A stretch of 35,858 nucleotides of DNA, taken from the NCBI GenBank assembly GCA_030682715.1, contig JAUXNQ010000003.1, positions 1 through 35,858 on the forward strand, in the 5' to 3' direction. This document shows positions 1-35,858 of this stretch, one piece after another. The notes under the pieces were generated by a model. It searched no databases. It was not told where the DNA came from and worked only from the letters and a program-made list of their open reading frames with translations. How positions within the stretch are numbered: the first letter of the stretch is position 1; every line of letters begins with the position of its first letter. Origin of the DNA: Methylotenera sp. (GTDB lineage Bacteria > Pseudomonadota > Gammaproteobacteria > Burkholderiales > Methylophilaceae). Position numbers and translations under genes: made by a program.

Positions 1-249
1 CACTTTCAGTGGCTTAACATCGCCTTGCGAGTTAGCCTACACCGCAACCAAAGGTTGTCACAACCTCACTGTATAATCGCATACTATCTTGGCTTCTGCA
101 TTCAGTGCGCCTTAGGCGTTAAGCCGAGCTGCTTCAGCAGCTGTCTTAACGGACACGCCCATTGCGGGTGCACTTTATCTCGCTCGGAGACTTAATTCCG
201 CGTTTCCCTAAATTGAGCCCGCCCCCTTTTATTCAAGTAAGTGAGTACT
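1..249. other. Hairpin-rich stretch with no recognised gene
   Basis: No protein family is recognisable here. The plus strand is open from base 1 to a TAA near 190, but the conceptual peptide is Cys/His-rich, has no good start and resembles nothing I know, so I do not call it coding. Several inverted repeats are packed together: an imperfect hairpin at about 11-37, a perfect 7-bp dyad with a 1-base loop at 52-66, and a compound hairpin at 119-150 (GTTAAG...CTTAAC enclosing AGCTGCT-TC-AGCAGCT at 127-142). This could be a structured RNA, the end of one continuing to the left, or a decayed repeat. I compared it from memory with tmRNA, RNase P and 6S RNA and found no match. Confidence 0.3.
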
Positions 250-993
250 TTAATATTTATCATGTTTTTTTGGAGTGATTGATAAAGTTAAGATACCTCT
301 TAATAGATTGACCTCTTCTTTTTCTAGCTTTGCGCGAGCGTAAATGCGACGTATGCGCTCACTGAGTTTTTTTGGGGCGGTGGGGTTGAGATAGCCGATT
401 TTAATCAGGGTGTCTTCTAAATGAGCATAAAAACCTTCAAGCGCTTCGTTGGTGGCGAGCTCTGGTTGGTTGGTAGCTACCTCCAGTTTGCCATCTAATA
501 TAGCCATGCGGATTTCGTAAGTCATGACTTGCACTGCAGCTGCTAGGTTGAGTGATGAGTATTCTGGATTAGCTGGAATCATGGCAAGTAATTGGCAGCA
601 ATCAAGCTCTGCGTTGGAGAGGCCGCTCATTTCTGTGCCAAATACAAGGGCGATAGGTTGATTTTGTGCGATAGTGACTGCACGCTCTGCGGCTTTACGC
701 ACGTTCACTAGCTCGTGTGAAATTTGTCTTTTTCGTGCGCTCATGCCTATGGCTAATACGCAGCCAGTAAGGGCCTCTTGCAGGGAGCTACAAACAGTTG
801 CAGATTCAAGTAAGTCAGCAGCGCCTGTAGCGAGCGCAGTGGCTTGGGGGTCAGGGAATTGTAGTGGATTAACCAAGTATAAATGGTTTAAGCCCATGGT
901 TTTCATGGCGCGTGCTGTAGAGCCAATATTACCAGGGTGGCTGGTTTGGCATAAAACGACACGAATGTTATTGAAAATGTTTTGTTTATCCAC
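250..993 (-). CDS. trmJ: tRNA (cytidine/uridine-2'-O-)-methyltransferase TrmJ
   Basis: A SPOUT-class methyltransferase of 247 aa, the usual TrmJ length, predicted to 2'-O-methylate position 32 of tRNAs with S-adenosylmethionine. The family signatures are in place: an N-terminal RVVLCQTSHPGNIGSTARAM (11-30) with the conserved N and R, the motif VFGTEMSGLSN (about 117-127), and the knot motif IPANPEYSSLNLAAAVQ (139-155), which forms the cofactor pocket. The C-terminal tail is basic. The gene is divergent from suhB across about 120 bp; trmJ next to suhB is a common betaproteobacterial arrangement. No lesion is seen. Identification rests on motif recognition and is firm at family level; the exact target nucleotide is inferred from the E. 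coli homologue. Confidence 0.93.
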   Translation of the reverse strand: MDKQNIFNNIRVVLCQTSHPGNIGSTARAMKTMGLNHLYLVNPLQFPDPQATALATGAADLLESATVCSSLQEALTGCVLAIGMSARKRQISHELVNVRKAAERAVTIAQNQPIALVFGTEMSGLSNAELDCCQLLAMIPANPEYSSLNLAAAVQVMTYEIRMAILDGKLEVATNQPELATNEALEGFYAHLEDTLIKIGYLNPTAPKKLSERIRRIYARAKLEKEEVNLLRGILTLSITPKKHDKY

Positions 994-1115
994 TTGGCTG
1001 GCCTAAATTGTTAAAAATTATTCACTTAGCGAACCTTAATTTGATATAAGAATTTGGTATTAAGGTCGATAAAAGCTAAAATAGCATTTTATCAGTTCTT
1101 TTAGAAAATCTATTC

Positions 1116-1928
1116 ATGCATCCAATGCTATCTATCGCAGTAAAAGCCGCTCGTGAAGCGGGACGTATTATTAACAGAGCCTCGCAAGATGTAGGTTCTA
1201 TCAGTGTACAAACTAAAAACTATAATGATTTTGTCAGTGAAGTGGACAGGTCAGCCGAGCAGGCGATTATTGATGTATTAAAAGATGCGTATCCTGACCA
1301 TGGTTTTTGGGGTGAAGAAAGTGGGCATGATAACCATGAAGCCGATAACATTTGGATTATTGACCCATTAGATGGTACGACCAATTTTTTACATGGTTTC
1401 CCACAATACTGCATTTCTATTGCTTTACAGCAAAAGGGAGTACTTACTCAGGCAGTGATTTACGACCCAGTTCATAATGATTTGTTTACCGCAACCAAAG
1501 GTCGCGGTGCATTTTTAAATGATAAGCGTATTCGTGTAACTAACCGTAGTAAATTGCAGGATTCACTGATTGCGACTGGTTTTCCATTCCGTGACTTTAC
1601 GCACTTAGATACTTACTTGGGCATGTTAAAAGACATGATTAAGAAAACGACAGGCATCCGTCGTCCAGGTTCTGCTGCATTAGATTTAGCTTATGTTGCT
1701 GTAGGTTGGGTCGATGGTTTCTTTGAAATTAACTTATCAGCTTGGGATATTGCTGCGGGTGGCCTCATTGTGCAAGAAGCTGGTGGCATCGTGGGTGACT
1801 TTGAGGGTAACGAGAGTTGGATAGAAACGGGCAACATTGTGGCAGCTAACCCAAAAGTGTTTGCACAAATGTTGCAGACCTTGAATCCTCATTTAACAGA
1901 TTCACTTAAAACGCCTAAAAACGCTTAA
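1116..1928 (+). CDS. suhB: Inositol-1-monophosphatase family protein SuhB
   Basis: A 270-aa Mg2+-dependent phosphatase of the inositol monophosphatase superfamily. Metal and substrate motifs are visible: GEESG at 66-70, [14 protein letters not shown] at 81-94 with the two metal-binding aspartates, and AWDIAAGG near 208-215. In E. coli SuhB also joins the rRNA antitermination complex; whether that role applies here cannot be read from the sequence. The start codon gives the standard N-terminus [16 protein letters not shown] seen in this family. The gene is divergent from trmJ and followed at once by an intrinsic terminator (1961-1989), so it is probably monocistronic. Confidence 0.94.
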
Positions 1929-1960
1929 TTCATTAAACGCTTTTATTTGATGTTTTCAAT

Positions 1961-1989
1961 GCGCCTGCCATTTTTGGTAGGCGTTTTTA
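1961..1989 (+). terminator. Intrinsic terminator after suhB
   Basis: GCGCCTGCC, a short T-rich loop, then GGTAGGCG followed by TTTTTAT. The stem is 8 bp including one G-T pair, GC-rich and ends in a T tract. It lies 32 bp past the suhB stop codon, as expected for a Rho-independent terminator. Confidence 0.85.
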
Positions 1990-2156
1990 TTGTAAATTCA
2001 CGATCTTAATATTGATTCAACAATACTGCTGTATCAATATAAAATTAGTTATCCTTGTATATTTAGTTATCCCAGTACAAGCGTAAATCTTAAGATAACC
2101 TCATTAGCAGCTTTGCAATCGGGCAGAATTGCCTTGTTTTAAAATGGAATTTCAAT

Positions 2157-4187
2157 ATGAATAATAAAGTAAATAGCCATACTAATTTGCTGGAGCAGGT
2201 GTTTGAGCAATATGCGCATCATGATGATGCACCAAGGTTAATTGCAGATTTATTTGCTCAGATTCGACCAGAAAAACCTGAGCAAACAGATTCTGCGGTT
2301 AAATCAATTCAGGCACTTTGTTACTTACTGAGTACAGATGCTGAAAGAGCGCGTCAGCTTAGAGGCGCTATTTTATTGTTATTGAGCGTTTATAACCCAC
2401 TCTCGCTTTTTTTAATTGCACGGCACTCAGTATTTACGGGGTTTTTCTCCGAGATGCGGAGAAGAATCTCCCATAAGATTCTGCCAGAGGCGATAGACGG
2501 TGATTATCTCGTTGATTTGTTTGCAACTTTCTTCACAAAAACGACTGATGAGTTATGGGTGAATGCTGTGCCAGATGATGTATGGTCGCAGCTGATTAAA
2601 GTAATGCGGTTTGATTTGGCAGATAAGGCGCAGATTTTATCTTGTCAGCAAAATTTGTTCGCGGCGTCGCAAGTGCTTTCATATCGGACAGCTGCACTTG
2701 GATTAGAACCCGAGTTATTGCGCAATTATCCTGAGCTAGAGCAACATAGTTCGCCATTTATTATGCAGCAAGCTGAGTTGGCTGAGTTTATGGGGGCGCA
2801 GGATGTAGACGATGCGCATACTGATATTAAGCATATTTTGGTGATGCTGGATCAGTGCAAGGCGATTGTCGCTAAAGTCAGAAGGAATAGCGCGCTCACA
2901 GGGACTAGCATTCATCTCACGCAGTTATTACAGCGCATATTAAGACAGATCGAACGGTTAGAGGAGTTGCTCAGTATTTTGCATTGCTTTCAGCATGGGC
3001 AATCTGCTGATGCGGTGATTGTGAAGTTGTTTAAAGACTTGGTTTACAGTGAATGCCATAAGAATGACCTCCATGAGTATTGGCAGGAAAGTATGGAGGT
3101 AATGGCGGTGCGTGTGACTGAGAACGCAAGCCGTGCTGGCGAGCATTACATTACAGAAAATCGCAGTGAGTACTTTGCGCTGATGCGTTCAGCGATGGGA
3201 GCAGGGGTGATTATTGCCATGATGGCAATGTTTAAAATTGTGTTGGCTAAACAGCACTTTGCACCGCTAGCCGAGGCTATTTTCTTTAGTTTGAATTACG
3301 GTATCGGTTTTATGTTGATACATATATTTCATTTTACGGTAGCGACAAAGCAGCCCGCCATGACGGCTGCTGCGATTGCGGCCACGATTGATAATGCTTC
3401 GGATGGCAAAACTAAAGATATGCATAATTTAGTGGCTACCGTGACTAATACGATGCGTAGCCAAGTAGTCGCGATTTTTGGTAACGTGGTGGTGGCGATT
3501 CCCGTTGCAATGTTGTTGTCCTGGGCTGTGCTTTATTTGTCTGGTCAAGATTTTGTGACACCAGAAAAAGCACATAAATTATTGAGTGATATTCATCCTT
3601 TTACTAGTGGTGCATTCTTTTATGCAGCCATTGCAGGTGTTTGTTTATTTTTATCAGGCTTGATTGCTGGCTATCACGATAATTTGGCGGTGTATAACAA
3701 GATTCCACAGCGTTTAAAAGCGATTAAATGGTTGCAAAGACTTTTGGGCGTGGAACGCTTAGCGCGCGTTGCGCATTACGTAGAGCATAATTTAGGGGCG
3801 CTTGCAGGTAACTTCTATTTTGGCTGCTTATTAGGTGGCATGGGTGCTTTTGGGTTGTTGCTAGGTCTGCCTATTGATATTCGGCATATTGCATTTTCAT
3901 CCGCTTTTGTGGGTTTTGCCAGTTTTGGGTTGGAGTTTATGCTGACTTGGCAAATGGTTGCTTATGCTGCGTTAGGGCTCGCTTTAATTGGTTTAGGTAA
4001 CTTGATGGTGAGTTTTGGATTAGCACTTTATGTGGCCATGAAGTCTAGAAAAGTTCGGTTTAATGGATGGCGCTTACTATTACGTAATTTAGGCAGTCGA
4101 CTCAATCAACATCCTGCTGAGTTTATATTTCCACCAAAAGACTTAATGCCAGAAACATTAGTTAGCGAGACTGAACCAGAAGTTTAA
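2157..4187 (+). CDS. COG4389-type polytopic membrane protein (Gcr family, 'site-specific recombinase' in databases)
   Basis: A 676-aa protein matching, from memory, the betaproteobacterial COG4389 family, which databases call 'site-specific recombinase' after gonococcal Gcr. The sequence argues for a membrane protein. The first 340 residues are largely helical and soluble, and the second half carries several hydrophobic segments (about 343-365, 370-395, 430-460, 480-510, 550-580 and 600-640). I see neither the serine-recombinase nor the tyrosine-recombinase (R...HxxR...Y) signature. The start ATG follows a 230-bp intergenic region. Its neighbours are suhB upstream and a convergent chemoreceptor downstream, which give no functional clue. 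Function is unknown; the recombinase name should not be trusted without experiment. Confidence 0.72.
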   Translation: MNNKVNSHTNLLEQVFEQYAHHDDAPRLIADLFAQIRPEKPEQTDSAVKSIQALCYLLSTDAERARQLRGAILLLLSVYNPLSLFLIARHSVFTGFFSEMRRRISHKILPEAIDGDYLVDLFATFFTKTTDELWVNAVPDDVWSQLIKVMRFDLADKAQILSCQQNLFAASQVLSYRTAALGLEPELLRNYPELEQHSSPFIMQQAELAEFMGAQDVDDAHTDIKHILVMLDQCKAIVAKVRRNSALTGTSIHLTQLLQRILRQIERLEELLSILHCFQHGQSADAVIVKLFKDLVYSECHKNDLHEYWQESMEVMAVRVTENASRAGEHYITENRSEYFALMRSAMGAGVIIAMMAMFKIVLAKQHFAPLAEAIFFSLNYGIGFMLIHIFHFTVATKQPAMTAAAIAATIDNASDGKTKDMHNLVATVTNTMRSQVVAIFGNVVVAIPVAMLLSWAVLYLSGQDFVTPEKAHKLLSDIHPFTSGAFFYAAIAGVCLFLSGLIAGYHDNLAVYNKIPQRLKAIKWLQRLLGVERLARVAHYVEHNLGALAGNFYFGCLLGGMGAFGLLLGLPIDIRHIAFSSAFVGFASFGLEFMLTWQMVAYAALGLALIGLGNLMVSFGLALYVAMKSRKVRFNGWRLLLRNLGSRLNQHPAEFIFPPKDLMPETLVSETEPEV

Positions 4188-4240
4188 TAAATCTTGGTGA
4201 GTATGTGTTTTTTGGGAAATGCTTGCGGCAAGAGCTAGCA

Positions 4241-4272
4241 GGGGAATGACAGTTTTAAAGCTGCCATCCCTT
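4241..4272. terminator. Possible hairpin terminator between convergent genes
   Basis: GGGAATGACAG and CTGCCATCCC can pair around TTTTAAAG with a one-base bulge and a mismatch. It sits in the 135-bp gap between the convergent membrane-protein and chemoreceptor genes, where a bidirectional terminator is expected. There is no long T tract, so support is modest. Confidence 0.4.
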
Positions 4273-4322
4273 ACCTGACTAGTACACCTTATCAGTTGCA
4301 CTAGTGCATATCCATTTATTAG

Positions 4323-7300
4323 TTAAAGACTATCCCAATGCCCATTGCTGTAATCAGCAGTCCTTAGTTTAGTGCTTGGCTTTTTAGTGTTGCCGAGTGG
4401 TGGTTTTGGAATCGGACGTATTTTAACTACGTTGTCAGGATGTGTTAGATGATGCGTTAGATGTTGCTCATCTATAAATTGCCCATCTAGCTTAAACACG
4501 CTGACTGCGTCAGCTAGTGCACTTGCTTGTTCTAATAGCGATTGTGCAGCAGCGGTAGCTTCTTCTACAAGTGACGCGTTTTGTTGTGTGGCTTCATCCA
4601 TGCTGGTCATGGCTGCGTTGACTTGATTTATTCCTGCGCTTTGTTCTGTGGATGCTGCTGCGATTTCACTAATGATGTCTGCCACCTGTTTAACTGAAGA
4701 GACAACTTCTTCCATGGTTTTACCAGCGTTTTCAACCTGTTTTGTCCCTTCGTAGGTTTTGCTCACAGAGTCATTGATCAGGTCTTTGATTTCTTTAGCG
4801 GCACTAGCTGAGCGTTGTGCTAGGCTTCTTACTTCACCTGCAACAACCGCAAAGCCGCGACCTTGTTCACCAGCTCTTGCGGCCTCAACCGCAGCATTGA
4901 GCGCGAGAATATTGGTCTGGAACGCAATGCTGTCAATCACGCTGATAATATCTTCAATTTTTCGTGCACTTTCGTTAATGGCTGTCATGGTCACTACTGC
5001 ATCTGAAACGACACTGCCACCTTTGATGGCAACCCCTGAAGCATTGAGTGCTAATTGATTAGCGCGTTTTGCGTTATCTGCATTTTGTTTAACGATAGAG
5101 GCTAATTCTTCCATGCTAGCCGCAGTTTCTTCTAAGCTAGCGGCTTGCTTCTCTGTTCGAGATGAGAGGTCGTTATTGCCAGATGTGATTTCTGCGGCTG
5201 CGGTATTAATGGTTTCTACTGATGCTTTCACAGTAGCGATAGGGCTAACGATCATCTCTAATGTTTCGTTAACACCTTCTACTATCTTTCTAAAATCTCC
5301 TGAATGCGTATTTGCATCAACACGTACAGAAACTCTGCCGTCATGTGCTGCATTTGAAAGGATGTTTACATCACTCACCAATGCATTAATCGCAGTGATG
5401 CATGTGTTGAGGTTGTCTTTAATGTGATTAAAGTCGCCATTGAAGTTTGCAGTGATTTTCTCTGGAATTTCACCACGTGCTATGTGATCTAAATTGTTTG
5501 CAGCAATATTAAGCGGTGTAACAATCGCATCCAGTGTTGCGTTAAGACCTTCAATCACTTTACGGTATTCACCAAGATGTTTTGTGCTGTCCGCACGTGT
5601 TGTTAAGGTGCCTGCTTCTGCACTATTTGCCAATAAGTTTGCATCAGCAACCAACGCTTTAATGGCAAGGCCACAAGCATTTAGATTATTTTTAATGATA
5701 TTGAAGTCACCTTGGTAGCGGTCGGTAATTTCGTCTGGAATGATGCCTTTTGATAAACTATCCACATAATTTGCCGCCATGTTAAGTGGCGTGATGATGG
5801 CATCTAATAGCTCGTTAATGCCGCTGCTAATGTCTCTAATCACGCCATCAGGTAGTGTATTGGTGTCGATGCGTTTGTTGAGATTACCTGCGACTGCTTG
5901 CTGGATAAGCTCGGCTACATTTTTTTCAGCAATCACTCCAGCGGTACGATCGTTCCATTGCGTCATTTTTCCTAATGTATAACCGTCTGTTTCATCATAT
6001 ACGTTATTAATCACCAACTGTAGGTGGTGGTCTGCCATCGTTGTATCTATTACCTTTTGTGTATTAATTTCACCGTTAAATTGCTCACGATCAGTATCGC
6101 TTTCCAAATATTGGTCTAGGCGCTCGCCCATCATCGTGGCTGATGTGAAGTCTGGATGATGTTTGCTGATGCCTGCACTCATGTTGTCAAATAATGTTTT
6201 TGCGGCATTGTTCATATAGATGAGGTGGTTATCTTTATTCGACAATGTGACGGCGATTGATGCCTGATCTAACGTGGCTTTAATCCGGTGTATATTACTT
6301 ACGGTTTCTTTATGGTCAAAATCAAGTCTAGCTTTGAGTGCATGATACGCATCTGCTACATCGGTTAATTCATCGCGATGATCTGACCTAGGCACGAGCT
6401 TGTTATTCATTTCCTCAGCACTTTCACGCAAATTGCTACCGATAGCACGTAAGCGTGGGATGATAGATCGATTGAGGTTAAAGCCAAGTAGTCCGCATAT
6501 CATTAGCGCAATAATAATAAATGCAATTGCGTAATTTCTATGTTGTATATAGTTAAGCTGAGTGGTTTCATATTCAGTAGCAACACCAGCATAGTGCAGA
6601 TTAATCAGTTGGTTGAGGCTTTCTGTTAGTGGGTCAATCGCTTTGTAAACATCTGAAGTGTTAAAGGTCATGAGCCGTTCAATATCGTCACTACGAATAA
6701 TCCCTTGTAGCAAAACAGCAGCCTCTAAGGCTGTTTCAAATAAAGGCTGAATATCTTTTGCTAATTGCGACTCAGCTTCATCATGAGGACTGGCTAAATA
6801 CTCTTTCCACTGCTTATCTAATACCAGCAAAGCCTCATCAACACTAGCTGCCGCGTCGCTAGAGGCAATGATGCCTCTTTGTAGTTTTTGAGCAGTGCTG
6901 ACGATATTGGTGCTGTACATGTCATTGATGATCTTTAACTGCTTCAATGGTAAGACTCTGTTCTTGTAAACCTTTTCTAACCCATTGTTACTTTCTTTTA
7001 TGCCTGATACACCGCTAAAGCCAAGCATAGAAGTCGTTAACGCGACCATGATAAAAATGCATGCAATTTTATTGCTTATCGTTATACGGTTGCTAAAGTC
7101 TTTAATTTTTCTAAATATTGCGGTATGCCAACGTTCTTCATGCTTGATTGCGCGGTAATGTGCGCTGGCTTTTTCAATCTGTTCTTGGCTTGCTTTTTTG
7201 CTGATGGATATATAACCAACCACTACGCCATTTTCACGTATCGCTGTGACGCAAGAGTAAACCCAAAAATGGTCACCATTTTTACAGAGCCCTAGTTCTA

Positions 7301-7544
7301 CGCCAATCCAAGGTTTTTTTGCTTGAAGGGTCTTCCAAATGTCAGTTAGCACTTCTGACGGCATATCTGGGTGATGGATAAAATTCTGTTTTTCACCAAT
7401 TAAGTCTTGCTCAGTAAAGCCGCTAATTTCCGTAAAGTCGTGGTTGATGTAAGTGATTTTTCCCTCTAAATTAGTTTTTAAGACGATGGAAACTGATTCA
7501 TTAATATCTCGTTCACTTTGCGTTAATGTGATATTTTTTTTCAT
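4323..7544 (-). CDS. PAS-containing methyl-accepting chemotaxis protein with HAMP-like repeats
   Basis: A 1073-aa chemoreceptor. Domains in order: an Aer-type PAS (about 15-115, with [16 protein letters not shown] and the HHPDMP and KNGDHFWV motifs); TM1 (about 159-178); a periplasmic four-helix ligand domain; TM2 (about 338-357); HAMP; a second PAS-like region (about 420-530); two near-identical 90-residue units (about 585-672 and 675-762, each PLNxAANxxD...GDFxxIKxNLN...LVxDxNxLxNxA), read as tandem HAMP-like modules; then the signalling domain with the highly conserved tip [20 protein letters not shown] (873-892). Methylation helices contain the usual EE/QQ pairs. There is no C-terminal NWETF-type CheR tether. 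The PAS suggests a redox or energy-taxis input, but the ligand is unknown. AAAGG precedes the ATG. The next gene upstream on the same strand is the EAL-CBS-GGDEF gene, about 105 bp away, so the two may be cotranscribed. Confidence 0.88.
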
Positions 7545-7649
7545 TACAAACCTTTTTAATTATCTGGATAACAAATATTGAGTAGATCTTATGGATGATG
7601 GCTGGGTTACTTATTTACATTGCCAATCTTTCCGTGATGTTTTTTGTGG

Positions 7650-9473
7650 CTATGCTGCCATTTCTACCATGGACTCTTGAGGGCTACGGCGTTCTATAAA
7701 AAGGCTGTTGCCTGCAATTGCCTTGGCTTGTTTTTTTGCATTAACACAAGCAGTTGAAACCTCGTGGTGCGAGTGATAAAGGGTGGAATCCACAATGAGT
7801 GCGCCAATAGAGAGGCTGATGAATGGATGAAAGCGTTGATCACCCTGTCGGTCTTGCGTGGTAATGCCACCATTGCGTTGATCTTGTGATGAGTAAAACG
7901 ATGGGAATGTTTGGGCAATATGAGTGAGCAATGTATTGCAGCGACTTTCCCAGTTTTTGCTTTGAAAAAGCACGATAAAATCGTCACCACCAATATGTCC
8001 AACAAAGTCATATGGGCCACATGCTTCGGAGAGCAGTTGACCCGTTTTTTGAATGACTTCATCACCTTTTTTATAGCCATACACATCGTTAAAGGGCTTG
8101 AAGTGATCCAAGTCGCAGTAACACGCTACAAACTGAGTGCCAGATTGCAGCAGGCTATCGATTTGCTCACTAATCGGCACATTGCCAGGCAGTAAAGTTA
8201 GTGGGTTGGCATATCGTGCAGTATCAATCTGCATTTTGGTAATGAGTCTAAGCAAGTCATGACCACTTGCCATGCCGATATATTGGGTGTTTTCTGTAAT
8301 GATGAACCCAGCAGAAAGATGGTGCGGTTTGCTTTGCAATATTAAGTCACTGAGGTCTTTAAGACTGGTATCTTTGTTTACGATTAGGGCAGATTTGTCC
8401 ATCATCATTTCACATGGGCGCTGCCCATATAACTCCCGACGATAAGGGCGTGCATAATCGTTAATCATGACTGAGCGACTAATCAGCCCAACAGGTTTGC
8501 CATCTAGCACTACTGGGATGGAGTAAAGCTCAGTGTTTTCGTCGAACATTTTAAACACATCTTCGTTATGGCATGTCGGGCTAACAGGCGCAAAGTGTTT
8601 AAGTAGTTTTTCGACAGTGGCTCTATTTTGTAATAGATTCTCACGTTCTATTTCAAATCTAACCAGTGGACTAGTGATTTCAGATGAGGCCTGATGTAAC
8701 GGCTCAGCAAGCGGTCTGGCAATGTGATAGCCTTGGCTGTAGGCAATGCCTAAGTCTCTAATTGCCATTAGTTGTTCATGGGATTCTATTCCCTCCGCGA
8801 TCACTTTAGCGCCTGTTTTAGCCGCTATTTCTTGTATCGAGCGTGCAAACTGTAGCTTGACCGGATCTAAATGAATGTTTTGCGTAAAGTGTTTATCAAT
8901 TTTTACGTAATCAGGGCGAATCTCTGACCATAAGCGCAAGCCAGAAAAACCTTCACCTAGGTCATCAATGGCAATTTCAAACCCCATATTTCGATAGTGG
9001 TGGGTTGCATCACGCATGAGCTGGTAATCAAGTGTTTGGGTGTTTTCTGTTAATTCAATAATGACTTGGTTGGGCTGTAGGCCAAGCGCGTCTATGTATT
9101 TAAGCGTTTCGCCTGATTTTGAGTACCGTTGTAATAAGATGTCAGGGCTGATATTAAGAAATATTTTTCCTGGGAGTTTGAGCCTGGCAAAAGATTCAAG
9201 CACAGTGCGACGAGAAAGATATTCCAACTCAGCCACTAAGTCACATTTTCTCGCCATAGCAAACAAGGCCAATGGTGAGTGAAGCACGCTATTGACTGGC
9301 CCTCTGATTAAGCCCTCGTAGCCAATGAAATTGCTTTGTTGCATATCGAGTATTGGTTGAAAAACAGCGGTTAGTTGTTTTTCTTTAACAATGTCATGCA
9401 AGTGTAGGCAGATGGCTTCATGAGATGTGGCACCAAGTTCTGTTATCCATATCTGATCATTCACTATACTCAT
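7650..9473 (-). CDS. EAL-CBS-GGDEF cyclic-di-GMP signalling protein
   Basis: A 607-aa soluble protein with an N-terminal EAL phosphodiesterase domain (about 25-265), a CBS-pair region (about 280-415) and a C-terminal GGDEF domain (about 440-590). EAL motifs are largely kept: ExLxR as EGLIR at 53-57, LTENT, IAIDDLGEGFSGLR at 168-180, VKID and AEGIE. Canonical DDFGTG is changed to DDLGEG. The cyclase signature reads GGDDF (495-499), an allowed variant, and the inhibitory RxxD site is missing (GPYD instead). It could therefore make or degrade c-di-GMP, with nucleotide sensing by the CBS pair; which activity dominates cannot be decided here. GAGG precedes the ATG. It sits just upstream of the chemoreceptor gene on the same strand. 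Confidence 0.9.
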   Translation of the reverse strand: MSIVNDQIWITELGATSHEAICLHLHDIVKEKQLTAVFQPILDMQQSNFIGYEGLIRGPVNSVLHSPLALFAMARKCDLVAELEYLSRRTVLESFARLKLPGKIFLNISPDILLQRYSKSGETLKYIDALGLQPNQVIIELTENTQTLDYQLMRDATHHYRNMGFEIAIDDLGEGFSGLRLWSEIRPDYVKIDKHFTQNIHLDPVKLQFARSIQEIAAKTGAKVIAEGIESHEQLMAIRDLGIAYSQGYHIARPLAEPLHQASSEITSPLVRFEIERENLLQNRATVEKLLKHFAPVSPTCHNEDVFKMFDENTELYSIPVVLDGKPVGLISRSVMINDYARPYRRELYGQRPCEMMMDKSALIVNKDTSLKDLSDLILQSKPHHLSAGFIITENTQYIGMASGHDLLRLITKMQIDTARYANPLTLLPGNVPISEQIDSLLQSGTQFVACYCDLDHFKPFNDVYGYKKGDEVIQKTGQLLSEACGPYDFVGHIGGDDFIVLFQSKNWESRCNTLLTHIAQTFPSFYSSQDQRNGGITTQDRQGDQRFHPFISLSIGALIVDSTLYHSHHEVSTACVNAKKQAKAIAGNSLFIERRSPQESMVEMAA

Positions 9474-9794
9474 ATAGACCTCTTTTTGTCTTATTCTGAG
9501 TGTGGATGGTGACTGACTAATGTGACATAAAAGTGACAGTTTGATGAATATTATTAGTGCGTGGAATAAGAGCGGTGTGCAACTGTGCTTTAATTTTTGT
9601 GCTATTCAGTTAAATTAATAAAACTTAATTTTAAAATTTTACTATTCATTGGGCTTCATATGGGCTACAAACTTTCCCGCCCTAATTTCTTTACACTAAG
9701 CATCTTCATGCGTGATATCAAGCTGAAAGTTTAGTTGATGTAAAAGACACTAAAGCGACGTCATTGGCATATAAAGAGGGCATGCGGCAATTCC
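9474..9794. other. Intergenic stretch between divergent genes
   Basis: AT-rich sequence holding the promoters of the EAL-CBS-GGDEF gene (-) and the coiled-coil gene (+). I see no ORF, tRNA or clear repeat, and no promoter motif good enough to call. Confidence 0.5.
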
Positions 9795-10304
9795 ATGATA
9801 GATATTATCGCTAAGAATGGCATGTTACGAGATGGGCCCAGAAGGCTACGGAAATCCCGTGCTGTTCATCAAGCTGAAAAGGCGCATGCGAAATTATTAG
9901 GAGCCAAGATCAATGAGATTGATGCAATGGATCAGCTGGCAGCAGATGGTATTGATCAGATGTTTCATGAAATGCTTCATCAAGCTAAGAAAGAGTCAGA
10001 AAGAAATGTCAACACAGTCATGGCTGAAGCAATGCATAGTGCATCATTCAAAAGCAACTCAATGATTGAGGTAGCGAAACTTAAAATTGAGAAAATGTTT
10101 GGTATTGCGCAGAATGAGCTTGAGCATTTGCGTCAGGAGGTAATCCAATGGTCGAAAAATTCGGTGGAAAATATGCGTAATGCCGAAACGAAAGTGCAAT
10201 CACTCGCTACAGAGATTAAGGATACCCGTGAGCAGCTTGATTATTTTGTGGCAGAAAATCGGGAGTTAAAACGTACATTGGCCGATGTGACTAAAAAAAT
10301 GTAA
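9795..10304 (+). CDS. Hypothetical coiled-coil protein
   Basis: A 169-aa protein I do not recognise. The N-terminus (about 1-30) is strongly basic (RDGPRRLRKSRAVHQAEKAH). Residues about 35-165 are rich in A, E, K, Q and L with heptad-like spacing, predicting one long, partly amphipathic coiled coil. There is no signal peptide or membrane segment. The ribosome site before the ATG is weak, so an internal start at Met10 is possible. Base composition matches the left part of the window and differs from the GC-richer cluster that follows. It stands alone, divergent from the EAL-CBS-GGDEF gene, which gives at most a hint of a link to signalling or motility. Function unknown. Confidence 0.6.
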   Translation: MIDIIAKNGMLRDGPRRLRKSRAVHQAEKAHAKLLGAKINEIDAMDQLAADGIDQMFHEMLHQAKKESERNVNTVMAEAMHSASFKSNSMIEVAKLKIEKMFGIAQNELEHLRQEVIQWSKNSVENMRNAETKVQSLATEIKDTREQLDYFVAENRELKRTLADVTKKM

Positions 10305-10628
10305 TATCTAACGTATCGGGCTGTATTTTTATTAGATAAATTTCATAATTCGTCTAATGTTAATTAATTTCACGCTGGAGCATCTGCAATGAGCAGTCAA
10401 ACTATGTGATACTGCTCTTGCAAGCGAATGGTAGATGCGAACGCAATTTTCGGCCCCCCGATCATCGGCCAATATGGCGGATGGCCTGTTATGGTTAGAC
10501 TGGGCATAACAGAAAAGCCGCTAGGTACATAACGAACAGATATGCCGCGAATTTGGTGATCACTAGATAGCTGTATTAGCTATATGACTGCTGTGTTGCC
10601 TGATAATCATAAACAGCACAAAACCCAT

Positions 10629-10715
10629 TCAAAATAGCCGTCTTGCCTGTTTGTTTGCTCGCCGATAGCTGGCTTGAATTGCCTCAAGATAGGTGCGTCG
10701 TTCTTGTTTACCCAA
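10629..10715 (-). pseudogene. Remnant of an IS transposase N-terminus
   Basis: On the minus strand a TTG preceded by AAAGG opens a 28-codon frame reading GKQERRTYLEAIQASYRRAN and then stopping at TGA. From memory this matches the N-terminus of integrase-like IS transposases that begin LGKQERRTYLEAIRxRYRKA. The rest of the roughly 300-450 residues is absent. It is a fragment left by deletion after an insertion. The assignment is by recognition of about 20 residues, so the exact IS family is uncertain. Confidence 0.55.
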
Positions 10716-10809
10716 GGCAGATTACCTTTGTTATTTCGGTAACCTTTAATTTGAGGTAACAATACCTTTATTACGACTTCCTTCGGTAACTTTTATCTTG
10801 AGGCAATTC
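10676..10809. repeat. 16-bp perfect inverted repeat in IS debris
   Basis: GAATTGCCTCAAGATA at 10676-10691 is exactly inverted as TATCTTGAGGCAATTC at 10794-10809, 134 bp end to end. The left copy encodes the TYLEAI segment of the transposase remnant on the minus strand; the right copy reads YLEAIR on the plus strand. The pair is best explained by two copies of the same IS in opposite orientation, both now truncated, rather than by true terminal repeats. Confidence 0.6.
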
Positions 10810-10833
10810 GTATACCCAGTCTTTTTGCAAGAC

Positions 10834-12000
10834 CTAAAGTAGGTTGATATTATGGCGGATTCCCTGTGACTTCTCTCCTAAGTGTAGCTCTAGATCGTGG
10901 TTTATCTCAGACAACTTGCTGTTGGCCTGCTTAACTTCGCGGCTGAGACGGATGTTTTCCTGCTTCAGTTCATAGCGCTGGAACGCTTCACGTATATCGT
11001 CACGCAACGGCTCATCTTCCCACAACTTGGTGCGAAACTCGATAGTATTATCGGTGACTGATTTAAGCTCTGTGTGGTCTGACAGTACTATACGTACGAT
11101 ATCGGGATGGAGTTGCTTGGCCCGGCGCAGGAATTCGACTCCAGTCATTTCCAGCATACTCCGTTCAGAGATGATGACCCCAACGGGGTAGGTGGCCAGC
11201 AACTCAAGCCCCTCCATCCCAGTGGATGCAGTGAGAATATTATAGCCCTCACTATGCAATAAACGTTTTAACGATGCGACAATATTCGCCTCGTCGTTCA
11301 CCAGAAGTAGTGTCCGTTGAGTACGTTCCCCGCCCTGTCGTCGTGTGGGGAGGCCTGGAAACGTCCGTAATAGCATAGAAAATTCATCAGGAGGTATCGG
11401 TCGACTCAGAAAGTAACCCTGCATTTCGTTACAACCATGCCTGGCGAGGTAACCTAATTGCCCTTCTGTTTCCACCCCCTCAGCAATCACACTTAACCGC
11501 AATTCATGCGACATGCTGACAATGGAGCGTACCAAAGCAGCAGCATCAGGATCGGTCGTAATTTCCTGTACGAAAGACTGGTCGATCTTGACTGATGTTA
11601 CCGGAAAACGCTTTAGGTAGCTGAGCGAGGAATAACCGGTACCAAAATCATCCACCGATAAGCCAATATGCATTTTACGAAAGGCGCTCAGGGTACTAAC
11701 AATTTCCTCACCGCCCCCCATGAGCAGGCTTTCAGTTAACTCAAGTTCTAACAGGTTAGAATCGAGTTTTGTCTCATGTAGTACTCTTGCCACTACATCG
11801 ACAATGTCGTTCTGCATGAATTGGCGTACCGATAGATTAACTCCCATGCGCAACAGTGGTAATCCTTCTCGTTGCCAAGCTACAGCTTGGCGGCAGGCGG
11901 TTTCCAATACCCACTTACCTATTTGCACGATGAGGCCAGTTTCCTCAGCGATCGGAATAAATTCAGCTGGTGATATCATGCCCAACTTGGGTGTACCCAA
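10834..12000 (-). CDS. C-terminal part (EAL-receiver) of a frameshifted globin-PAS-GGDEF-EAL protein
   Basis: This 388-codon frame continues the protein encoded at 11976-13562. It lacks the start of the EAL domain and begins in the middle of the motif [15 protein letters not shown]; its TTG at 12000 is not a natural start. EAL motifs are intact: [36 protein letters not shown] and QGYFLSRP. A receiver-like domain follows (about 228-335 of this frame), in which the phosphoacceptor Asp is replaced by Glu ([13 protein letters not shown]), the acidic pair is NDE, and the Lys remains. A short coiled coil ends the protein. Restoring one base near 11990 (CCCAAG to CCCAAAG) joins the two halves into about 909 aa. 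It is either a pseudogene or a sequencing error; a free EAL fragment is unlikely to be translated well. Confidence 0.8.
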
Positions 12001-13562
12001 CGTAACAATGCTTCGGCGCCAATGATATGGCCAGTCACAAGGTCAGCTTGTGGCTGGTAATGCAACAAAAATTCGTTTTTTTCGAGCGCGTAGCGTAGCT
12101 GACTTTCGAGAAGCATGCGACGTAGTGCGGAGGCATTCATCTCGTAGGTAAAAAATTCCATACGATTTTTGCCACTATCCTTGGCGCGATACATGGCGGT
12201 GTCGGCATTTTTTAGCAGGGTTTGAATATCAACGCCATCTTTTGGATAAACGCTGATCCCTATGCTGGCGGTAAGTACAAGCTCGTGTTCTCCTATGGTG
12301 TAGGCTCTGGCCAAGCTTTCCAGTACCTTATTTGCTACATTTGCAATATTGTCCGTTCTGCTGATGCCTGCCAGCATGAGTACGAATTCATCGCCACCTA
12401 ATCGGGCAACGGTATCTACTTCACGGACGCACCCAGTTAGACGTCCGGCAGCCGTTTGCAATACAGTATCGCCGATATCATGCCCAAGGCTGTCGTTAAC
12501 GACCTTAAAACGGTCGAGATCAAGAAAGAGAATTGCCACCATGTTGCCTTCACGATCTGCAAGTGCCATGGCCTGCCGCATGCGATCCTGTAACAGAGTG
12601 CGATTAGGCAGGTCGGTTAATTCATCATGGGTGGCTTGATAAGTAAGCTTTGCTTCAGATTCTTTCAGCGCGCTAATATCCACTATTAGCCCACGCAACG
12701 AAGGTGCCCGGCCATCGCTCCCAGGCACCACGCTGATGCGCTCATGCACCCAGAGTATACGCCCGTCAGCGGCAACCACCCGGTACTCCATTTCATGATC
12801 TCGACCTGCTGCAATTTCCTGCATACAGAAACCAATAGCAGATTCGCGATCTTCAGGCAGAATAAGGTCACGCCAGAAGTTAGGTTCATGTGTCCAGCGT
12901 TCCAGCGGATAACCGAGCATTTCCAAGGCTTGCGGGCTGACGAAGGTAAACTGCATGGTGGTGATATCTGCCTCCCACACAATGGCATCAATGCCTTCTA
13001 TCAGATTGCGTTTAGTGAGCTCAAGTTGTGTAATCTTTCGCTTATCGGCATGGATGTAGGTGTCGATTGCCAACTCCATGTCGAACATGACTATTTTCAT
13101 TAACGCATCAAAGGAGGCGCAGAATTTCTCGACATTATTGCCAGTCACCTGCAATATTAAAGGCAAAAAGAAAGAGAGGTATTTCCGATAGGCACCGATG
13201 TACCATTTGGGATCAAGCCCCACCTGCTGATGCACCACTCCAACTCGCAAGCGTTGCTGTACATACTGCTCGCCGTATTTACCGCAGCCAAGCTGGCTGA
13301 AGTGAGTAGCCTGAGTCTTCTTCAAGCGCTCCAGCACTTCGACATCTGGCACCAAGGCAGCCATCTCTGGGAAGCTGAGTATATGACTGTAGAAAGCAAC
13401 GGCAAAGTCTTCACCAACCTCCAACATGTGTACATGTAACTGCCGCAGCAGTTCAACATCGGCATCGGTGAATTCAAGAAAGGATTTTCGGCGGGCTATT
13501 TCGGCATTATCAATGCCTAGTTCCTGCGCGATGGTTGTGATAATGCGAGCGTCCGGTTTCAA
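11976..13562 (-). CDS. Globin-coupled sensor diguanylate cyclase, N-terminal part of a frameshifted gene
   Basis: A 528-codon frame. Residues about 1-170 form a globin-coupled-sensor domain: [20 protein letters not shown] (103-122) has the proximal heme-ligand His at 111, and FYSHI (57-61) supplies the usual B-helix Tyr. A PAS domain follows (about 190-300), then an intact GGDEF cyclase (ARLGGDEF, 389-393) with the RxxD feedback site REVD (380-383). The frame breaks just after EALLRWVHP, where the EAL phosphodiesterase begins; the remainder lies at 10834-12000 in the next frame. Heme sensing of O2, NO or CO is inferred from family knowledge (DosC-like). The cyclase half is complete and could still work. 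Start is TTG at 13562 with GGGGA seven bases upstream. It is the last gene of a three-gene cluster, 98 bp after the ANTAR regulator. Confidence 0.85.
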
Positions 13563-13569
13563 ATACTTT

Positions 13570-13608
13570 CCCCGTTATTTAGCCATTAATGGTAATTAGG
13601 TGACGGGG
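13570..13608 (-). promoter_or_regulatory. Hairpin covering the ribosome site of the globin-GGDEF gene
   Basis: In the minus-strand transcript CCCCGT pairs with ACGGGG, enclosing a smaller palindrome CCATTAATGG. The 3' arm contains the GGGG that acts as Shine-Dalgarno for the TTG start at 13562. If formed, the hairpin would hide that site, so translation may be controlled. It could also be a DNA operator. Confidence 0.4.
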
Positions 13609-13660
13609 TTCTGGTCACTTATTACGGATTAAATACCAATACGATAAAAAAATCAACAAC

Positions 13661-14236
13661 TCATCTGAACAGAATATCTTCTCCAGAAATCACACGTTGT
13701 GCCACAGCATTAATTTTAACTCTCTGACTACGGACATAGTTACGTAGCGCTTTGAATGCATCCGCCCGGTTAAGCCGATGACATTGCATGATGATTCCGA
13801 TGGCCACATCAATTTCACGGTTACTTTCCATAGCTACTACAAGATTTGAATTGATATCTTCGAGTTTTTCCAGATCATCTGCTCTGGCTAGTGCAATTTC
13901 AATAGCAGGTATCATGCGCCTGATTTCAACTGGCTTTACCAGATAACCTAACGCACCCAACGCTTTTGCCGATTGCACGCTTTCTTCATCGCTGTAGGCA
14001 GAAAGAAAAATGAATGGCGTCTTGGATTCTTTCCTTAGAACTTCGGCTACTTCGAAGCCACTCATCTCTGGCATGCGGATGTCGAGAATCGCCAGCTCTG
14101 GATTTTCACGTTTGCAGATCTGCACGGCAAGTTCGCCTCTGTCTACCTGCAATACCTGATAGCCAGCCTGGCGCAATCCCATACCAATGGTGGCTAGTAC
14201 TACAAGATCATCGTCTACTACCATGATTTTTTGCAT
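13661..14236 (-). CDS. Response regulator with receiver and ANTAR RNA-binding domain
   Basis: A 191-aa regulator: receiver domain (about 1-120) with acidic residues VDDD at 7-10, phosphoacceptor Asp52 in LAILDIRMPEMSG and Lys101 in LVKPVE, all intact; then a coiled coil and an ANTAR domain (about 130-187, with AIGIIMQCHRLNRADAF). ANTAR proteins bind paired hexaloop RNA hairpins and prevent transcription termination. It lies 15 bp downstream of a HisKA_2-type kinase, the class that pairs with ANTAR regulators in the EutW/EutV system, so phosphotransfer between them is the natural inference. Its RNA target is unknown; I saw no A1/G4 hexaloop pair in its own operon. It is the only undamaged gene of the cluster. 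Confidence 0.88.
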   Translation of the reverse strand: MQKIMVVDDDLVVLATIGMGLRQAGYQVLQVDRGELAVQICKRENPELAILDIRMPEMSGFEVAEVLRKESKTPFIFLSAYSDEESVQSAKALGALGYLVKPVEIRRMIPAIEIALARADDLEKLEDINSNLVVAMESNREIDVAIGIIMQCHRLNRADAFKALRNYVRSQRVKINAVAQRVISGEDILFR

Positions 14237-14251
14237 AAGATCAAAATCTCT

Positions 14252-14974
14252 TTATTGAGTCAAAATGGTAACGATGGGCGGAAACAACAGCAAACTTGCT
14301 GTCATTACGTCATTGTCAAAAATAAATGTTAGCTTAGCCCCCTTGCTCGGCAACATGGAACGTACCAGAGTAAGACCGGTGCCCAGCCCCGTATCAGATT
14401 CAAAATTTAACTCAGGGGGCGTATTCGTACATTTGTTGCTCACTTTGAGAATGGCCGAATCGTTTTCAATGTCAATGCTCACACTGATTTTATGCCATCC
14501 CTCCTCTATTTTTCCGTGCTTGAGCGCGTTGGTGATTAGCTCATTGACAACCAATGCGATGGGAACAGCCAAATCTTTTTCTAGCAGGACAGACTGCGTT
14601 TGTTTCACTTCTACGGTAGGGTCGATAATGACGTTCGCTACCTGACTAGTGGATTTGCAGATTTCGGAGGTCACCTCGCACAGCTGGATGTGGTTTTGAT
14701 CCCCCTTACCCACTAAACCGAATACGATCGCAAGCGACATGATTCTGGAATTGATGTCCTCAATTAACGTCGCAAGTTCAGGGTGCTCGTAGGCTTGGAG
14801 ATCAAGTAGCCCGATCATGCCTTGTAAATTGTTCTTAACACGATGGTGTACCTCGCGTACGAGGGTATCTCGCTGTTGTTCCACCTTTAGCAGTCGCATC
14901 TGCTCAGCCTGCCTGCGCTCGGTGATGTCGCGGATGAAACAGAAGAATTTATCGCGGATGGCAAGATAATTCAC
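14252..14974 (-). CDS. HisKA_2 histidine kinase core, downstream of an in-frame stop
   Basis: This 240-codon frame is the C-terminal part of the sensor kinase that starts at 16702. The open frame in fact reaches back to 15007, just after an in-frame TGA (15008-15010), and reads KNGTLLDVEVSVNYLAIRD, i.e. the second half of a PAS domain, then the PAC end FIRDITERRQAEQ. The HisKA_2 H-box REVHHRVKNNLQ (40-51), a conserved ATPase N-box NELITNALKHG and a GLGTGLTL G-box follow. It might be translated alone from the GTG at 14974 with a truncated PAS, giving a soluble kinase without its membrane sensor. It lies 15 bp before the ANTAR regulator, its likely phosphotransfer partner. Confidence 0.8.
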   Translation of the reverse strand: MNYLAIRDKFFCFIRDITERRQAEQMRLLKVEQQRDTLVREVHHRVKNNLQGMIGLLDLQAYEHPELATLIEDINSRIMSLAIVFGLVGKGDQNHIQLCEVTSEICKSTSQVANVIIDPTVEVKQTQSVLLEKDLAVPIALVVNELITNALKHGKIEEGWHKISVSIDIENDSAILKVSNKCTNTPPELNFESDTGLGTGLTLVRSMLPSKGAKLTFIFDNDVMTASLLLFPPIVTILTQ

Positions 14975-15007
14975 GCTGACTTCAACGTCTAATAGGGTGC
15001 CATTCTT

Positions 15008-16702
15008 TCAGCGGTGGCAGGTTTCGAAAAAATCACTACCAGTAGCCATGATGTGATCAATATGCTGTGCCGTCTGCTCAGGGGTTTCGTTGGCCTCTAT
15101 ATCGCGCACCGACATGCCTAGTATCTCCTCGCGCGTATAGCCCACCATGCGGCAATAAGCCGGATTGACATCAATGAAACGGCAATTTTTATCAACAATG
15201 AAGAAGCCATCAATGGCTGTATTTAAGATAATTCGGTTGGACTGTTCGCTCTTTCGAAGTGCAGTCTCCGCAGCTTTACGCATGCTAATATCGTTAATGG
15301 AGATGATGTCAATGCGCTGTGTACCCATCTGTAAGGAATTTAAAGTAATTTCGACCGGGATCATCTCGCCATCCTTATGCATAGCGATGCACTCCTGAAT
15401 CGGAGGTATATTCCGCGCCTTCGGACTGCGCTTGAGATAGAGTTGGTTAATGGTCGGGATCAGAGTGCTGATGTTATTTCCCAAAAGCGCTTTCAGCGAA
15501 TAGCCAAAGACGCGCTCAGTCACGGTATTGGCATAAATAATGACACCGTCCATGTCAGTTAGCATCGTCGCGACCTGTGATGCATCGACCACTGCTCGTA
15601 CTTGTCTGGCTTCGGCCTCTTTGCGGTCGGTGATGTCGGTAAATATCACAAGGTGGTTCGTTTGAGGCGATGTTTTGTTATCTATTGCGCAGGATGACAG
15701 TAGCACAGGGAAAATATGTCCAGACTTGTGTTGACCTGAAATTTCTCCGCGCCAGCATCTAGCTCCATTTTCTGAATTAGACGGCTCTAAGTTCTGAGTC
15801 TCAGGAAAGATCAGACTAGATGGCTTCCCAATCACCTCCTCAGCAGCATATCCCGTGACATGGGAGAAGAAAGGGTTAATTGATAAAATCCGATGGTCAG
15901 AGTCAGTAATCATGACGCCTTCGGCCATCATATCAAATAGACCAGAACCCAGTTGGAGCTCGGTCTTTACTCTGGATGTATTCGTTCGAATCCCAAAGTG
16001 TGAAACGACAATGGATAGTATTAGCAATGCGATAGATATAAACGCAACCATGGTTGCCAACCCGTCTTGTCCCACAGATGAATGTCCTGAGATGCATACG
16101 CTGGCTGGGTGAAAAATTGAGGCTTTCATGCCGGTGTAATGCATCCCCGAGATGGCTACTCCCATGATAATCGAGCTACTGATTTTCCGGACTCGATCAC
16201 TCAAATGCAACAAGATGGCGGTTTGCTTTGAAGCCAGCCATAATGATATGCCAGATGCCAGAATAGCAATTACGACTGAAAATCCGACAAGGACAGGATT
16301 GTATGTAATCGGTGGCACCATCTTGATGGCCGCCATGCCGAAATAGTGCATAACAATAATACCTAAGCCCATAACAAGAGCACCAACAATCAGCCATTTT
16401 CTGTTCAAACTCTTCTGCAGCAAGTACAACGCGACATAAGAAGCAAGAACTGCTGCAAACAGTGAGCCAATCGTGATAGGTATATTGTAAAACAGAGGGA
16501 CTGGTCCATGAAAAGCCAGCATGCCGATAAAATGCATAGCCCAAATACCTACGCCCATGACTAGCGAACCGGCAAAAATCCAGTACCTGAGTACCCAACC
16601 AGAAAGCTTGAGGATATGGGAAGAAAGACTCAGAGCCGCATATGATGTCAGTATGGCGATAACAACTGAGAGCAATACAAGACTGATATCGTAACTGTAC
16701 AT
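15008..16702 (-). CDS. MHYT-PAS membrane sensor, N-terminal part of an interrupted hybrid kinase
   Basis: 564 codons ending at a TGA inside the third PAS domain. Residues about 1-230 form a seven-helix MHYT domain with three copies of the motif (MHFIGM, MHYFGM, MHYTGM), proposed in the family to bind copper and sense O2, CO or NO. PAS domains follow at about 255-365 (ending FTDITDRKEAE), 370-480 and 490 onward (FIDVNPAYCRMVGYTREEI). The frame then reads FFETCHR-stop-KNGTLLDVEVS in the same phase, so a single base change in one Arg or Trp codon would restore a protein of about 816 residues with its kinase core. The ATG is preceded by AAGGAG. This is the first gene of the minus-strand signalling cluster. 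Confidence 0.82.
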   Translation of the reverse strand: MYSYDISLVLLSVVIAILTSYAALSLSSHILKLSGWVLRYWIFAGSLVMGVGIWAMHFIGMLAFHGPVPLFYNIPITIGSLFAAVLASYVALYLLQKSLNRKWLIVGALVMGLGIIVMHYFGMAAIKMVPPITYNPVLVGFSVVIAILASGISLWLASKQTAILLHLSDRVRKISSSIIMGVAISGMHYTGMKASIFHPASVCISGHSSVGQDGLATMVAFISIALLILSIVVSHFGIRTNTSRVKTELQLGSGLFDMMAEGVMITDSDHRILSINPFFSHVTGYAAEEVIGKPSSLIFPETQNLEPSNSENGARCWRGEISGQHKSGHIFPVLLSSCAIDNKTSPQTNHLVIFTDITDRKEAEARQVRAVVDASQVATMLTDMDGVIIYANTVTERVFGYSLKALLGNNISTLIPTINQLYLKRSPKARNIPPIQECIAMHKDGEMIPVEITLNSLQMGTQRIDIISINDISMRKAAETALRKSEQSNRIILNTAIDGFFIVDKNCRFIDVNPAYCRMVGYTREEILGMSVRDIEANETPEQTAQHIDHIMATGSDFFETCHR

Positions 16703-17157
16703 ACTCTGGCTATCTCCTTGGTATTATTTAAAAACTGGTTTAATAAATCCTTGTAATTAGCAATATACAAGAGCCTAATCGTTACGCTAAATTTGAGCTT
16801 AGCTCTCAGCATTGTCATTCACACATTTAAGCTGATGAGTGTACTTTGTAACATCTTCGCTGTCATCTGGCTTGAAACATCAATTATAGCAATTGTGTAT
16901 ATAAATACACTCGGTGAGGAGGTGTTAAAGTAAATAGTATTGCTGCGAGAATCGGAGAAACATTAAAACATGCCGTAATTTGTCAAATTGTAATCGTGTA
17001 TTTTTTGGATAAAAAATACATTGCTTCTGTTCTCAATCTTAGTACTGATAGGCTTAAAGCATTGGCTTTTAAATGAAAAAACTTACAGATGTTAGCTTGT
17101 GTCATTTTACACATACCACAATTTAAAAGGGGGAGGACAATTAGAGTGTTCATCTAA
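16703..17157. other. Intergenic stretch upstream of the MHYT kinase
   Basis: 455 bp, AT-rich, with no intact gene. A 6-bp dyad GTGTAT-ATAA-ATACAC lies at 16895-16910 and may be an operator. A plus-strand open stretch of about 50 codons ends near 17075 but has no start and no recognised similarity. GGGGGAGGA near 17129-17137 looks like an orphan ribosome site ahead of the antitoxin remnant. The promoter of the kinase cluster should lie here but I cannot place it. Confidence 0.45.
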
Positions 17158-17312
17158 ATAGATATTCGCGCAACTCAGGTTTTTGGAAACAAGGAAAAAG
17201 TTGTTGTGTGGCTAAATTCTCCAAAAAGGCATTGAATGATCAAATACCGTTATTGCTGCTAGATAAGGAACTTGACACTGACATACGAACGCCAGTTAAC
17301 GGCCCAGATTGA
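17158..17312 (+). pseudogene. Remnant of a ParS/MbcA/Xre-type antitoxin (DUF2384)
   Basis: The plus strand reads VFGNKEKVVVWLNSPKKA followed by LNDQIPLLLLDKELDT, then a TGA. This matches the toxin-binding C-terminal domain of the DUF2384 antitoxin family (consensus vFGd.ekA..WL..P..aLgg.tPl.LLdt). The N-terminal DNA-binding part is missing: a TAA closes the frame just upstream. The final helix usually following (EV..lLgRIE.G) is also absent. No toxin gene (RES domain) is next to it. It is a doubly truncated fragment, non-functional by appearance. I recognise the family from memory only. Confidence 0.62.
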
Positions 17313-17329
17313 GCTAAGGAGTCTACTTC

Positions 17330-18331
17330 TCATATGGCTTTCAGTATATCTTCAACAATCTTTTTAGCATCGCCAAATACCATCATGGTTTTTTCTAAAT
17401 AAAATAACTCATTGTCTAAACCCGCATACCCTGATGCCATCGACCGTTTATTGACGATGATTGTTTTTGCTTTGTGGGCTTCTAGAATGGGCATGCCATA
17501 AATTTGGGTGCCAGGCTTTTTTGCTGCGGGATTCACCACATCATTAGCGCCAATCACAAATACCACATCGGTTTGACCAAACTCATTATTGACATCCTCC
17601 ATCTCTACCACTTGCTCATAAGGCACATCTGCCTCGGCAAGTAGTACATTCATATGGCCTGGCATTCGACCAGCTACAGGGTGGATTGCATATTTCACAT
17701 GCACGCCTTTACTAATTAATTTGCTGGTAAGCTCTTGCAACGCGTGTTGCGCACGTGAAACCGCTAATCCATAACCTGGGACAATAATCACAGTGTCTGC
17801 ATTTGACATTAAAAAAGCAACATCTTCAGCAGAGCCAGATTTCACTGGCTTTTGTACTCCATCGGATGCATCTGCGGCCACTTTCGAGCCAAAGCCGCCT
17901 AACATTACCGCAATAATTGAACGATTCATCGCTTTGCACATAATGTACGACAATATTGCGCCAGATGAACCTACGCACGCGCCAGCAATAATTAATACAG
18001 AGTTATTCATAGTAAAGCCAATGCCCGCGGCGGCCCAACCTGAGTAACTATTGAGCATGGATACCACCACTGGCATATCGGCGCCACCAATAGGAAGAAT
18101 CAGCGTGATACCTAATACTAAAGCTAACCCACACATTACTAAAAAGGCAAGTTGGCTACTTTGGCTATAGTAAAAAATACCAAAGCCAAGTATTAACAGG
18201 GCTAGCATTAAATTCAATGGATGTTGATTATTGAAATGAATTGGTTTTGCGCTAAATTTACCTGAAAGTTTTCCAAATGCAATAATTGATGCAGAAAAGG
18301 TAATTGCATTTAAAATAAATGGCCTAGAAAA
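17330..18331 (-). pseudogene. pntB: 5'-truncated NAD(P) transhydrogenase beta subunit
   Basis: The C-terminal two thirds of PntB, the membrane and NADP(H)-binding subunit of proton-translocating transhydrogenase. The NADP-binding domain is complete (GYGLAVSRAQHALQ, HPVAGRMPGHMNVLLAEA, FGQTDVVFVIGANDVVNPAA, NKRSMASGYAGLDNELF), as are several transmembrane helices. A TTG at 18217 gives only 295 aa, against about 460 in the family. Family-like sequence continues upstream in frame (ITFSASIIAFGKLSGKF...KPIHF) to about 18320, where similarity stops; a TAA lies at 18332-18334. The first 120-150 residues and the normal start are therefore missing, and no pntA is beside it. It is most likely a deletion-derived pseudogene. 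A functional copy, if needed, must be elsewhere. Confidence 0.82.
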
Positions 18332-18412
18332 TTATATTAGTCAGCGTTTATTACTTTCATTTGTGCATGATGAGTTAAAATTAAACTTACTTAAAAACCT
18401 GTGAATTGTTGA

Positions 18413-21034
18413 ATGACTATTGCGCCACCTTCCAATGTTTCTAGCTCTTTAGCACCCAACATAGAAAGTCACACGCCCATGATGCGCCAGTACCTTGGCT
18501 TAAAGGCGCAGCATCCTGATATGTTGTTGTTTTATCGTATGGGTGATTTTTATGAGCTATTTTTTGAAGATGCTGAAAAAGCCTCTCGGTTGCTTGGCAT
18601 TACCTTAACGCAGCGTGGTAGTAGTAACGGACAGCCCATTAAAATGGCAGGGGTGCCTTATCACGCAGCCGAGCAATATTTAGCTAAGCTAGCTAAAATG
18701 GGCGAGGCGGTCGCTATCTGCGAGCAAGTGGGTGACCCAGCCACCAGTAAAGGCCCAGTAGCGCGTGAAGTGGCGCGTATTTTAACGCCAGGTACGCTCA
18801 CTGATGCGGCATTGTTAGATGAATCTCGTGATAACCAATTACTCAGTATTTTTCAGGCGAACGGTGTTGTTGGTTTAGCGCGTTTAAATTTAGCCTCTGG
18901 TAGTTTTATTCTGAGTGAAATCGCAGTGGGTTTATTAGCGCAGGAAGTTGAGCGCATTGCACCTAGTGAAATATTGCTTTCGGATGACTTTCAACATGCT
19001 TCACTGAGTGCCAGTAAAGTGGCTAAACGGCGCTTAAGTACATGGCAGTTTGATTTTGATAGTGCATTTAGTACGCTAACTAAACAGTTTAATACTTATG
19101 ATTTAAATGGTTTTGGCTGTGCCGATATGCACCCTGCGATTTGTGCGGCAGGTGCTTTGCTCGATTATGTGAAACATACGCAGCGCACCACTTTGCCACA
19201 TATCAATGCCTTAAGTGTAGAAACGACCAGCGCCTATTTGCAGCTTGATGCTGCAACTAGACGTAATCTTGAAATTGATTTGACCTTACGTGGCGAGGCT
19301 AGCCCTACGCTTTACTCCTTGCTGAACACTACCCAAACAGCGATGGGGTCACGCTTGTTGCGGCATTGGCTACACCACCCCTTGCAAGACCGTAATTTAG
19401 TGATGAAACGTCATGACGCGGTTGCAGGTTTGATACAAACCAACCAACACTTGGGTTTACGGCAGACTTTAAAATCTGTGGCCGATATTGAGCGTATCAC
19501 TGCGCGTGTTGCCCTTAAAACAGCGCGCCCGAGAGATTTGTCTGGCCTAGCGGTGAGTTTGCAACAATTACCTTTGTTGCAAGCACAACTTAATCAGCAA
19601 GCTGCCAGTTTATTGCAAACCTTAGCTAGCAATCTAATACCATCCACTGCGGTAGTAAATTTGCTTACCACGGCCATTAAAGCGGAGCCTAGTGTCGTGC
19701 TCCGTGAGGGCAGTGTGATAGCGGATGGCTATGATGCCGAGCTGGATGAGTTACGTGCGATACAAACTAATCATGGTGAGTTTTTGTTGCGATTTGAAGC
19801 GGCAGAAAAAGAGCGAACAGGGATTACCAATCTTAAGGTGGAATACAACAGCGTACATGGTTTCTATATAGAAATGAGTCGCACACAGGCGGAAAGTGCG
19901 CCAGCAGAATATAGACGTCGCCAAACCCTTAAGAACGTAGAACGATTTATTACCCCTGAACTTAAAGCGTTTGAAGATAAAGTACTCAGTGCTAATGACC
20001 GCGCTTTAGCCCGTGAAAAAATGTTGTATGAACAGGTATTAGTAGCACTTGGGCAATATCTCTCGGCATTGCAAACCAATGCAGGGGCGGTGGCTAGTTT
20101 AGATGTGCTGTGTTGTTTTACCGAACGTGCCATCAGTTTAAATTATGTAGCGCCTACGTTTACAACCGAGGCTGGGTTAGAAGTGATTAATGGCCGTCAC
20201 CCTGTGGTTGAGCAGATTTCTATGCAAGCTTCAGGTCAGCCCTTTATTGGCAATGATGTATCACTTAACCCTTATCGTCAATTATTGCTGATTACAGGCC
20301 CGAATATGGGTGGTAAATCTACCTTTATGCGACAAACTGCTTTGATTGTGTTACTGGCGTATTGTGGCTGTTATGTGCCAGCAACTTCAGTAAAAATTGG
20401 TGAAATAGACCGCATCATGACCCGTATCGGTGCATCGGATGACCTTGCAGGCGGGCGTTCAACCTTTATGGTAGAAATGACCGAAACCGCTAATATTCTA
20501 CATAACGCAACTGATAAGAGTTTAGTGCTGTTAGATGAAATCGGGCGCGGTACTTCTACCTTTGACGGTTTAAGCTTAGCGTGGGCGGTTGCCAAGCAGT
20601 TGTTAGAGAAAAATCGCGCTTATACGTTGTTTGCTACGCATTATTTTGAGCTGACGCGCATTGTTGATGAGTTTAAATATGCAGCCAACGTGCATTTAGA
20701 TGCAGTGGAGCATGGCAATAATATTGTGTTTATGCACAAAGTTGAGGAAGGCGCAGCGAATCAAAGCTATGGCCTGCAAGTTGCGCAACTTGCGGGGATT
20801 CCTAAGCCCGTTATTAGTGCGGCTAAAAGAAAATTAGCACAATTAGAGCTAAATCAGGTGGCTAATCAAGATGCAACGGCAGTACCGCAAGTCGATATGT
20901 TCATGATGAACGAGCAGCTTGAGGACGCTCCATTACATCCAGTGCTCGCTGAATTAGAGTCGCTACAGGTTGATGACCTCACGCCTAAGCAGGCTTTAGA
21001 TATGCTGTACAGGCTAAAAGCGGCTGTCAATTAA
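18413..21034 (+). CDS. mutS: DNA mismatch repair protein MutS
   Basis: An 873-aa MutS of normal length. The mismatch-wedging F-x-E motif is GDFYELF (45-51). The ATPase has Walker [10 protein letters not shown] (about 629-637), the conserved segment [18 protein letters not shown], Walker B with the signature [14 protein letters not shown] (about 705-718) and the FATHYFEL histidine switch. It recognises mismatches and small loops and recruits MutL. The ATG start gives about 20 extra residues before [16 protein letters not shown], common in betaproteobacteria. There is no lesion, which is notable because the adjacent DNA on the left (pntB remnant) is damaged. It is followed by the regulatory region of the nitrate locus. 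Confidence 0.97.
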
Positions 21035-21161
21035 GTGTAGGAATGACAGCCCATGTTTGTAAAAGCTAGTTAGCAAGCCAAAGTTACTACCTCCGTTATT
21101 TACTCTCAACCTTGGGGCGCATCATTAAGTGCGCTTTATCTTGATACAAGAGTGAGCGTGC

Positions 21162-21176
21162 GCACCTTATTTGTGC
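21162..21176 (+). promoter_or_regulatory. NtrC-type enhancer site upstream of nasT
   Basis: GCAC-CTTATTT-GTGC is a perfect match to the NtrC core GCAC-N7-GTGC. It is centred about 120 bp upstream of the predicted transcription start of the sigma-54 promoter at 21262-21279, a typical enhancer distance. A second, weaker dyad, GCGCA-N8-TGCGC, lies at 21117-21134. Confidence 0.7.
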
Positions 21177-21261
21177 AAATAGCCAACGCTGAAGCTATTG
21201 CCTTAACTTCATAAAACACGCTATTGCATATTAAACAAGTGCTTAAGCTGTATTTTTGTAG

Positions 21262-21279
21262 TTGGCACAGCTATTGCTT
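21262..21279 (+). promoter_or_regulatory. Sigma-54 (RpoN) promoter of nasT
   Basis: TTGGCAC-AGCTA-TTGCTT matches the -24/-12 consensus TGGCAC-N5-TTGCW, with GG (21264-21265) and GC (21276-21277) separated by exactly 10 bases. Transcription should begin near 21289, about 22 bp before the nasT ATG. It implies nitrogen-limitation control by NtrC of nasT and, by readthrough, of nrtABC. Confidence 0.82.
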
Positions 21280-21310
21280 ATATTAGCTCAGTCGATTGAG
21301 TTAAGCTGCT

Positions 21311-21886
21311 ATGTTAAAAGTAATGATTGTTGATAATAATTTGGAGCGTGTTAAACCACTCAAGCAGTCATTGCTTGATAACGGTTACGACGTGATTGCG
21401 CATCTAAGAGATACTATCAACTTAAATGATGCATGCAGTAAATTGCAACCAGATGTTGTGGTGATTGATACAGATTCACCAAGTCGAGATACTTTAGAAC
21501 ATATCTGTGTCATGACGATGAATGACCCACGTCCTGTGATGATGTTTACACATGACGGTGATAAAGAGCAGATTAAATTGGCAACGCAAGCAGGTGTGTG
21601 TGCTTATGTGGTAGGTAATTTACCCAATGAGCGTTTGCAACCAGTGATTAATGCAGCGGTTGCTAGGTTTGAAGAATTTAAGAATTTACGTGTTGCCTTG
21701 CAAGAGGCTAATACCAAGTTAAGTGAACGTAAAGTGATTGAACGCGCAAAAGGTTTGATCATGAAACAGCGCAACGTTGATGAAAATGAAGCGTATAGCA
21801 TGTTAAGAAAGATGGCGATGGAAAAACATACGCGCATCGGGTCTTTAGCAGCACAAATTGTTGAAGCAGCACAGTTGCTACTTTAG
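21311..21886 (+). CDS. nasT: NasT-type ANTAR antitermination regulator
   Basis: A 191-aa regulator: a receiver-like domain (about 1-120) and an ANTAR domain (about 130-190, ERAKGLIMKQRNVDENEAYS). The receiver is degenerate as in known NasT proteins: the segment VVVIDTDSPSRDTLE keeps an Asp, but the acidic pocket reads VDNN and the usual Lys is replaced (VVGNLPNERL). NasT proteins are controlled by the nitrate-binding protein NasS rather than by phosphorylation; no nasS is found in this window. Its expected target, a hexaloop leader, starts about 40 bp past its stop codon, before nrtA. It is expressed from a sigma-54 promoter. The family assignment is firm; the signal input here is unresolved. 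Confidence 0.9.
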   Translation: MLKVMIVDNNLERVKPLKQSLLDNGYDVIAHLRDTINLNDACSKLQPDVVVIDTDSPSRDTLEHICVMTMNDPRPVMMFTHDGDKEQIKLATQAGVCAYVVGNLPNERLQPVINAAVARFEEFKNLRVALQEANTKLSERKVIERAKGLIMKQRNVDENEAYSMLRKMAMEKHTRIGSLAAQIVEAAQLLL

Positions 21887-21927
21887 CTGATAAAAAATTT
21901 AAGCATTTGTTGGTGGTTGAGTCCAAA

Positions 21928-22020
21928 AGTCCAATGACGGACTGGTGAACTAAATCATCCAAGCAGTAAAGAAGAGCCAATGGTGGCTCAGATCATGTAA
22001 TACAAGACAAAGGCGTCTTG
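21928..22020 (+). ncRNA. ANTAR-responsive leader RNA with three hexaloop hairpins
   Basis: Three hairpins carry six-base loops with A at position 1 and G at position 4, the ANTAR recognition signature: AGTCC-AATGAC-GGACT (21928-21943), GAGCC-AATGGT-GGCTC (21974-21989) and CAAGAC-AAAGGC-GTCTTG (22003-22020). Hairpins 2 and 3 are 13 bases apart, the arrangement expected of an ANTAR pair; hairpin 1 is an extra, 30 bases further up. Hairpin 3 uses bases 22012-22020, which also form the 5' arm of the terminator, so the two structures exclude each other. Binding of NasT to the hairpins would keep the terminator open and allow nrtABC transcription. Confidence 0.87.
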
Positions 22021-22077
22021 ATAAGCAATTAACTCTTTCATTTAGGGTTAGTTCAACTTATCAGACGCCTTTTTTTT
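22012..22077 (+). terminator. Regulated intrinsic terminator before nrtA
   Basis: GGCGTCTTGATAAG (22012-22025) pairs with CTTATCAGACGCC (22057-22069), one bulged base, a 31-base loop, followed by eight T residues (22070-22077). It is the attenuator of the nrt operon. Its 5' arm overlaps the third ANTAR hairpin. Confidence 0.9.
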
Positions 22078-22119
22078 ATGAATTTTTTAGATTGTTTGGA
22101 TTATTTTAGGAGATCTAAG

Positions 22120-23424
22120 ATGGGCAATGACAATATCAGTAACAAAGTAATTACGTTGGATCAGAAGCCAGATGTGGTGGTTGATCCTGCGAGACGTGAC
22201 TTTTTTAAAATGAGTGCAGCGGGCGCATTTGGAGCAGCAGCCATGATGGGGTTAGTACCAAACGGTATTCGTACACAAGCGTATGCAGCAGGATCTGACG
22301 CGCCAGAAATTACTGATGTAAAAATTGGTTTTATTCCACTCACAGACTGTGCGCCGATTATCGTGGCGGCAGAAATGGGCTTTGATAAGAAATACGGCAT
22401 CAAAATTACCCCTTCAAAAGAAGCGTCATGGGCGGCAGTGCGTGACAAAGTATCTAATGGTGAGTTGCATGCAGCACATATTCTGTACGGTATGGTGTAT
22501 GGCGTACAGCTAGGCATTGGCGGTCAGCAAAAAGACATGGCGATGCTCATGAGCTTAAACAATAATGGGCAAGGCATTACACTTTCTAGCCAGCTCAAAG
22601 AAAAAGGTGTGAAAGATGGTAAGAGTCTTAAACGTTTAATTGATAACGAAAACCGCGACTATACCTTTGCACAAACTTTCCCAACTGGTACACATGCAAT
22701 GTGGTTGAACTACTGGTTAGCTGCAAACGGCATCAACCCAGTAAAGGATGTAAAAAACATTGTAGTGCCTCCACCGCAAATGGTGGCCAATATGCGTATT
22801 GGTAATATGGATGGTTACTGTGTTGGTGAGCCTTGGAACGCTAGGGCGATTTTCGATAAAGTAGGATTTACTGTCGCAACAACACAAGATATCTGGGTAG
22901 ATCATCCTGAGAAAGTGTTAGGTAGTACTGCTGAGTTCGTAGAGAAGAACCCAAATACTGCACGTGCAATGATTATGGCGATTCTTGATGCATGTCGTTA
23001 TATCGATGCTACAGAAAACCGTGCGAAAGTGGCTAAACTGATTTCAGGTAAAGCTTACGTCAATGCACCAGAACAAGTGATTGCAGGCCGTTTTGTGGGT
23101 GACTACGACAATGGCAACGGCAAAGTATGGAAAGACCCTAACTACATGAAGTTCTTTAGTGACGGTAAAGTGAACTATCCATATTTATCTGATGGTATGT
23201 GGTTCTTAACACAGCATAAACGTTGGGGCTTGCTCAAATCTGATCCTGATTACTTAGGGGTTGCCACTAAGATCAACCAAGTAAAACTTTACTCTGAAGC
23301 TGCATCGCAACTAGGGATTAGTGTGCCGAAAAGCGCGATGCGTAGCAGTAAGTTAATGGATGGCGTAGTGTGGGATGGCTCTAATCCAGCTGCTTATGCT
23401 GCATCGTTCAAGATTAAAGTGTAA
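22120..23424 (+). CDS. nrtA: NrtA-type nitrate-binding protein of an ABC transporter, Tat-exported
   Basis: A periplasmic substrate-binding protein of the NrtA/nitrate-sulfonate-taurine class, 434 aa. I choose the ATG at 22120 because AGGAG (22108-22112) lies seven bases upstream; an earlier in-frame ATG at 22078 abuts the terminator T tract and has no ribosome site. The N-terminus has a twin-arginine signal, ARRDFFK (24-30) with a hydrophobic stretch, and probable cleavage near AYA-AG (about 55-57). Family motifs include IGFIPLTDCAPIIVAAEMGF and the TGTHAMWLNYWL segment. It should capture nitrate (possibly nitrite) for NrtB/NrtC. It is controlled by the leader at 21928-22077. A cytoplasmic NasS role is unlikely given the signal peptide. 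Confidence 0.9.
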   Translation: MGNDNISNKVITLDQKPDVVVDPARRDFFKMSAAGAFGAAAMMGLVPNGIRTQAYAAGSDAPEITDVKIGFIPLTDCAPIIVAAEMGFDKKYGIKITPSKEASWAAVRDKVSNGELHAAHILYGMVYGVQLGIGGQQKDMAMLMSLNNNGQGITLSSQLKEKGVKDGKSLKRLIDNENRDYTFAQTFPTGTHAMWLNYWLAANGINPVKDVKNIVVPPPQMVANMRIGNMDGYCVGEPWNARAIFDKVGFTVATTQDIWVDHPEKVLGSTAEFVEKNPNTARAMIMAILDACRYIDATENRAKVAKLISGKAYVNAPEQVIAGRFVGDYDNGNGKVWKDPNYMKFFSDGKVNYPYLSDGMWFLTQHKRWGLLKSDPDYLGVATKINQVKLYSEAASQLGISVPKSAMRSSKLMDGVVWDGSNPAAYAASFKIKV

Positions 23425-23469
23425 GCCATGAAGCATTGCACAAATAGAGTTGCGCCTTAAGGAGTTGAA

Positions 23470-24312
23470 ATGACAAATACTGTAAATAAAATAATGCCTA
23501 CCGCTAAACCTTTCTCTTTAAGCAGTTCTCGTAGTTTAAATACGCAGGCTTATCGCTTTTTTGGATGGGTGCTGCCGCCAATTTTTGGGTTGTTCTTGCT
23601 GGTTGTAATTTGGGCCTTGATAGCAGAACATACACCAGAGTTGCCAGGGCCAATTAAAACTTGGGTCTCTGCGGTTGAATTGTTTAGTGATCCGTTTTAC
23701 GACCATGGTATCAATGATAAAGGGGTGGGTTGGAATATCCTGGCATCACTGCAACGTGTTGGTTTGGGTTTTGGCTTAGCTGCATTAATTGGTATCCCGC
23801 TTGGTTTTATTATCGGCCGTTTTGAGTTTGTGGCAAGAATGACTGCGCCAGTGATCAGCTTGTTACGTCCGGTCTCACCACTTGCATGGTTACCAATTGG
23901 TTTGCTGGTGTTTAAAGCAGCAAATCCTGCGGCGATATGGGTAATCTTTATTTCGGCAGTATGGCCCATGATTATCAACACAGCAGTTGGCGTAAGTAAA
24001 GTCCCACAAGACTATATGAACGTGGCTAAAGTGTTGAACCTAAGTGAATGGAAAATTGTGACTAAAATACTGTTTCCGTTTGTGTTGCCTTACATGATGA
24101 CTGGTGTGCGCCTATCTATCGGTGTTGCATGGTTAGTGATTGTTGCGGCAGAAATGTTGACAGGTGGGGTTGGTATCGGTTTCTGGGTGTGGGATGAGTG
24201 GAATAACTTAAATGTTGAACACATCATCATCGCAATTTTTATTGTAGGGATTGTTGGTTTGTTGCTTGAGTTAATGCTCACGCAAATCGCTAAACGATTT
24301 AGCTACGAATAA
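23470..24312 (+). CDS. nrtB: NrtB-type ABC transporter permease
   Basis: A 280-aa inner-membrane permease of the BPD/SsuC-like family, with about six transmembrane helices and the coupling-loop region ISAVWPMIINTAVGVSKVPQ contacting the ATPase. It forms the channel of the nitrate importer with NrtA and NrtC. AAGGAG stands a few bases before the ATG; the gap to nrtA is 45 bp and to nrtC 28 bp, consistent with one operon. A cytoplasmic tail of about 30 residues precedes the first helix. Substrate assignment comes from the neighbouring genes. Confidence 0.91.
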   Translation: MTNTVNKIMPTAKPFSLSSSRSLNTQAYRFFGWVLPPIFGLFLLVVIWALIAEHTPELPGPIKTWVSAVELFSDPFYDHGINDKGVGWNILASLQRVGLGFGLAALIGIPLGFIIGRFEFVARMTAPVISLLRPVSPLAWLPIGLLVFKAANPAAIWVIFISAVWPMIINTAVGVSKVPQDYMNVAKVLNLSEWKIVTKILFPFVLPYMMTGVRLSIGVAWLVIVAAEMLTGGVGIGFWVWDEWNNLNVEHIIIAIFIVGIVGLLLELMLTQIAKRFSYE

Positions 24313-24340
24313 CACACTTAAATATCCTTTAGGAACGATC

Positions 24341-25144
24341 ATGGAAAAAGCAAACGCTGACAAATATGTACAACTAGAGCACGTGGATATGACCTTTAAT
24401 ACCAAAAAAGGGACATTCAATGCGCTTAAGGGTATTAATCTTAATATTAAAGAAGGCGAGTTCATTTCAATTATTGGGCACTCTGGTTGTGGTAAATCTA
24501 CAGTGCTGAATTTAATCGCAGGCTTGTTGCAACCGTCAGAAGGCTTGTTGTTCTGCGCAGGCCGTGAAATTGCAGGGCCTGGGCCTGAGCGAGCAGTCGT
24601 GTTCCAAAATCACTCTTTATTACCATGGCTAACTTGTTTTGAAAACGTGTATCTCGCAGTAGAACGCGTATTTAGCACCGAGACCAAAGCACAACTTGAG
24701 GCGCGCACGCATGCCGCTATCGAGTTGGTAGGGCTGTCACACTCTAGCGACAAACGACCTAATGAAATTTCAGGTGGGATGAAGCAGCGTGTTGGCATTG
24801 CCCGCGCTTTGGCCATGGAGCCAAAGGTACTGCTATTAGATGAGCCATTTGGTGCGTTAGATGCGCTAACCCGCGCTAACTTGCAAGATGAGTTGATGAA
24901 GATTATGGCGAAGTCAGGTTGTACCGCAGTGATGGTCACGCACGATGTGGATGAGGCTGTATTGTTATCAGACCGTGTTGTGATGATGACTAACGGACCA
25001 AGTGCAACTATCGGCGAAATTCTAGAAGTTAAATTGCCGCGACCAAGAGCACGTTTAGCATTGGCAGAAGATCAAGAATATAACCATTTACGTAGTGAAG
25101 TATTGCGCTTCTTATATGAGCGCCATGCTAAAAAATCAGCATAA
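24341..25144 (+). CDS. nrtC: NrtC/NrtD-type ABC transporter ATPase
   Basis: A 267-aa single-domain ATPase: Walker A GHSGCGKST (about 46-54), Q-loop VFQNHSLLPW, signature EISGGMKQRVGIARAL, Walker B VLLLDEPFGALD and switch His in VTHD. It powers the NrtAB nitrate importer. Cyanobacterial NrtC carries an extra C-terminal NrtA-like regulatory domain; this protein lacks it and by length resembles NrtD, so it probably acts as a homodimer. AGGAACG precedes the ATG. The name nrtC is used for position in the operon only. Confidence 0.9.
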   Translation: MEKANADKYVQLEHVDMTFNTKKGTFNALKGINLNIKEGEFISIIGHSGCGKSTVLNLIAGLLQPSEGLLFCAGREIAGPGPERAVVFQNHSLLPWLTCFENVYLAVERVFSTETKAQLEARTHAAIELVGLSHSSDKRPNEISGGMKQRVGIARALAMEPKVLLLDEPFGALDALTRANLQDELMKIMAKSGCTAVMVTHDVDEAVLLSDRVVMMTNGPSATIGEILEVKLPRPRARLALAEDQEYNHLRSEVLRFLYERHAKKSA

Positions 25145-25193
25145 AAATCATTGATTTAACAATTACGATATCAAATTATAAAGGAATATGAAA

Positions 25194-26624
25194 ATGAAAA
25201 CCAAAGCAACATTCAAAATAAATATGGTCATGGTTTGCACATTAGCCGCATTGGCAGGCATTGCGCAATCAGCTTACGCAGAGGAAGAGACAGTTGCTGA
25301 ATATACATTTTTAGATGCCATTAAAGATGGTAAGCAAATGACGAATTTTCGTTTACGTTACGAAAACGTGAATCAAGAGGCATTTAGCGGTGGCAAGCGA
25401 CTTGATACAGGCGAAGCATTTACCCTACGTAGCTTGATTGGCTGGCAAACTGCGCCATACAAAAACTTTAGTTTTGGTGCGCAAATCACTGATGTTCACG
25501 AGTTTAACGATAACTTTAATGACCGCAGAGGTAATCTCCCTGAGCATAATAACGGCACAGCAAGCTCTAGCCCTAATAAGGCACGCTACCCTAATATTGT
25601 AGACCCAGGCTTTACCGATATTAATCAACTTTATGTGGATTGGACAGGTATTAAAAACACTAAAGTGCGTTTAGGTCGTCAACAGGTTAACTTAGATAAC
25701 GTCCGTTTTGTTGGCGACATTGCCTTTAGACAAAACATGCAAGTGTTTGATGGCGTTACTGTGTTAAATAAAAGTATTCCAAACGTAGAAATTTTCGCAG
25801 CACACTTTGATAAAGTGCGCCAAATTACCACCAAAGATCGTCATGGCAATATTGATATTGTGAATGCAAAATATCGCATTTCACCATCAGAGTCATTAAC
25901 TGGTTATGGCTACTTCGTGGACGTGGCTAACTTGGGTCAAAATGGTGGTGATGCTACTGTAACCGCCTCAACTGCTGCACAAGGTGGTAACGGTTTAGGT
26001 CCTAGTAAAGACTTGAATAGATCAGCAACGACTGATGCCAGCAGCAAAACTTTTGGTGCGCGTTTAGATGGTGTACGTGCGATTAATCCTGATTGGAAAA
26101 TGCTCTATACAGCAGAATACGCAAGACAAAGTGATTTGGCTGGTGGTAGTCCGCTAATTGATGCGCACTATTTCAAATTGGGTGGTGGTGCGGCGTATGG
26201 TGGATGGTCATTACGTTTGGATCATGAAAAACTTTCTAGTAACGATGGGCAGTATGCATTCCAGACGCCACTAGGTACTAACCATCTATTCCAAGGTTGG
26301 TCAGATCACTTTTTAGCAACGCCGCGTCAAGGTATGGAAGATACTTTTGTCACTGTTGCTGGGGCTATCGATAAATTTAAGCTTTATGCTGAATATCATG
26401 TCTTTAAATCTGACGAAAAATATCAATCTATGAATGGTAAGTTTGGTGATAAGTATGGTACTGAGTTTGATGCTAGCGTAGCTTATCCATTTAACGATAA
26501 ATTATTGGGCAAGGTTGAGTACGCTAACTTTAGAGAAAGTGATGTATACGGTACGAGCTTACAAGGCGCTGCACGTAAAGGCGACAAAGAAGTTATTTGG
26601 GTGACTGGTATGTACACATTCTAA
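25194..26624 (+). CDS. Outer-membrane porin of the alginate-export type in the nitrate operon
   Basis: An outer-membrane beta-barrel protein of about 476 aa. Two ATGs stand at 25188 and 25194; AAGGA (25181-25185) is too close to the first, so I prefer the second. A signal peptide with a hydrophobic core (VMVCTLAALAGIAQS) ends at AYA-EE. The mature chain has alternating aromatic/polar strands, the segments VRLGRQQVNLDN and FDGVTVLN typical of the alginate_exp family, and a C-terminal Phe (TGMYTF) as needed for barrel insertion. It lies 49 bp after the ATPase gene, so it probably supplies nitrate or nitrite passage across the outer membrane; real alginate export is unlikely here. Confidence 0.82.
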   Translation: MKTKATFKINMVMVCTLAALAGIAQSAYAEEETVAEYTFLDAIKDGKQMTNFRLRYENVNQEAFSGGKRLDTGEAFTLRSLIGWQTAPYKNFSFGAQITDVHEFNDNFNDRRGNLPEHNNGTASSSPNKARYPNIVDPGFTDINQLYVDWTGIKNTKVRLGRQQVNLDNVRFVGDIAFRQNMQVFDGVTVLNKSIPNVEIFAAHFDKVRQITTKDRHGNIDIVNAKYRISPSESLTGYGYFVDVANLGQNGGDATVTASTAAQGGNGLGPSKDLNRSATTDASSKTFGARLDGVRAINPDWKMLYTAEYARQSDLAGGSPLIDAHYFKLGGGAAYGGWSLRLDHEKLSSNDGQYAFQTPLGTNHLFQGWSDHFLATPRQGMEDTFVTVAGAIDKFKLYAEYHVFKSDEKYQSMNGKFGDKYGTEFDASVAYPFNDKLLGKVEYANFRESDVYGTSLQGAARKGDKEVIWVTGMYTF

Positions 26625-26665
26625 ATAGCATCTAGATTTTGTTTTAGGTGTTTTAGTGTTAGAAA

Positions 26666-26699
26666 AATGCACCATTGTGGAATTCCATAATGGTGCATT
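26666..26699. promoter_or_regulatory. 34-bp near-perfect palindrome: tandem NtrC sites or terminator
   Basis: AATGCACCATTGTGGA continues into TTCCATAATGGTGCATT; all positions pair except one G-T. There is no T tract after it, which weakens a terminator reading. It can be read as two overlapping NtrC-like sites, TGCACC-N5-GGAATT (26668-26684) and AATTCC-N5-GGTGCA (26681-26697), lying about 100-135 bp upstream of a sigma-54 promoter. An mRNA-stabilising hairpin at the end of the nrt transcript is also possible. Confidence 0.65.
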
Positions 26700-26798
26700 A
26701 GCACTATAAAAGCGCTGTCTTGATGGTAGCTGTTATTTGGCATTGAAAATAAGTACTTGTTTTAAATATAAAAAAAATATTTTAAAAAATCATAAAAT

Positions 26799-26816
26799 TT
26801 GGCATAAATAGTGCAT
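26799..26816 (+). promoter_or_regulatory. Sigma-54 promoter of nirB
   Basis: TTGGCAT-AAATA-GTGCAT has GG (26801-26802) and GC (26813-26814) exactly 10 bases apart and a TGGCA -24 element. The -12 element is GTGCA instead of TTGCA. It predicts a start near 26825, about 35 bp before the nirB ATG, and a second NtrC-controlled transcription unit. Confidence 0.72.
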
Positions 26817-26859
26817 GTTTATGAACATGTTGCAATTTAAATAAATCGATGGTGAGAAA

Positions 26860-29289
26860 ATGCAAAAGATGAAATTAGTAGTAATTGGTAACGGTATGGC
26901 CGGGATGCGTACAGTAGAAGAGTTGCTGAAAATAGCGCCTGATATTTATGATATTACGGTGTTTGGTGATGAGCCTTACCCTAATTACAACCGCATTATG
27001 TTGTCTCCTGTGCTCGCAAATGAGCAAACCATTGATGACATTATTTTAAATACCAGAGAGTGGTATGCCGAGAATAATATCACCCTGTACACAAGTGCAA
27101 GAGTGAATAAGATTGACCGTAAAAACCGTGTGGTCTACACGGAAGACGGCGTAAGTGCTGAATACGACAGGCTCTTGATTGCGACAGGCTCTAAACCATT
27201 TATGCCGCCAGTCCCAGGCAATGAGTTTGAGGGCGTGTTAGGCTACCGTGATATTAAAGATACCAACGACATGATTGAGGCTGCAAAAGTCTATCAACAT
27301 GCGGTGGTGATCGGTGGTGGTCTGTTAGGGCTAGAAGCAGCTAACGGCTTAAAAATCCAAGGCATGGATGTAACAGTTATCCATAAAAATGAGTGGTTAT
27401 TAGAGCGTCAGTTAGATAAAGCTGCAGGTGGCATGCTGCAAAAAAATCTAGAGGCTAAAGGCCTTAATTTCTTATTGAATAAAAATACAGAGCAGTTGGT
27501 TGGCGATGACAAAGGCCGCGTGAAGTCAGTGAGATTCAGCGATGGTCAGGAAATCCCAGCAGACTTAGTCGTGTGGGCAGTTGGGATTCGTCCAAATTAT
27601 GCATTAGCTGAGTCAGCAGGTATTTATTGCAATAAAGGTATCGTGGTAAACGACACCATGCAAACTTATGACCCACGCGTGTATTCAGTGGGGGAGTGCG
27701 TAGCGCACCGCGGTATTTCTTACGGGTTAGTAGCGCCATTATTTGAAATGGCTAAAGTTTGTGCAACGCACTTAGCTAACTTTGGCATAGGCCAATATAA
27801 AGGATCAGTAACATCCACTAAACTTAAAGTAACAGGTATTGATTTATTCAGTGCTGGTGACTTTATGGGCGGTGATGATACAGAAGAAATTGTTTTGCAC
27901 GATGCAGTTGGTGGGATTTACAAAAAGCTCATCATCAAAAATGACAAAATCGTTGGTAGCGTGCTTTATGGGGATACCACGGATGGTTCGTGGTATTTTC
28001 AGATGTTAAGAGATGGTAAGGCGATTCACGAGATACGTGATCACCTGATGTTCGGCCAAGACTCACTAGGTAATAGCGGTCATCAAGGCCAAGACAAAGC
28101 GGCCGCCATGACCAATGAAATGGAAGTGTGCGGTTGTAATGGCGTATGTAAAGGCACGATTGTTAAAGCCATTCAAGATAAAGGTTTATTCACGATTGAT
28201 GATGTGAAGAAACAAACTAAAGCTGGTTCTAGCTGTGGTTCTTGCGTAGGCTTGGTGGAGCAGATTCTCGCTTCTACTTTAGGTGGCGGCTACGCGCCTC
28301 CATCAACCAGTAAAGCGGTATGTGGATGTACCACGAAGAGCCATGAAGAGGTGCGTGCAGAAATCCGTACCCATAAATACCTGAACATTCCAGATGCAAT
28401 GCAAGGTATGGCTTGGTCTACACCAAACGGTTGTGCAACTTGCAGACCAGCCCTTAACTACTATTTACTTTCAACTTGGCCACACGAAGCAAAAGATGAT
28501 CCGCAATCACGTTTCATTAATGAACGTGTGCATGCAAACATCCAAAAAGATGGTACATACTCTGTGATTCCACGTATGTACGGTGGTGTGACTACGCCAG
28601 ATCAGCTTAGAAAAATTGCAGACGTTGCAGATAAATATGCAGTGCCAATGGTAAAAGTGACAGGCGGTCAACGTATTGACTTACTGGGTGTGAAAAAAGA
28701 TGACTTGGTCGATATGTGGAAAGACCTAGACATGCCATCAGGCTACGCTTACGGTAAGAGCATCCGTACGGTTAAAACTTGCGTTGGTTCAGAGTTCTGC
28801 CGTTTTGGTACACAAAACTCTACCCAATTAGGCATTGATATCGAAAAAGCATTTGACCACATGTGGGCACCACATAAAGTGAAGTTTGCGGTTTCTGGAT
28901 GTCCACGTAACTGTGCTGAATCAGGCGTTAAAGATGTGGGTATTATTGGTGTGGATTCAGGCTGGGAAATTTATGTAGGCGGCAACGGTGGTATTAAAAC
29001 TGAAGCAGCACAGTTCCTATGCAAAGTAAAAACCTCAGATGAAGTCATGGAGTACTCAGGTGCATTTATCCAGATTTATCGTGAAGAAGCGCGTTACTTA
29101 GATCGTACGGTACATTGGATTGAACGTGTTGGTTTAGAGTATGTAAAACAACGCATTCTTGAAGATGCTGATGGCCGTAAAGCAGCGTACGAACGCTTGA
29201 TTTACGCACTACAAGGCGCATCAGACCCTTGGGCTGAACGCGTGAAAAATCGTGAGCAACATAAAGAGTACGAAACTATTACTGTTTAA
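26860..29289 (+). CDS. nirB: Assimilatory nitrite reductase large subunit NirB
   Basis: An 809-aa cytoplasmic siroheme enzyme reducing nitrite to ammonium with NAD(P)H. Order: FAD-binding domain (GNGMAGMRTVEE at the N-terminus), NAD-binding fold (VVIGGGLLGLEAANGL, about 148-163), a BFD-like [2Fe-2S] region with CGCNGVCKG (about 425) and SSCGSCVGL, a second Cys-rich segment (VCGCTTKS near 487, GCATCRPALNYY), and the siroheme/[4Fe-4S] domain with the four Cys in TCVGSEFC (about 640) and SGCPRNC (about 680). Length and order fit family members such as E. coli NirB (about 847 aa). GGTGAG lies before the ATG. It has its own sigma-54 promoter and partners NirD, which is separated from it by two other genes. 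Confidence 0.95.
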   Translation: MQKMKLVVIGNGMAGMRTVEELLKIAPDIYDITVFGDEPYPNYNRIMLSPVLANEQTIDDIILNTREWYAENNITLYTSARVNKIDRKNRVVYTEDGVSAEYDRLLIATGSKPFMPPVPGNEFEGVLGYRDIKDTNDMIEAAKVYQHAVVIGGGLLGLEAANGLKIQGMDVTVIHKNEWLLERQLDKAAGGMLQKNLEAKGLNFLLNKNTEQLVGDDKGRVKSVRFSDGQEIPADLVVWAVGIRPNYALAESAGIYCNKGIVVNDTMQTYDPRVYSVGECVAHRGISYGLVAPLFEMAKVCATHLANFGIGQYKGSVTSTKLKVTGIDLFSAGDFMGGDDTEEIVLHDAVGGIYKKLIIKNDKIVGSVLYGDTTDGSWYFQMLRDGKAIHEIRDHLMFGQDSLGNSGHQGQDKAAAMTNEMEVCGCNGVCKGTIVKAIQDKGLFTIDDVKKQTKAGSSCGSCVGLVEQILASTLGGGYAPPSTSKAVCGCTTKSHEEVRAEIRTHKYLNIPDAMQGMAWSTPNGCATCRPALNYYLLSTWPHEAKDDPQSRFINERVHANIQKDGTYSVIPRMYGGVTTPDQLRKIADVADKYAVPMVKVTGGQRIDLLGVKKDDLVDMWKDLDMPSGYAYGKSIRTVKTCVGSEFCRFGTQNSTQLGIDIEKAFDHMWAPHKVKFAVSGCPRNCAESGVKDVGIIGVDSGWEIYVGGNGGIKTEAAQFLCKVKTSDEVMEYSGAFIQIYREEARYLDRTVHWIERVGLEYVKQRILEDADGRKAAYERLIYALQGASDPWAERVKNREQHKEYETITV

Positions 29290-29336
29290 TACATTGTTTT
29301 AATGCGTTGATTTAATACATTGATTTAATACATTGT
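29285..29336 (+). repeat. Four tandem 13-bp units between nirB and the MFS gene
   Basis: TTTAATACATTGT, TTTAATGCGTTGA, TTTAATACATTGA and TTTAATACATTGT follow head to tail with no gap (52 bp). The first unit contains the nirB stop codon. This is a simple tandem repeat, probably prone to slippage, filling most of the 68-bp gap to the next gene. Confidence 0.9.
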
Positions 29337-29357
29337 TAAAGATTAGGAAATAACATA

Positions 29358-30563
29358 ATGAAATCTAGTTTTTGGAAATCAGGTCATACACCGACCTTAC
29401 TGTCATCTTTTTTATATTTCGATTTAAGCTTTATGGTGTGGGTATTACTCGGCCCATTGGCCGTACAAATTGCGACTGACTTGCAACTCACTCCAGCTGA
29501 AAAAGGCTTAATGGTGGCAACCCCTGTGTTGGCTGGTGCGCTATTGCGTATCGTGATGGGGGTTTTAGTTGATCAAATTAAACCGAAAATGGCAGGTTTG
29601 ATCGGTCAAGTGATTGTTCTTGCAAGCTTATTAGCGGCATGGCTACATGGCTTACAAACCTTCCAACATACTTTAATGTTAGGTTTGGGTTTAGGCTTTG
29701 CTGGGGCAGCATTTGCTGTTGCATTACCTTTAGCAAGTCGTTGGTATCCACCAGAGCATCAAGGTACAGCATTAGGTATTGCTGGCGCAGGTAACTCTGG
29801 TACCGTTTTTGCAGCATTGTTTGCACCTGGCTTAGCCGTAGCATATGGTTGGAATAATGTATTTGGATTAGCATTGATTCCACTAAGTATCGCGATGTTT
29901 ATTTACATCATTTTTGCAAAAGATGCGCCTGATGCACCCGCTGCAAAATCGCTAAGTCAATACATGCAGATTCTTAAGGATAAAGACGCTTGGTGGTTCA
30001 TGTTTTTCTACAGCGTTACCTTTGGTGGTTTTGTTGGTCTTGCTTCATCTCTCACTATTTATTTCAATGACTTATATGCATTAGGTCCTGTAGTCGCTGG
30101 CTACTGTACCGCAGCATGTGTGTTTGCAGGTTCGCTTGTACGTCCTTTAGGCGGTTGGTTAGCTGACCGTGTTGGTGGTATACGTACTTTGCTTACTATG
30201 TATATATTAGCTTCAATATTGTTATTGGTGATGAGCTTTGGTCAACCAACATACCAATTGGCGTTATGGGTGATTGTGCCAACAATGGCGATTTTAGGCA
30301 TGGGTAATGGTGCAGTATTCCAGTTAGTACCACAACGTTTCCGTAAAGAAATTGGTGTGATGACTGGTTTAGTGGGTATGGCGGGTGGTGTTGGTGGTTT
30401 TTACTTGGCATCAAGCTTAGGTATCATTAAACAAGCCACGGGTAGCTATCAAGTTGGGATACTGATTTTTGCTGGGCTAGCTGCTTTAGCAGTGCTTGGT
30501 TTGGTCGGTGTTAAAACACGCTGGCGCACTACTTGGGGCGCAGCAACGACTGCCAAAATATAA
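29358..30563 (+). CDS. narK: MFS nitrate/nitrite transporter (NarK/NrtP family)
   Basis: A 401-aa polytopic membrane protein with about 12 helices. The two nitrate-signature stretches of the family are visible: GAGNSGTVFAALFAPG (about 142-157) and GMAGGVGGFYLAS (about 341-353). Conserved arginines for anion binding occur in helix 2 (LLRIVMG) and helix 8 (LVRPLGG). It probably imports nitrate and/or exports nitrite across the inner membrane. In some species such a carrier in this operon is called nasA; I avoid that name here because the reductase below carries it. With nrtABC this gives the locus two independent uptake routes. Confidence 0.91.
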   Translation: MKSSFWKSGHTPTLLSSFLYFDLSFMVWVLLGPLAVQIATDLQLTPAEKGLMVATPVLAGALLRIVMGVLVDQIKPKMAGLIGQVIVLASLLAAWLHGLQTFQHTLMLGLGLGFAGAAFAVALPLASRWYPPEHQGTALGIAGAGNSGTVFAALFAPGLAVAYGWNNVFGLALIPLSIAMFIYIIFAKDAPDAPAAKSLSQYMQILKDKDAWWFMFFYSVTFGGFVGLASSLTIYFNDLYALGPVVAGYCTAACVFAGSLVRPLGGWLADRVGGIRTLLTMYILASILLLVMSFGQPTYQLALWVIVPTMAILGMGNGAVFQLVPQRFRKEIGVMTGLVGMAGGVGGFYLASSLGIIKQATGSYQVGILIFAGLAALAVLGLVGVKTRWRTTWGAATTAKI

Positions 30564-30612
30564 AACCAAGTATAGAATAAAACTGGGTATAAAAATATAA
30601 AACTAGGTATAA
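30560..30612 (+). repeat. Three imperfect 16-bp direct repeats before the phosphatase-kinase gene
   Basis: ATAAAACCAAGTATAG (30560), ATAAAACTGGGTATAA (30577) and ATAAAACTAGGTATAA (30597) fit ATAAAACYRRGTATAR and are spaced 17 and 20 bp. A related single copy, ATTAAACTAGATATAA, lies at about 32317 just before nirD. They occupy intergenic gaps of the operon. Confidence 0.7.
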
Positions 30613-30621
30613 GAGTCAGTC

Positions 30622-32316
30622 ATGTCACTTCAATTTACTGTAGGCCAATCAAGCCTCACTGGGCCACGTACGCGTAATGAAGATTATGTTGGTGTAGTGA
30701 CGCCATCTGGTGAGCAATTAAGTGTTAAAGGTGCACTGTTTGCAATTGCCGATGGTGTAAGTGGCAATGCTGGCGGTGGTGAAGCTTCTGAGATGACGGT
30801 GCGAACCGTCACAACAGATTACTACGCCACGCCAGACACTTGGGAACCGCTTACTTCTTTAGATAAAGTGCTGACAGCTGCAAATCGGTGGCTGATTGCG
30901 CAAGCCAATGCTAATAGCGACATGGTTGGTATGGCAACAACGCTGTCATTAATCGTGTTACGGGGGCAGCGTTATTATGCAGCTCATGTTGGCGATACAC
31001 GTATCTATCTACTGCGAAATGGCGTACTCAAGCAACTGACGACTGACCATGTTTGGGATAGACCAGATATGCGTCATGTTTTAAAGCGTGCAGTGGGTTT
31101 AGATCGGCATCTGGAAGTAGACTTCTCTGAAGGTGCATTGCAAGAAGGTGACGTGTTTGCTTTAATGAGCGACGGCGTGTGGGATAGCGTGGGTGAGCAA
31201 GGTATCCATAAGCTGTTGGGCTTATACAATAACCCACAAATGATTTGTGATCACCTCACTAAAACGGCGATTGAAAAAGGCAGTCAGGATAACTCTACTG
31301 CGGTTGTGTTAAGAGTCACAGCCTTAGGTGAAGATACGCTATTAGAGCTTTTAGCGGGTGGTAAGCACCTTGCCGTACCAGATAAGTTAAGTGTGGGTGA
31401 GCATATTGATGACTTTGAAGTACTTGAGTTGATGTATGAGTCGCGTGCCAGTTTGCTGTATAAAGTGCGGCATACTACAACCAAACAATTGTTTGTATTA
31501 AAAACCTTACAACCAGCGTTAGCAACAGACACTGAGAGCTGTCATGGTTTGTTGAATGAGGAGTGGTTAGCAAAACGTGTGGTTTCTCAGTATGTGCCGC
31601 AGGTGTTTCCAGTTTCAGTAGAGAAGCGAAGCAAGCTTTACTATGTCATGAGCTGGCACGAGGGTGCAACGTTGGAGCAACGTTTGGATAGTGGGCACCA
31701 CTTTACGGTAGCGGGTATCCTTAAAGTTGGCATCGATATGATGCGTGGTATTGGCGCCTTACATCGTCTCAATATTGTGCATAGAGATATTAAACCTGCT
31801 AATGTGCATCAAGGCAGTGATCAGCGACTGCGTATCTTAGATTTAGGCGTTGCATTGAGTATGCAAACGAATAAATCAGACGTAGTGCAAAATCCTGGTA
31901 CCCCCAGTTATATGGCGCCAGAATTATTTGATGGTGAAATGGCAACCCCCCAAAGTGATATTTATGCAGCTGGCGTTACACTGTATCATCTGCTGACACG
32001 TAAATACCCCCATGGTGAAATAGAACCTTTTCAAAATCCAAAATTTGGTAGCCCTACGGCACCGACAAGATACCGTCCAGATATTCCGTATTGGTTAGAA
32101 AACATTGTATTAAAAGCAGTTGCCACAGACCCTAAAGTGCGGTTTGAAACAGCAGAGGAAATGCTGATTGCACTTGAGCATGGTGAGTTAAAGCCAATTT
32201 TACCTCCAGCACGTACACCATTGATTGCACGTGCTAGGTTGGTTAAGTGGCAATGGATAGCGATTTTTTCGTTAATCTTAAATTTTTTATTGATTTATTT
32301 ATTAGCAGTTTCGTGA
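30622..32316 (+). CDS. Fused PP2C phosphatase-Ser/Thr protein kinase with C-terminal membrane anchor
   Basis: A 564-aa protein. Residues about 1-235 are a PP2C phosphatase with its metal residues: RNEDY (18-22), ADGVSG (Asp44), HVGDTRIY (Asp125), MSDGVWD (Asp184) and QDNST (Asp223). Residues about 262-520 are a Hanks-type kinase: Lys294 in FVLKTL, catalytic HRDIKPANV (Asp389), DLG in place of DFG (Asp407), and GTPSYMAPE. The Gly-rich loop is degenerate (MYESRASLLYKV). A single hydrophobic helix (about 543-562) anchors it with both domains cytoplasmic. The same gene fusion occurs in nitrate-assimilation operons of other proteobacteria (for example near PA1781-PA1783 in Pseudomonas, from memory), but its substrate is not known to me. 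A candidate is the transporter or reductase encoded beside it. Confidence 0.9.
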   Translation: MSLQFTVGQSSLTGPRTRNEDYVGVVTPSGEQLSVKGALFAIADGVSGNAGGGEASEMTVRTVTTDYYATPDTWEPLTSLDKVLTAANRWLIAQANANSDMVGMATTLSLIVLRGQRYYAAHVGDTRIYLLRNGVLKQLTTDHVWDRPDMRHVLKRAVGLDRHLEVDFSEGALQEGDVFALMSDGVWDSVGEQGIHKLLGLYNNPQMICDHLTKTAIEKGSQDNSTAVVLRVTALGEDTLLELLAGGKHLAVPDKLSVGEHIDDFEVLELMYESRASLLYKVRHTTTKQLFVLKTLQPALATDTESCHGLLNEEWLAKRVVSQYVPQVFPVSVEKRSKLYYVMSWHEGATLEQRLDSGHHFTVAGILKVGIDMMRGIGALHRLNIVHRDIKPANVHQGSDQRLRILDLGVALSMQTNKSDVVQNPGTPSYMAPELFDGEMATPQSDIYAAGVTLYHLLTRKYPHGEIEPFQNPKFGSPTAPTRYRPDIPYWLENIVLKAVATDPKVRFETAEEMLIALEHGELKPILPPARTPLIARARLVKWQWIAIFSLILNFLLIYLLAVS

Positions 32317-32344
32317 TTAAACTAGATATAAAGGTAGGACTAAA

Positions 32345-32659
32345 ATGAGTAATTGGGTAAGAGTTGCACCTCTTGAAGAAATCCCTAAGTTAGGTGCACG
32401 CGTTGTGCGCAGTAAAGACATTGATATTGGTGTGTTTCGTTTAGAAGATGACCGTATTTACGCTGTGAATAATAGTTGCCCACACAAAGGTGGCCCACTA
32501 TCAGAAGGCATTGTGTACGGTGACAAAATTGCTTGCCCATTACATAGCTGGAAAATCAGTTTAGTTGATGGTAAAGCTGATGAGCCAGACGAAGGCGAGA
32601 CAGCATGCTTCAACACCAAGATTGAAGATGGCATAGTTTATTTAGAATTAAAAGAGTAA
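32345..32659 (+). CDS. nirD: Nitrite reductase small subunit NirD (Rieske type)
   Basis: A 104-aa Rieske-fold protein. The [2Fe-2S] ligands are all present: CPH and, 16 residues later, CPLH (SCPHKGGPL...KIACPLHSW). Some enteric NirD proteins lack these cysteines, so here the subunit can bind a cluster. It forms the assimilatory nitrite reductase with NirB, though the two genes are separated by the MFS and kinase genes. AGGTAGGA precedes the ATG. It ends 5 bp before the reductase start, suggesting coupled translation. Confidence 0.93.
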   Translation: MSNWVRVAPLEEIPKLGARVVRSKDIDIGVFRLEDDRIYAVNNSCPHKGGPLSEGIVYGDKIACPLHSWKISLVDGKADEPDEGETACFNTKIEDGIVYLELKE

Positions 32660-32664
32660 TTGAT

Positions 32665-35382
32665 TTGATTAAGCAAACTAAAAGTACTTGTTGTTATTGC
32701 GGCGTTGGCTGCGGGGTGATTATTCACTCTGAAAATGACAAAATTATCGATGTTAAAGGTGATCCACAACATCCAGCAAACTTTGGACGTTTGTGTACTA
32801 AGGGTTCAACGCTGCATCTTTCAGCCAAGCTGGATAATCGCTTGCTTTACCCTGAATTACGTCAGAGTCGTGATTTACCACGAACCAGAGCGACATGGGA
32901 CGAGTCACTCGACTTAGTGGTTGAGAAGTTTGCTACATTAATAGAAACACATGGTCCTGATAGTGTTGCTTTTTATATTTCAGGTCAATTACTGACTGAA
33001 GATTATTATGTCTTTAATAAACTAGCCAAGGGTCTGATTGGTACCAATAATGTTGATACTAATTCAAGACTTTGCATGAGCTCAGCCGTCGCGGGCTATA
33101 AATTAACGCTAGGTGCCGATGCGCCGCCCGCTTGTTATGAAGATATTGACCATACAGATTGCTTATTTATTGCAGGATCTAATACAGCTTTTGCACATCC
33201 AATCCTTTATCGTCGCATCGAAGATGCCAAAGAAAAAAATCCTAATTTAAAAATAGTGGTGGTTGATCCACGCCAGACTGACACAGCCAAAGCCGCAGAT
33301 TTGCACTTAGCTATATTGCCAGGCACGGATGTTGCATTATTCAATGGCATGTTGCATGTCATGCTATGGGAAGGCATGTTAAATCATGCCTATATCGATG
33401 CCCATACCAATGGCTTTGCTGAGCTAAAAGAAACAGTACGTGAATACACACCTAAAATGGTAGCTGATATTTGCGGTATTAAAGAAGCGGATATTATCAC
33501 TGCGGCTAAATGGTTTGGTAAAGGTCCAACGCTTTCAATGTACTGCCAAGGCTTGAATCAATCGATTCATGGTAGCGATAAAAATGCAGCGTTAATTAAC
33601 CTGCATTTAGCCACAGGTCAAATTGGCAAGCCTGGCGCAGGCCCGTTTTCACTGACTGGTCAGCCTAATGCGATGGGCGGGCGTGAGGTGGGCGGTATGG
33701 CTAATTTGTTATCGGGTCACCGTGATTTAGCCAATCCAGAGCATCGAACTGAAGTCGCAAATTTGTGGGGCATTGGAAGCGTACCAGATGTGCCGGGTAA
33801 ATCTGCCGTCGATATGTTTAAAGCAGTTAAAGATGGCAGTATTAAAGCAATCTGGATTGCCTGTACCAACCCTGCGCAGTCTATGCCTGATCTCAATGAG
33901 GTATTAGAGGCCTTAGATAATGCTGAGCTAGTGGTGGTGCAAGATGCCTTTGATCATACTGAAACTTGCCAATATGCTGATGTATTACTACCAGCCAGCA
34001 CATGGGGGGAAAAAGAAGGGACGGTGACCAACTCAGAGCGCCGTATTACACGCGTAAACCCTGCAGTAACACCACCTGCCGAAGCCCGCCATGATTGGGC
34101 AATTGTTGTAGATTTTGCACAACGTTTAGAGCAAAGGCTTGCAAAAAACACTGCGTTGTTCCCATATACGACGACTGAGCAAATTTTCGATGAGCATCGT
34201 GAAACCACACGCGGACGAGATTTAGATATTACTGGCTTGAGCTACAAACTGCTCAATGAGCAAGGTCCTCAGCAATGGCCGTTTAAGGCGGGTGACGTGA
34301 CAGGTAAGGCGCGCTTGTATGCAGATGGCGTGTTCATGAAGCCTGATGGAAAAGCACAGTTTCTGAATGCTACTTATAAAGGCACTGCTGATAAAACAGA
34401 CGCGCGCTACCCCTTGCACCTGCTCACGGGCCGTCTTCGCGATCAGTGGCATGGCATGAGCCGTACAGGTAACGTTGCACAGTTATTTAACCATGCAGAA
34501 GAGCCTGTGATTCATATGAGTACTGACGATATGATGCGCCGCTCCATTCAAAATGGGGATATCGTCAAGGTCAGTAATAAGCGAGGCAGTCTAGTACTAC
34601 CTGTACAAATGTCCGATGAGGTAAAACCATCTCAGACCTTTATCCCAATGCACTGGGGTAGCCAGTTTATGCATGGTTTAGGCGTTAATGCATTAATGCC
34701 TTCGGCTTATGACAAAGTTTCTAAGCAGCCAGAACTTAAGCACACCGCGATTAAGCTAGAGAAGTTAGAACTACCTTGGCGCATGACTGTGATGCGCACC
34801 ATACACAACTTGGATGTGTTGCAGAAGTTAAAAGGGTACTTATCTCACTTTGAGTATGCTAGTTGCGGACTATTCGGTCGTGAGACAGAAACACATTGCG
34901 GCATGCTTATCCTAAGAGCCACACACACAGAAGCGCCTGATGATCAAGTGATCCAAGGCATAGATACTTTGCTCGGCATGACAGGGGATGCACCTTTGCT
35001 CAATTATCTCGATGCTAAGCGTGGCATTAGTAAACGTATTCTGGTTGAAACAAACTTGGAAAATAAGGCAGAGGTAACAGGCGTTAGATTGGTAGGAGAG
35101 ACCTTAGCTGCTGCGTGGCTTAAAGATGTCATGGGGACAGGAGAATTTAGCCCTGAGTTACGTCGTTGGGCATTAGCGCCATTGAGTGCACCGCCAGCTG
35201 GTCAGCGTAGTCGCGGTAAGATTGTTTGTAATTGTTTGGATGTCGCTGAAAACGAAATTATCGACAACATTCAATTAGGTGCAGATTTGCTCACATTGCA
35301 GAACAAGCTTAAATGCGGTACGCAGTGCGGGTCTTGTTTACCTGAGTTGAAGCAGTTGGTGCGTATACACGCTAAACACTAG
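32665..35382 (+). CDS. nasA: Assimilatory nitrate reductase catalytic subunit with C-terminal BFD-like [2Fe-2S] domain
   Basis: A 905-aa molybdopterin oxidoreductase reducing nitrate to nitrite in the cytoplasm. The N-terminal [4Fe-4S] motif is C9-x2-C12-x3-C16-x27-C44. The bis-MGD domain includes CMSSAVAGYK, QSIHGSDKNAALINLHLATG and WIACTNPAQSMPD, and the C-terminal dinucleotide-binding domain includes LLTGRLRDQWHGMSRTG. Residues about 850-900 form a BFD-like domain (KIVCNCLDVAENEI...KCGTQCGSC), as in Klebsiella-type NasA. There is no Tat signal. The start is TTG, with AAAGAG nine bases upstream and no nearby ATG; it is probably coupled to nirD. No separate electron-transfer subunit gene follows, so the donor is undefined. 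Confidence 0.94.
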   Translation: MIKQTKSTCCYCGVGCGVIIHSENDKIIDVKGDPQHPANFGRLCTKGSTLHLSAKLDNRLLYPELRQSRDLPRTRATWDESLDLVVEKFATLIETHGPDSVAFYISGQLLTEDYYVFNKLAKGLIGTNNVDTNSRLCMSSAVAGYKLTLGADAPPACYEDIDHTDCLFIAGSNTAFAHPILYRRIEDAKEKNPNLKIVVVDPRQTDTAKAADLHLAILPGTDVALFNGMLHVMLWEGMLNHAYIDAHTNGFAELKETVREYTPKMVADICGIKEADIITAAKWFGKGPTLSMYCQGLNQSIHGSDKNAALINLHLATGQIGKPGAGPFSLTGQPNAMGGREVGGMANLLSGHRDLANPEHRTEVANLWGIGSVPDVPGKSAVDMFKAVKDGSIKAIWIACTNPAQSMPDLNEVLEALDNAELVVVQDAFDHTETCQYADVLLPASTWGEKEGTVTNSERRITRVNPAVTPPAEARHDWAIVVDFAQRLEQRLAKNTALFPYTTTEQIFDEHRETTRGRDLDITGLSYKLLNEQGPQQWPFKAGDVTGKARLYADGVFMKPDGKAQFLNATYKGTADKTDARYPLHLLTGRLRDQWHGMSRTGNVAQLFNHAEEPVIHMSTDDMMRRSIQNGDIVKVSNKRGSLVLPVQMSDEVKPSQTFIPMHWGSQFMHGLGVNALMPSAYDKVSKQPELKHTAIKLEKLELPWRMTVMRTIHNLDVLQKLKGYLSHFEYASCGLFGRETETHCGMLILRATHTEAPDDQVIQGIDTLLGMTGDAPLLNYLDAKRGISKRILVETNLENKAEVTGVRLVGETLAAAWLKDVMGTGEFSPELRRWALAPLSAPPAGQRSRGKIVCNCLDVAENEIIDNIQLGADLLTLQNKLKCGTQCGSCLPELKQLVRIHAKH

Positions 35383-35460
35383 GGCTGAATGTTAAGTCAA
35401 CTCCTGTTGGGTGCTGATTCTTAGACTTGATACTTGGGCTTAATAGTTGCCACTAAAATA

Positions 35461-35498
35461 AAAAAAGCGCGCGATGAGTATTCATGGCGCACTTTTTT
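35461..35498. terminator. Bidirectional intrinsic terminator ending the nitrate locus
   Basis: AAAAAAGCGCGC pairs with GCGCACTTTTTT with one mismatch, and an inner ATGA/TCAT extends the stem. A-rich and T-rich tails on both sides allow use in either direction. It lies 78 bp after the reductase stop and faces the IS end. Confidence 0.85.
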
Positions 35499-35546
35499 GT
35501 ATGATTCTTACTTGGTATCGCAGTAAACATTTAGTCGCCCCTGAAC

Positions 35547-35585
35547 AACTCAGTTCAAACAATTTCCAATTGATTGAACTGAGTT
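35547..35585 (-). terminator. 12-bp stem-loop at the end of the transposase gene
   Basis: AACTCAGTTCAA (35547-35558) and TTGAACTGAGTT (35574-35585) are perfectly complementary around a 15-base loop that includes the transposase stop region. It could stop transcription or block read-in translation, as in other IS ends. Confidence 0.55.
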
Positions 35586-35858
35586 ATATTTAAGCACCGC
35601 TGTAGCACGAAGACGACCAATCGCCATTGACTTGCAAAACAATGGCCGTAAAAAAGCCTAATGGCTCTTAGAATCATCCGCAAGTTATGACCTGCACCAC
35701 ACAGCATGGCATGCAACGCATCTCCTAGCTCGCCTTTCAGCCAATTTCTGCCGAGCCTTCCATCGCTCTTCATATGCCCAATCGCGGGTTCTATAGCACT
35801 ACGCCGGTGAATGGCTTTTTTAACACTGGGGGTCACGCCACGCTTCTGTCCACTTCGC
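35555..35858 (-). CDS. IS5-like DDE transposase, C-terminal part (partial)
   Basis: Reads on the minus strand from beyond the window end: RSGQKRGVTPSVKKAIHRRS, then AIEPAIGHMKSDGRLGRNWL. This holds the third catalytic residue in the IS4/IS5 signature R-x3-E-x6-K (R in RRS, E in IEP, K in HMK). The frame is open to base 35858, so the GTG at 35836 is internal and not a start. The remainder (KGELGDALHAMLCGAGHNLR) is typical of the family C-terminus. No frameshift is seen in the visible part, so the IS may be intact. Confidence 0.85.
   Translation of the reverse strand, partial: RSGQKRGVTPSVKKAIHRRSAIEPAIGHMKSDGRLGRNWLKGELGDALHAMLCGAGHNLRMILRAIRLFYGHCFASQWRLVVFVLQRCLNITQFNQLEIV

Follow-up and report, generated by a model that had tools for sequence, protein, structure and literature searches.

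A probable NasT-read antiterminator with three hexaloop hairpins between nasT and nrtA in Methylotenera

Results

The nasT-nrtA locus

The stretch of DNA analysed in this study (hereafter, the window) is 35,858 nt long and belongs to a Methylotenera sp. genome (G000; 2.45 Mb, assembly 95% complete). Three hairpins, H1 to H3, and an intrinsic terminator lie between nasT and nrtA (Table 1). NasT is up to 98% identical to the NasT of named Methylotenera (Methylophilaceae) relatives. The leader is preceded by mutS and then nasT; nrtA is the first gene 3' of the switch, and is followed by nrtB, nrtC, a protein matching Alginate_exp, nirB, an MFS transporter, a protein with PP2C/kinase matches, and a nitrate-reductase-like molybdoenzyme, the last two named from models under their cut-off. 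The PP2C-type phosphatase and Ser/Thr kinase matches (below cut-offs) fall within a single protein at 30622-32316, between transporter and reductase. The nrtA gene likely starts at 22120, with GGAG ahead and a twin-arginine signal; the start at 22078 in the list of open reading frames is not favoured. Elsewhere in the window, a protoglobin-PAS-GGDEF-EAL-receiver protein (10834-13562, minus strand) is apparently split over two overlapping frames, with the EAL match cut at about profile positions 39-42; this may be a frameshift or an assembly error.

Table 1. Features of the switch and its neighbouring genes (positions in the window)
Feature	Position	Strand	Evidence
Sigma54 -24/-12 element TGGCACAGCTATTGCT, 5' of nasT	21263..21278	+	0 mismatches
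nasT, receiver-ANTAR protein, 191 aa	21311..21886	+	Pfam ANTAR E 5.6e-18, Response_reg E 4.3e-8
H1 plus basal helix (further pairs beneath the hexaloop stem)	21915..21956	+	fold -12.0 kcal/mol; flank pairing in relatives
H1, AGTCC-AATGAC-GGACT, additional upstream hairpin	21928..21943	+	hexaloop AATGAC
H2, GAGCC-AATGGT-GGCTC	21974..21989	+	hexaloop AATGGT
H3, CAAGAC-AAAGGC-GTCTTG, antiterminator hairpin	22003..22020	+	hexaloop AAAGGC
Intrinsic terminator overlapping H3	22009..22077	+	3' arm 22062-22072; T run (T8) to 22077
nrtA, nitrate ABC transporter binding protein, twin-arginine signal	22120..23424	+	Pfam NMT1_2 E 2.8e-108
nrtB permease and nrtC ATPase	23470..25144	+	TIGR01183, TIGR01184 above cut-off

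The sigma54 element, 48 nt upstream of nasT, is the only 0-mismatch match in the window, where matches with up to 2 mismatches number 32 against a chance expectation of 30. About 90 bp 5' of it, at 21162..21176 (plus strand), a GCACC-N5-TGTGC motif was seen by eye, which we take to be a possible NtrC-like site. Of 55 family loci, 50 had an element with 0-1 mismatch 29-65 nt 5' of nasT (the nasT start being set at 576 nt before the stop for this count), and these include 48 of the 50 family leaders with H3. A separate promoter between nasT and nrtA, searched for as a sigma54 type, was rejected; in the stretch from the final 60 nt of nasT to H3, a sigma54-like element occurred in only 1 of the 50 (L020). 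This position of the element across the family indicates that the leader is most likely an attenuator inside one nasT-nrtABC transcript. We infer that nitrogen limitation starts transcription, and that NasT decides whether it continues.

L020 (G137), from a Methylotenera relative, has a longer gap of 409 nt between nasT and nrtA. A sigma54-like element lies within this gap, 173 nt past the nasT stop and ahead of a three-hairpin leader, while the one 5' of nasT carries 2 mismatches; in L020 the switch may have come under a promoter of its own. Upstream of nirB (window 26668-26697 and 26800-26815), inverted TGCACCAT...ATGGTGCA sequences were noted by eye as possible nitrogen-regulator sites, together with a sigma54-like element with 2 mismatches; no A1/G4 hexaloop of at least 5 bp was found in this upstream region.

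Three hexaloops and an exclusive terminator

The initial annotation had described three stems with six-base loops, A1 and G4 in each loop, 13 bases between the last two hairpins, and a following terminator with 8 T; all of this could be read in the sequence. The closing C-G pair is also present in all three hairpins (3/3). By coordinates, the H1-H2 linker is 30 nt (21944-21973) and the H2-H3 linker 13 nt (21990-22002). An overlap of H3 with the terminator had been placed at 22012-22020; the overlap stood, but its true extent is wider, as the terminator 5' arm starts at 22009. The arm pairs through 22009-22018 and 22020 with the 3' arm, with a weak extension at 22004-22007/22074-22077. The basal helix of H1 had been omitted.

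Folding of growing transcripts gave H1 and H2 a probability of 1.00 at 10/10 lengths; that of H3 fell from 0.99 at 22062 to 0.03 at 22068 and 0.00 at 22074. Thus, H3 and the terminator are mutually exclusive, and once the 3' arm is made the terminator displaces H3 alone. Folding of 21915-22085 gave z = -6.2 versus shuffles. In RNAfold, H2 appears with a sixth pair and a tetraloop; its hexaloop would therefore be the protein-bound form, by analogy.

A1/G4 hexaloops with at least 5 contiguous Watson-Crick pairs number 8 on the plus strand of the 35.9-kb window (10 when G-U pairs may extend the stem), and 3 of the 8 lie here within 93 nt. Three A1/G4 hexaloops within 100 nt were found in 0/100 dinucleotide shuffles of the window, and no such cluster was formed by other position-1/position-4 base combinations on either strand. 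A search of 21000-23000 against Rfam returned 8 matches up to E 10, all far under their gathering scores; the leader has no threshold match.

Conservation of H1 in the genus and family

NasT was found at E 1e-30 or better in 54 of 150 family genomes. The family loci examined numbered 55, and the H3 pattern was present in 50 of them; L019, L051, L053, L059 and L060, which lack it, were dropped, while L052 and L055 (the second copy in its genome) were kept. At least one A1/G4 hexaloop upstream of H3 occurs in 49/50 leaders. At least two occur in 40/50 at a stem threshold of at least 3 Watson-Crick pairs, in 27/50 at 4 and in 11/50 at 5, against 0.75, 0.05 and 0.01 of 50 in shuffles and 3, 1 and 1 for the best among 15 other loop classes. 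H1 is not universal; 10/50 leaders have fewer than two upstream hexaloops at 3 or more pairs. Seven-base A1/G4 loops apparently take the H2 position in L022, L023, L056 and L058 (by eye).

Because this count itself selects for pairing, two further tests were applied. One was a genus alignment (plain MAFFT) of 12 of the 14 leaders from L006-L018 plus L020; L007 and L013 were left out as near-duplicates, and the same-genus L019 (leader cut), L022, L023 and L028 stood outside it. All three hairpins are kept in 12/12 leaders, and the closing C-G of each is invariant. Pairs changed on both sides number 4/5 in H1, 0/5 in H2, where 4/5 pairs are invariant, and 1/6 in H3. The invariant columns of H1 are the closing C-G, A1 and G4. 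H1 cells are paired at 88.3%, the outermost pair being unpaired in 6/12. When partners were slid, pairing over all three helices fell from 95.8% to 25-44%, a comparison in which the structure, drawn from one row, favours the unslid version. The covariation score was reached in 0/500 alignment shuffles. Pairs changed on both sides numbered 5 versus 3.3 in shuffles (reached by 21/500); further pair types showed no excess (8 versus 8.8; 467/500).

The other test concerned the flanks (20 nt outside the H1 stem, 12 nt outside H2). For it, H1 was defined as hexaloop number two when counting upstream from H3; in L017 this is the near hairpin. Pairing of the H1 flanks with their own partner gave -8.07 kcal/mol versus -4.68 when swapped, a difference reached by 0/5000 permutations (31 distinct of 40 leaders); the family values for H2 were -1.71 and -1.21 kcal/mol. 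The initial annotation had taken H1 for an additional site, to be refuted if relatives conserved neither H1 nor A1/G4; H1 withstood this check. A second upstream hexaloop is found in most family leaders, its basal helix is kept, and in the genus its pairs covary and A1 and G4 are invariant. Compensatory pair changes around an invariant A1, G4 and C-G, together with the conserved basal helix, show that H1 is a selected RNA structure.

Leaders outside the family

In a class-wide sample, NasT was found at E 1e-30 or better in 76/369 genomes, G000 included. An automatic detector reported a hexaloop-terminator leader at 32/75 class loci and 0/75 shuffled loci. At least two upstream hexaloops occur in 14 of these 32 leaders when stems need 3 or more Watson-Crick pairs, against 0.23 in shuffles and 1 for the best other loop class; at 4 or more pairs the figures are 10, 0.03 and 0. 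A search with a pattern that ignored H1 and H2 gave matches in 15/369 class genomes and 26/398 phylum genomes, two samples that overlap; its reversed-pattern control gave 0. Matches with the loop AAGGGC resemble coding sequence and were dropped.

Together with loci L118-L142 (L136 left out), these searches gave 80 leaders, which were reduced to an outside set of 60 non-redundant ones, mostly from outside the family; it includes unnamed or loosely named MAGs, which presumably lie outside the family, and one Methylophilaceae leader, L202 (the count below was repeated on the 59 others). Sites were scored at 4 or more Watson-Crick pairs as near (-36..-12 from the H3 loop) or far (-90..-41). Both were present in 16 leaders, only the far one in 18, only the near one in 16 and neither in 10; the far group holds the odd cases L129, L137, L141 and L234, and the "neither" group the likely false leaders L227, L157 and L166 as well as L229, a three-loop leader with stems below the threshold. 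The far site thus occurs in 34/60 (shuffles 1.37, largest 5) and the near site in 32/60 (shuffles 0.72, largest 3); 26/60 have no far hexaloop at the threshold used. Hexaloop positions form two peaks relative to the H3 loop: 27 fall between -30 and -21, and 24 between -70 and -51. Among far loops, AATGGC, AACGGC, AACGAC and AACGTT predominate, closed by CC/GG or TC/GA, and the flanks of the far hairpin pair at -7.42 with their own partner versus -5.80 when swapped (0/5000, n=33).

Three-loop leaders also occur in records named as gammaproteobacterial MAGs (L121, L126) and Poribacteria (L133, L138). In the six three-hexaloop leaders preceded by a sigma54-like element (0-1 mismatch), 20-38 nt separate the -12 element from the first hexaloop. 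In far-only leaders, the intervening stretch often folds as a hairpin without an A1/G4 loop: in the 15/18 folded (L137, L141 and L234 were left out), mean z was -1.48, ranging from +0.21 to -4.17, and two were not below shuffles. Under relaxed rules, a near A1/G4 hairpin appears in 2/18 far-only leaders (L158, L242); L152 carries one of 3 bp at -42.

Several single loci deserve mention. The Caballeronia sp. SBC1 plasmid (L213) carries two hexaloop leaders on opposite strands of one 8.6-kb region around nasT, with the distant hexaloop at -43 and -59 and the near one absent by the detector; by eye, this is the far-only layout with an intervening hairpin. L202 (G010) apparently has four A1/G4 hexaloops, at -101, -58, -19 and 0, in a leader that sits behind its own sigma54-like element (by eye). 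At the Paracoccus pantotrophus locus (L212), the detector found no attenuator within 4 kb either side, so its hairpins could not be counted as a yardstick.

NasT and the nitrate signal

A conserved lysine of receiver domains has a role in phosphorylation. NasT has glycine (G102) at this position, where EutV has lysine, and the glycine is invariant in 13 NasT sequences. This makes ordinary phosphorylation of NasT doubtful, and its receiver is probably a pseudo-receiver. Among proteins of known structure, the best relative is EutV (6wsh/6ww6; E 5.4e-23), which has been solved in complex with RNA and aligns over the length of NasT. Contacts of EutV with G4 are described for R142, K149, E160 and Y164, and M172 is described as essential (PMC8934654); the counterparts R140, K147, E158, Y162 and M170 of NasT are invariant in the 13 sequences, the correspondence having been counted by hand with the solved chain numbered 2 ahead of the paper. 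An EutV triple mutant in N173/R175/R177 lost binding (PMC8934654). By the same hand count, EutV N173 and R175 are not kept in NasT, which has E171 and H173 there; only R177 has an arginine counterpart. By analogy with EutV, NasT would be the ligand of the leader loops.

NasS is absent next to nasT in the window, and a separate NasS was not found in the genome: PF13379 finds NrtA and one weaker match of 35 bits (cut-off 24.7), and Paracoccus pantotrophus NasS as query matched only NrtA. The only strong NrtA/NasS-type protein of the genome is thus the twin-arginine NrtA; among 60 family genomes, a clearly better NasS-like match was present only in G042.

The genome encodes four other receiver-ANTAR proteins, one in the window (13661-16702, minus strand) and the others on C2, C12 and C67. 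One of the four adjoins HisKA_2 and MHYT-PAS proteins (Pfam), and three adjoin PAS/histidine-kinase-like or chemotaxis-like proteins (by reading translations). Another ANTAR protein as reader was considered and rejected; the detector gave no leader within 1.5 kb of the four genes, or within the shorter distance available where a contig ends (L005).

Discussion

The leader is probably a transcription attenuator in the nasT-nrtABC operon that is read by NasT, with three hexaloops rather than two for NasT to dock on. The initial annotation had proposed an antiterminator of the ANTAR type before nrtA, and the hexaloops, the exclusivity of H3 and terminator, and nasT directly 5' support it. In the proposed mechanism, the sigma54 promoter would transcribe nasT and continue into the leader. 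Without active NasT, H1 and H2 would form, the terminator would unzip H3, and transcription would stop before nrtA. Nitrate would render NasT active; NasT would then dock first on H1, the earliest hexaloop to leave RNA polymerase, supported by its own basal helix. It would pass from H1 to H2, or a second NasT would join on H2, and would be at hand as H3 emerges; NasT on H3 would stop the terminator from closing. With such early docking, the role of H1 is most likely to raise the local amount of NasT and to lengthen the loading time before H3 is made.

Stepwise hand-over of EutV was reportedly proposed by Walshe et al. In that proposal, EutV loads onto the first hairpin and is then transferred to the second, the dimer being unable to hold both (PMC8934654). 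Free Paracoccus NasT is described as an oligomer broadly consistent with a hexamer (PMC3795266). Either hand-over or a NasT oligomer could make use of a third loop. Published data on spacing bear on the pairing of the loops: EutV elements have 5-12 nt naturally, with function strongly reduced at 14 nt and lost at +20 nt (PMC3369931, PMC8934654), and a curated survey of actinobacterial ANTAR RNAs demanded a linker length of 2-25 nt (PMC8164766). The H2-H3 linker lies inside this survey range and the H1-H2 linker outside it; the latter also exceeds the spacing functional in EutV, which counts against a simple H1+H2 pair. Further points against the preferred reading are the leaders that lack H1, the two EutV binding residues not kept in NasT, and the failure to find a separate NasS. 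The initial annotation had assigned the working antiterminator to H2+H3 and taken H1 as an add-on giving higher affinity or room for a second ANTAR protein; this division of roles may hold, but 18/60 leaders of the outside set have a far hexaloop and lack a near one at the threshold used. In SELEX, NasR selects A1/G4 loops closed by C-G, and it binds two hairpins ~12-fold tighter than one (PMC7496416).

A broader reading can be offered only tentatively. Leaders of this type may comprise three positions, a constant H3, a near site with its loop ~20-30 nt before the H3 loop, and a far site at ~50-70 nt, of which bacteria keep either or both upstream ones. The far site might act through stepwise hand-over of NasT or through an oligomer clamping three loops, and in far-only leaders a spacer hairpin might bring it close.

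Rather unlikely, in our estimate, is that H1 serves as an alternative partner of H3, the unit being any two hexaloops and the three-loop leader a redundant or transitional form linking the near layout (H2+H3) with the distant one (H1+H3). Far-only and near-only leaders occur about equally often (18 versus 16 of 60), and most of the 15 far-only leaders folded have a hairpin in the H1-H3 interval by which the path could be shortened. However, some far-only calls are doubtful (L158, L242 and L152), and the 12 aligned genus leaders are all three-hairpin and show compensatory change in H1, which argues against a passing state.

The boldest rival for the Methylophilaceae leaders, which we also consider unlikely and place just behind the last, is that H1 and H2 act jointly as a sponge for NasT at the 3' end of terminated nasT mRNA, holding back NasT and setting a threshold. 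As nasT lies upstream of the terminator, probably on the same transcript given the family-wide position of the sigma54 element, the terminated mRNA would end with two free NasT hexaloops, and H1 and H2 do remain folded in the terminated form. EutX RNA, thought to sequester EutV, likewise has an additional single hexaloop beside its pair (PMC8934654). Against a sponge, three-hexaloop leaders exist directly behind their own sigma54-like element, where they would have no nasT coding part ahead of them (for example L199, L200), and the preferred distance from far site to H3 is left unexplained.

It is very improbable that H1 is a structural or stability element, protecting the nasT mRNA end or pausing transcription, with a hexaloop that NasT does not bind. 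The basal helix is conserved and H1 lies just behind the nasT stop codon, as such an element would have it; but such a role needs no invariant A1, G4 and closing C-G while most other H1 positions are free, and gives no reason for the excess of this loop class over 15 others. That H1 is a chance hairpin, with H2 and H3 alone mattering, hardly merits consideration: 3-bp hexaloop hairpins are common (shuffles give one upstream in 8.8/50 leaders at 3 or more Watson-Crick pairs), but covariation, flank pairing, the excess in family and outside set, and the absence of such a cluster from shuffles of the window contradict it.

The preferred reading, a NasT-read attenuator with three docking sites, can be set beside known systems. 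The ANTAR target RNA in print is a pair of hexaloops (PMC3369931, PMC3369936, PMC7496416, PMC8164766, PMC8934654). As described for Enterococcus faecalis eutP/eutG/eutS/eutA, Klebsiella oxytoca nasF and Pseudomonas aeruginosa amiE (Ramesh 2012, PMC3369931), the dual-hexaloop RNA shares with the Methylotenera leader the C-G closed six-base A1/G4 loops, the overlap of the last hairpin with an intrinsic terminator, and an ANTAR protein encoded nearby. The Methylotenera leader differs in its third hexaloop, 30 nt further 5' and with its own basal helix, which the 2-25 nt linker rule (PMC8164766) would not pair with H2. In the Paracoccus denitrificans NasS-NasT system, NasT likewise acts as antiterminator of nitrate assimilation genes; it binds the nasA leader RNA, in which hairpin HI is needed for expression and HII may contribute to attenuation (PMC3795266, PMC5424462). 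A NasT with receiver and ANTAR domains, encoded with nitrate genes, is a feature of NasS-NasT systems that is present in Methylotenera. Unlike in Paracoccus, nasS does not lie beside nasT and no separate NasS was found in the genome; two hairpins are named in the accessible descriptions of the Paracoccus leader, whereas Methylotenera has three hexaloops and a terminator. EutX/Rli55 (PMC8934654) resembles the leader in joining a dual hexaloop with an additional single one, but it is a small RNA thought to sequester EutV, whereas the third loop of Methylotenera lies in cis on the attenuator.

No three-loop ANTAR leader was found described in the literature searched, parts of which were available as excerpts, the sole extra hexaloop there being that of EutX; papers on the Azotobacter/Pseudomonas NasT leaders may show one. 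That three-loop leaders are not the described norm, as the initial annotation had it, agrees with the published two-hexaloop element. Genomes, however, commonly carry a third hexaloop, and in this respect the window is ordinary for its family. Unless a further paper already shows it, the three-hexaloop NasT leader is new as a variant of the known two-hexaloop antiterminator.

Published ANTAR models explain in different ways why two hexaloops are needed, given that one dimer in the solved complex cannot hold both loops of one RNA. The covarying third loop and the far-only leaders are natural variants with which simultaneous binding, stepwise hand-over and an oligomer clamp could be told apart. 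Linker limits applied to ANTAR RNAs would leave part of the element undetected, and if the three-position reading is true, surveys for two hairpins with a short linker would have overlooked the far site. Many relatives retain the extra hairpin, so that the usual view of the nitrate switch as a two-hairpin device looks incomplete. In Methylotenera itself, a switch located inside the operon and behind a sigma54 promoter probably gates the uptake of nitrate.
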